Shown: positions 1-64,000 of the stretch, in pieces | How the letters are laid out: every line of letters begins with the position of its first letter | How positions within the stretch are numbered: position 1 is the first letter of the stretch | Assembly (NCBI GenBank): GCA_037833965.1 | Contig: AP031357.1 | Location: 17,318,001-17,382,000, forward strand | Origin: Marchantia polymorpha subsp. ruderalis | Taxonomy: Eukaryota; Streptophyta; Marchantiopsida; Marchantiales; Marchantiaceae | DNA length: 64,000 nt | Direction: 5' to 3' | Translations under genes and position numbers: made by a program | Notes under the pieces: model-generated | Databases searched by the model: none | The model's input: the letters and a program-made list of their open reading frames with translations, nothing else | What the model was told of the DNA's origin: nothing

Positions 1-1487
1 GAGTTGCGGATCAATTCTACGGCACGTTCGGAGTCCGCCCGAGGCCTCCGCCGCTGTTTATCCCCGCACCACTGATTCAGCCTCCAGTGCGCAATGCGGA
101 CGGCGGCCTCGACCCCTTCCTGGCCGAGGATCACAGCCCGCACTTGGGGTCCGGATCCGACGAAGAAGAAGATGAAGCAATTTACGACGTGAGACAATCG
201 CCGCGAGTCGTTCCCAACCATGCCTTCAATCTGAACCGCGACGTCTTCCTCGCCGAGGCAGGCGAGGAAGTGCCGCATTTCCAGAGCTGGGAGGAACGCG
301 AGCAGTGGATCCGCGAGGCGAAGCTGCTCATGTACCTGCGCGAGCGCGAGGAGGAGCAGCAGGCCATCGACCACCGCCGCCCCAACATCGAGGCCGGCCT
401 GCCGCCGCTCTCGGAGGAAGAGCAGCGGCGCAAGCGCATGGATGAGTTGCTCCTCGCGTTCGAAATGGCGGCCGAGTCGAGCAACGAGACCGGGCTCTCG
501 GACCCGCGCCGCCCGCGATCGCCCAACCGCCGGCCGGACTCGGACTACGAGGACACCGCCTCCTCCGTCTACCGCCGGCACACCTTCGAGCCCGCTACGG
601 CGCCGGTGCGGCCCGCCGAGTTCCCCTTCTCCGGCCGGGAACTCGCCAACGAGGAGCCCTACAAATACCCGTACTACTGCGTCCTGGTCGGCGAGATCAA
701 CCCGGACTTCGAGTCGCAGCGCGGCGACGTGATCATCATCCACCCGGGCCACATGGGCCGGGGCCGGCAGTTCCCGGAGACCGGGTTCATCCACACCGTC
801 CGCGGGCCTCAGGACTTCCAGCAGTTCGGCGTCATGCACGGCGACCTGAACCTCCGCATCGGGCAGTTCGTTTCCGTCGTCGCCGAGTTCCAGGCCCGGC
901 CCGGCGCCAGGCTGGCATACGACCCCTTGAAGGCGCTGCTGCTGCACTCGTACGTGGACCTGACCACGCGCAGTCGCGTCGACCCCAACCGCCACCCGTC
1001 GGTCCTCGCCCGGTACCTGGGCGAGACGTACATTGCCCACAACGTGACCGTCGACACGGTGCGCAGCGAGAGCAGGGTCCGCGAACTGCGACCGGGGACG
1101 GATGTCACCAGCCACTTCATGGCGCGCCTGGGCGACATCCTCATCCTGCCCGGGGCGTGGCAGGACAACTTCAACCACCGGCAGAACTTCCGTCGCACTT
1201 TGGTCCGCTGGTACGAGCCCGGGCGCCGGGCGGACAAGTACCTTGTCCCCGGGGTAATGCTGGTCCGGCCCTGCGTGGACATGGAGTTCCGCAGCGGCGG
1301 CTACCTGAACCGCGAACTGATGCAGGCCACGCACCGCACCGACCCCAACTTCCGGTGGGGGTACGTCGAGCTGTACTCGCTCGGGCAGGGTCGAACCAGG
1401 TGGTTCTACTGGGGCCGGGACGTAATGAGGCCGACCTACGCGCTCGGCAAAATCCCGAAGTGTGTTTTCTACTGCGCTGACGACTAG
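1..1487 (+). CDS. Unrecognised GC-rich protein, 5' end outside window
   Basis: One uninterrupted frame runs from base 3 to the TAG at 1485-1487, giving 494 visible residues with no in-frame stop back to the window edge, so the true start lies upstream. An internal GTG at 87 is not a convincing start. The N-terminal third has an acidic patch (SDEEEDEAIYD), then a charged, probably helical stretch rich in Glu and Arg (about residues 90-150), then a Pro/Arg linker. The C-terminal 280 residues look globular, with motifs such as DVIIIHPGHMGRG and a DILILPGAWQDNF segment. GC content and third-position GC are far above the rest of the window. I recognise no family. It could be a lineage-specific gene or a captured mobile-element gene. 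The length and clean frame support real coding; the function is unknown. Confidence 0.58.
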   Translation, partial: VADQFYGTFGVRPRPPPLFIPAPLIQPPVRNADGGLDPFLAEDHSPHLGSGSDEEEDEAIYDVRQSPRVVPNHAFNLNRDVFLAEAGEEVPHFQSWEEREQWIREAKLLMYLREREEEQQAIDHRRPNIEAGLPPLSEEEQRRKRMDELLLAFEMAAESSNETGLSDPRRPRSPNRRPDSDYEDTASSVYRRHTFEPATAPVRPAEFPFSGRELANEEPYKYPYYCVLVGEINPDFESQRGDVIIIHPGHMGRGRQFPETGFIHTVRGPQDFQQFGVMHGDLNLRIGQFVSVVAEFQARPGARLAYDPLKALLLHSYVDLTTRSRVDPNRHPSVLARYLGETYIAHNVTVDTVRSESRVRELRPGTDVTSHFMARLGDILILPGAWQDNFNHRQNFRRTLVRWYEPGRRADKYLVPGVMLVRPCVDMEFRSGGYLNRELMQATHRTDPNFRWGYVELYSLGQGRTRWFYWGRDVMRPTYALGKIPKCVFYCADD

Positions 1488-2607
1488 TTTCTGTATGTTT
1501 CTGACCCTTGGCATCCCCAGTACAGGCTAGGCACGCAGCCGGACTCCTGGTGAGAAATTATCCCGATCCGAATGGCCGTTCCGATTGACAAATCCCTGGG
1601 ACCTAGTGATCGGATTTCTCCTTTCCTTCGTTTAGCCTCTCCCTGCGAGTTCGATTCGAGCGGCACCTCCTTTCACGGGTTGTTTTCTGGTGGTTTAGAA
1701 CTGCACAGCCTGCGGACGTAGTAGCCTGAGGGCCGATCCACCCTGTTCTTCACCTCTGCTCTGGCTCCGACACGAAGGAATGAGGGCCTTCGAGCTGCAC
1801 CACAACGTTCGCTAGAATTCGCACAGAGCAGTCCGGTCCAACCGTACGAGACAACTAGTACACCAAGGCAGAAAACACCACGCCTGAAGGGCACACTCCC
1901 GGAACCCACCCTCTGGCCCCGCAACTTCAACTAGTATCTCGTCTCCGTCCGTAGAGCCACGACATTGTGCTCTCACCGTGCACCTGTAGGTGCTGTTACA
2001 AACTCTCACACCCGTCCCCCGTAGGCGCAGTAACGATATTTGATAGTAACGCCAGAGTTAGTAACACGCGCATGTGATGCGCAAGGGTTAGTGGCATACG
2101 ACGCATAGATAATCTGCGGGTTCATAAACATAAATGCGAAGTGAGCGGGTTCAGTCCTGCCTACCATCACTAGGATATAAGCAACTTATACGGAGTTTTG
2201 GTCGAAAGCACAATCAGTACGTGACTGTTTAGATGGCCTAGGAAATCTCACTGTCAAAGTAAAACACGAAACAGGAGATCGTACAAGCATGCCCATAACG
2301 AATCTCAGTAGGATAGAGAAAGGTACAGCCCACCAAAGGTGAAACGAACCAAAATCCACCAGTAGATGGTTTTCATACTATTATCAAGAAAGGGACTGTC
2401 ATTCTTCTTCCCTTGAAAAATTATAATACAGGTTCGGTGTACCGCCCGGCAGCTCGGCAACTGATAACTGCAGACTCGCCCTGGAACGGTACGGATATTC
2501 TTAATGCTTTAGTGAAGAAATCATTCGTATATGTACGAAAGTGCTTGGATGACTTAGAAGACTTCTAGGGTATCTGGTATCTACTGTAACTGTCTAGTAC
2601 ACTGGCC
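1488..2607. other. Intergenic DNA between convergent gene ends
   Basis: This 1.1 kb lies between the stop of the GC-rich gene (+) and the stop of the phosphatase gene (-). It should hold both 3' UTRs. I see only short overlapping frames and no recognisable gene. Confidence 0.5.
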
Positions 2608-5600
2608 TCATAAAACATCAGCCACTCCTAGCGATCCAGCCTTCTCTCCGTAGGGTGAAGCGCTCAGCACCTGTACCTTGTCCCCAACAATCTCCAAAAC
2701 CTGAAGCAAACATTGAATTGACGATCAGCCTGGACTCTTCACTATAACTGCAGCTGCATGATCGCAACAAAAGCTCACGCGGGAAGGGATACAGCGCGAT
2801 ACAAGAGCGGAGCTAGACTTCGATGACGTTTTGAGGTAAACCAGAACAGCTTTCGAAAATAACATGCCTATAAAGGGCACCTGACTCCATCACGGCGGAT
2901 TGTTGCCTATTTATAGGATTCTAGTATAAAAAGGGAACAGAATCTCATCTTACGCCAGAATCCTTGCAAGATATATCTACGCCACCGGACGGAAGCACAC
3001 GAAATAAGACTTCGCAGATCCTTCTACTATAATTGACATTCTCTCAGCACATGTATTGACACAGTACAGATTGACATGTCAATGTGTAGTGGGTTGAATG
3101 AGCAAGACATAAATTGTATATCAGCGTTAAAAAGACTGTTCCGACTAGGTCGAAACATTATCTCTCTTATTCATAACATCAGTACGTTCTAACATTCTTG
3201 AAAGAAAAAAAGAACACAGGTGTACGGAGAGAAATTTTCCAACCCTAGAGACTTCCTTGACTTCTTGGTGTTTAAAACCAATGCAACAAATTACTTCTTA
3301 CTAATCTGTGAAGGAACCTTCTTAAACGTCCACTCAAGCTCTCTACACATGTCTTTGAGATATTAATATTCACATTCATCTACCTGAAACCGTCGGCTGT
3401 TTCTGGCCGTGGCGTCGTTGAGCTCTAAACAGGGAGTAATCCCACATAAAGGTGGAACGATTACTCGAGGTTTGGTCGCTGTATCATGAATCTAAAATAC
3501 TGGAACGTACTTATGATTGACGCACTTTCACTTAGAATTAGAGAGATAAAATGATGTCTTCAGATAACAAAAACATTCATGTTACAGAAGTCCCCACTCA
3601 CCTCAGGTTCTGCATGGAGGACTCCACTTGACATACCAACATCTATTCTCCAAACTCTTCCTTTAAACTCGCTGCAATGTCAAAAACAATGAGATAAATG
3701 GCCAAATTCTTCGCTTATAATGTTTCACTTTCTCATGAAAAAACTTGTTCAAATTTGGAGCTTCGTATGAGGCTGAAGGGAAAAACCATAACTACAACTT
3801 CCAATTGATCTCTTTAAACACAGGTAGGATAGTGAATAGTACCAGTTGGCACCAAAAGGTTGAGGGGTATGGCCCACAATTAAACCCTTCGCATTAGCTG
3901 CGTCCAACGCTGCTTCTAGGACCGCACCCGCCTGTTACTTATATGTTAGTTACGAGTTGGCGAACATGCAAATCACACATAAGTAACAACACATACATCA
4001 ACTCGTAAACTTTCATCTCGTAAGACCACACTTCATGATTCTGCGTCTGACAATATGCAATGCTAGTTCAACAGATACTTATGGTCCAGTGCATAATTTC
4101 GATCTGTAAAACAAAAGATAATCCCATAAATTCGACAGCGATTCGCTCAGTATATCTCCATGGCTAATAGTTATCCCAACTTACTCACCTTCACTTTGTC
4201 CTCCGGGCGATCATATTGATCTCGTGAATAGAGCCGACTCCATACTATGCTGTCAAAACCCCTAGTTGCGATGAAAGGAAGTTGACCTTGCTTTTCTGGC
4301 TTCCCTCTCATCCATTGTGTGACCTCTTTGTTTATCCTCTCTAATCCATAATTCACTGTTGAAACAAAAACACACAATGCCTTGAATTGAGGTCCTGATA
4401 AATGAGATATATAACCTTCCATGATTGCATGCAATAAGAACGGAAGATCTGGGAATAACAAAAAGTGCTTACCGTGGTGAGGCAAAATACCACCATGAGC
4501 GAAAAGCCAGTCATTTACTTTAAGTACGACTCCATGTCTGGCTAACTGCATCGCTATTGGACCGCCAGGATTGAGAAGAAGTGCTCTGCTTGCAGCTCCC
4601 TTTTGCAACTACATATCAGAAACATGTAGAAAATAGCCCTGATTAGATAACTGTGTTCTAATTGTCATAACAAGACTAAGGTCTACGACTCGTCCATATA
4701 GTTCAATTTGAAGCCGCGATGGGTGTCACTAAAATTTATGTCAAGCCCACTATGTGTCTATTCACAGTGCACGCAATAAGTTTATCTCTATCAGACAATT
4801 TGTACAAAGTACTTCATCGATTTTTTGAGTGTTCAATCTTAACATTTACATGCAATTTGCTTACCAGAAGAGGATTGAGCAACCAGCTGACAAACTTCGG
4901 CCGTGCCCTGTTGGCCTTCCTCTCTTTCGAAGTTCGGTACCATCCTTCGAAAGCAGCTTCCCAATCCCCAGAATGCTCCTCCTCACAATAGCTCGAAAAA
5001 TTGGAACATTCTTCGTAACCACCAGCTTCAACAAATCGGTAGTCTCCTCCAACATTCATAGTTTCGTGATTACCATTAACCTGTCGAAAAAGCGCTCATT
5101 ACAAGATTGTAACCTGATCTTCCACTTTAGGTCTTAATGTAAGTCTTTACATACAGTCCTCACAGAAAAAATGGGGAGTATGGACCAACCAAGGTCCCAG
5201 TAGTCTTTTGTTTCTGAAAGGTGTATCGATGCAAGATTATTTACAGAATGATTCTCTCGTACAGCAACTTACAGCTACCTTCGTAGGAAAACCACAACCA
5301 AGGACGTGACACGAAGAACATAAGATAGGGCATTCCAGCTTCCTGAAAGAGTATGACTAAATAAAATATAATAACTGTGTCTCTAATATCCTTCGATTAT
5401 GGTGCCTTTTGATTGTAAAACAAAACTGCGATATTCATTGATGTCCCTCGAAACCAAAATATGTAGCCTATTTATATCTCACATCCCAAGGGATGGTAGA
5501 CAAACAATGGAAAAATGCGTAGTGCTAAATGAATTTTAGTAAAGACAAAAAAAGGGGATGGGGACTACGATTAGGAACCTGAAACACAGCCCCACCCTTG

Positions 5601-6701
5601 AGGAGTGCTTGCTGTCCAAGATTATGCAGCAACGACAAAATTGCTAATTCATCCTCTCCCCGGTCCAAAATGTCTCCAACTTGCACCAAGACCTGCAAAC
5701 CAGTACGCTTCGGTGAATAGCTATCTCGGCGTGTGGCTTCAATGTGAACGATTGTGTTGCTTATAGAATTTCCAAATAGGAACAGATGAGACATTCTTGA
5801 AAAAGAAGCGTTACTCACTGAGGATCCTCCGACCCAGCGCCCTTGGCCATCCGAGCTCAGAACTCCCGCCAACCTCAAGGCCGCCTCCGTCCGTTCCAAG
5901 TCCCCGTGTACATCCCCAACTGGATAAACTATCCAAAGTGAGTACTTTTCCAAAAAGAGTACAATCCTCTAATCTCGACTGACTATAGAGAGTAGCATCT
6001 TCTGACGCCATAATGCACTTGGGTAAAGTGGATGATCTCTAAACGATCAAACATAAATCCACAGACAAAATCATATGTCCATTGCGGTGTCAAGGTCATG
6101 CCTGAGTTCATCCAAAACAAACAACAATCGTACTGCCTACTTTGCTCTGTTTTGTTAACGGAGAGTAGAGTGTACACATACTTGCAACGATACGACGACC
6201 AGGGGCGTAGATGGAGGTAGGAGGCTCGCAACCGTCATACTGAATAGGGTCTTTCGGTCTACTCAAACTGTCGTCAGCCCATGCCATGTCTTTGTTGAAT
6301 TTCCCAGCCACATTGACGGGGGAAGATACGTCTGAATTTGCGAGCCTGGCCGCTGAGCACAAAAGAAGCTCTCTGCCTTTGCTACGCTTCGTGGAGGTTG
6401 GGCTCCCCAAATCATCGGAAGCCCGAAACACTTGAACTGGTGAGGTTAAGTTATATCTTGTACTAGTCGAGCTCCAGTAGTCACATTTTTCGACGACAGA
6501 GGCTGAAACTCCATGAATTGATTCCGAGTGAGGAAGGTGCGGGGATCTCAAAGCAGAGGGGAGGACCCTGTAGACTGGAGAAAAGACTGGCGATTTAGCA
6601 CCATTGTGAAACGATTCTCCTGAGACGCCGTGTTGTGATTTCAAAGGACTAGATAGAATGGGCACAGCAAGCCCCGTGGGGCAAAGACATGACGGAACCA
6701 T
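2608..6701 (-). CDS. Shewanella-like protein phosphatase (SLP1/SLP2 type), 9 exons
   Basis: This is a metallophosphoesterase-fold Ser/Thr phosphatase of the bacterial-like SLP group found in plants. Exons on the minus strand are 6701-6182, 5919-5819, 5692-5579, 5080-4865, 4608-4473, 4355-4189, 3931-3843, 3671-3602 and 2700-2608. Every intron is GT-AG and all phases agree, giving 501 residues. Metal-binding and catalytic motifs are complete: GDVHGD (175-180), GDILDRGED (213-221), GNHE (248-251), HGG (355-357) and IVGHTPQ (436-442), followed by the family's RVWRIDVGMSSGVL segment. The first ~165 residues are Ser-rich, poor in acidic residues and not conserved, which fits a plastid transit peptide like that of Arabidopsis SLP1, but a cytosolic SLP2-like role is not excluded. 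ATG 6701 opens the only long N-terminal frame. The last exon, 31 codons ending VADVL, matches the family's C-terminal tail. Confidence 0.93.
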
Positions 6702-7861
6702 GGCGGATCTCTTCTGAGCTGTGACTACAAAGACGGGGCAATGTCCCTCTTAGCAGTTCAATACCGCGCTCTCCTCTTCTTGCCACGCACACTTGCCGCA
6801 CCCTCCACTCTCCGTCCACACAAATTTCTCTGCCACAGCAATCGAGTCGACAGAGACCGAAAAAATACAAATCTCCATCCCCTAGATCTCGACTTCCTCA
6901 CCAATTGGAGGCCCCCATCGCCGTCTTCACGCAACTCCGTCTCCACTGCCACAGCCTTCTAAAATACGATCACTACTCCGCAATTCGAACCGCACTGCCA
7001 CTTCACGAGGCCATGAATCCGTAACCTCGTCCGCACCCGCTAAACTCTCCCACACCTTCCCTCTCAAATCAACTTCCAAATCCCTCCCTCGCTCCCTCGC
7101 TCCCCCGCACCGTCGCTGATGCAAACCACGCCAAATCTTGCACGAGAGGAGCGGCTCAGTAATTGCTCGAGGAATGGAAATTTCGTCCTGGCCTCCTCCT
7201 ACTCCTCCTCCTACTCCCCTCGGCCGCGACGATGTATGAAGGACTTCGGGTTCGGGTTCGGGTTCCGACGAATCCTCCCGACCTCCGATTGGCCGCTGGC
7301 GTGCTGCTCGCGAGGGAGGGAGGTGCTGGAATCTGGACTCGCTCTCGCTCTCGCTCTGCGCCCTGCTTCGCTCCCGGCGCGGGCTTCGTGGACGGCCTCC
7401 TGTCCCGCTTCGCTTGCTTGGCTGCGCTTGCTGGAAACGGGAGCTGCGAAAGCAGAGGCCCGCCCGCGGCCTCGAGAAAAGGCTGCCACCACGCACGTCC
7501 ACGTCCGCGTCCACGTCCGCAGTTTCGAATCATTGCTCCTCGCTCCGATTTAGCGCTATTCCTCCCATTTCGGCCTTTTATAGCCATCGCTACACGCCGT
7601 TTTCTGCCCTTTTTCGGCCCTGCTACCGTCCTCCGCCGCACGATCGCGCTATCGGCGAGCTTCGAGTTCCCTCTTCTAACTAGAATGCCGACAGGCGAAT
7701 TTAAGGCGAGTACCGGATGGAAACATGTAACAGCATATTACATCACTTTCTATCTTATTCGGTTAGATGAGCTATTACTCTTACATGATGTAGAATATAT
7801 AAAAATTATGAATATACTACTCCAAATGTACACCGAGAGTAGATTGTACACCGAGACACCG
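6702..7861. other. GC- and CT-rich upstream region of the phosphatase gene
   Basis: About 1.1 kb upstream of the phosphatase ATG is CT-rich on the plus strand and carries short direct repeats: GGTTCG units near 7249-7265, CTCGCT units near 7335-7356 and CGTCCACGTCCG units near 7496-7520. Many overlapping frames exist on both strands, but they are low-complexity, lack splice-supported continuation and match no family. It is best read as 5' UTR plus promoter, possibly a CpG-rich one. Confidence 0.45.
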
Positions 7862-7900
7862 ATTTGTTGCATTCTACTCCGAGAGTAGAATGCAACAAAT
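7862..7900. repeat. Perfect 17-bp inverted repeat with 5-nt loop
   Basis: ATTTGTTGCATTCTACT (7862-7878) and its exact reverse complement (7884-7900) flank the loop CCGAG. Just upstream, the phrase TGTACACCGAGA occurs twice (about 7828-7856), so the hairpin sits at the end of a small repeat cluster. There is no transposase or clear target duplication, and it could be the remnant of a foldback element. Confidence 0.8.
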
Positions 7901-10900
7901 TAATCGATTTCTGGAATCTCCCTGTATAATTCAAAACTTTAATCGTTGCTGCCTCAAGTGGGAAGTCCCAAAGGCATGGTTGAGCCAGTAGTAGTGATGG
8001 ACGATAAAAGTAGATATTTGAATAAATAGTTGGGTCGACGAGAATGTACCAAACGCGGGATGACTTAATAAATTAACGTCATATACTTTCTCTGCGAGCA
8101 ATGTGTTTGGGTAATGTGAGTACCTCCGAAGATACAGAGGCATAATAATACAATACTCTCAAGGATGGAGATCAATGTCGAATGAGATATTCCTCTAATA
8201 CATTGACTCCTACAAGCCTACAACATATATTCAAATAGTCAAGAATAGAAATGAATGATTTGGTGTATTCCAAAGAAAGAGGGCAAAGAGAATGGCAACA
8301 AATAGATTTTTTCTGCATCAGAACTGCGGGGCATAATGCTAACACTCCACCCTCGCATGGGTGTTCAATAAATTCCTATCACACTTTACAATTAACCAGC
8401 TAGTCCGACGCTTCTATTCTATATATGGCTTCAAGATGTAGGACCACCATATTTTCCTCTTCTCTTCTTGTCCTCTCTTTCCTCCCCACCTTAACTGTGT
8501 TCTGGTCTCTTCTTTTACTTTGTAAACCACGGGGGGGGGACTGCCAAAAAGTAACCTAAAGGAACGATGTGAAATTACTACCCGTGATGTTAATGGTCTA
8601 CCATCTTATGTCTTTCACCATGCCTTTCAGGTTTTCTGTCATAGAGCAAGATGGAAATAAATAATTCATTGGTTCGTTGAGTTTTGAGTTCATTGGCTTC
8701 TTACGCTAAGGAGGAAAGATGACCACTGTATATGTAAGCAAACACATTCATCAAGTATGATAAGTATCCAGATTGATTGATGAAGTTCGAGGAAAGATGT
8801 CCATCAACAAGGTGAATCTGATTCACAAAAGATTTGACGCAAAGAATACATTGGCTGGACCATGCGAAATGCATTTTCGTCGCCTGAGTCCGATATTCTA
8901 TTCTATAAGGGAAATTGTTCATGCTCAAGAACTACCATTAGACTTTAATTTGTGCACAGTTGATTCCTTATTGACCAATTCACTCCGACTTTTACGCTAG
9001 CCTGCTGTTGATCATAAAGGCTTGGTTCTTTTTCAAATCAATCCTTGTCTGTTATTAACATTATTTCGTCATCGTTCATTATTTTTTCTTTGGTAACTAG
9101 GTCGTCCTAGATTTTCTTTCAAGAGTTGAAATTTCAGAACAGTTCAAAATGAAGATTGTATTGACCACACAAGGCAGCTATGTTACGAGGGTAGTTTTAT
9201 CGCACCAAAGTCCACATCTTTTACATAATCCTTCGATCGGCATGACAAATTTCAAGTTCTGAAGATTATTTGCTAAAGACACATTACACTCAACAATTCT
9301 TTCCAGTGGCTCGTATTGTCCGTAAGGCACGTCGATTCCACTCAGGAGATAATCTAGCAAATACAAGCAGTGGCAATGCGACTTCTTGCTTGTGTTTTTA
9401 ATACACGTGAGTAATATAATGATTATTCCTTCATCCTACTAACTCTTTTATTTATTCATTCATTTTCTTTTAGATTACCAGAACATGTAAACATTTCATT
9501 AAACATTTTCTTTTAATACCAGAAGTGTCGGAATCCTGGATGCCAATAACATGACTACTTCAAGTCATGCACCACTTGCAGCACCTGACGTAAATATCGA
9601 AACAAGGTATATGAGAAGTGTAAGTATTAGAAAATACATGTATATACAACGGTATTATTGAGTGCATTCTAGTACCGTTATCACGCGCTGTATTGTTTAT
9701 CTGCTTGCTAGCCTTTTAGTTGGATATTGTAGGCCACAAAATTAGATTGCAGGTGCATGTGCATGGGCCTTCATACAGGCGGTGCATGGAGAGCCATACG
9801 CCCATCAGTTCCACACAAATCAATAGATCTGGATCATCTCTTATCGCATTCTCTCTCTGCTTGTGCACGTGAACCAAATATCTTTATTCCTGTTACATAT
9901 CAAGCTACCACCCAGTCCTGAAAATAATTCCGAAGTCAATGCATGCAAAACGTGAAGCCTCAGGTAGTAAGCCTTTTCTTGTACATATCAATCTCCTTCA
10001 AAATTTAAAATGGTAAAACAAGGAGCTTCAATATTGAAACCTGAGGTCTCTTAAGCTGTTTGCTACGTTATCTGCATTAGTATATACATAGGTTAATGAT
10101 TGAGGCACAACGATATGAATGGATGCCCCTCGAACCGATCGATTTTAATTCCTATATTGTACGCCAGCAAGAGCATGCTTTCGTGAGAGCTCGTGGTACA
10201 GTCTGTTGAGACAATCTTTTATGGACTTGAAAGTCCGGGAGAAGCCCATCAATAGGAAGGAAGGATGGGAATACCCCATCGAGTGCATGAATGAAACCGA
10301 AGGAAGCAAGGTGGGACTAGGCACCGATATGAGAAGATGTGCTATCTTTTATCGAGGATGCTGTTGATATCCAGATCCTCAGCGGAAATCGCTTGTTTCA
10401 CATGGAGTTCTGCACTGCTCCGAATCGAACATGGAACATTGCAGCGAGGAATCTCCTCGGGATGTCAGCAACGAGTCCACAGGAGCTCGAAAGATCTCGA
10501 GACAACCCGCCGACCAAGTACATGCATGAAGGACACGGTGGCGCTTGCACCTCGATGCCACCAACGACGTTGCAGTAGCCATCGCAGTCCAAGTGAGCAA
10601 GCGGCCACGTGTACCGCCAAGTGCCGCCAGTTTTGCACCGTCGTCCATGTCAGCATGTGGCCGCGGCCGCGGCCGCGGAGGCTATTCAGCAGCCTACCTG
10701 ATCCTGTTTGAACGTTGGACTGTCGTGTAACTCGCATACGGGGACCTGGGTTATCTCGGACCGTGAGGTCGGACGAGGACGCTGTGGACCACAGCGTTTT
10801 GCTCGTCGGACCATCGGGAAGAAGAAAGAGCCCTCGCCTTGCTCCGGTCCCGTCCGTGGTCTCTATGCAGTTTGAAATCCCGGCGTGGGCGGCGCCGAAG

Positions 10901-11503
10901 TATTTGGTGACTCGCCGACTTCTAAATCTACCCAGGGGTGATCCCATGCACCCAGATCAGACTGTCGCATCGGCGTCTCTCTCGGTGGTGAGCACGGCAG
11001 CAGCTCACGCAGATGTCAGTTGGGCTTCAGGTTTCACATCAGAAACTGTCCACAGGTTTGAGTTTTTGCGCAGGTTCGAAGTGTCCACCTTTTGATGTTT
11101 GGAGTGGGGAAATTCTTGGACGTGTTAATCCTGCCAGCTTCTCATATGAGGGATTGCACTGTCTGTCGAACCGAATTGGACTCCGTGGTTTCTTTTGAGA
11201 ACTGATGCGAATGTAGCCTCGGCTATGTTTGGCCTTTTCCTGAGCAGAGAGCGGATCTTACGACTATTTTTCTTTGGCTTCATGTATGACGTAACGGAGA
11301 AAATTTTCACGAACTTTCCTCTTTTTTTTCCCCCTTTTAGCATTCTAGATTAATGTCTAAGGAATTTGATCTTTGGAAGGTAGTGTTGGTTTATCCGTTC
11401 TGGGGTCGTTCCCTGTAGATTGGTAAAGCAAAGTCGCTTGCTCTATTAGTACATTTGCCAGAAATCTTGAATATTTGGAAATCTAGCGAATTTGATTGCA
11501 TAC
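7901..11503. other. Gene-poor stretch before the 11.5-kb gene
   Basis: I see no supported gene in these 3.6 kb. The first part, to about 10.2 kb, is AT-rich. About 10.4-11.0 kb is GC-richer and contains a (GGCCGC)n run near 10660-10677. Frames there, including one of 160 codons on the minus strand at 10465-10947, have Arg/Trp/Cys-rich translations without family resemblance. The GC-rich part may be promoter or 5' UTR of the next gene. Confidence 0.4.
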
Positions 11504-14131
11504 ATGGATGCAGCTTCTTCCAGTAATATCCAGCGAATGAAGCAAGTAATTGCGGGACTGTTGCCTAAGGTAATCTACGTGCCTCCATAACACCCCTATA
11601 GCCTGTGGGCGGGGAAGCCACCGTGGTTGTGTTTTTGTCTCTAGTCAATTGCTTTGGTTGGGTAAACACCCAAATATTTTTCGTCACTTCAACTCAGAGC
11701 GCCCCCTTTTTCCCTTTGAACCTAGACAAATCTGGGTTTGAACAGAGAAATGTAGAAGCTTCATAATGTGATCACTACGTATAACCTTTTCGCAGAACAA
11801 GATGACACAGTAGTGGAAATCTTCATTTCCCATTAAATGATTGTGGTTGACATGCCTCATTCGCTACTCGTTCGCTCTTATTGGACTACCTTCTGAATCC
11901 CAAGAAATAAATTTCCTGCCAATATCTGGTTATTGTAGAAACAATGAAGAGAAATTACGAAGCGATAAAGAGGAAATTTTACAGCCCGTTGATGACCCAG
12001 CGAGCAAGCCTAACTAGTATGCGTGAAGAGTCCAGTTTAAGCAAGCTGAACGAAGAATCGTGCACAAGCGAACCTGATGTAAGTTACTGTCAATCGGCCA
12101 AACATATTTTACCGGAGTAGATCGCCGTTAGTGAGTCTCCTGTGGCGAGAGACAAGTACAGAAGTAATGCGGCATGTTCAAAGATTTTCGTACATCTCTC
12201 ACAACTTTGGTTTTTGAAAGAATCAGACGTTAGAATTTGCGAACACAATTTCAAGCTCACAGCCTCAAGGCCCAGAATCGATCAATGCATGCACTCAGTC
12301 ACGTGTGTCAGCTCCAGAAAGTGGAGAGAATGGCAGCAGGGAGACGGAGAGTCCGAAATTCCTCTCTCAACTGGGTAAAAGAGCAGTTGTCCGTCCATTA
12401 TTCCAGAAACCCCAGCGGTAAGGCGAACACTGTAAGAGATCCAAATATATCACAAACACGATCGACATGTGTTGAATTATCTTTGCAATGAGACAGAATA
12501 CGCGTGCTCGATGCTGGTTGTGAATTTGAAGGACGAACTTTTATTGATAGATGCATATGATTCTGATATATCCTAAAGACAGGATGATTTAGTGAATCAA
12601 AGCTTGGATAGGTTTGTTATTCCACTGTTGATATTGCGTTAGTATAATACGTCCAAACAGTGCTGAGTTCCATTGTAAGGCGAGTTGAGAATTTAGTACA
12701 CATAAATGCATGGATTTTGCCTAAAAACGAAATCTCTTGTTTCTTGGCTTCAAGTTTTGAGCAACTGTCATGGGATGATCTTCATTGCAGACAATCAAAA
12801 CTACAACGGACTACGCTAACCGCTGGCCAAAAACTTACTGTCAGCCATACTGAAGACGTTTTGCAACAATTTGAGGATACTTTGATGCATCCCGTGACGC
12901 CAACTTCGTCTAAGGAAAAACCTTTTCTGGTACGCTTGTACAAAGGATGCGAAAGGCCATGACACCTACCGGAACTTACCATCGCACTGCATATTTAATA
13001 ACAATGTTCATTAGAAGTTTGTTCTGACATTGCTAGTGTTGGAACATCTATTTTTGAGCTAGGACTTTAAGCAATAGTCACTGGTGACACTTCAGTGCTC
13101 CTTCATGGATTCAAGTAGTTTTTTGTCGAGGGTACGAGAAATAATGCAGTATTTTATTTGTCTGTCAGGAGATAATACCATCATCAAGTATACCAAACAT
13201 TGAATACCTAAAGATTGGCAATGAATCCAGCTACTCTACAACTTTAGGTAAGAAATAATCTCAAGAACCTCCTAGGCATTACACCTTTTGTGTTATGGTA
13301 CAAATCATTGGAAATCCATAATATTCTGCATGACTACTTTCTACTTACTCGGAAATTGTAAGATCTCACAGAATAGCGAGTCAGATGACTTTGCAGTCTG
13401 ACAATGTTTTCGGTCCCAGTGTCTAACCTGGCAGGATTAGTACAGAAGCTACAGAAACCGTCCGAGCAAGCTCTCCAAGTAAAAAAAGATGTGGTGCGCA
13501 AGTTACAGATTCTCCTGGTTCCACGTGCGTGTCCCCGTGCGCTTGGAGAAAGCTCTGGAGTTTCCAAGCATTTTACATCCGTCATACTGACGATACTCGG
13601 GAATCCCAAAACTGGTAACCATGCGGATCGGTACGAAGCACTGTAACCAGATTTTCGACTTGAATACTACAGTTGTGCATGCACAGCATGCCCGTGAGGG
13701 AATGAATTTAACAAGGGTGTTTGTTCCATTTCTGTGAGGTGGCTTTACCACGCTTGAGTATATATGAACCATGTACATTCTTAGTCGGCACCATGACAAG
13801 ATCAAATGTTAAAGAGGTTTAGAATCGTATGCAGTTGACATGGTTCTACCTCATCTTGTCATTCGATCCATAATTGTCCTTCACCTAACTCCCAGCTGCT
13901 ATAAATATTGGACAGGAAGTTCACCAAAGAGGACAACATGTCCACAGAATGGGAGGGCGCCTTTTCCTCAAAACATCCGTTGACAAGAACTGCCAAAAAC
14001 TGCATGCTTGTTTTAAAGGAGAAAAACTCAGAAGAATCGCTTTACGAAACTCAGACCTCGGAATTCCGCGGAATCTGGTCTTCAAAGAACCTGCAACTGG
14101 CAGAGGTTTCGGCTTGTATGATGCAGAGTGA
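11504..14131 (+). CDS. Uncharacterised protein, 307 aa, 7-exon model
   Basis: I do not recognise the family. Exons 11504-11569, 11950-12078, 12221-12417, 12791-12929, 13169-13247, 13420-13517 and 13916-14131 join with GT-AG borders and matching phases into one frame of 307 residues ending TGA. The weakest border is the acceptor at 11949, because the more typical AG at 11938 would give a stop in this frame. The N-terminal 90 residues are basic and Ser-rich, residues 65-175 look disordered with Ser/Pro/Gln, a short amphipathic helix rich in Leu/Lys/Gln lies at about 203-235, and the C-terminal 70 residues are basic and end GFGLYDAE. There is no signal peptide or membrane segment. The composition would suit a nuclear or chromosome-associated protein, but that is inference. 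It converges on the TMEM245-like gene. Confidence 0.55.
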
Positions 14132-14799
14132 CTTTGAATTTTTAACTCTCATTCAATAAACAAGCTGAGTTCTGTGAACATCCAGAAAGTACACTGGGTT
14201 GAAAATTTTGTGCTTCAATCAGCCTAAAGCTTGCATTTGATTGTGAGACAAAAAAATCAGATCTTTGTGTGTGCAGCGGCATAGGGAGTATGGGCAGATG
14301 ACCACAATTTGCTGAAAAAGTTGAAACTTCGTTTGACCTTCCTCCTCTAATCGTAGTAGTACACGGTCGAAGTTTCTACTTCCTACACTTCTGCGGCCTG
14401 CTTCATCAACAAACTGAAAGCTGTGGAAGATATGGTCCACTGAGTCATATCGAGGCTCTGCAAATACTGCCAAGGCAAAAAGCACCGGTCTTCCTGGTAT
14501 TTACCTAACCGTTATCATAACCTGTTGTATTGCGGTATATTCATTAAAGCTCATTTACTATCTCCAATATTCACACAAACGATCCTATACACTATCTAAT
14601 CTTCAGAGGGACCTAGTCCTTCAGTGATGGTCCTTCCGGTTCAGTTCAGTTCAGAGTGGACATATCCAGAAGTAGGATGGACCAAGTCTTTTGTGTTACA
14701 ATCGGTTTTGTCACAAAAAATTCGAGACGAGCAGTACACAAAAGAGGTTAACATGTTCATCTGATTCACTGGCCGCTAGGAGACTCCACATATCGCCAT
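14132..14799. other. Intergenic DNA between convergent genes
   Basis: About 670 bp separate the stop of the 307-aa gene and the stop of the TMEM245-like gene. An 88-codon minus frame at 14219-14485 has no family resemblance. The region probably carries the two 3' UTRs. Confidence 0.45.
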
Positions 14800-17577
14800 T
14801 CACTTGTTGCTATCCGCATTCAACACGAACTCCCCATACAAGTTCTTTGTAGCTATCAAAACTGTCATCAACAACGGGCCCATGATCGCACCCTGCAACA
14901 AGCATCAAGCAATAAGAATCAGATCGGGTGAATGACTTTTATCTGCATCTAGTCGATGATGTTAGTCAGATATAATCTAACATACATTTCTTCCTTCGTG
15001 CGATGTGTTCAGACACATTGCACGCTGAGGATCGTAGCAGATCCAGGAACCAGGACACATCATTTCAGAATAGGTTCCAATTTGCTGTGTCCCGGTGAAT
15101 TTAATCATGAAATGGGGAATTGGTATCCTTGCATTACGAGTCCCAATTCTTTCAATTTGCAACCGTACTTTTCGTTCCGTTAGTGCTGCGAATTTCTTGA
15201 CAATTAAGAAGCCATCAGTTCCTCTCACTGTGGCCGACTTGTGATAAGTAAAACTGCAGAGGAGGGCTGACAGAAATTCTCGTCAATGATTGACTGTGGC
15301 CATCGAACAATAAACACGCCGAGCATTGACATTCCACCGGTTGTCAACTTCCGCAAGCTTGACGATACGGCTCAAGGACCAAATTCGTGCGACTCGATTG
15401 CATTCTTGTATGGGCTGGCGGAATGAACAACAGCTGCTGCGGTGAGCATGAATGGGCGAATCGAGAAGAAGATAGAGGCAGCTTCTTACCTCTAGAGCCG
15501 GAGTGAAGAGCGCCATGCCGCCAGCGATACTGAGTCCGGTAAGGTAAGCGTTGTGCCCAGGAATTTCGCTGTGAATAGCGTCCACCCCAAAGTCCATAAC
15601 CCATATATGTACACACATAAGCACGATAGCCAGCACATAGTAACCCTCCATGGCCAGTTCTATACCCATGGGAATCGATGCGACCCAGTTGGGAAACAGG
15701 GGGAGCACAGCCTGCACCAGAGCGATCAGCGTCGAGCCGTAAAGGAAGTGGATGTCTGCGAACCGGAAGAGAAGCCACGTGAAAGAAGCTTGGAAGAAGG
15801 CCGTCTTCACAGTCGCAAGAAGCACGCTGCTCACGGTATGATCCAGAACGTTGGCGCAGCTCTTTCTGGTGGTCTCGGACAAGGGCACCATGTCAAGAAT
15901 TTGCTCCATCACTCCTCCGGCGCTGGACGTGATCAGGTAGTACAGCACGGAGAAGAAAACCACGGTTTGCGTCAGGAAGTTGAACAGACCGGCCGCCCCG
16001 GATGCAATGGTGCTCCAGACGAAGATGAGCATCGACGCGCCGCTCGCCACAAGGTTAGTGCCACTGTAAATGACCTTCTTTCCGACGTCCGAGGAGCTCT
16101 GAGCCAGCACTTTCGCCTTCTCCATAAAGTCCTCCCTTTTGATCTGGAAATGTTCCAAGAACAGGAGAAAAGCGGCCTCGATTTCCAACATTATACCCTG
16201 AACGTCGAATTCCCTCATCTTCGATTGCAATCCTCGCAGCTTCCCGACCAGAGGATGAGCCGATTCCGCATTGGCAGTTTTGTTGATGCGCTCGCCCTTC
16301 TTGTCCCTGTGTATGACTCCCATCAGAAACTCTTTGCCGACGTCCACCACTTCCGTCAAATTGTTGGCGGCAGCAAATGCATCGACCTGATGCATGAGTG
16401 CATCGTACCCCTTCACCACGTAATTGTCGATAAGCTCCGGCACTTTGTTCTCCTCGAGCCACTTGTTGAATCCCACGACCTCGGCGTAGTTGCTCTCCTC
16501 CAGATGAACCTTCAGCATCACCACAGCGTCCTTCCCTTCCAGCCCGACCTTGTACGAGAACAGAGCCAATCCGCCCACGGAGCCCAGAATCATCATGATT
16601 ATCAGTCCTACGGCCACGAGCGTGTGCAGGCTACTCGCGAGAGAACGCGAGATCCTCTGATTCGTAGCGATGGACACTCTCTTGATGGGGGCCACGGCCC
16701 ATTTCACCCAGCTCATCCTGCCGGCTGCCTGCCTGCCGTTCTGAGAAAGAGCACCTGTGAGATGGCCGACCTCCAGCCCAGTTCCTGCTGCATACATCAG
16801 AAGTCCGACGAAGGCCAAGAGCGACAGGTTGGCGGGTCCGAAGTACTCGAGCCCGAGCGTGAAGAAGGCGAAGGAGACGAGCCATTGGAAGAGCTTGGCG
16901 AATCCGACCGGCCTCGGCTGCCCTTCGCCCTTGCCCACAAAACTCAAGAACCCATCTCGGGCATCCAGCACGGTGCCCGCCAGAGCCTTGTAGATGGCGA
17001 TTGGCGGGGCGACCAACGACTCGACAAATCCGACCTGCAGAGGCTCGTTCCAGAACTTGACCAGCGCTTCTTGCACCTCGCGCAGGGGCATGGAGCACAA
17101 TACAGCCCACTGAATTGGCTTCCAAAAGTCCTCGAGCAGCCGGCCCACGCCGTAGAGCACCACCACCACGAGAGCCAATCCTGCATGGGCCATCGCGATG
17201 TAGATGGCCAGCTGGAAATTGGCCTCATTGAGTCTTCTTGGAATCGATTCTTCCGGAGGGAACAGAGGATTGTAATGCTCAATTACTCGCTGTTTGTCTT
17301 CGTCGTCAAACGCCTTGTCAACGCTGCTCTGCTTGCACGAATCTTGTTTCGCGTTCCGGGGAGTTCTTGCATCCCCCTTGTGCTTCTCCATCTCACGAGC
17401 TTTGGTGTCGTCGGCAGATCTTCCGAATGCGTTGTAGTGTAGCGCTGGGGAGCTGAACGAAGGGAATAGGCCAGTCGCCCGCGTGTTCAGTTGCAGTTTA
17501 GAAGCAGAATGAAACATATCGTTCCAAGATACAGGGCTGACGGGTCTGTTCCCATTCTCCACGTACTTGCCCCCCAT
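14800..17577 (-). CDS. TMEM245-like multi-pass membrane protein (AI-2E/PerM-type permease fold), 2 exons
   Basis: This is a member of the eukaryotic TMEM245 (C9orf5) family, which shares its C-terminal fold with bacterial AI-2E exporters; the substrate is unknown. Exon 1 (17577-15490, 696 codons) ends at a GAG|GTAAGA donor and joins in phase 0 to exon 2 (14892-14800), giving 726 residues. The spliced junction restores the family's ALE-GAIMGPL sequence and the tail KNLYGEFVLNADSNK. The first 120 residues are hydrophilic. The first membrane helix lies at about 124-147, followed by the conserved LLEDFWKPIQWAVLCSMPLR block. Other family blocks include RSLASSLHTLVAVGLI, SYKVGLEGKDAVVMLK, VLYYLITSSAGGV and AYLTGLSIAGGMALFTPALE. 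An upstream ATG is not needed, since the protein starts at a conserved NDMFHSAS-type N-terminal region. Without splicing the frame would run about 70 codons into the intron. Confidence 0.94.
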
Positions 17578-20500
17578 TACTTGCTCACACGGGCTAATTG
17601 TTTAAATGCTGTTCTATTCATTGATATCCAGATCTTGAAGTCTTCTGAGGGCGGATCATCTATCCACTGAAACCCCTCGCTCTAAGCCCCACAGTGCATT
17701 GTTTCAGTTTCCCTTGCCATGATGCTGCTCCTGCTGCTGATGAAGTACCGAGCACTCTGCTGCTGATCCATTGTCCATATCTCGCACCGAGGTCATCATC
17801 TTCCCTGATCCGCTTCCAATTTCCTGATCCTCACTCCAATTCAGATTATTGTGCTCGATCGTCCTGCTCCGTGACGTAATCTAGCTCTGCAACCCTTTCG
17901 TCTCACCAAAGTGCCGATGGCAATTTTGGTGAGAGAGAAGAAAGAGCATGTTAACTGGCAGTTGCCAACAGGAGTCGGTTTAAGGAGGTGGTGGTGGCAG
18001 CTACGTCCCTTCGGCAGAAGATTCACAGCCTACGAAGCTCATACAAAGACGGATCTGCATTGACTGAACAGTTGAAGGGAATAATCGTCTTGGTGACAGG
18101 AGAAGATCAGCCATGACTGCCGCCATCAGCAACAAGACACGGGCTGAGCAACGAGACAGCGAGCAGCGCAGGATCGCGAATGAAACCAGCAGGGCAGCAC
18201 ATCTGTGTGGGCCATGGTCCTCGGTAAAGTGCTCGTGGCTCTCGAATAATTTACTCCTATTCAGAAATTCACTGCCTCCAACAGTGACCTCGCCCCGGAA
18301 TGTGTCACGCAAGCTGTGCGACACTGAGAAAACACCTTGACCTTCTTCCTTCTTCTCTTTTTCGTCCGGTGGGGAGGAGGCCTCCACTCATCTGATGCAC
18401 GACTGTCTGTGTTGGTGAGACAATCTTCAGGATGTACTGTGGCCATGAACGTAGGAGAGCGCAATCGGGAACAAATGAGGGCGAGGTTCTCTTCAGAATT
18501 CCCAAAGTCTCCAGGCATGATTGTCTGTCTACGTTAGGCACAGGAGGTGTAAGTTGTGAAGGCAGGAGCGGAAAGTCCTCCTGGTCCACGTGTCGGACTC
18601 ACCACATGTACCCTGGGTCCCTGAGGGTGAACGTTCTCCAGCAGCCTGGCATCGCTAACATATGCCAAAGTTTGGCCATCACGATTCCAGCGGCTTCAGA
18701 ACTTCGGTCTTCTTCTTCATCCAGTCATCCCCGCAGTAGGAAATGAGCACTGCATGTAGAGGCAAGCCTGGTTTCGCGCCTAATTAGGAGGAACTTCATG
18801 TTCCCTTAGTGGTCCGATCTGGCGTTTATCTGCCCAGGGAAGAAACAAAGAGCGAGAACGACGTGCGGGACAAAGTTGTAGATTTTCCTTCTGTGGTGGA
18901 GCCTGAGCAGGCTGACTGAGGACAACTTCCTTGCTACTGATGACCTGATCTAATTGCTCTTTTGCATCTTTTCACCTATGTGTCTCTTCTCTTCTGCAGA
19001 ATGCTGTCCATGCAAGCGAGCATGCATTCTTCACTCCTTCCTTGCGTAGAACTTCTAAGCAACGAAAAGTGGAAAAGCTCATAATCTCCATGAGATGCAT
19101 TCCCTATCAGAGAGCTTTCTGACTCAAACAATCTCCTCGGAATCTTACTATTTCTGGCTTGTGAAGCCTGTGAAAGCAATCGCGAGGTCCATCTCCAAGT
19201 CGCCTGACAGCCCCGACTGTGGCACTCTCACTGCGAGAAACCTCCAAAGTAGTCATGTAGACTCTTACCACCTAATTTAGATATTCTACCGTACGCATCA
19301 CAGCCATGTACAAATAAGACTTAAGACCGACGAACAAATTCTCGACGAGATATTGATTTCACCCGTACAGTACTAAAGCTTGGACTCTCAACCCAGGTTG
19401 GAGAATTTTCGGTGGGTCCTCTAGGCACTCCTCCTCCGTGTTGTAAGGTGCGTTGCCAGTCAATCACTCCCCTTATCAACGAATGAAGACCTGCATCTGT
19501 CAAGACTGGTACATCTGACTTGTAGATCGCACAAAGGTATATTATTTGGTCCCTCTTCCCCGTAAGATCCCACAAGGGGAATGTAGTGATCTGAGAAAAC
19601 AGATCCAAATAATACATTTCACCCGACGAACTATGATCTTGAGCCTATCGAGGAACTTTTCGACAGATAATTTTATCTCCCGTGTCTAGAGGTGATTGAA
19701 TTTCAAGTCATGAATCGGCTAAAGCATGTATGGTACACTCTTTTGATCAAGTTTAATGTGTGAACATGAACCGAGTTCAATTACTCGGCCTTTACTTTCG
19801 TTGAGTTCAATCGACACAGTATTATTCCAGACAACTAGAACTGATTCTCCCGTGGGGTTAGATCTGATCTCGGGAACGACACAAATGGCATGGTTGTGAT
19901 TTGATTGGTATACAGGTCGAGTGATGCAAACAGGTATAGGACAAGACTTGCTTTTACACATCAACAGCGTACACTCCCGATGCCATGATGCTACTTCAGA
20001 TGAAGACCTTTTACCTCCAAATCACTGTAGGCCAGTGACAGGTGTGGAGGTTTTCCTCTATAGTGTTTGTGATTCTAGAAGGATTCATCAACTGGTCCAT
20101 CATGTCCACATTCTCAGGGTAGGGAGGTTAGTGGTGTTGCAAAAAAAGCAGAGGCCGGGAATATGCTTGAAGGTCTGCGAACGCAAATCAAAGCTACCTG
20201 TGTAGGACCAGGTGCGTTCCCGCCTTCCCCTTCTTTATGCGGCAGCTTATCCGATCCTTCAATCATTCAACTTTTATTTCTTGTCTCTTTTCTCTTTACT
20301 TGAAGTGTCTGTTCATTTTTCATCTCTTGAACGAAGGAAAAAAAGAACTCGAACTTCGGAAATAACCTGCTAGAACCTTGCATCATGCTGCAGTACAAGG
20401 ACGGAGGTGCTCAGATCTAGTGCAGGTACCGATTACTCGTTCTCAAGCCGGTCATGCCGTGGATTCTCACTACATGGTTCCTAAAACCATCATCAGGGGA

Positions 20501-20700
20501 GCACATTGACTCAGTACTAAAGCTTGCAAGCTTCTTCTGAGTTTGCCTCAACGCTACGGCCCTTATGAAAAAAACAAATCTTGTTGTCGCATCTGGTTTG
20601 CTGGCGATAGTGGGAGACCAAACAGAACCCTGACCATCGGGAGTAAAATTGATTCGTTGACGTCTATTGGTCTTTCTAGTAGCAACCCCTTTGGATCCCT
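17578..20700. other. Upstream region of the TMEM245-like gene, no gene recognised
   Basis: This is a mixed-composition stretch. The first few hundred bases should be the TMEM245 promoter and 5' UTR. Short frames such as 18113-18340 (+) and 19321-19617 (-) have donor-like GT sites nearby, but they show no similarity I can name and no consistent multi-exon model. A lineage-specific transcript or non-coding RNA cannot be excluded. Confidence 0.4.
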
Positions 20701-23700
20701 TTGAGACCTAAAACTTATAAAAACTGCTGTTCAGTGTTTTTTTACAATGGAAAAAATGTCGGCTTTTCAACAATATAAGATTAGAAAGAGCGTTTCACAG
20801 CATATTATTACATGTGTCACAAATCATTTTCATTACAAAGTGTAGACAGACTTATCATGTCCTATCATGTGTACCTTTATCTCTTTTTGATAACGGTTGC
20901 AGGCATTATTCTAAAATATTTAGTGTCGAGAGGATGCCCTAGGTTCAGGCCATTGGTTGTAATAATTCTTCCCGATCTTATTAAGAGTTGCGTCCTCTGG
21001 TTGAATGAAAGTACAAACTTAATTCAACCTTTCATGTAAGCTGCTAATCGTAAACTTAAATACACAACTCAAAGCAAATAATTATCTCAGATATCACTCA
21101 AAGGAGTCAAAGTCCAGAATCTCGCCAGTCCATCCGTTTTGCACTGCAAGTATAATCTGTAAAAACATCTGCATGGACTCTAAACTCCTTTGAACATGAT
21201 TGACAACTTTCTGGGGTACTTGATCAATCATGGAGAGAGTTGTGAATATTCAAACAGCGTACATGTTAATAATGGAGATTTGTTCTATATGCTGCGATCC
21301 AGATAAAAGGTGGTGAGGGTAGTAGAGTTAACTGCTAAGATCTAAGAAAAGTCATGTGGAATGTGCAATCTAAGCTTGAAACTTTTACCTTTTAGAAAAA
21401 GCATTGACCAAAGCTCGGACCGGATGCATCAACGCAAAAGTTTCTCCGTACCTCTAGGCATGGTTATGGAGAATTTCTGTGGATTGGTTCTCCTGTTACA
21501 TTCACGCGTCATGTAGGTTTGTGTGCATATGTTAGAAAACCCTCTGCAGAATCAAAGCGAGTGAGAATTTTATCATATATTTTTTTAATCAGGAAAGATA
21601 GAGAAATACCTTACTAACTTTTGTAGTGTGAACGTTCCAGATTAGATAAATACAAACTGATTGACGGCCTCCTCCGGCAAGGTAAGGAGACAACCGTTGT
21701 TGGGAAATAAATTGTGGCATCTAATGAAACTGTGCATCTTTCTGTCTCGGAGTTTGGTGAGAATCAAATTCTCTGCCATAAAGTTCACCTCAATTGTCAA
21801 AGAGTTAGTGCATTGTACTGTAATGCATTACAATACTTGGACTCTTGTGATGCAAAATGTTTATTCATCCCTGAAGGACCAACATCTGGTTTGGAACCTG
21901 ACCTCCTTTGATTATAGATCTACTGTCAATAGATATAGAATACCAAGAGGGAAGAATAGGTTTTAAAGCAAGCACTACACGTGAAAAGTATTGATGTAGA
22001 GGGAAAGTTTCCTAGAGGAAGAAAGTGATATATTCTTGGATTTAGTCACAAGGGCATAACTATTCAAGTTGTCCCACGTCCACCCACTTCTCCTACCTCT
22101 GCCGCTGCAGGAACAAACCCCACCTAAACTTTCCATTTTTTCATGCAAAGTAGTCATCCACAATTTGGCTTACAAAACTATGAAAATGTTGTGATTGATG
22201 TGTCAGTGTAACTTTGCATCATATATCTATACCTTTGATCAACTGCTTAATAAATCGAATGAATACGGAGATGACATTTCACATGTAAGTTTGGGCAGCT
22301 TCTTATTCCTCTAGGAGTAACAACGAAGATAGAACCAATAATTCAAATCATCATGACTTGATTGAATCTTAATAACAAGACACATTGAAACCCCATATTG
22401 AGTATATGGTAACGAATTTGGCAAAGTATCAATGATTGTGTTAAAATATGACAAGAGAAATTCAATATTCACAATATATTACTTTATTCCATACATGTTT
22501 ATTGTTACATTCTGTACCAATATCTTTCCATAAAATGAGAAACTGGAGATTCTCTTGTCTATCTACAATGTGCTATTGTTGATATTGCAAAGTTAGTACT
22601 TACTTCAGTCCTACATATCTTTTCCACTTCTAGATCCATATTTCTCCACAGCAGATTGAATTTACCAAACCATGAGGTTGTGATGTGCATTTTTTTGACA
22701 TTGGAGTAGTTTTTAGATTTAATCTAGATTTAACTTTTATAATATATAGATATTGATATCTCTTTTGCATACATTATTAAAGAACAACAAAGAGCTATTG
22801 TACTATCTGCCACTACAAGTCAATCAGAAATCACATTGCAAAGCTTTTGATTAGTTTGTTCATAGAAATCAAATTATGTGTTTTTAAAAATATGAAACAC
22901 ATCATATAGACTTAGAGTTTACATTGGCGGAGGAGTTTGATTACTTCAACGTTAGTTATGTTTAATAATTTGAAAGATGGCACTATCAAAGTATTGAGTA
23001 TATTTTGTTTGTCGAAATTTTTTAAATTTCAGAGAAATATACGATAAATATAAATGACAAACACTCATTTTAGATATATCACAATTGTTTCAGAAAAAAT
23101 CTCAAACCTATACACATAAAAAAATCAATTCAAATGTGATTAGATGTAGATGAACTTATTAATGTGGAAGATTTGCATGTGGTGTTTGATATTATCTGAT
23201 ATAGAACTAGATCTTGACCATTACTTATTTGGATTGTTTGTTCTAAATGCATGAGAATTAACGAAATATTTCACGACATCATAAATCTTATTTTGTGGTG
23301 CTTTAGCACAGAAAATTACATATTTGTTCAATGAATATGATAGACATATATATTATCATTTTTTGCTTATAAAACATTCATTACATCTTTGTTACTACAT
23401 ATATACATGCATGATAATATATTTGGTTGGACTGGTAACTTTGTTGTTCAAATTAAATCATAGGTTAAAAGCATGTTATGCCTATATATTTGTTGTCAAT
23501 ATGATTCAAACATTAAAACGTGTCATTTCAAATATTGAAGTGATAGTATGATGCATCAATAACATTCACACACAAAATTATACTTTTAGATTTTTACATT
23601 TTTGTTGAATTTTAAATATTTTAAAATCATAATATAATGAAAACTTTTTTTCAAGTTAATTAACTGATCAATCATTTGGTTGGAAAAATATTATTAAATA

Positions 23701-25600
23701 AATATTTTTTAAAATGATCAATAATTATAATTTATTTATCAATTTAATAATATTTTATCATTTCAGGCAATAATTTTGCTTACGCATATATTGAAAGATT
23801 TTGACAATCATCTTTTCATTTGTTGATGAAAAGTCATTTAAAAAATATGATGTCACATGTAGTATTGAAAATAATATACATAGAATATTAATCGATATGT
23901 TTAAAAGATTATTAAACTGATTATATATGTGAGTGCAAATCATACAAAACCTTAGTCCACAGTAACTATTAATTATCATGCGTCATCACAAGCATAACAT
24001 GTCTAATGGCATCATGATGGTTTATGTTTACTTTTAAATGAGTATCAAACAATGAAAATTGTTGCTGAATTTGAAATAATATTAAATGCATATACGAGCA
24101 AGAAAGATACAAGCGAATTAAAAATATGCATGTAAATACTGATTATTGTAAAGCGCATATTAATTTATATGGTGTAATTCAACAAAGAAGTTAGCTGAAT
24201 TTATGAATCAAAAAATAACGAGCCAATTGTCATTTACATAATTGTTTGATAAAATAAATTGATAGATGTGTAGAAAAATTTTAGATATTGCAACCTGAAA
24301 TAAAAGTCCTTGGATCTTACAGGCATAGTTGAATTAAGTGAGAGAGCAGAGGTCAGTGATATATTTCTGAAATATGTATTTGCTTATTTCCATATGCTTT
24401 ATTTTCATAAAGTTCATAAAGTTGCTTGTTGGTAGAATATATAAACATATTTTGTTTCTACATTTTTGCATTCAAATGCCATGAAACATATTTTTTTAAA
24501 TGCAAAAATGCAAAATGCAAAAAATTTCATATATTAATGACATACTATATTTTGAAAAAACATAAAAAATAACTTTGAACTATAAATGGAAATTTTAGAT
24601 TATTATAGAAACTGATATACTGTGCATATAATACCAATCATTTGAAGTTTGCAACATCATAAAGACTTTTTACCTATATTTTGTGTATGTTTTTTGTTTG
24701 TGATTTGGAATATGAGTATTTTTTGAATTTAGATGCACGTGTCATACTTAAGTTTGTGGCTAGCATGTCATGATACATAGATAAGCATAAGTCGTTTTGT
24801 ATGATTTATTGTGCAAATGAATGGTACTGTCAGTAACAAATAGTAAAACTTAAACCTAGATCTACTCGGACAAATAATGATAATTTTGGTTTGAGAATTT
24901 GTAATAATGAATATATTGATAAATTGTAATAAGAAGAGTATTTTTTAGATCAATATTTGTAGAGCTTGATCTTTCACAACCAAACCACATCATTTAAAAA
25001 AGTCTCACATGTAACAATTGATTGTATTGATTGCTGCTTACATGCTTATTTTATTATCATAATTCAAATTGAACTGCATCACAATGTTTTGATATCGATG
25101 AGTGATAAACTTTACTCCTAGTAGATTGTCAAGAAATTATCTCCTGGATGTATCATATTTCAGGTATATGTTCCTAAGTTATCTCAATGTTAACATATAC
25201 CACTGAACCGGTGCCCCGGCTACTTTAAGGGTACACATTACTCCAGAGTCATGTAATCAGTTAGTATTAGTTTCGGATGGTTTGATATCGAGCTTTTCAT
25301 CTTTTCTTCTTCCACTATCATATAACATTAAGCTGGTCCTTTTGATGCTCTAGAAAATAACGTCGAGACGTAACGTTGAGGCTCAAACGTACTCTCTGAT
25401 GAAAAGATTTACAACGGATATCCAACAAGTCAACATGTTTAACATATTGTGATAGTTATGACAACTAGCACTGATATCCATCTCGCCTCTTCACACTCGA
25501 CGGAAGACTATTAAAAGCTCGAGGGGCACAGACAATGGCACCATCTAATGAGTCGAATAATAACATCGAATCGCTCCGCCATTCCAGAAATGGATGGAGA
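20701..25600. other. AT-rich intergenic island
   Basis: No coding sequence is recognisable. Composition becomes strongly AT-rich from about 22.2 to 25.2 kb, with runs of A/T, no long frames (longest about 75 codons) and no detectable terminal repeats. It may be old, decayed transposon DNA, but no diagnostic domain remains. Confidence 0.5.
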
Positions 25601-25931
25601 TGATAAATAATTATATATTTTTTATTCATGGAAATGCAGACAGAAGTGCTAATTTAGTGCGGGGTAGGGCTAGACTCGCCCAATGTGGCAATAGCGCGCC
25701 CTCCTACTCTGGCCTGCTTCAAAATTCAAATACTTGAGAACTGCGATTGCCTCGACGGCGATGCCGAAACGGGACGCGTCCTGGACTTCGAGGCGATCAG
25801 CGATCGGGGGATTGAGCTTGCGCACGCTCGAGGAGGAGCAGGCCATGGCTCACAGGATTTGGGGACACGCGATAGTGAGATCGAGTCGTCAGTGAGGTGT
25901 GTCCAGGTCGAGAATCAGGCGCAAATTCAAC

Positions 25932-28900
25932 ATGGAGTGGGAGTTGAGTAAGGAAAATGTGCAGCCGATGAAGTCAGGACGTAACGTGGAGGTTTTAAAC
26001 GATGCTCTCAAAGCGAAGGTGGAGGGCCACGCTCGTGTCAACATATTCGAGACTCAGCGCAGGTCTGTCCAGTTTCATCGAGCCAATTCTGGTCCTGCAA
26101 AACTGATTCTTACTCACACTGGATGGCCTTGTGCCTTCGCTCTGACCTCTATCTATGGGCCCGGTTCAGTTTCAACATCCACGCTTTGCTCTGTTCTAGC
26201 ATCAAGTATTTTAGGCGACTGACCTCTGATTATGGCTAGGATGAAGTACAATTCCCGAAACAAACAGGGCCATTTTTTGATGACCTTTCCTACTCGACCA
26301 CACTCTACCTCTTTCATTCGTTGTACATTTCTTCAGGGATTCTGTTTATGATGTCCATTCTAGCAGAATTTGTTTCACATTTTGCGATGTTCATCTTGTG
26401 ATATGAAGGCTGAGTGGGAATTTTAACCTTTCTCAGATCATCGTGAGTGTGTGATCTTCAGCTGGGCTTTTCTGACATGGTTCACCATGGGCGATTGGAC
26501 AGGCAAATGCTGGATGCAATCGAGAATTATGCGGGCGATGACCCCCTACAACCCTGGATTCGGTAGGTTCTGACTCTTGCTGATAATTTGCTTGAGAGAG
26601 CACCTCGAAGATATCAAAGTCCCCTGTTATTAGTTTCAACAGAGAAAGTGGTTCTAACCCGCTGATTTTCATCTCGTGTCTCATCCATGTGTGTTCGTGC
26701 ATGTTATAGTGTCCCAATTCACATGTATGCGTCTCTCTGATCATGCGCACAGGTGCATTAAGTGGGTTAAGGATGCCTTCCCAGCTGGTGGTGCACAATC
26801 AGAACTTTTGAAGCTGTTGGAAGGGTGCACACGCCAATTTCACAAAGATGAATTATATCGTAACGACGTGCGCTACCTCAGAGTGTGGGTGCAGTATGTA
26901 AGTACTGTATGAATAAGGATGACAATTCGGATCTGAAATAAAATTTTCAGCTTCTGTTCCTCCTTCAACCGGAACCGAGGCTTGAGTTGTTGAACTTTTC
27001 TCCTAATGCTTTGTTACCATGATGTGGTGTAAGGCTTGTTCTCTTCATGTGGTATTTTCAACTGCGTTTATTTTCTTAGATAGTTTTTTTATTTCCCTGC
27101 AGACCTGCATTGGCAGTAAATCTTCATCTGTTTCTCTGATGATTTCACGATTCTGACAATCACCCTGCAGCCCCATTCTTCACTAATCCCGTCCAATTTT
27201 TATGCGCAGGCCGACTGCTGCACTGATCCAAGTGATGTTTTCGCGTTCTTGGAAGCGAATGAGATTGGACAAACGTTTGCTCTCTTCTATGAAGCTTACG
27301 CTACATCCATGGAAGTTCGCAGAAATTTTAAAAAAGCCGACGAGATATACCGACTTGGCATATCAAGGTGATCAGCGCAGATATACCCATTACGAGCAGA
27401 CCTACAGTAGTCACAATTCGAGTTTCAAGGACAAAAAAGTCGGTGGTTTTCTGAACGTTGTCTGACCTAGTTCTTGCCTTTTTCTTCCCCAGACATGCAC
27501 AGCCCTTGGGCAGGCTGGAGAACATGTATAAAAACTTCCTCAGCAGAATGGTTAGGCGTGGTGAACGGAAGATTCGCGAAGTATGTCTCCCTTGCCCTCG
27601 ATGCCGTAATTTGGCCCCCAATTAAAAAACGAACGATCTCAATGTTTCTGGCTAGAAGTACCATTTACTGTCGCCCTGAGTGCAAAGAAACCAGCTCATG
27701 ACCTTGTGACTTTGACATTTTATTTAGGAACAGCAGCAGATATCTAGTGGCTCATTTTCAGAGAACGAGGCACCTTTTCGAGCATTTGGTCCAACCTCTC
27801 ACTTTTCAGGTAGATGGACATTTCCGCTGACTGGACTTGAGTTTGGAACTAAAGTAAGATAATAGTATGAACTTTTTCTTCTTCTTGATGTGTGATTCTT
27901 CCCCTCCTTGAATCATTTCGTCTGTTGAGAATCTTTTAGTATGACATCTTTCTCTATGGTAACAATCAGAACGGCCTCTTGATTGCTGTCAAACGGGATG
28001 AGGCAACTGTATACAGACCGAATATGTTGTTACCAGTACCTCAAGTGCAGAGTCCTCATTGTTGAAATATCTAGTGCGCTTAAACTAACCCAATCATCGT
28101 GCTCAACTGTCGAAGGAACTAGTGAGCAGCATTATTTTAGAGAACGGGGAAGGCAATCCTTGATGCAGCCCCCTCACCCGAGGTGAACATCAGTAATCCA
28201 GGCTCATTCACCTATTTGTTAAGTTGTGTTCAAATCCTTGTTTTGTCATAACAGATAGTAAGGTGTTTTGGTTTAACCTCAGTGACCTTCTCTTGGTCAT
28301 CTTTTCCTTTCGGTCAAATTTTATAGCGCGTTCGTTCGAAAATGCATAGGCTTACAATCCTCATGTCATTGGTCACGCAGAGGAAATAAACCCAAAACCG
28401 CCAAACTTTCGATATTTGTCGATCCAGAGTTTGAAAGCTCAAGAAATAACAGCACCCAGGACCTTCCTGGTGAAGATCCAGGCCTGTCTTCAAATCAATC
28501 TGCGGCCTGGTGGCACCTTCCTGCTGAAGCGGATAGGATAAAAGAAAATGTTCAGCAACCCACAAAGTGGACTGACGCAAAGGTTTGGAACTGTCTGGAA
28601 CCCTGTTCTCCCATTGTCTCAATTATCAGTATTGATAGAACTGTAAACCAGAGGGTTTGTGTTCAATAGTCAGGACGAGAAGTTGAAGTATTGAGTTTCG
28701 TACCTTGCTCTCAGCAGCTGTGTTGTTATATGCAGATAAAGCAGAAGCATCCATTCTCCCAAGGTCAGCAATCAGGACTAGAAGTTTACGTCGATGAACA
28801 ATTTTCAGAGTAAGTCTATGTGCCCCTAAGGAACGCGTGAAATATCTGTGTCGAAGTCTTTGGACTCTCCTGACGTTAAGTGTAACACACTAGTCAGCCT

Positions 28901-31900
28901 TCTATGGATCTTATTGGTCGAAACTCACCATCCGTCTCTCATCAATGCAGAGTAAATAGTCTTAGAGACCACTCTAAGCCTGGGAAGCCTGCTCCGCCCC
29001 CTATATTGAAACTGAGGCTCGAAGACATGCAAAGCATGAAAAGGTTTGAAGTTTAGGCCTTCCGAGTTGTCTGTATTATCAGCAATATACTATCTGGATC
29101 TCAACGGAACATGAACTGCAGTTTGAAGATGTCATATTTTCCGCTTGAGTACTGCGGCATGAAAATCATCTGTCACTGCCCTGACTGTATGATATGATAT
29201 TCTTTGATAGCAGGACCTCGCCACGCCTGAAAGGCTCTTTTCTGGACTTCGCATCCGCGGCTGTAGGTTCTGCCAGTAACAGTGTTGAGAGCCCTGGTAA
29301 GGGGATCCTTTACAGCATTGTTTTTAGAATTTTCGTTAATTGAAAGTGTGTTGGCTTGAAGCTGACATTGTAAGTAACCGACTTGGACACAGGAGTTCTG
29401 GCTGTTCAAGAGGCGTGCAACCTTCCAAAACCCCATTTGCCTAGCGTCCTTGCATATGACACGCACATGATCAACGAGAATGGAGAAGAGAAAAGTTTTG
29501 AGGAGGTGAGGTTAAAGTTGTGGAGAGAGTTTCATAAAGGTCTCATGGATCTGGACCAAGTTGATAACCTTGAAGTTCCCAGGGAGGAAGAAAGTTTGCA
29601 GTTCCTCTCTGGAGCTCAGGACAGTGATAGACCTGTCCAGTCAGAAGGTCAAGTCACTATCAAATCTTCTCCTTGCACGAGTATTCCTTCAACTCCGATG
29701 CTGGTAGAGACTGATACAGACACTGTGCAAAGTGTAAGGGACTCTTCCCCTAAGAATGGTGATATCATACTGGATGATGAAAAATGTCCGGGAGGAAGTG
29801 ATCGTCTTGATTACCTGGTTGATCCCCCAGCAAATGGATCAGCTACAACAGGGATGAACTCCACTATTGTTAGTGAGCAGCGAACTGAAGAAGGTTATTC
29901 CCAGCTTGAAGGTTCATCAGGTCGTCTATCGAGGGCCTCCACTTCCTTCTCAATGCAGGGTGATGAAACTATTGCAATTAAACGCTTCGCTGATGAGATA
30001 ATAGTTCTTGGCACAGACCCTCGGGTCAACAGCATAGACACAGGTAGTCATCACGGGCTTGTGGATCCAACAATCAATACGAAGGAGTGTGTAGCGGATA
30101 TCCTCGACATGTTCAACAAGCCTCTGGAGAGCGACAATTTAAGATCTAAATCCAGGGTGTCCAAGGATTCTAAGAAGCGTACGAGCAAATCTGGAGGCTT
30201 CCAAATTTTTGTTGATGATGATTTGCAGGTTGAAAGACATATGGAACCTTGCAAGAATGAAAAGCGGGTGAAATGCCCTTCTAGCAAATTTTCTGTAGCA
30301 GGTGAGAACAAACTCAGTGGCTTTCAAGTCTATATGGATGAAGATCTTGGAGGTAAACGGCCAGTATCTTTCAAAGGAAATGCTAAATCATCCATCAACT
30401 TGTCCAAGAAGTCTGAACCGGAATCAGGCAAGTTCCAGATATATGAGGATGAAAACTTTGCGGTCCAGCCTGCGAGACCCAAGCAGAGTCAGAGAAAGAC
30501 AGTTTCCAAATTATCTACCATTCAATCCAAAGACTTCCAGGTATTTGTCGATGATGAGTTTTGTGACCTAACCCCCGGCCAGAATGGAAAGTGTGGGGAG
30601 AATCAGAAGCTATCTGATGAAAATGCGGAGAACTGGAAAATTGTCGATAATGAGGATATGATTGACAAACGTTTGAAGGCCAAGTCAGTCGAAAAGAGGG
30701 CTACTAAATCTACTTCCCGGTCCTCAATCGATTTAGGTGTATGTGTTGATGAGGAATTCCGTGATTTGTCACTGAGTTCACGCTTATCAGAAGAGCAAGG
30801 TTTTGATATTTGCCCCGAGAAGTATTTAGACTCATCAAGAGCTAAGGAGAACGCTGGTGAAATTTACCAAGTAGAAGAAGCTTCAATTACTGTCGAAGGT
30901 TCAAGTCCTGTGCTAGCAGGAATTTGTTTGGTAAGTTGTGGGACTTGTGGGTCGTATATCTAGTGTGCTGAATGTGACTTATACACATCATGTCGAAGTA
31001 TGAAAGTAAATACGGTTCACTGAACTGCTCAGAGAAAAGCATTACCTGATTGGATTCTTGTGTTCCACTTTCAGGATCAAGTGCTTGAACGGGAAACGGC
31101 AGCACAGCTCAAAACATCTGAACGGTTTGAATTCTACCACTTGCTATTTGTTCTTCATTCATTTATTCCTATCTGTAAAGGAATTGTGCAGGCCACAAAA
31201 GCTGTTTCTTTCTACTCTTATGAACTTTAGAATTGTCGACGCTTTGCAGTGTCTACTATTTCTTCTTCATTCACTTTAGGATTCCATTTCTGCATTCCCA
31301 CAGCTACACCGTTGAAGGGAGTCAGTTGAATTTCTTCTTTGGCACCTGAACACAGAATCTAAAAGTTCTGAACTCCTGACTCTTATGCCCTGAAATGGAT
31401 GCAAGTTTAGCCACAATGGATACTTATTAGGTTTGAATTTAGTCATTAGTTTTTCCCTGTCGTTTTCTGAAGACCCTTGCCATGCCTGAGTGGTGCAACA
31501 AGAGAGGGATTAGAACTAGATGACTACTTTACTCTGAAGATGATCTTTCCTGCTGTGGAATATCTCCACATAATTGGGATTTAATCGGGGTCATGAAAGA
31601 AGAACTTGATTAACACATCAACCTCATCATACTAAATGCCCCATAAGATGTGACTGAAAGTGCGGTTTCTTTTGGCTATGGATCAAGCCAGTGAATTGCG
31701 GAAACAGTTTGAATTCGAACAGCAGAGTGCTGTTGAGAAAGAGAATGTTAATATGAGCAAAAAAAGTGTCTGTAGTATCGTGAAGTTTTGAAGGGGCTCT
31801 CTAATTTTCATTAAGAGGATAAATTCTTTGTGTAAGATTGTTCGCAATTGACCATAAACAATACTATAAACCATATGTTTTGACAGTTCCTATGATGTTA

Positions 31901-34900
31901 ACTGCAGTCTTGGATCTACGGCAATCAACTCCTTGTGTGTGACGAATATAGCAGAAACTGTTCCTATCACTCCTGCGGTTCATGTGGAGGTACTGTAGAC
32001 CAAAGTTTGCGTTCCCAGTAGTTTCTTCTTTGCCGTCCACTTAATCTTCGGTACTCCAACCATACGTACCTTAAAATATGAACAAAGTCTTAATCGAGAC
32101 GGTTGGTTTAAATTTACGAAGTAACTTCTTTTCTGCAGTGTATATAGTGCCATGTGCCGTTAAGATATAATCATGTACATCTTTCGTTTTATTTTGGTTG
32201 ACGACTTTTCTTTTTGGTTCGCTTCCTTGAGACAATTGAAATGTACGTAGGAAGAGGAAGACTCGGATGCTGCACCGTCACTAGAGAATGTTGATCCATG
32301 GGACGAAAGCACCATCAAAGGTCTTCTGTCAAGAATCCACTCGTCTTTGTCCAACTACGAGGTATGCTTGCACCTAAGGATCATTTCTGCGCTTCGTGTG
32401 GTCTACATACAAAAGAATGAAGTAACTGTTGTGTATAAAATTTGTCTTTATGTGTGTATCAGTAACGCATAGAAAAGGCAGTTTCCACTTTCAAAACTTT
32501 CATATCCAGAAGCTTGTTCTGAGTCTTCTAGAATGTGTTTGCGAGTCAGGAAATTCGGTAAGGGCGCTCATTGTTGGAACATTATGTGAGCTTCTGCTTG
32601 GTTAAATGTATGACAGGGCTTTTTTGAAAGTGAGACAAAGTATAGTGGCCCTCTTCCCACTTCGTCTTTGAGGGCCAGTAACGGCCGAAATAAGGATATA
32701 CACCTCGGTTAGTGATCTTTCACCCTTCGCTTGGTCCAATGATCGATCTCTGCTGTAGCATGCCTCGATGTAGCCTTTGTGAAATTTTCTGTTCTTCTTT
32801 TCAGTTTCACCCTTTTTGTGTGTCGTCACGTTCTATTTAAAGACACTTCCATCTCATACTTGAAATGTTAGAATAATATCTAATTAGAATATTGGTTGAA
32901 AAAACTACATTTCAGTGGCAGGCTCCCTCCCTGTCGTATTGAGGTCTTATGGGTGCTATGAATAATCTGATGCTTCAAATTTCTTCACTTTAGAGTTAGT
33001 TAATCTTGGCATTTGATGAGTTGTGGAAGTAATATCAATGTCAACCTTGACAGGCAACAATACCTATCGTCTCACGGGATGTATTGGTGAAGGTGCTTTT
33101 GCCCATGTTTTCGAAGCTGAAGATGCCGATGATGACTTTTTTGACGATCCGCCTAAAGTTGCACTGAAGGTAATCGCAACTTTTCACTTAAGCAGCGCCA
33201 AAGCAACAATACGTACACATTGCCCTTATCCCACTTTAGAACAAAAAGCAAAGCCGTCAACGAGTAGATTGGATTCGTTTGAATACTCAACAGACAGGCA
33301 CCACCATTGTTTTAGATTGTTACCACGTAGGTGCGCTCACTCCAATATATATATAATGTCCCGGCATTAATGACATCCACTCGAGTTTTATTTAAAATTT
33401 TTGTAACCTAAAGCTCGGGCTATCTCCTATTGCACTTCAAAGACAACGTATACAACATGTTCTGAACTTAGACTATCGATGCATGAGTAGATAACACTAT
33501 TCTGATTTTCCAACACTTTTGACACCTCTTAATGCAGTTCCAAAAGCCCGCGTGCCCTTGGGAGTTCTACATATATCGACAACTGGATAGGCGTATATCT
33601 GAAGAAGATGTAAGCAGAGATGATCTTTGGATCCTTCGCTTCACGTTAATTAGTCGAGATTTAGCTATTGATAGTGTACATCAATAGGTTCTGGAATCGT
33701 TAACGGACTCAGTGGTTATCATCTATCTCCGAATTAAACATTTTTCCATGTTCATGACCTCATCGTTCCCTTCGTTCGCATCATCTTAAATAGAGACGGT
33801 ATTTTGGCAAAGCGCGAAGAATGCACCTCTACACGAATTGCAGCTTCCTTATCTGCGACCACGGAGACAAAGGCACTCTTCAGGTAAAGATGAACTGATC
33901 CTGTTATACCACTTGCATCTCCTGAAAATCGATGAAGCTTTTACAAACAAGTACAGATTTCTTACTGGAGATGGCTATGAATTTCTTTCCACAATTGTTG
34001 CAGGATGTTGTGAATGCGTACCTAGCAGAGCATCTACACATGGAGGAAGCTATGTGCATGTTCTACACCATAGAACTGCTGCGCATGCTGGAAGTCTTGC
34101 ATTCCGTTGGGATCATCCATGGTGATATTAAACCAGACAACTTTCTCATGCGAGACATAGACGACAGGTAACTAGCAGCGTCAATCAAATAAACTTTCCT
34201 AAGTTTTAAGCGTCTGAAGAATCTCCTTCTACATCCTCTTACTCATCCAATGTTGAGTTGTCGCAGCATTAAAGTCGAGGATTGGGCTCCTGATCATCCT
34301 GGTTGTTGGAAATCCCAAGTAAGTATTTGATCATGTACTCTTGATTTTTTATTGATTTGCTCATGAGATAGAACTTAAATCTCGCTTCCTCTTTATTTGT
34401 GCTCTTCCAGGACTGTGAGATAGAAAAGTCTTGCCGTGCGAGACTTTTCAATCACAGTCTTTGATTCTAAATGTATTGATCCTCATACATCGAAGCTGCT
34501 ATGGGGTACGCAGGGTTTATGCCTGATTGATTGGGGTCGAAGTATCGACACAACTCTATTTCCAGATGGTACAGAGTTTCTGGGTGACTGCAAGACTGAT
34601 TCGTTCAGATGCCCAGAAATGTTGGAGCGGCGTCCATGGACTTTCCAGGTAGAACTGTACCAACAGAGAGAATTCTGCGGTCATCCATCCATGTATAGTT
34701 AGTTCACCTAGTCCACCGAGAAATTTTTTAGCTCGAAATCTTTTCTTGCGGCTCTTGAAAGTCTTAGAGGAACTCAAGCTCTCAACTAAGATTAAGCTTC
34801 ACTTCATGTGCAGGTCGACACTTTTGGCCTGTGCGGTGTAGTTCACTGTTTGCTACATCAAAGCTACATGCAAGTGGAAAAGGTCAAGACTGCGGACGGA

Positions 34901-35271
34901 CAGTGTCTTTATCGTCCGAAAGCTGCCTTCAAGCGGTAGGTGTATCCTGGCCATGTTCCGCGAATAACTACAGTGGCTTAAAAACCTGCAAGACATAGGC
35001 TGTTGTCTCATCGAATCTCATCATTTAAGTGACTGACACTAATACCCATTATGCTAACATAATTGTCGCATTTTCCAGGTATTGGAATGTGAAGCTATGG
35101 AAAGAGCTATTTGATAATTTGTTGAATGTCAAGGATTTTTATGATCGTGAAGTTTTGATACGGTTGAGAAAAAGCTTCGAGAACCACCTGGTCGAGAACA
35201 ATATGGGGAAGAAGCTGAAGGGGTTCGTAAGAAAGCAGAACATTATGATATTCGAGTCCCGCCGCCGATAA
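25932..35271 (+). CDS. MADBUB spindle-assembly-checkpoint protein (undivided MAD3/BUBR1 plus BUB1 kinase)
   Basis: This is a kinetochore checkpoint protein that inhibits APC/C-CDC20 and carries a BUB1-type kinase. The model has about 26 exons: 25932-26062, 26503-26562, 26753-26897, 27210-27367, 27493-27580, 27728-27809, 28017-28182 (uncertain acceptor), 28381-28582, 28736-28809, 28951-29043, 29214-29296, 29393-30930, 31075-31124, 31692-31784 (uncertain donor), 31908-31989, 32251-32361, 32510-32557, 32617-32707, 33054-33169, 33538-33609, 33794-33883, 34004-34167, 34267-34318, 34424-34648, 34814-34935 and 35079-35271. It encodes about 1,440 residues. Order: KEN1 in ELSKENVQP (7-9), MAD3/BUB1 TPR domain (about 44-194), ABBA-KEN2-ABBA (about 286-367, KEN at 331-333), GLEBS BUB3-binding motif GEEKSFEEVRLKLW (about 458-471), ABBA-like array (about 697-880), then the kinase from about 1099 with G-loop GEGAFAHVF, VALK lysine, HGDIKPDN and IDWG, as in BUB1. 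In flowering plants these modules are spread over separate BMF genes. Confidence 0.94.
28406..28804 (+). other. ABBA-KEN2-ABBA cassette in MADBUB
   Basis: Two ABBA-like motifs, LSIFVDPEF (28406-28432) and LEVYVDEQF (28778-28804, next exon), bracket the second KEN box in RIKENVQQP (KEN codons 28541-28549). This arrangement is the known CDC20/APC/C-binding cassette of BUBR1 and MAD3 proteins. A dibasic/aromatic segment AAWWHLP lies just before KEN2. Confidence 0.85.
30199..30759 (+). repeat. Array of ABBA-like motifs inside the large MADBUB exon
   Basis: Five related motifs follow one another in frame: FQIFVDDDL (30199), FQVYMDEDL (30322), FQIYEDENF (30433), FQVFVDDEF (30535) and a degenerate LGVCVDEEF (30733). 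The first four match the ABBA consensus Fx[ILV][FHY]x[DE]. All share an acidic continuation ending in Leu or Phe, and spacing is 102-123 bp for the first four. The linkers are Lys/Ser-rich and appear disordered. The pattern looks like tandem duplication of a ~37-residue unit. Confidence 0.85.
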
Positions 35272-36882
35272 GATGTTATGCGCTCGATCGTCCTTGAGAC
35301 ACATGGACAAAGTGGGCTTTTCTTGCTGTGCTGTATTGGCAGAGTCAATACCACAGTCGACCTTTGAAGGTCATTGTCATTGTATTGAAGCGACGTCCGT
35401 CCTAAGTTCATACGATCAGTTATATATCTATATAGGCGAAACCTTTTGAGTCTCCTTTTGGTTGGATAGTTTTAATCTGGAAGTAGCTTGTAGGGCTGAT
35501 TATAACAGTATTTTGTTTTGCGGTTGACCTTTTTGTACATACGTTCATTCGCGAAATGTTTCTACTGAAACATCAGATTGTGCATTATAATTGATATCAT
35601 CCTCTGAAGTCCTTGAAGTAAAGACGTAAATTTTATGAGAACCTGAGAGTGTCTTCACATTTGAGGACATTGTGTGAAGTCTGCGAGAGACCACATTTGT
35701 GAATGTACTGCCAGTACTGTTGTCTGGCACCCCCTCATACCTGCATCGGCAGTCTAGTCTACCATGGGTGTGTGGCAATCTTATAATGCGCTTTCTCGAT
35801 GCTGAATCCCACCTGTAAGTACGAACTTGTGTGAAGAGAAATTGATGAATCTTCTCGTGAACTCTGATCCTTCAGCCAGGCCATCTTTTGAAGACAAATT
35901 CCTCTCGTGTCCAAGCCGATGCTGGACTGCGATGTTGTAACTGGGAAGGTACATTTGAAGCCAGTCCGAACTATATCTACTCAAACTTTGTCTCGAATTC
36001 TAAACCGCGAGCAGATTCCAATTTTAGAAGAGGTACCTCCACACACGCGTTGCTTCCTAAACGAACAGGTGGAAGTGCGAAACGGAAAAATATCAAATGG
36101 TACTAGGCTGTGTATCTCGACAGTGCCGCATCTTCATGAAAAACTCTTCCCCTTACACCTTGCCCCTTAAATGTCCAATGTGCGACCTTACATCTAAGCG
36201 CGTCAAGACTCCGAAACTCACCGAATGCTGAACAGGAGAGAGAATGATGGCCCCATTGGGCTTTGACCTCAATTGACAAGATCTGACCATTAGCTGTCGA
36301 TGGTACGATAGCAACAGATGATGTTGAGTGGCGATGGAGTTGAGTCGAGGCGATGCACTGCTGTACTAACTACGTCCTTCGCAATCTTGATCAGTGTTCT
36401 TGCCATGCCGGGACAGTGTGGGAGGATACAGAAACCAGTAAAGTCAGTGACTCGTGTTGCTCGCCGATGGACAACTTTTGATTGAAGAAACGAACGAACG
36501 GGGCCCCATGATAGGGACCTGAGCCGTTGGAGAAAATTCGCCCATTCTGATGTCCGTCAAGACCGTAACGCTTCTTTCCCTCGAGCTTGTGCCTGTTCAT
36601 GGAATGTTGCCTGCCCTCCTTCAGCTTCGCCTTCACCTTCAGCGACAGCTGAATGGACCGAGAAGCACAAATCCACCGCAGCAGCTTCCAGATCTTTCTT
36701 TTCTTGAGGGACCGGTTGAATCACCCCGTACCGTCTTGTTGGCCATCAATTATGATGGCACTCGGCCACTGCAGCAGCCGCTTTCGACTTCTGGTATATG
36801 TGAGCCGGTGTCAGTCTCATGTTGCACGTCCCTCAGTTATAAAATTCGGAACCGAGACTGTGGCTTTTAAGAAACATTTGGT
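35272..36882. other. Intergenic DNA between MADBUB and the carbonic anhydrase gene
   Basis: About 1.6 kb would contain the MADBUB 3' UTR and the carbonic anhydrase promoter and 5' UTR. Overlapping plus-strand frames at 35888-36170 look mildly coding-like but have no start context, splice partner or family similarity that I can see. Confidence 0.45.
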
Positions 36883-39106
36883 ATGGACGTCATTTCGGCT
36901 TTCCTCTGGATATTATGCGTCGTTGGCACCTCTGCAGGTCAGTCAGCCCTCAATCTCGATTCGATACTTTGAACCTTGCACATGCTTCACGTAAGCTGCA
37001 CCCATTTCTGTCGTCTAAATTGCAATTCGATATAATGTCACACTTGTCATGATTTGATGGATGAAAGAGTTGAGTTTATTCACACGATCTAGATTTAATT
37101 ACATTTTCCTACTTGCATTCTTCATATATGACTTCCAATGCGCTGAATTGTAGATCATACGTTCTAGACTAGACTCAAGTGCCGGGCCTGTCAGGAACAC
37201 ATGTTGCATGAACATCAATATGAGGATCCTTCGTTGATTCAACTTTGTAGGCATTCATGTCGTCTAATAAACAATTCGATTTATTGTTGCAGGCTCGATG
37301 TCAGCTACAGAAGATGACTATCCAGTGAACAAGCATGACGATCCACAAGATCGATTCGACTACAGTCTAGGTCCCTATGGTCCTGACAATTGGGGTCGTT
37401 TGCGATCGGACTGGCATCTTTGCAAGGATGGTCTCAATCAATCTCCAATGGTTATGGAGCCAAATATGATGATCCTCGACCCCGACATGGGGCCACTCAG
37501 GGCTGTCTACAAAACTGCCAACGCCACCATCGTGAATGTGGGCCGATCTGTTCAGGTAATTTAAAACGCATGTGATGGCAGGCAGCACGGGACCTTTTGT
37601 CCGTCGCCAATGGATTACTATCCGGATTTCCTCGTGCTTTAGCAGCAGAGGGAATCAATTTCAGTCAGGAAGTATCAGTTGGTACACTTGCATGTACAAA
37701 GCTAACGTTCGACTTGTGTATCTTCTGTTTCACTATCGGACTGGAATTTAATGGCTTCTTTGTGTTAGTTATGAGTTATTATCAACCTGCAGCATTTCGT
37801 GGAGATAGAAAACATGTCAGAAGAGCTCTGCAGGTTGAATCTACCGAGCTCATGCTTTTGAAGAGCGTGCTTGTGTTGGAAGGTTGCTCTTTGTCCACGC
37901 CCTCCACATTATTGCATTGAAGAGTAAATGTGCGAATGCACAGGTGTGGTGGCCTGGAGCGGGCAATTTAGTGATCGGTAATGTTACGTACTACATCAAG
38001 GATATCGACTTCCACACGCCGAGTGAGCACACTCTGGGTTTATTCAACGAAAGGTTTGACATTTTCATCTCCTCATCGTACATTATACTCTGCGTATACC
38101 CTGAACCACTGCTAAGTTAACACTCAATCAAAATTTAGCATCATAGTCCTTCTCAATTCCCATAAAATTTAATTGTCACGATAATTTAAGGAGCAGGCTT
38201 GAAACATGCAGCTGCGTACTGTCTTGTCGTCCATTGAAAGGAAAATGTTGCCAATTTACTTTTCTCACTTCCTCAGGTTTCCGCTGGAGATGCACATGGT
38301 GCATCGTACAAGAAACCGGGAGAAAGTTGCAGTCATAGCTATCCTGTTCAATTTTGGCGACGAAGATCGGTTCCTTGCTCAGGTACTTGCATCCCTTTCT
38401 TCGCAACGGATAACGTCTCATTTGTATCCATCTCTTACAATGTGTAAGGTCTCTGAGCTCTTGTACGTCGCGTACAGTTTTTTGATCGGCTTCCACCATT
38501 GTCAGCGAAAGGTCAGATGTTCCCCCTCGGAGAATTGAGTCCCCGCTACTTGACTGTTCCGCTGGGTCAACATTACGGGCGCTACTATGGTTCCGAGACT
38601 CATCCACCATGCAACGAAGACATTCTTTGGACTATTGTTCACGTGGAGGTAACAAGCCTGAGCAGTCGTTTTTCGAAAGCACTTTATCTATCCATGAATC
38701 AGATCATACATGTATAAATTTCGAAGTCTATTCTTTATTAGCTTGTAGCTGCAGTACACTCTCAAGCGTCTCAAGGTAGTGATGACAATATATGTTTGCC
38801 CGTTCGTAGGGGCACACTATATCGATGCAGCAGCTCGTGAAACTGAAGATGGTGCTGGAGGTAAATATGGCTTTTCCAAGATTCCACTAAGGTCGACGAA
38901 GAAGCTATTAGCTACGTTGCTCCTAATGTATTTCATACTAAGAGATCGATTCTCAAGTACACTTTCTTAATCGGCTTCTCTTATGCATTTTGAAGGGTAT
39001 TTCTATTTTTGTTGCTCTTGAGATTTTTGTTTTCTGTCTTGCTGTGCAGAGTGATAATGCACGACCATTGCAGAGAGGCAATGGCCGAAAGTACCACTTT
39101 CTATGA
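36883..39106 (+). CDS. Alpha-carbonic-anhydrase-family protein with altered zinc site, 7 exons
   Basis: Exons 36883-36937, 37293-37555, 37944-38053, 38277-38382, 38478-38648, 38810-38860 and 39050-39106 are all GT-AG and phase-consistent, encoding 270 residues. A hydrophobic N-terminus (MDVISAFLWILCVVG) is a likely secretory signal peptide. Family landmarks are W..C..GLNQSP (paired Cys), FHTPSEHT, LEMHMVH, GSETHPPCNE, TISMQQL and NARPLQ.GNGR. Alpha-CAs bind zinc with three His, two in an HxH motif and one in E-x-H. Here the first His is Asp128 (GAC at 38007-38009, in KDIDFHTPSEH), while His130 and His149 and the Thr of the active-site gate remain. Carbonic anhydrase activity is therefore doubtful; a CA-related or weakly zinc-binding protein is equally possible. 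A nearer acceptor at 38510 would break frame; 38477 restores the family helix FFDRLP. Confidence 0.93.
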
Positions 39107-40852
39107 AGTGAACTGCTGGAATTTTACAACCCACAAGACTGTTAGAGAACTGAACCACAGCGCACACCGAATGGGTAGTAGAAGTAGTAGTAGCAGTAGT
39201 CTTTAGTACTGAGGCCTCAGTTGGTACGAGAAGTTGTGGTTAGATGACTTAGAAGGATGGTGGGCCAAGAATCGAAAGCCGTCAACCTCACTAGTTGGCA
39301 GATCCACCAGCTGCCTGGATATGGTAGATTTTTGGCTCTGATTGTAGGTTTGCTGGTTCGTTTAGAGCATAAAGGTTTTGTTAGCAGTATAATCTTATTC
39401 AATTCGATGGACGAGAGCTCCGATCTTTTAAAGCTGCAGAATCAGCGTGTTTGAATCCGCTTCTCATACTCCTTAGCTGCGCATCGTATGTCCTCGTACA
39501 CTCTTGAAAGCACGCCTCTATTACATGCATTCGGTCTGCCACAAATAACGATCAATCTTTATATTTCTCACTTCAAACACATTACGGTTGGCTTTCTAGC
39601 TATTTCACGGTTTGGTAGCATCCTCCTCATGCAGTTCTATGAATCGGTGATTTCAGCAAATAACACTATACAGCGCTAGTCATTATACAGCGCCTCGTAA
39701 ACTGGAGTGTGATTCAGAACTAAAGCAACACAAATGTTTCCTGTAGTTGTACAAAGCACAAGCTCAGAACTACATCATAGTTGGTCCGATTAAACAAGAC
39801 TGTTCAATGTTCATCATGCTCCACCTGACAGTGAGGCCAACCGTCCACTCGCCTAACGGTGGATGAATACATTTCTCTCATCAGTCTTCATGCCTCTCCC
39901 CTCTTCTCCTTTGAGCACTTGAGCGTGGAATTCGTAAAGCCATAGATATCTGGATTGATTGAAATCTTCCGTCTTTGTCCGTCTAAGGTTTCTGTTTCGG
40001 ATCAGGTGGTCTATGATCGAGAGAATGTACAAGATGTTTAGATGGATTTCGAATGTGACGTCTTGACGCCATCCTTATCCCTGTTCTTCATGACGTCGTA
40101 GACCTTCACTCCAAGGGCGAAGTACTTGTGTCAGTATATAAATATCTAAGATACGTACAGTTTCTCTTAAAGAAAATGTCAGAAATGTAATAGGTTTTTT
40201 CGTAAGAAAATCATTTTAACATGTCATGTCATCTACACGCACAAAACTTTCCATCTCTACATGTATTGTACATTAAACATTACAATATGTGACTAATAAG
40301 AGTTGAATATAGTTTAAGGTTTTGCCATCTTCTTTGATCTTGGAGCTTTGTCTCCAACCTTATTGTTGTTCAATATAGTCTCTATAGATCCATTGGGTTG
40401 TTTTGCAAAGTATTCCATATGAAATCATTTGACATATTCTAGTATATAACTTAGTACCATGAACTATCAATCCATGCAATCAAAATATCAGGCTAAAAAT
40501 CATAAACTATCTAGCCATAAACAAATTACAAATGGATTATAAGATATATAAAGATTAAAAATTCAAAAGATTCGTAGAAAAATTATCAGTCTTATAAATA
40601 ATAATAATTTGTAACACTAATGATCAACTAGTGAATTCATTCAAAAAGTAAACACAAACTATGAAGATAAAGTTTTATTAGAATGATTTTTACCTTTTTT
40701 ATATAAATCTTTACATTAGTTACCAAGAGATAAGGTTTCACACTCATCTTCAATTTTAGAATACTTCATGACATGAAGTATACACCAATAGTTTATGAAT
40801 CTTATGTAACTAATATACTCAACTTGATTAACAAACACACAAATTGATGATG
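39107..40852. other. 3' flank of carbonic anhydrase gene; no gene seen
   Basis: This contains the presumed 3' UTR with an AGT-trinucleotide microsatellite at about 39175-39200, then sequence that becomes AT-rich after 40.1 kb. No coding sequence or known repeat is recognised. Confidence 0.45.
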
Positions 40853-40854
40853 TA

Positions 40855-41757
40855 CAGTGGAACCTCCGTATAAGGTACATGCCACATAAGGTACACCTCC
40901 ATATATGGTACGGATTTTTTTTTAATCAGCAAACCCCCCATTCCCCCTTATTTTCTTAAGTAAAAACTCTCTATAAAAAGTACACTTCTCTTTAGTACGC
41001 AAAGTACACCCCAGACTAGCCGGGGAGTGGCTACGCAGTTCTATATAAGGTACATTGGAACCTTCGTTTGGGTTCCCGCCATCCAGATGCATGCATCAGA
41101 TTTTGCAAAGAAACTAACCGTTCTGGACGCGATCAAATTCATAGAAAAATCTTAAGACCTTGTCAAACCTAAAACTATTCAAAAAATTATTTGTCACATG
41201 CGGTTTCACATCAGCCGCAGTTGTGCAGCAACAAGGCATGACAGAGGTTTTGCAACAAGAACAAGAGCTGGTTTCTTTGGCACAGAGGATTGGGCTTGAC
41301 AGTTCTAGGATTGTTGTTGAGTAGTATTTGCCAAAAAGCAAAATTCAAGAACATGAGAGCCTCATTGGAAAGTTGGTTGAAGAATTTATTGACGCTGCCA
41401 GTGACGACGAAGTGGAGGAAATCGCAGTTGTGATTGTAGACAGTAAGCCAGAACAGCCGAAAGCGATTTCATGTGCACATGCAAAAGAAATGGTTATTGA
41501 TCTGATCGACTTTGCAAAAACCAACTCACTCTTCAAAGAAGAGATGTACTTGTTGGGCATAAAATCTACAATCCATTCTTTGTATCTTTCAACTCTTAAG
41601 CAATCTTCAATTGATCAGTATTTTCAATAAATCCAAGTGATTTCATCATTATTTTAAATTAGGGGGTTAGAGGTATTCCATATAAGGTACACACGTCATA
41701 AGGTACAAACGCGAAACATTTTGGAGCAAATAGGTTGTATCTTATACGGTTCCACCA
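40855..41757 (+). mobile_element. Internally deleted pogo/Tigger-type DNA transposon
   Basis: Terminal inverted repeats begin CAGTGGAACCTCCGTATAAG on the left and end with the near-complement CTTATACGGTTCCACCA on the right, flanked by TA on both sides (40853-40854 and 41758-41759), as expected for Tc1/mariner/pogo insertion. Subterminal copies of a TAAGGTACA motif occur near both ends. Inside are remnants of both ends of a transposase: an HTH-like KKLTVLDAIKFIEK stretch near 41112-41152 followed by a stop, and the C-terminal tail frame. The catalytic core is gone, so it is non-autonomous at about 903 bp. Confidence 0.85.
41328..41630 (+). pseudogene. C-terminal tail of a pogo/Tigger-type transposase
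   Basis: A 100-codon frame begins at a TTG codon, is acidic at its start (EFIDAASDDEVEEI) and ends TLKQSSIDQYFQ. It resembles the C-termini of pogo/Tigger transposases, which lie after the DDE domain. There is no DDE catalytic region and no proper start codon. The final QSSIDQYF fits a PCNA-interaction box (QxxIxx[FY]F). Confidence 0.7.
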
Positions 41758-43589
41758 TATGGTTATTTATTAACATTTTTATTTTTTATATATCAAACAC
41801 ACGTTAACAATACGTGTTTGATAATAGATTGTCCACTATAAGTCACTTCAATTTTCCCCTTGAATTAACTCTATTACAGTTCTAATCAACTAAACATGAT
41901 AACATGCAAAACCTTTGTTATATGTAAATTCAAATTTCTGAAAAAGATACATCAACTAGAATTTATTTGGTTTCCAAGTTGATTTCGTACCGTTTTTTTT
42001 TCATTGAAACAAATAATCTATTCTATGATATTTCTGATATTGAGTCTATGTCTTGAATATATATTTTAATATTAATATAATATATATTTTACTTCATTGA
42101 GAGAGTATATCATACATATTTTTGCCATCATGACACATGATGTATTTTATTTGGGGTGGAAGCAGGTAGTGTTAACTCATTGGTTTTTTCTTGAATTAGA
42201 GTTTGCAATACCTTCGGCCGTTGGCAATTATTTTAGAGTTAGGGTTTGTAGGGCTGTTCGTAGTTTGCAATGCATTTTATCTTGACAAATCTCCTTGTCG
42301 CTTGTAAATTTCCTAATTGGAAAATGTTATGGAGTCACCTTTTTATAGTTTCACGGTGTGCATTTGTTTAATTCTTACAATTCATATTAGAGCCAGTATA
42401 TATCATTTTAAGGAGATATTTGAATTCCTATTTCAAGAGAAAATGTATTATCTAGAGAATCTTACTATATATTATATATTGATGATTATTCAAAATTTAT
42501 GTAATTTTAATTTTTCACACACAAATATAAAATGATTATAAATTTTAAAATTAGAAAGATAAAATCGAAACTATATAAATTTGAGATGACAAAGATCATA
42601 ATTATGAATAGTTTCGAAATTAATGCAAAAAGAAATTGAATACCACCACGGTTTGCTCGGTCTCAAACTGCGCAAAACTCAGTTTTGTGCATTAGGCCGC
42701 GTCTAATTTCAGAAATTGAAACATTTCGCGATTTGGCCGAGGACATGGAAGAAGAGGTCAAAGTGGCACCCCCAAGATGGTGACTGGCAGAGGTGGCGTA
42801 GGCGGAGTGTCAGGGAGCCAGCTAGGACGGCGCATTGTCCATGTCCGCATCCGTAGGGCTGCTCTGGTGCAAGCAGCGCCCGGGGTTTCGAACAGCACGA
42901 GCTCTCGACGGCTCTGGCCAGTCGCAAATGCGAGGCCTTGCAGTTTGATGATCGAGGCTGTTCCTGGACGAGGAGCAACGCCACAGCCTGCACGCCGAGG
43001 TGAGCAACTTGGAACCTCGACATCAATTTACGATTCACCGCTTCAGAAATTGCTCGGTTTTCAAACCCTAAATCTCCGACCGAGAAACTCGACGAGAGCG
43101 AGGATGGAGTGATAATTCAATGCGCCTCTTCTGGGATTGGGTCCATCGCTTCTCTTCTGTGTTTGATAGTTCGTAATTTGTTCCAGGTCAAATTCAGCTG
43201 CGAGCTCATCCGAACAGCGCACAAGCACACGACAAGGACAGAAGAAGGTGAGGGGAGGAGGAGTTTGAAGTAAGAGCAGGGATTGTATTTTCTACTTTTT
43301 CTCTATTTTTGGTTGCTTCTGGGTGTCCCAGCCACATCACCGTCCGTGAACAAGGATGCGGGGTCGGGCAGAGTGATAGATGAGGTCGAGGAGAGGAGCA
43401 AGTATTCATGGAATTTATTTACGAATGGAAGAGGGGATTGAGCGAAATTGAGTCGTGGAATTGTTTTTTAGATTGGTTGAGTGTAGGTCTCCTTAGTTAA
43501 ATTTGGAGAATCCAAAAGTTGGAGTGTTTGGAATTGAAAGAGGTTGACGGGCGCGTTTTACAGTTAGGGGTCTTCATAGTTCGTGAATT
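41758..43589. other. Upstream region of the methionine aminopeptidase gene
   Basis: AT-rich sequence to about 42.65 kb carries only short frames. From 42.65 kb to the MetAP2 ATG the composition becomes GC-richer, consistent with a promoter and 5' UTR. A 111-codon plus frame at 42777-43112 is Arg/Gly-rich and not supported. Confidence 0.45.
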
Positions 43590-47511
<3,922 letters not shown>

Positions 47512-48440
47512 TTGGTTACAGCGTAGATAGTCATGAATTGCCAAGGACTGTGTGTAAGACGTGTTTTCGGAAACAGAACTCAGTTGTGTCCTCACCTGTT
47601 ACGAAAAGTCAGTTACAAGTATCCTTTACCTTCTTATATTTTTGGGGACAGACTTTGAAAGTGTTCCTGTATTGTACAAACTGTGTGCACGATAGTGTAA
47701 GCTTTGCCACGTAGTTTACTCCATCTAATGGCCTACTGAAGATAGAGGTTGAGACGGTGCTTAGTAGATCACGGTTAGGTAGTGTAATCCTTGGGGAAAA
47801 GTTTCGCATTCTCTATTTTTTCATCAGAGAGTTGAATGAACATCTACAAAGTTAGCTGTGACTCCAAGAATGGAGAGATGTTGGTGGAGATTTGGTCAGG
47901 AGGCTTTGGATCTCTTTAAATTGAAAATGAACATTTTTTTGTATATCAACGTCAGTAATACTTTAATTAAGGCTGGCCAGCGTGTCATCTGTTTCGAGAG
48001 ATCTGACATCATTCCGGTGAAATGCATGGAATGTAGTGAGTCTCATTGATTAGAATGCGATGAAAGGTTTTGCGGAAGAGGTTGGTTAAAATTCTGGGGT
48101 TGTAAACAAGACCTCAAGCCTTGCGCAGACTATGACAAGTTTCCGAAGGTTGTCTTCAGGTGAAATGCGAAAGTTAATTGTCTATCATAAATGTTTTTTT
48201 ATTGTTAAATGGTAATAGACCAAGCCCGGGGGACTTAAAGGGTCAAAACGCTTAAAACCACAAAGTAAAGGACAGACCTCAAAGGCCAATACTTAACTAG
48301 TGCCGAGAGGACTAGCACGGGAATTAATAATATCCTTGATATAAAAATTTAAATCAAAAGAAACTAAGTATAATAAAGAATAGAAATTCTCCTTATCTAT
48401 ATTATGAACCACCTTAATGTTTTAATCTTCAATGTACTCA
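47512..48440. other. 3' flank of MetAP2; no gene seen
   Basis: Presumed 3' UTR followed by AT-rich sequence leading into the minisatellite. I see no coding region. Confidence 0.45.
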
Positions 48441-48537
48441 TCTTCATATAATTTACAAATACGTTCATTCTTATCAATATTAATCCAACATACTTCATCT
48501 TCATATAATTTACAAATACGTTCATTCTTATCAATAT
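48441..48537. repeat. 57-bp repeat, two copies
   Basis: A unit beginning TCTTCATATAATTTACAAAT starts at 48441 and again at 48498 (57-bp offset), with a shared ACGTTCATTCTTATCAATATTAA block. It adjoins the 63-bp minisatellite and shares the TAATCCAACATACTT phrase with it, so the two repeats probably arose from one another. Confidence 0.8.
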
Positions 48538-48789
48538 TAATCCAACATACTTACTCAATTCAAAGTCTATGACATATATTTCTATGTCTAACAATAATAT
48601 TAATCCAACATACTTACTCAATTCAAAGTCTATGACATACATTTCTATGTCTAACAATAATATTAATCCAACATTCTTACTCAATTCAAAGTCTATGACA
48701 TACATTTCTATGTCTAACAATAATATTAATCCAACATACTTACTCAATTCAAAGTCTATGACATACATTTCTATGTCTAACAATAATAT
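48538..48789. repeat. 63-bp minisatellite, four copies
   Basis: Four tandem 63-bp units start at 48538, 48601, 48664 and 48727, differing by only a few bases (for example ACATATATT against ACATACATT). Because 63 is divisible by three, the array stays open on both strands and creates artificial 21-residue protein repeats. It lies next to the downstream end of the minus-strand LINE remnant. Confidence 0.93.
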
Positions 48790-48929
48790 GACGTAAAGAC
48801 ACATAGATTTTTGCAAGCAGGTAATGCTATTCACAATAAATAAGCACAGAATTCACATAAATTTGATAAAACTGCATCTTGATGCCGCACTTGCTCCAAA
48901 TGATTTTCAGAAACTCTTACTTCATCCAT

Positions 48930-49470
48930 TCACATAGTGCTATAGGTTGCAAGTCCCAATCGCGTCACATTCCACCTCGTCAAAAACCAAGTTATCACAT
49001 CCTCTAAATATCCTTTGGCACGTGCGGCACTCAATGCTTGAAGAGGAAGGCGAAAAGCATCAAGAGATCTCAACCTTCTAATGTAAGTGATGTTCAAGTA
49101 TAGAACTTCAGCATCTAGAGTTAAACAAGCTGTATTGGCAAAAAGAATAGCATATGGAGTTTGGTTTCTCACATCCAATTCTTCTTGTACAAATATCTTT
49201 TGCACCCTCTCCACACGCTCCCATCATGTCTTCTTACAACCAAAACCCCACACTTGGAATCCACATAATACTATGGGCTAAACTAAAATTTTGAATAGAA
49301 ATTTCCTAAGACTTCAAGACACTAGAGTAGCCATTCTACAACAATTTAACAATGAATATAGAGCTCTGTAACCACTTTCTATTCTCTTTTGCACGCAAAA
49401 TGTCCAACTATAATCATTCAAAAAATCAATGCTTAAATATTTATGATTCTTCACCTCTTCTAATTGTAAA
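48930..49470 (-). pseudogene. LINE post-RT C-terminal remnant
   Basis: Minus-strand translation includes KNHKYLSIDFLNDYSWTF, then RALYSLLNCCRMATLV and after a break RVQKIFVQEELDVRNQTPYA, ending near 48930. This is the kind of sequence found downstream of LINE reverse transcriptases. Frame breaks show it is not functional. Confidence 0.6.
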
Positions 49471-49477
49471 TCCTTGT

Positions 49478-50628
49478 ATGATACCTCTCTAATCTAATAA
49501 GGTCCGTTCCCACACTTTTGATCAAATTAGAGAGGTTATCAAGTTGAAGAGTTACGATTGTTCATCGGCCATGCAAAACAGCCCAGACCCTTTAGGAAGA
49601 AAACTGCTACGCAATTGGGCTTCCTGTATCGGCACAATGAGAAGGCTTGGATGACCGGGCGGCTTTTCCAAGAATGGCTAGAAAACTTAGATGTGGAGAT
49701 GAAGAACTATGGCAGGTCCATTTTGCTACTTTTGGACAATGCGCCTGGCCACATATCTGTGGAACTTGATAACATTGAGGTATTGTTTTTGCCGCCAAAC
49801 ACCACTTCCAAGGTGCAATCTATGGACGTTGGGATTATCGCAGCATTCAAACGGCGCTATCTAAGACTTTACATCCAGCGTGCAGTTGACATTGAAGAGG
49901 CGGGTGGCACAGATCTATATAAACTTGACCAACTGACGGCTATGCAATGAGCAAAAGCAGCTTGGAATGAAATCACTGCTAATATAATCCACAATTGCTT
50001 TCGTCATACCAAGGTATCATCTTTGTCAATGATATCTCAAATAATTCAGATTCAAAATGCATCCCATGAAGCCGCAACTGCAATCGATGCTGCTGTCACC
50101 TATCCGGACGCAAGCGCAATTGAGCAGAAAATTGCCAAAGGCATATAAGCCATAGGCGTTGCTGCACCATTTGATGTTACAGACTTCATCAATCCTGTAT
50201 GCGAGAACAAGAGTTCTCTTGAAGAACTCAACGATGAGGAATTGGTGCAAATGACCACTGATGAATCTCTCGAAGATGAGGAGGAAGACGTGGGCGCAGA
50301 TCCACCTCAGATGTCACGAAATGAAAAGCTACACCATCTCACCGAAGCCATGAAGTTGCTTGACCTCAGCAAACCGTCTCACGCCAGCTGCAATGCTGTA
50401 CTTCGCACGCTGCAGCGAGAGTTTTGCGCCGCCGAGACATCCCAGGCATCCCAGACCACCTTGGATGCTTTTTTTCAATAATAAAGTTTTACTTGATATT
50501 CTCAAAAGTTGTATTAGGTATCGCATATCAAGTTATCCCTATTCACGAAGTCCGTTCCCGAGATTTCTATCAAACTCGGGAGGTTATGAACTTAGTGAGT
50601 TTCAATTTAGAGAGGTATCACTGCAATC
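49478..50628 (+). mobile_element. Second pogo/Tigger-type element, nested in the LINE
   Basis: The left end begins TGATACCTCTCTAAT (49478) and the right end is its near-complement TTTAGAGAGGTATCACTG (ending about 50628). A second shared block, GTCCGTTCCC, lies further inside each end. The interior is the back half of a Tigger-type transposase in plus orientation. LINE coding sequence resumes on both sides, so this insertion is younger than the LINE. The outermost bases and the TA duplication are not clear on the left. Confidence 0.75.
49555..50481 (+). pseudogene. Tigger/pogo DDE transposase fragment with two in-frame stops
   Basis: The frame shows DDE-domain hallmarks: LLLLDNAPGH (second catalytic Asp) and VLFLPPNTTSKVQSMDVGII with FKRRY after it. 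It is interrupted by TGA at about 49948-49950 and TAA at about 50146-50148 but otherwise stays in one frame to TAA 50479-50481. The N-terminal HTH/CENP-B DNA-binding half and the first catalytic Asp are missing. The tail ends SQTTLDAFFQ, a canonical PCNA-interaction box (QxxLxxFF). Confidence 0.88.
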
Positions 50629-50739
50629 GAAAGAGAACTTGGATCTAGTGCGCACTATCATGACTTTAGACTTCTCCATATTTAACTCCATTTGATTTTA
50701 GGTACAAAAACTAGCCAAAATTTATAGATACTTTTGTAA

Positions 50740-51900
50740 ATTAATTGCATCACGTGATAGTAATATGATATCATCTACATACAATAAAGTTTTGATAACA
50801 AACTTTCCAAGCTTGACACCTTCACTATCACATGCCTCCAATCACTCTTCAATATCATCTATAAAAGCTCCAAATAGAGTAGGAGAAAGAGTATAACCTT
50901 GAATGACTCAAACGGTATTCAAAACCTCTTTAGTTTGAGAAGTGTTGATCTTGGCTCGAACATAATGACAACGTGGCCACAGCTGCTAGAAGATATGATG
51001 GTACTCCAATGACTTGCAACCTTTCCCATAAAAGCTCATGAGGTACAATGTCAAAAGTTTTTTTAAAATCAATGAAGGCGCAACACAAAGCTTTTCCATT
51101 GCCCTTCGACTTCTTCCATAAAACACGCAAGACAAAGATATGGTCAATGGTGTTGTATGTAGGGCAAAAACCTGCTCAAAATCGCGTTCTCTTTCGATGA
51201 CATTCAGTTCACCAATCTGGAGAGATTCAGTCCATCAATTGAATTCACCAATCTGCCAAACAACTTGGCAAAAACATTATTCACCATGATAGTGCGATAG
51301 TTTGTCACAAAGTATTTCCTTCCGTACTTAAACAAATTTCTGTAAAGACCAAGTTGAAGTAAAACCATACATAGTAGCATTCTCTAACGCTTTAGTGAGT
51401 ATTGGTTTAATAACATCTGCTATCCATTTCAAAAGTTCAGTAAAGAGAACATTCAAATCCTCCAATTTACCATTTATTAATTTTTTGACTTGAATCATTA
51501 ACTCTGATTCAGAAAATAACCCATATATACCTTCACAACAAGACATTGATGCAGCGTTGGAAAAGAAATAAAGCTTTTCAGCAAAGACAATCAAACTCTT
51601 GGGATCAAGAGTAGGTTTAGAAGATCGTACGACTAACTGTCTCCAAAATGATTTGAGCTTCTCCATCAACTCCTTTGTCAAGGATTCTTGCTTCGTCATC
51701 AAAAAAGCTCGTTTCTTAGACTTCACCAAATCTTTGTAAAGCCTTGTCAAGATAAGCCGAATTTGGAGATCAAAAGACTTGTCAACCGATCTCATACTTG
51801 CTTGCTTGCAATCAAAGTCAAACCATCCATTGCAAGGAAGATCCCTAGCTCTCCGATCCTTGTGGCGCAAAAAGAACTTAGAAACAGTGTCTTTAAGCAA
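50740..51900 (-). pseudogene. LINE reverse transcriptase remnant
   Basis: The minus strand holds RT motifs AFIDFKKTFD, LSPTLFGAFIDD and LYVDDIILL in order, preceded by a long upstream region (51900-51328, RARDLPCNGWFDFDCKQ and following) typical of the linker between endonuclease and RT. There are several stops and frame changes, so it is inactive. Confidence 0.82.
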
Positions 51901-52150
51901 TTCTGTGAGTTGTCCATTCGCTGTATGTGGATCAAGTCACCATGAAGTGTGTATCAATAGGTTTTGAAAATGTAGCATGTAATGCTCTTTCTTAGAAGAA
52001 TCTAAACGAAACTTGGGAGAAGCTAAAGTAGAATGGCATGGAGAGAGAGAGTGATTGTTTTTGACAACAAAAAAGTAAATAAGAGAATTACATGATTTGA
52101 TTCTGGCTAAGGTTCTAGAATATCAAATTTTAACATAAGAGAGCTACAAT

Positions 52151-52184
52151 TATTGATTATCTTCTATATAGAAGATAATCAATA
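52151..52184. repeat. Perfect 34-bp palindrome
   Basis: TATTGATTATCTTCTAT is followed directly by its exact reverse complement, with no spacer. It overlaps the stop of the LINE endonuclease frame, so it may mark a rearrangement or a templated repair junction. Confidence 0.9.
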
Positions 52185-52642
52185 GTGCTAACATCTGTAG
52201 AAAAAAAACACATATTGGAAAGGAAATTGAAAAAGAGAGAGATACTGTTGAGAACTTTCAAATTACATGTGGCTCCAAAGGTTAGAAAGTGTTTTGTCAA
52301 AGGATTGGTACAAGTATTAGAAGAGTTTCTAGACCACATACTATCTTCAAGTTCTTCAAAGGAAGGAGAAGTCAAGAGATCATCAACTTGGATAAATCGT
52401 GCACAACGTATTAGAGCATTGAAATCTCCAACAAGAAAAACTTCACCTTTGCTCTTATAATTGAAAACATATCCTATAAGTTGATGGAATGATTTACTCC
52501 TATTGCAAGTGCGTATGGAGTAGATAGACATAGACAATGGTGCAAAGTAACAAACAACCAAATAACTATAAGATCTTTCAGCCAATCCAAGACGAAGACA
52601 ATGATATTGAAATCCAATATCCTGAACTTCTAGATGTATCAC
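52157..52642 (-). pseudogene. LINE APE-type endonuclease remnant
   Basis: A 161-codon minus frame contains VVCYFAPLSMS, GEVFLVGDFNALI and a Ser-Thr-Ile-Asp-Tyr-Leu-Leu ending, matching the C-terminal half of APE-like LINE endonucleases (GDFN and ..IDY.L motifs). The frame stops within a perfect palindrome at 52151-52184. Confidence 0.78.
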
Positions 52643-53636
52643 AAGTAGACTTTGAGACTTGATGAAAGTAGCAATACCGCTATAGCCTCTTCATGCTCAT
52701 TGACTTCTATGATTCCAAGTGTATCCTACCAAATTAAACCCTGGTATCTCTTCAATAGTGTTGCTCTCATGTTTCCACGTCTCTTCGATGATGATGTTCG
52801 CCATCTTTCAAATCGGATCAGCACTCACATACTTTGTTGTAAAAAGATCTCTTATATTCCACATTAACACCCTCAAGCTCTTGGATTGCTAGGTTGATGA
52901 TTGCCTTTTTTGTTGAATGAAAATTGTTTGTTCATCACGGAGATAAGCAAAAAATCATGCATCTTGAGCTTCTTTCACTTTTGAAAGTTTCTTTCTCCTT
53001 GTCTGTACTTGTAGAGGTGTAAGATCAAAATCTAAACAAATCCTTCGTCCCTTGAGGAAGGGACGAAGGATTTGTTAGCTAAAGCAGTATCACTTTGAGT
53101 TTAGTCATGAAACTTTACTATGATGACACGAGGTTGGATTCCTATGGTTTCAATGCAAAAAGCTTGAGCCAAATCCGAATTAGGAACATCAAGTATTTCA
53201 GCCAAAAACTTGATGACAACACTCTTCATCTCTTCCTTCTCAGATTCAAGTAGACCAGAAATTATCACGTTCTTTCTACGATCAAATTGATTTGCCTTTC
53301 AATCTCTTGCTCTTAACAATAAGAGATATGAGCAGACTTGGTGGCTTCAGCATAAAATTTTATCTTCATCTCTAGACTTTCAACCACTTCATGCAATCTA
53401 GAAGTAGCAAAAGTGGAAGTTTGATAACAAACTTTCTCATGAATATTCTCAACATGTTAAAAAATATCAACCATGATCTTTTCAAAATTTTTTTGACACA
53501 GCTTCAAACCTCAAAATTTCTTATTGAGCAGCAACTAAAGTAGAAATATGTACCTTGAATTCTTCACGAATTACATTCAACTCTTCCAAAACCGTTTGAA
53601 GAAGATTAAGTATCAAATTGTGTTGAGAAACCATCT
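52643..53636. other. 5' part of the LINE remnant and unresolved sequence
   Basis: Sequence upstream (in LINE orientation) of the endonuclease fragment has many stops on the minus strand. It probably represents the rest of the endonuclease and a first ORF, but no domain can be named. Confidence 0.4.
53037..53074. repeat. Perfect 17-bp inverted repeat with 4-nt loop
   Basis: CAAATCCTTCGTCCCTT (53037-53053) and its exact complement (53058-53074) flank the loop GAGG. It is similar in stem length to the unrelated hairpin at 7862-7900. It has no poly-T tract and no adjacent gene end to suggest a terminator. Confidence 0.9.
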
Positions 53637-53637
53637 C

Positions 53638-54785
53638 TCAAAAACTCAAGACTCAAAGATGTCTCAACTTTGATCTCCGAGTTGCATTTGGTCTGAGATT
53701 TTGCACCTTGTGCTCCCTAGCCAAGTCTAAGCTCCCACAAAGTTTCAGTTCTAGTGCACACTCTAACGCAAAGTGACAGCCCTTACAAGATTTGACCCTC
53801 TTGTAATAATCTTTAGTTAGTTAGAACTAAAGTAGAGGTTACTGTATATGTTGATATAAATACTTTAGTAGCTTTACTAGTCGTAGCTGCCACGTCAGCG
53901 ATCCGCGCGCTTGGTAGATAGAGAATATGTGTGTTAGTTGCTTGTTAGATGAGGATCAAATGTGTTAGTTAGTGTGTTAGTTGGAATCGCCACGTTAGCG
54001 ATCTGTGTGCTTGTTAGAGTTATTCGCCACGTCATTCATTCACTAGGAGTGGAATGGATGGTGGAGATAAGATCTTATGTCCTTGTACTTGTTGGTGAGA
54101 GCAATATAAGGGAGAGAAGAACCATTTTTGGGATCTCTCATCTTCAGAGTTTATGTTTCTATATTCGAGTGAACTTATCTCTAAACTCTAGTGTTACACC
54201 TGTCCTCTCAAAAATGCAAACCTCAAAGACGTCTCAACTTTGTGCTCAAAATTGTTTTTTAATCTGGTATTTTGCAGGCTTGTGCGCTCTGCCCAACTTC
54301 AAGCTCTCACAAATTTTCAAGTCTAGTGCACAACCAAGCTTCAAGAAACAACTCACATATATATTGAATCTCTGCCCCTCAAATCTTGAAACACAAAGCT
54401 CAAAACTCAAAATTGGATGCACTTTGTTTCTAGAACTCCCTTTAATTTCAAAATTTGCAAACTACAACGTCCTTCCTAACCTCGCAATGCCACAAAATTT
54501 CAAGCCTCGTTCACACTCCAGCCTGAAATTACGGTCCTTGCAAGATTTTGCCCTCCCCTATCAAAAACTCAAACCTCAAAGACTTGTCAACTTTGTGCTT
54601 GGAATTGCGTTTGGTTTGAGATTTTGCAGGCTTGTGCGCCCTACCCAACTTCAAGCTTTCAAGATTCTCACAAAGTTTCAATTCCAGTGCACATCCAAGG
54701 TCGAAGAAATAACTCCCGTAAAAATTAACTCTCTTCGCCTCAAATCTTAGAATCGAAGCTCGAAACTCAAAATTGGATGCACTCT
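53638..54785. repeat. ~350-bp tandem repeat, three copies
   Basis: Copies begin with a CTCAAAAACTCAAACCTCAAAGAC-like phrase at about 53638, 54209 and 54561, each followed by TCTCAACTTTGTGCTC, GATTTTGCAGGCTTGTGCGC and CACAAAGTTTCA-like blocks. The second and third copies are 352 bp apart; the first is separated from the second by the inserted LTR. Long plus-strand frames here come from the repeat. Confidence 0.82.
53802..54198 (+). mobile_element. Probable solo LTR inserted in the 350-bp repeat
   Basis: A 397-bp segment starts TGTAATAATC and ends GTGTTACA (TGTAA...TTACA inverted ends). It breaks the continuity of the first 350-bp repeat copy, which resumes on the far side. Flanking pentamers CCTCT and CCTGT differ at one base. 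A TATA-like CAATATAAGGG lies near 54100, as in many plant LTRs. No internal retroelement genes are attached. Confidence 0.55.
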
Positions 54786-55060
54786 GTCTATATAACTCAT
54801 CGTATCTTTACGGATTATGCCGGGCGATTACTTGTGCTGCATGAAATTGGAAATTGGTCACAACGCTCTTATCAAAGAAAGTAGAATTACAAAAAACAAA
54901 TCTTATTGACATATGAAAAATGGTAGAGTTTCTAGACCACATCAATAGATAGATTTGTTACATTATCAGCTTTATTACACACATTATTGTAGGGAGGGGC
55001 TAGTTATACCTTAGTATGGGCTGATTATCCCTCACCTTACCTCAGCTTACTAAACAGAGC
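54786..55060. other. Unassigned sequence
   Basis: No gene or repeat recognised; it lies between the 350-bp tandem repeat and the 77-bp duplication. Confidence 0.4.
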
Positions 55061-55209
55061 TCTATGATTGGTCACATCTATCCATATGTTCACTAGAGGT
55101 CCGCGATATAATCTTCGCGGACACAGAGAAAAATGACTCTGTGATTGGTCTGAGCTATCCATATGTTTACTCGAGCTCCGGGATATAATCTTCGCGGGCA
55201 AGGAGAAGA
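55061..55209. repeat. 77-bp tandem duplication with internal hairpins
   Basis: Two diverged units start at 55061 and 55138 and share TGATTGGTC, CTATCCATATGTT and GATATAATCTTCGCGG. The first contains the inverted pair GTCCGCG...CGCGGAC around ATATAATCTT, and the second a weaker version. The function is unknown. Confidence 0.8.
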
Positions 55210-56329
55210 CGTGCACTTTCTTGTGACGCTTGATGGAACTGGCCATCCAATTTTTTCAGTACTTTTTTGATACTCATTACAATGTATCTTCGTTGATAGC
55301 ATTGTTTGCGAGAATTTCCAGCCTTGTAGTTCACTCCAAATGTAGATGGTCTTTAAAGTCCTTGATGTTGCTCCCATGAACAATGCATCGGTTTGCAACA
55401 TTTGTGAAATCCTTGTGCATGCATTCAATTGTCGAAAGCAACAACTTGGCAGTTTAGCCATATGCATCATGTTGTTTTGTCATTTCAATTTCTTTGGAAT
55501 GTTTATTAGGACATTGTTTTATTGCATTCTAATTACGGTTGTATTTGATCATGCATAAGCTTTTCTATTTACATAGACGATTCTCTTAACATCTAGATTC
55601 TCAAACTAGAAGATAATGCTTGGATAAAGTGTTTGATTTTGAGACCTAATGCTAAGACCATGAGATTTTGAAACACACATTTGGCTTAATTTAATATTAA
55701 TTTTTTTTTGATGATATATATGATATAAATGTAGTATCAGAGGCTGAATTATCTAAATGTCTACAACTGTAGTGCCTAAATTAACCAGTTGTGAGCTGGT
55801 TATTTTGTAACCAGCTTTGTAACCATCTAATTCTTATACTTTGTGTGTGGTTTACTTCTCTTAAACATAAGTCCAGCTCAACATGAGGCTATAGCATACT
55901 ATAGCAATTGCTTTCAAGAAGTTTGACAAATCAATTATTGACAATGACATCCAATACATGCTTGGATGCTTCTAAAGTATGTGAATCTGATTGCATTTCG
56001 AGTAGGTTTACCATTTGGACGTTGGAAACTATTTCAACGTTCAGATTGTTGTCTCTTTCTCACATCTGTATCCGATATGAACTTTTTCACATTTGAATAT
56101 ACCTTTTGCCATGCTGATATGTAAATTGTTCGAGAAATACATTATGTTTTCACTACTTCAGAAGCTTGATATCCTCAATTAATTCACTGCGTATTATCAT
56201 TAACTTAAGTAAGCCAAATCTGTGTTTTAAAATCTCATGGTCTTAGCATTAGGTATTTCTATCATAAATTATATAAATTACATATGTTGATGGTAGATGT
56301 ATATGATTACTAAGACTAGATACATAATT
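55210..56329. other. Unassigned AT-rich sequence
   Basis: I see no gene or recognisable repeat. A minus frame overlapping the 77-bp duplication (to 55470) has no family similarity. Confidence 0.4.
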
Positions 56330-58020
56330 GCCAAGATCATAGATGGCAGTATCAAACAGCCTAACCACACCGTAAGCTATTTTGCAAATTGAATGCCTGT
56401 CCAAGTAGACCATAAGTTATTTCACATAGTAGCTAGTGGCCACGAGTACATTTGGAATTTTTTTTCAAACTAAAAGTTTACAAAGTTGTGAAACGGAGGC
56501 AATCAAAAAAGTGTTGCAGACAAGCATTACAAGAATCAAGAGTTATAAATAATGGTGATAGATGGACATGATATCAAGATAAATCACATAGTTCACACAA
56601 TCATCGAAGATCTCAACATCCAGTCCAAACACATCATAACATATTTTGCGAAGCGAATGTTGGACGATAAGACATTTGAAATTGTTTTTCAGGAAAAATG
56701 AATAAAGACAAGTGACACGGTGGCAATCAAGAAGGTATTGCAAGACAAGCGGTATAAGAATCAAGAATTAGTGATAATGATGGTAGATGGATTGGAACCA
56801 AGATTGATCAGGTAATCAACACAACCATAGATCGTCGTAACGGCCAACCCAAACACATCATACGCTATTTCAGAAGGAGATGATGGACATGGAGACATTA
56901 AGATATTTTTTTAGTCAAAAGATATTGAAACAAGTGAAACGATGATGATTAAGAAGATGTTGCAAGACAAGCAATACAAGAATCAAGAATTACATAGAAT
57001 GGTGGTAGATGAAATTGATTTCAAGATTGATCACGTAATCGGCATAATCATAGGTGACCGCAACCGCCAATCCAAGGAAATCATAAGCTATACTGCAGAA
57101 CATTTGGAATTATCTTTCACGCAAAATGAATGTAGACAAGTGAAATAGTGACAATCAAAAAGGTGTTGGAGTACAAGCTGTACAAGAATCAAGATTTAGA
57201 GTTGATGGTAGATAGATGAAATTTTTTAGGAGACTCATCACATAATCATCATGATCATAGATGGATGCAACGACTAGCACTAGCACATCATAAGTTATTC
57301 TGTGGAGCAAATTGTTAGCAGAGATTTATTTGGAATTTTTTTTTCAATCCAAATGTTTTGAAAGAAGTGAAATTGTTAACAATCTAAAAGGTCTTGCATG
57401 ACAAGCGGCACAAGAATTACAAAATTATAGATAATGCGAATTCTCAATCACCCTTATATTGTGGCATTAAAGCTTTGCAACTAAAATTTTGAACTTAATT
57501 AAATACAAAAAAATTATTATTTCAATTAATAAAACTAATTTACCATGAGGGAAAAAATTAGTGAAAGATTTGCACTTTTTTTTTTGCGCTTCCAAAGTTG
57601 CAAAGCCATAACTTATGTGTGTGTTAATGTATCAAAAGATTTCATGATTGATCACAACAATGACAAGGAGATTACTCAAAAGTGATAGATGAAAATTGTA
57701 TTGCGAATGTACACATATTTGTCACAATCTTTGGTGGCCGCAATGGTTAGTCCAAACACATCATAAGCTACTCCACTAGCGGATAATGGGCATAGAGATT
57801 ATTAAAATTGTTTTACGAGGTAAAATCATAGAGCCCGATGAAACTATGCAATCAAGAAGATGTTGCAAGACAAATAATATAAGAATGAAGAATTATAGAT
57901 AATTATGATAGATGTAATCAAGACTAGTCACATATGTGAGATCACTATAGTAGGCCGCAACGGCCAACGGCCCAAATGGACAATAAGTTATTTTGCGAAG
58001 CGAATGATGGGCACAAGGAG
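56330..58020. repeat. Diverged ~220-bp tandem array
   Basis: The phrase GGTGTTGCAAGACAAGC plus ACAAGAATCAAGAATTA recurs at about 56511, 56734, 56956, 57162, 57391 and 57859, spaced 223, 222, 206, 229 and 468 (two units) bp. A second phrase, ACATCATAAGCTATTTTGC, recurs between them at similar spacing. The units have diverged by many substitutions and short indels. No coding function is apparent. Confidence 0.85.
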
Positions 58021-58194
58021 CGTGTAGTGAAGCGCGTTAGACGAGGAAGATGAGAGTAAGATCGGAAAGTAAAGACGGCCCATCTCATAATGTCCGCAGT
58101 CGAATGTTGTCATTTCTACAAGTACTTAGTGGCCGAAACAGTGAGAAGGGCTTAACATACAGATTCTGACTATTTCCCTTACTTACCTTTCATG
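58021..58194. other. Unassigned spacer before the Copia element
   Basis: Short sequence between the 220-bp array and the Copia target duplication. The left end of the same target locus resumes at 62964. Confidence 0.5.
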
Positions 58195-58199
58195 AAGAT

Positions 58200-58555
58200 T
58201 GTTATGATTTTACATGCTTGACTCTACCTCACGATAATGAACGAAAGACAAAACACAAAAGTTTACGTGGTTTGTTAGCACAAGTTTTGCTAGCTACATC
58301 CACGGACAAAGAGGAGCCTTTATTCCTGAAGAGAAAAATTACAATGAAGAGCATGAATCACTATGAATTCTGCAAGTTACTTACATAGCTAGGAAACCCT
58401 AGCAGACCACAAGTTTCCAAAAACGTTGTTGGAGACAAGTGCTAGCCGCCTCACAATTTACTTCCAAACATATGACATGCCTTCCACCGCTTTGACTATT
58501 CAAACTTTCAAGACAATTTGTTGCATTTGCCTAATTCAAGGCACAATCTTCAACA
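58200..58555 (-). repeat. Left (3') LTR of the Copia element
   Basis: 356 bp, TG...CA ends. It contains a ~25-bp segment (GTTGTTGGAGACAAGTGCTA and flanking bases, about 58425-58450) that the right LTR lacks; otherwise the two are closely similar. Confidence 0.95.
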
Positions 58556-58570
58556 AATCTCCACATTGAC
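58556..58570 (-). other. Copia polypurine tract
   Basis: On the minus strand AATGTGGAGATT immediately precedes the 3' LTR, the usual position and composition of the plus-strand primer. Confidence 0.75.
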
Positions 58571-58781
58571 TTGAATTTCTCGTCAACAACAATTGCTACT
58601 CTTCTCGTGAATAAAGCTTGTCTTCTCTGTACCCAAGTGTCTCCCGTCACAGAGACTTACTGAACCTCACTGGGTCCGTCATGGCCCCGAAGGACCGCAC
58701 TGGCTGATAATGTTGAGCAATTCCAGGCAATGCTGGAACTTGTTCTTCGGATCCGGCTTAGTGAACATATCTGCGGGGTTG

Positions 58782-59391
58782 TCAACTGTTCTTTACCTTA
58801 ATCCTGCTCTCGCTTCTCAAAAAATGATACCTGACGTCGATGTGCTTCGTTCTCTCATGATGAACCTGGTCCTTCGTCAAGCATATCGCACTTAAGCTAT
58901 CACAATGAACTATTGCTTGATCTTGATGTAGGCCTAGATCGTTGACCATATGCTTTAACCAAATCCTCTCCATTGCTGCTTGTGTCAAAGCCATGTACTC
59001 CGAATCCGTGGTTGACAGAGTCACCGTCGGCTGTAGCGTAACCTTCCAACTAACAACGGAATCTCCCAGAGTGAACACATATCTTGTCATCAATCTCCTA
59101 CTATCAATATCACATGCATAGTCTGAATCTGATAATCCAACAACCAAGATATCCTCATTAGTTCCATAGCATAGGCCAATGTTTGACGTACCCCCTAAGA
59201 TACCTAAATATACGCTTGACGACCTGCCAATGTTTCCTACCTGGATGAGCCATAAAACAACTAACCACACTAACATCAAATGTTATGTCTGATCGAGTAC
59301 AGACCATAGCATACATCAGGCTTCCAACTGCACTAGCATATAGAACCTTGGACATGTACTCCTTCTCATTCTTGGTCTGAATGGTGTACAT
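58782..59391 (-). pseudogene. Copia RNase H region
   Basis: Two overlapping minus frames carry SKVLYASAVGSLMYAMVCTR, then DSDYACDIDSRRLMTRYVF, VVSWKVTLQPTVTLSTTDSE, YMALTQAAMERIWLK and HERTKHIDVRYHFLR. These are the standard Copia RNase H blocks. A frameshift near 59160-59280 breaks continuity. Confidence 0.88.
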
Positions 59392-59522
59392 TCCTAGCTT
59401 GTTTAGACTCCATAGGAGTATCTATAGACTAACCGATTTGCATTTCAAATCTGTGTAAGATGTTCTTGATGTAACCTTTCTGTGACAAGAAAAGCTTACT
59501 CCTTTCTCTATCTCTATAGATT

Positions 59523-60529
59523 TCAACTCCTAGAAAATTTTTGAGCAATCTCCAGATCCTTCATCTTGAATTCCGCATTGAGAGATCTCTTTAGTTCTCT
59601 AATATCTTTGATATTCTGAGTTGCAATCGGATTGTCATCCACATATAGAACGAGGTAAATGCATGATCCATCATGCAACTTCTTGTGATACACGCAGCAA
59701 TCATACTCACACTTCCAATAGCCTATCTTTAGCATGAAGCTATCGAACCTCTTGTACCACTGCATCGAAGACTGCTTTAGTCCATACAAGGACCTCTTCA
59801 ACTTGCACACGTAGTCTTCTTTTCGAGAAACTTGAAACCCCTTCGGTTGGTTCATATATATCTCCTTCTCCAACTCTCCATGTAGAAAAGCTGTCTTCAC
59901 ATCTAGTTGTTCAAGCTCTAAGTCTTGGTGTGCAACCATTGCTAGTAGCACCCTGATTGAAGTATGTCTGATCACCAGTGAGAATATCTCGTTGTAGTTA
60001 ACTTCTTCTATCTGACTGAACCCTCTTGCAACTAGTCTTGCTTTATACTTGACGCCTTCCGCTGCAATGATTCCTTCCTTTCTTCTAAAAACCCACTTGC
60101 AAGTGATTATCTTTCTCTCTAGTGGCAGTCGTACAAGATTCCATGTTGAGTTTTTGCTAAGAAATTCCATCTCTTCTTCCATATCGGCAATCCATTGTGC
60201 TGACTCGGTGCAGTAATCGCAGCCCGATAGGTAGATGACTCATCTTTCACCTCTTCGGCTACTTGCAAGGCATATCTCACCAAGTAGTCTTTCTCTAGTC
60301 TTGTAGGTAGCTTCTTATCCCTCCGTGTGCGACGTGCAGTAAAACTCTCGTGTACCAACTCCTTTGGTGGTATATACTCTTTAGAGTCTTTCAATTCTTG
60401 CTCTTTCGTTTTTGGCTGTGATGAACCAAGCACTTTAGAATCTTTAGGATCACTCAATTCTGAACTTGCATCCACCTTACTCTTTTCAGCTCCAACCTCT
60501 ATCTCCACGGTATTAGATTTCAGCATCAA
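59523..60529 (-). pseudogene. Copia reverse transcriptase region
   Basis: A 219-codon frame (60182-59523) contains the RT landmarks WVFRRKEG, YKARLVARGFSQ, VKTAFLHGELEKEIYM, KLKRSLYGLKQS and catalytic LVLYVDDNPIA, where many Copia elements have YVDDMLI. An overlapping frame (60529-60119) carries the connecting region after integrase (RTRRDKKLPTRLEKDYL). A frameshift separates the two, and the frame ends prematurely after IAQKFSRS. Confidence 0.9.
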
Positions 60530-60577
60530 ACTCTCATCAAAGACTACAATTTTGCTAAATATAATTTTTCCATCCGA

Positions 60578-61140
60578 TCATATCTTGTAACCCTTCACAC
60601 CTGTTTCATAGCCCATGAATACCCCCTTCTTCGCCCTCGGTTCTAGTTTGCAATCATCCACATGATAATAGGCAACACAACCAAAAACCTTGAGATTCGA
60701 GTAATCTGTTGTCTTTTGGGACCATATTTCAATAGGTATCTTGCATCCAATGCCAGTATGAGGACTCCGATTTACAAGATAGCAAGCCATAGAAACTGCC
60801 TCTCCCCAAAAACGCCTAGCAAGACCTGCATTCGAAAGCATACATCATGCCTTTAATAAAAGTGCCTGATTCATCCATTCCGCTACATCATTCTGCTGAG
60901 GTGTCCCTCAAACAGTGTGATGGCGAGCTATTCCATGATCCTTGCAGAATTCATCGAACTCCGATGAACAAAACTCCAAGCCGTTGTCCGTGTGCAGCCT
61001 CTTCACCATCTTTCCCGTCTGATTCTCCACTAGTGTCTTCTACTCCTTGAATTTGCCGAATGCATCACAAATATCCAAGTCATCCTCGAATAGTCGTCAA
61101 TAATGCTCAGAAAGTATTTATGATCGCCAATCGACTCAAC
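60578..61140 (-). pseudogene. Copia integrase region, with stops
   Basis: Minus-strand translation contains GTPQQNDVAEWMNQALL (the conserved ..TPQQNGVAER.N segment before the last catalytic Glu region), interrupted by stops on each side near 60911 and 60846, then RRFWGEAVSMACYLVNRSP and LKVFGCVAYYHV. The catalytic integrase core is not intact. Confidence 0.82.
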
Positions 61141-62570
61141 TCAAAATGGACCCCAACAATCACTATGGATGTAATCTACAGTGTCTTTTGTTCTATGAAC
61201 CGCCTTTGAAAACTTGCTACGCTGTAGCTTCTCAATCACGGAGTGCTCACAAAATCCTAGGCTCTTGGGCATGTGCCCGACGAGATAGTCTTTCTTGTGA
61301 AGTTCCTGCATTCCACGTTCACTCATATGGCCGAGCCTCATATGCCATAGCCTTGTTTGATCAGCTTCCTGAATCTTGGCTGAGACAATTCCAACTAACC
61401 CTGTGATTGCCGAACCTTGCAATACATACAAAGTCTTATCCTTGATTCCCTTGAGCAGTACCTTCGAACCCTTGTAGACACATAGATCTCCACCTTCACC
61501 TTTGAAGCTAAAACCCTTCTTGTCAAGTAGACTTAGAGAGATCAGATTCATTGTGATGCGTGGTACGTGTCTAAACTCGTTTAAGGTACATGTCTTCCCA
61601 TCATGGTTCTTGGATCTAAGTGACCCGATTCCTATTACCTTGCAAACAGCTCCATTCGCCATGTGAACGGAACCTCCATATGTTTGGCAATAGCTTGAGA
61701 ACAACTTCCTATTAGAGCAGATGTGATAAGATGCTCCAGAATCAAGAACCCACATATCCGACTGGTGTGTGACATCATCCATCGATAGAACATAATCGTC
61801 CTCAGACGAACTACCCTTTTCTACCATGGCGGCCGATCTGTTTTGTCCTTGTTGTCCTCGTTTCGGGCAATCTCTTTTCCAATGCCCCTTTTCCTTGCAC
61901 CAAGCGCAAACATCCTTATGTAAGTTAGAACCAGAAAACTGCTTTTTATTGTTCTTCTTATTCTTGCTTCCTTTGTTCGCCATCAACTCGGAAGCATGGT
62001 ACTCCGTGCTTGTGCTTGTGCCCTTGCCCTTCGGACGCATCTTTCTAGCATGAAGAGCGGATTTCACCTCTTCAAGTGATATGCTTTCCTTGTTAACAAT
62101 AAAGCGTTGAACAAAGTTCTCGTATGATGAAGATAACGAGATCAATGGAAGGAGTGCATCATCCTCAAAATTCACGTTCTCGTAGATGTTACGAAAATCA
62201 AGAAGAAATGAATTCAATCGATCAAGGTGGTCTTTGAGGATCGTTCATTCATCCGCAAAGTGAATAACCATTGCTTTAACATCAGCTTGCTGGTGAGTGA
62301 CTTCGTCATGTAAAGACTCTCCAGCTTGAGCCATAACGCAGCTGCCGTCTTCTCTCATGCAACCTCCATGATCACGTCATCCGATATGCACAACATGATG
62401 TTTGAGTGTGCCTTCTTCTCCTTCAACTTGTACTCCGATGATGCAACATCCATGCCTACCTTATCTGTGGTAAGAGGTGCTCATATGCCTTGTGATTTCA
62501 ACAGGGCCTCCATCTTGAGCTTCCACAAACTGAAGCTATTCCCTACAGTGAACTTCTCAATCTTCAACAT
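61141..62570 (-). pseudogene. Copia gag and protease region, with frame breaks
   Basis: Gag starts at ATG 62570 (MLKIEKFTVGNSFSLWKLKM), is interrupted near 62480-62220, and continues in an open frame from 62217 to 61141. That frame holds the zinc knuckle CAWCKEKGHWKRDC, the aspartic protease active site WVLDSGASYHI and the GAG-pre-integrase segment ending LWHMRLGHMSERGM with its metal-binding His. The start of integrase (DCWGPF) is at its end. Confidence 0.88.
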
Positions 62571-62611
62571 CGTTCTTGGTAGATCCACAACCCTAGTCGC
62601 GTGTCTCCAAC

Positions 62612-62623
62612 GCTCTGATACCA
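62612..62623 (-). other. Copia primer-binding site (initiator tRNA-Met type)
   Basis: On the minus strand, TGGTATCAGAGC lies three bases inside the 5' LTR. This is the standard plant Copia primer-binding site complementary to the 3' end of initiator methionine tRNA. Confidence 0.9.
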
Positions 62624-62626
62624 ATT

Positions 62627-62958
62627 TGTTATGATTATACATGCTTGACTCTAGCTCACGATAATGAACAAAAGACAAAACACAAAAGTTTACGTGGTTT
62701 GTTAGCACAATTTGTGCTAGCTACATCCACGCACAAAGAGGAGACTTTATTCCTGAAGAGAAAAATTACAATGAAGAGCATGAATCACTATGAATCCTCC
62801 AAGATCCTTATATAGCTAGGAAACCCTAGCAGACCACAAGTTTCCAAAAATCCTCACAATTTACTTCCAAAAATATGACAGGCATTCCGCCGCTTTGACT
62901 ATTCAAACTTTCAAGCCAATTTGTTGCCTTTGCCTAATTCAAGGCACTATCTTCAACA
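62627..62958 (-). repeat. Right (5') LTR of the Copia element
   Basis: 332 bp, TG...CA ends, shorter than its partner mainly because of one internal deletion. Scattered substitutions against the left LTR show that the insertion is not recent. Confidence 0.95.
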
Positions 62959-62963
62959 AAGAT

Positions 62964-63498
62964 TTGCATGTGGACCGGTTGTTTATCTACATGCTTAGGA
63001 TTTGGTAATATAATTGATTCCACCAAGTGAGAAGGTGGTGTTAAATGTGGCTGTCAATCTGACAAAGTTGTGGCAGTTATCCAGATTACGACACAGGTTT
63101 TATGTGCAGGGCACTGATCTCAACAATCACAAAGGTCCAGGTCTGGGACAAAGTTCGTATTAATCCTGCTGAATGCTCAAGAACTACTCTTCAGCAACAA
63201 ACATTTACTCATGGCTGTTCCGGTTCAAAATGAATGAATGAAGTAGCTTCTTGAGAAGACAGAACTTACGTGGACAAAGCCTACCCTGCAAGCAGATTGG
63301 AGAAACTCGACACATTCTCTTCGTTTATAGCGTTAATTTGTATGCAGACTCCTGAAGATGGGTTTGAAAATGATACTAGGTATGTACTCTTACAAATGCA
63401 AAGCGTACTATCTGATGTTGAAAATTGTACAGCTCAGAAAATTCTAAAATCTCCAGGGTGGAAACCTGGATTTGAAAAGAATCGACATATTCGTAACG
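62964..63498. other. Right flank of the Copia element, possible small coding segment
   Basis: A plus frame ending with TGA at 63504-63506 can be read from about 63255 (RTYVDKAYPASRLEKLDTF onward), but it lacks an ATG and I recognise no family. It may be an exon of a gene continuing outside the window or chance. Confidence 0.3.
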
Positions 63499-63630
63499 TG
63501 GAGTGACTCGTGGATCGAGTTTTAGTGTTCGACTATAACAACCATGCCAGGCATGCAGTAGACATGGAGTGACTCGTGGATCGAGTTTTAGTGTTCGACT
63601 ACAACAACCATGCCAGGCATGCAGTAGACA
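63499..63630. repeat. 66-bp tandem duplication
   Basis: Units 63499-63564 and 63565-63630 are identical except for one base (ACTATAAC against ACTACAAC), so the duplication is recent. It starts on the TGA of the preceding frame. Confidence 0.95.
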
Positions 63631-64000
63631 CAATCATTGATCAGCAAGATTTGTTTTGCAGTTTGAGGCGAAGGACGACCGGTAATTACTGAAACTTCAT
63701 CTGGAGATTCGATGAAATTACTCGATACTCTTGTCTTCGTGGTAAGAAATATTTTCCACTACCTTTCCCTGCGTTTCAAAATCTCAAATTGGCAAATTAG
63801 TAATTTCAGTCGAGCACGTAGTTTAGAATGACGAATGCTACGAGAACATGACTCAAGTCAGATGTAAGGTGGATGGAGACAGAATGGAAAGGCGTCATGT
63901 TCTTCCTCCGGTTTGTGAGAAAGTACCGTAGTTTGAACTCTTATAGGTTTCAAACATTGTGCAGTAGTTTGAGGTCCAGTACCTATCTGTGTGCGATCTC
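63631..64000. other. Window end, no gene recognised
   Basis: No feature recognised in the last 370 bases. Confidence 0.4.

Follow-up and report, generated by a model that had tools for sequence, protein, structure and literature searches.

In human BUB1, an ABBA motif and a KEN box lie directly C-terminal of the CD1 segment, and this ABBA motif is thought to place CDC20 near MAD1:MAD2 (PMC8391104, PMC7614552). In a human assay, mitosis lasted 110 min when CD1 was missing and 370 min when ABBA was missing, so the ABBA motif weighed less than CD1 in this assay (PMC5472792). The range of the BUB1 ABBA is given as metazoa (Di Fiore 2016, PMC5179498), and little checkpoint weight was attributed to the C-terminal ABBA of human BUBR1 (Di Fiore 2016, PMC5179498; Tromer 2016, PMC5204127). 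Series of such motifs have been described as well: the available text of Tromer 2016 (PMC5204127) lists ABBA repeat arrays in MAD of Physcomitrella, basidiomycetes and stramenopiles, and it describes many cases of additional ABBA motifs close to CMI and clusters 'ABBA-other' with kinetochore features. Marchantia is absent from the main text of this paper.

For Marchantia polymorpha one BMF gene, MpBMF (Mapoly0009s0056), has been reported together with binding to CENP-C and KNL; the main text of that report contains no words beginning with ABBA or KEN (PMC12526889). The window analyzed here, a stretch of 64,000 nucleotides of Marchantia polymorpha subsp. ruderalis DNA at positions 17318001-17382000 of contig C8, contains a MADBUB gene on the plus strand, which is probably MpBMF.

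Anatomy of the MADBUB gene

Assignment to the MADBUB family was based on a TPR domain, a preceding KEN box and a kinase domain. Exon 1 (25932..26062) encodes the N-terminus with KEN1 (MEWELSKENVQP), which was aligned with EWELSKENVQP of human BUBR1 and precedes the TPR domain. The latter, the Mad3_BUB1_I region, is encoded by exons 2-5 with their introns (26503..27580). Using the spliced N-terminus as query, PF08311 was matched with 158.7 bits (E 7.4e-47, cut-off 31.4), and BUBR1 and Mad3 chains were retrieved from the PDB at E of about 1e-38. Exon 7 (28383..28582) carries ABBA1 (LSIFVDPEF) and a KEN2 between Trp residues (WW...IKEN...KW), two flanking Trp being the signature of KEN2 (Tromer 2016, PMC5204127), and ABBA2 (LEVYVDEQF) is located in exon 8 (28736..28809). 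An equivalent of the ABBA1-KEN2-ABBA2 cassette of human BUBR1 is thus present at 28383-28809. The spliced query ended at exon 8 because the junction from an exon near 28950 to the following large exon is ambiguous. Between 28950 and 29445 more than one acceptor preserves the frame and alternative joins are possible by reading; the start of the large exon at 29393 is one of several possible acceptors.

The large exon (29393..30930) ends at a GTAAGT donor, and its stop-free frame comprises 529 amino acids from stop to stop. Within this uninterrupted frame, a GLEBS-like stretch and the CMI/CD1 motif are followed by the ABBA array and then by a third KEN box. The stretch at 29467..29523 (MINENGEEKSFEEVRLKLW), which we take by its motif to be GLEBS-like and a putative BUB3 site, was without match in PDB or Pfam searches. 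The third KEN box (RAKENAGE, 30844..30852) lies C-terminal of the array. It is followed by a pre-kinase segment (DPWDESTIKGLLSRI, 32251..32358), presumably CDII-like and without a Pfam match, and by the exons of a predicted kinase domain with HGDIKPDN and IDWG (33030..35270, limits approximate). PF00069 matched one of the three kinase pieces tested (34001-34168, 34.8 bits versus a cut-off of 31.7); the rest was assigned by reading. By exon reading, the order in the whole protein is KEN1, TPR, ABBA1, KEN2, ABBA2, GLEBS-like stretch, CMI/CD1, array, KEN, pre-kinase segment and kinase. A structure prediction of the large exon with AF2, run without an alignment, had low confidence nearly throughout (mean pLDDT 35.6), and the array segment may be disordered.

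The CMI/CD1 motif VDPTINTKECVADILDMFNKPL (30061..30126), a putative MAD1 site, is located upstream of the ABBA motifs of the same exon. Its single match in the PDB at E<=10 was 7b1f_C, the CD1 of human BUB1 in the MAD1 complex, at a value that is weak by itself (E 0.23, 14.9 bits); the alignment with human BUB1 CD1 has nine invariant columns, with PT, TKE, I, MF and P common to both. The AF2 run without alignment predicted a helix at residues 229-241, with low confidence. At 30064-30072 an Asp occupies the position of human BUB1 Ser459, two residues before the retained equivalent of Thr461. Ser459 is the CDK1 priming site for Thr461 (PMC8391104), and the Asp in its place could make priming unnecessary. 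Six-frame genome searches for the MAD1 gene with PF05557 and with the C-terminal domain of human MAD1, a method that is weak for short exons, gave no matches; we take this as a limit of the exon-wise search and not as absence of the gene.

A six-frame search of the genome with PF08311 scored three candidates, and the locus described here was the sole match, in two exons; a locus count of this kind is a lower bound. The gene is the only MADBUB (BMF) detected in the genome and apparently unduplicated. Elsewhere in the window, pieces of a Copia-type LTR retrotransposon (RVT_2, Pol_BBD, gag_pre-integrs, Retrotran_gag_2) are present at 59523-62244 on the minus strand, and a minus-strand open frame of 772 codons at 15283-17601 probably encodes a multipass membrane protein; its match to AI-2E_transport is weak and below the cut-off.

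The ABBA array in the large exon

The sequence-only reading had placed four clean ABBA motifs and one degenerate copy in a single exon, and all five were found where it had put them, in one stop-free frame. Copy 1 is FQIFVDDDL (30199..30225, core FQIFVD at 30199-30216), copy 2 FQVYMDEDL (30322..30348, core FQVYMD at 30322-30339), copy 3 FQIYEDENF (30433..30459, core FQIYED at 30433-30450) and copy 4 FQVFVDDEF (30535..30561, core FQVFVD at 30535-30552); the degenerate copy 5 is LGVCVDEEF (30733..30759, core LGVCVD at 30733-30750). The four strict copies and the degenerate one are contained in 561 bp, all of them outside the KEN2 cassette, and therefore form a repeat array at a threshold of at least three ABBA motifs in series outside this cassette; the threshold is our own choice and does not come from the available text of Tromer 2016. 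The distances from start to start are 41, 37, 34 and 66 residues, or 102-198 bp, in agreement with the spacing of about 100-200 bp given before. Together with the two motifs flanking KEN2 the total is seven, as had been counted. A further motif, FDICPE at 30802, fits a relaxed pattern only and was left out of the count.

The copies in the array begin with Phe in four of five cases, whereas both cassette motifs begin with Leu and are therefore non-canonical. The ABBA form Fx[ILV][FHY]x[DE] fits the four strict copies; copy 5 and both cassette motifs lie outside it. The extended pattern F-x-[IV]-[FY]-x-[DE]-[DE]-x-[FL], proposed earlier as common to the motifs, holds for four of the seven. The other three are covered by the looser [FL].[IV][FYC].D[DEP].[FL], which fits all seven but was written post hoc, after the motifs had been seen. 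The Asp at P6 is the single residue that is invariant across the seven aligned motifs.

To estimate the occurrence by chance, the 512-residue exon was shuffled 20000 times with its composition retained. The pattern F.[IV][FY].[DE] occurs four times in the exon (mean expected 0.017), and the extended F.[IV][FY].[DE][DE].[FL] also four times (mean 0.0003); at least four occurrences were found in 0 of 20000 shuffles for either pattern. Even the loose [FILV].[ILMVP][FHY].[DE], with four observed and a mean of 0.30, reached this number in only 6 of 20000. The claim of an array in a MADBUB protein whose copies have an acidic-hydrophobic tail in common is borne out far above chance. A DNA pattern for F-Q-[IV]-[FY]-x-[DE][DE]-x-[FL] had 12 matches in the genome (241.5 Mb, 9 contigs), four of which are the array copies within 362 bases while the other eight are scattered; the same pattern run backwards as a control had three. 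Since the pattern was designed on the array copies, it is the clustering and not the matches themselves that carries weight.

PF16500, the APC/C-binding region of cyclin A, matched the large exon with 27.2 bits (cut-off 24), and the best stretch was located over copy 1. With single copies, copy 1 reached 17.7 bits and copy 2 13.5 bits, both below the cut-off; copies 3, 4 and 5, ABBA1 and ABBA2, each run alone, were without match, as was a control consisting of the first 222 exon residues (29395-30060). We take the match to reflect ABBA similarity. A reading of the exon as cyclin was rejected: there is no cyclin box, and PF16500 is the sole Pfam family matching at E<=1. When the genome was searched in six frames with PF16500, no candidates emerged and even the exon matched by hmmscan was missed, so that this search is uninformative. 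A profile search of the seven motifs against the PDB (E<=10) returned two glutaredoxin chains only (E 0.55 and 0.57).

An origin of the array by tandem amplification had been suggested, and the DNA supports this in the cores and not in the linkers. The copy cores make up a direct-repeat family with four members and a unit of 37 bases, in which the last three have 65, 65 and 76% identity with the first. Among the linkers, six pairs were compared for homology and none was better than 5% of the shuffles, and the only entry of Tandem Repeats Finder was an 18-base repeat at 30877-30911. A possible decayed copy, WKIVDNEDM (30634..30660), lies about midway between copies 4 and 5. At this site 13 of 15 bases match the core of copy 4, a value equalled by 4 of 300 codon shuffles; at the protein level 595 of 5000 shuffles did as well and a different site gave the best match, and the copy is only suggestive. 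It is 96 and 102 nt away from its neighbours, and its inclusion would give steps of 123, 111, 102, 96 and 102 bases. For copies 1-4, pN was 0.13-0.28 and five of the six pairs showed pS of 0.69-1.09, while the pair of copies 3 and 4 behaved in the opposite way, with a pS of 0.13 and pN above pS; the comparison is biased, as the cores are short and were chosen for matching. An old tandem duplication with subsequent loss of linker identity would be the simplest reading, although it is unproved.

CDC20-like genes and their ABBA pocket

The CDC20/Fizzy WD40 family had 96 matches in the genome, and two loci, one on C4 and one on C2 with its neighbours, exceeded the cut-off. From their sequences we read the loci C4:135826-136829 and C2:16085339-16086816 as CDC20-like genes and a gene on C8 as CDH1-like. 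The two CDC20-like genes share 187 residues with human CDC20 over 365 aligned positions and 173 over 302, respectively.

For the ABBA pocket we used a list of positions obtained by our own mapping of Arabidopsis CDC20.1 residues (PMC9357983) together with human mutants (PMC5179498). The human residues Y240, L261, R262, W276, Y279, I280, V295 and R296 correspond to Y, V, R, W, P, V, V and R in the C4 copy and to H, M, R, W, T, T, V and R in the C2 copy. R262, W276, V295 and R296 are retained in both genes, and the receptor arginine is therefore present in each; positions 279 and 280 are changed, to Pro-Val in the C4 copy and to Thr-Thr in the C2 copy. The pockets of the two genes also differ from each other, with Y240 and Pro279 in the C4 copy versus His240 and Thr279 in the C2 copy. 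In human CDC20 an exchange of R262 to Ser lowers the binding of ABBA peptides, and the pocket pair was mutated together, printed as Y179E/I280Q (PMC5179498); in our alignment the Tyr of human CDC20 is at position 279. In Cdh1-Acm1 the P6 Asp pairs with an Arg of blade 2. Arabidopsis CDC20.1 has His at the positions of human Y240 and Y279 (PMC9357983), and because it also departs at the pocket, plants may read ABBA somewhat differently. In both CDC20-like genes the residues of the KEN site, D184-Y185-Y186, are retained.

Proposed role of the array and comparison with known systems

The array is better read as a BUB1-type CDC20 slot than as a lengthened BUBR1 cassette. The BUBR1-type cassette is a separate module upstream, and the sequence-only reading had missed that the array follows the CMI/CD1 motif and precedes KEN and kinase. 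The order CMI/CD1, ABBA, KEN and kinase is that of human BUB1, which has one ABBA in this slot compared with four and a weak fifth in Marchantia. Common descent of the array with the human BUB1 ABBA is doubtful, because Di Fiore 2016 limits the latter to metazoa.

The position after CMI/CD1 and before KEN makes recruitment of CDC20 at kinetochores, beside MAD1:MAD2, the natural reading. Binding of CDC20 by the array is plausible, and it may be multivalent, as had been proposed. Taken as a whole, we consider it fairly probable that this is a CDC20-binding ABBA array in the BUB1 slot which loads CDC20 beside MAD1:MAD2 at kinetochores. Phosphorylated CMI would hold MAD1:MAD2 at unattached kinetochores, the array would load CDC20 at high local concentration beside it, and MAD2-CDC20, followed by the mitotic checkpoint complex, could form efficiently on one scaffold. 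Binding, multivalency, the kinetochore role and any effect on checkpoint strength are what we infer from sequence. In favour of the reading are the number and clustering of the motifs, the PF16500 match of the exon, the BUB1-like order, the ABBA motifs near CMI and the kinetochore features in Tromer 2016, the invariant P6 Asp and the retained R262. Against it stand the changed 279-280 pair of the pocket, the weak support of PF16500 for the individual copies, the PDB profile search with its glutaredoxin matches only, the lack of a MAD1 match in the six-frame searches and the low checkpoint weight of the C-terminal ABBA in human BUBR1. A purely BUB1-type role also fits badly with the array of the moss, which sits in the MAD paralogue (Tromer 2016).

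The same moss array (PMC5204127), and the presence of KEN1, ABBA1, KEN2 and ABBA2 on the same polypeptide, would suit a service on the cytosolic side, where the array would extend the BUBR1-type pseudosubstrate function of the MCC by capturing extra CDC20 or APC/C-CDC20. We regard this as rather unlikely, as the array is found past the GLEBS-like stretch and CMI, toward the kinase, and the C-terminal ABBA of human BUBR1 is minor in the checkpoint (PMC5179498). The array might instead bring CDC20 to kinetochores for dephosphorylation and activation of the APC/C, an anaphase-promoting role reported for the ABBA of C. elegans BUB-1 (PMC5717348), but no sequence feature favours it over MCC assembly and we judge it quite improbable. 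Finally, the copies could be what remains of an ancient tandem duplication in a disordered region, retained largely by chance and contributing little function past one or two motifs. The graded decay, from four clean copies to a degenerate and a possible decayed one with steps of 96-123 bases, and the lack of residual homology between linkers are consistent with such relics; the high synonymous and lower replacement differences in five of the six pairs, biased by the choice of cores and opposite in the pair 3-4, argue against them, and we hold this explanation to be very unlikely.

Loading of CDC20 beside MAD1:MAD2 can be extended tentatively to a whole relay on one unduplicated polypeptide. 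With MAD1:MAD2 docked on CMI, MAD2 would receive CDC20 from the adjacent 'loading strip', made up of some five ABBA motifs, and the product would be captured by the KEN1-TPR-ABBA-KEN2-ABBA portion, either of this molecule or of one next to it. Checkpoint gain would be set by how many motifs the strip has, and with the later moss duplication the strip would have gone to the MAD copy. A MADBUB that exists as one gene and has such a strip next to its CMI lends itself to asking if more CDC20 sites near MAD1 strengthen or speed the checkpoint, and Marchantia is a member of a plant group with good genetics.

The novelty of the array, implied by the sequence-only reading, has to be reduced, since ABBA arrays in this family were already published (Tromer 2016, PMC5204127). 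As in Marchantia, a MADBUB-family protein carries a row of ABBA motifs in those cases. The moss array belongs to a MAD paralogue that arose after duplication, in contrast to the Marchantia array, which is located after CMI in the only MADBUB detected and in a kinase-bearing protein. If both arrays are homologous, the array predates the moss duplication. In the open-licence literature searched, we found no published account of an ABBA array in a liverwort. The Marchantia array is a further, well-placed example of a known array type, and its novelty is below that claimed before. The MELT arrays of KNL1 are likewise short motifs repeated along a checkpoint scaffold, but they bind BUB3 complexes and not CDC20.
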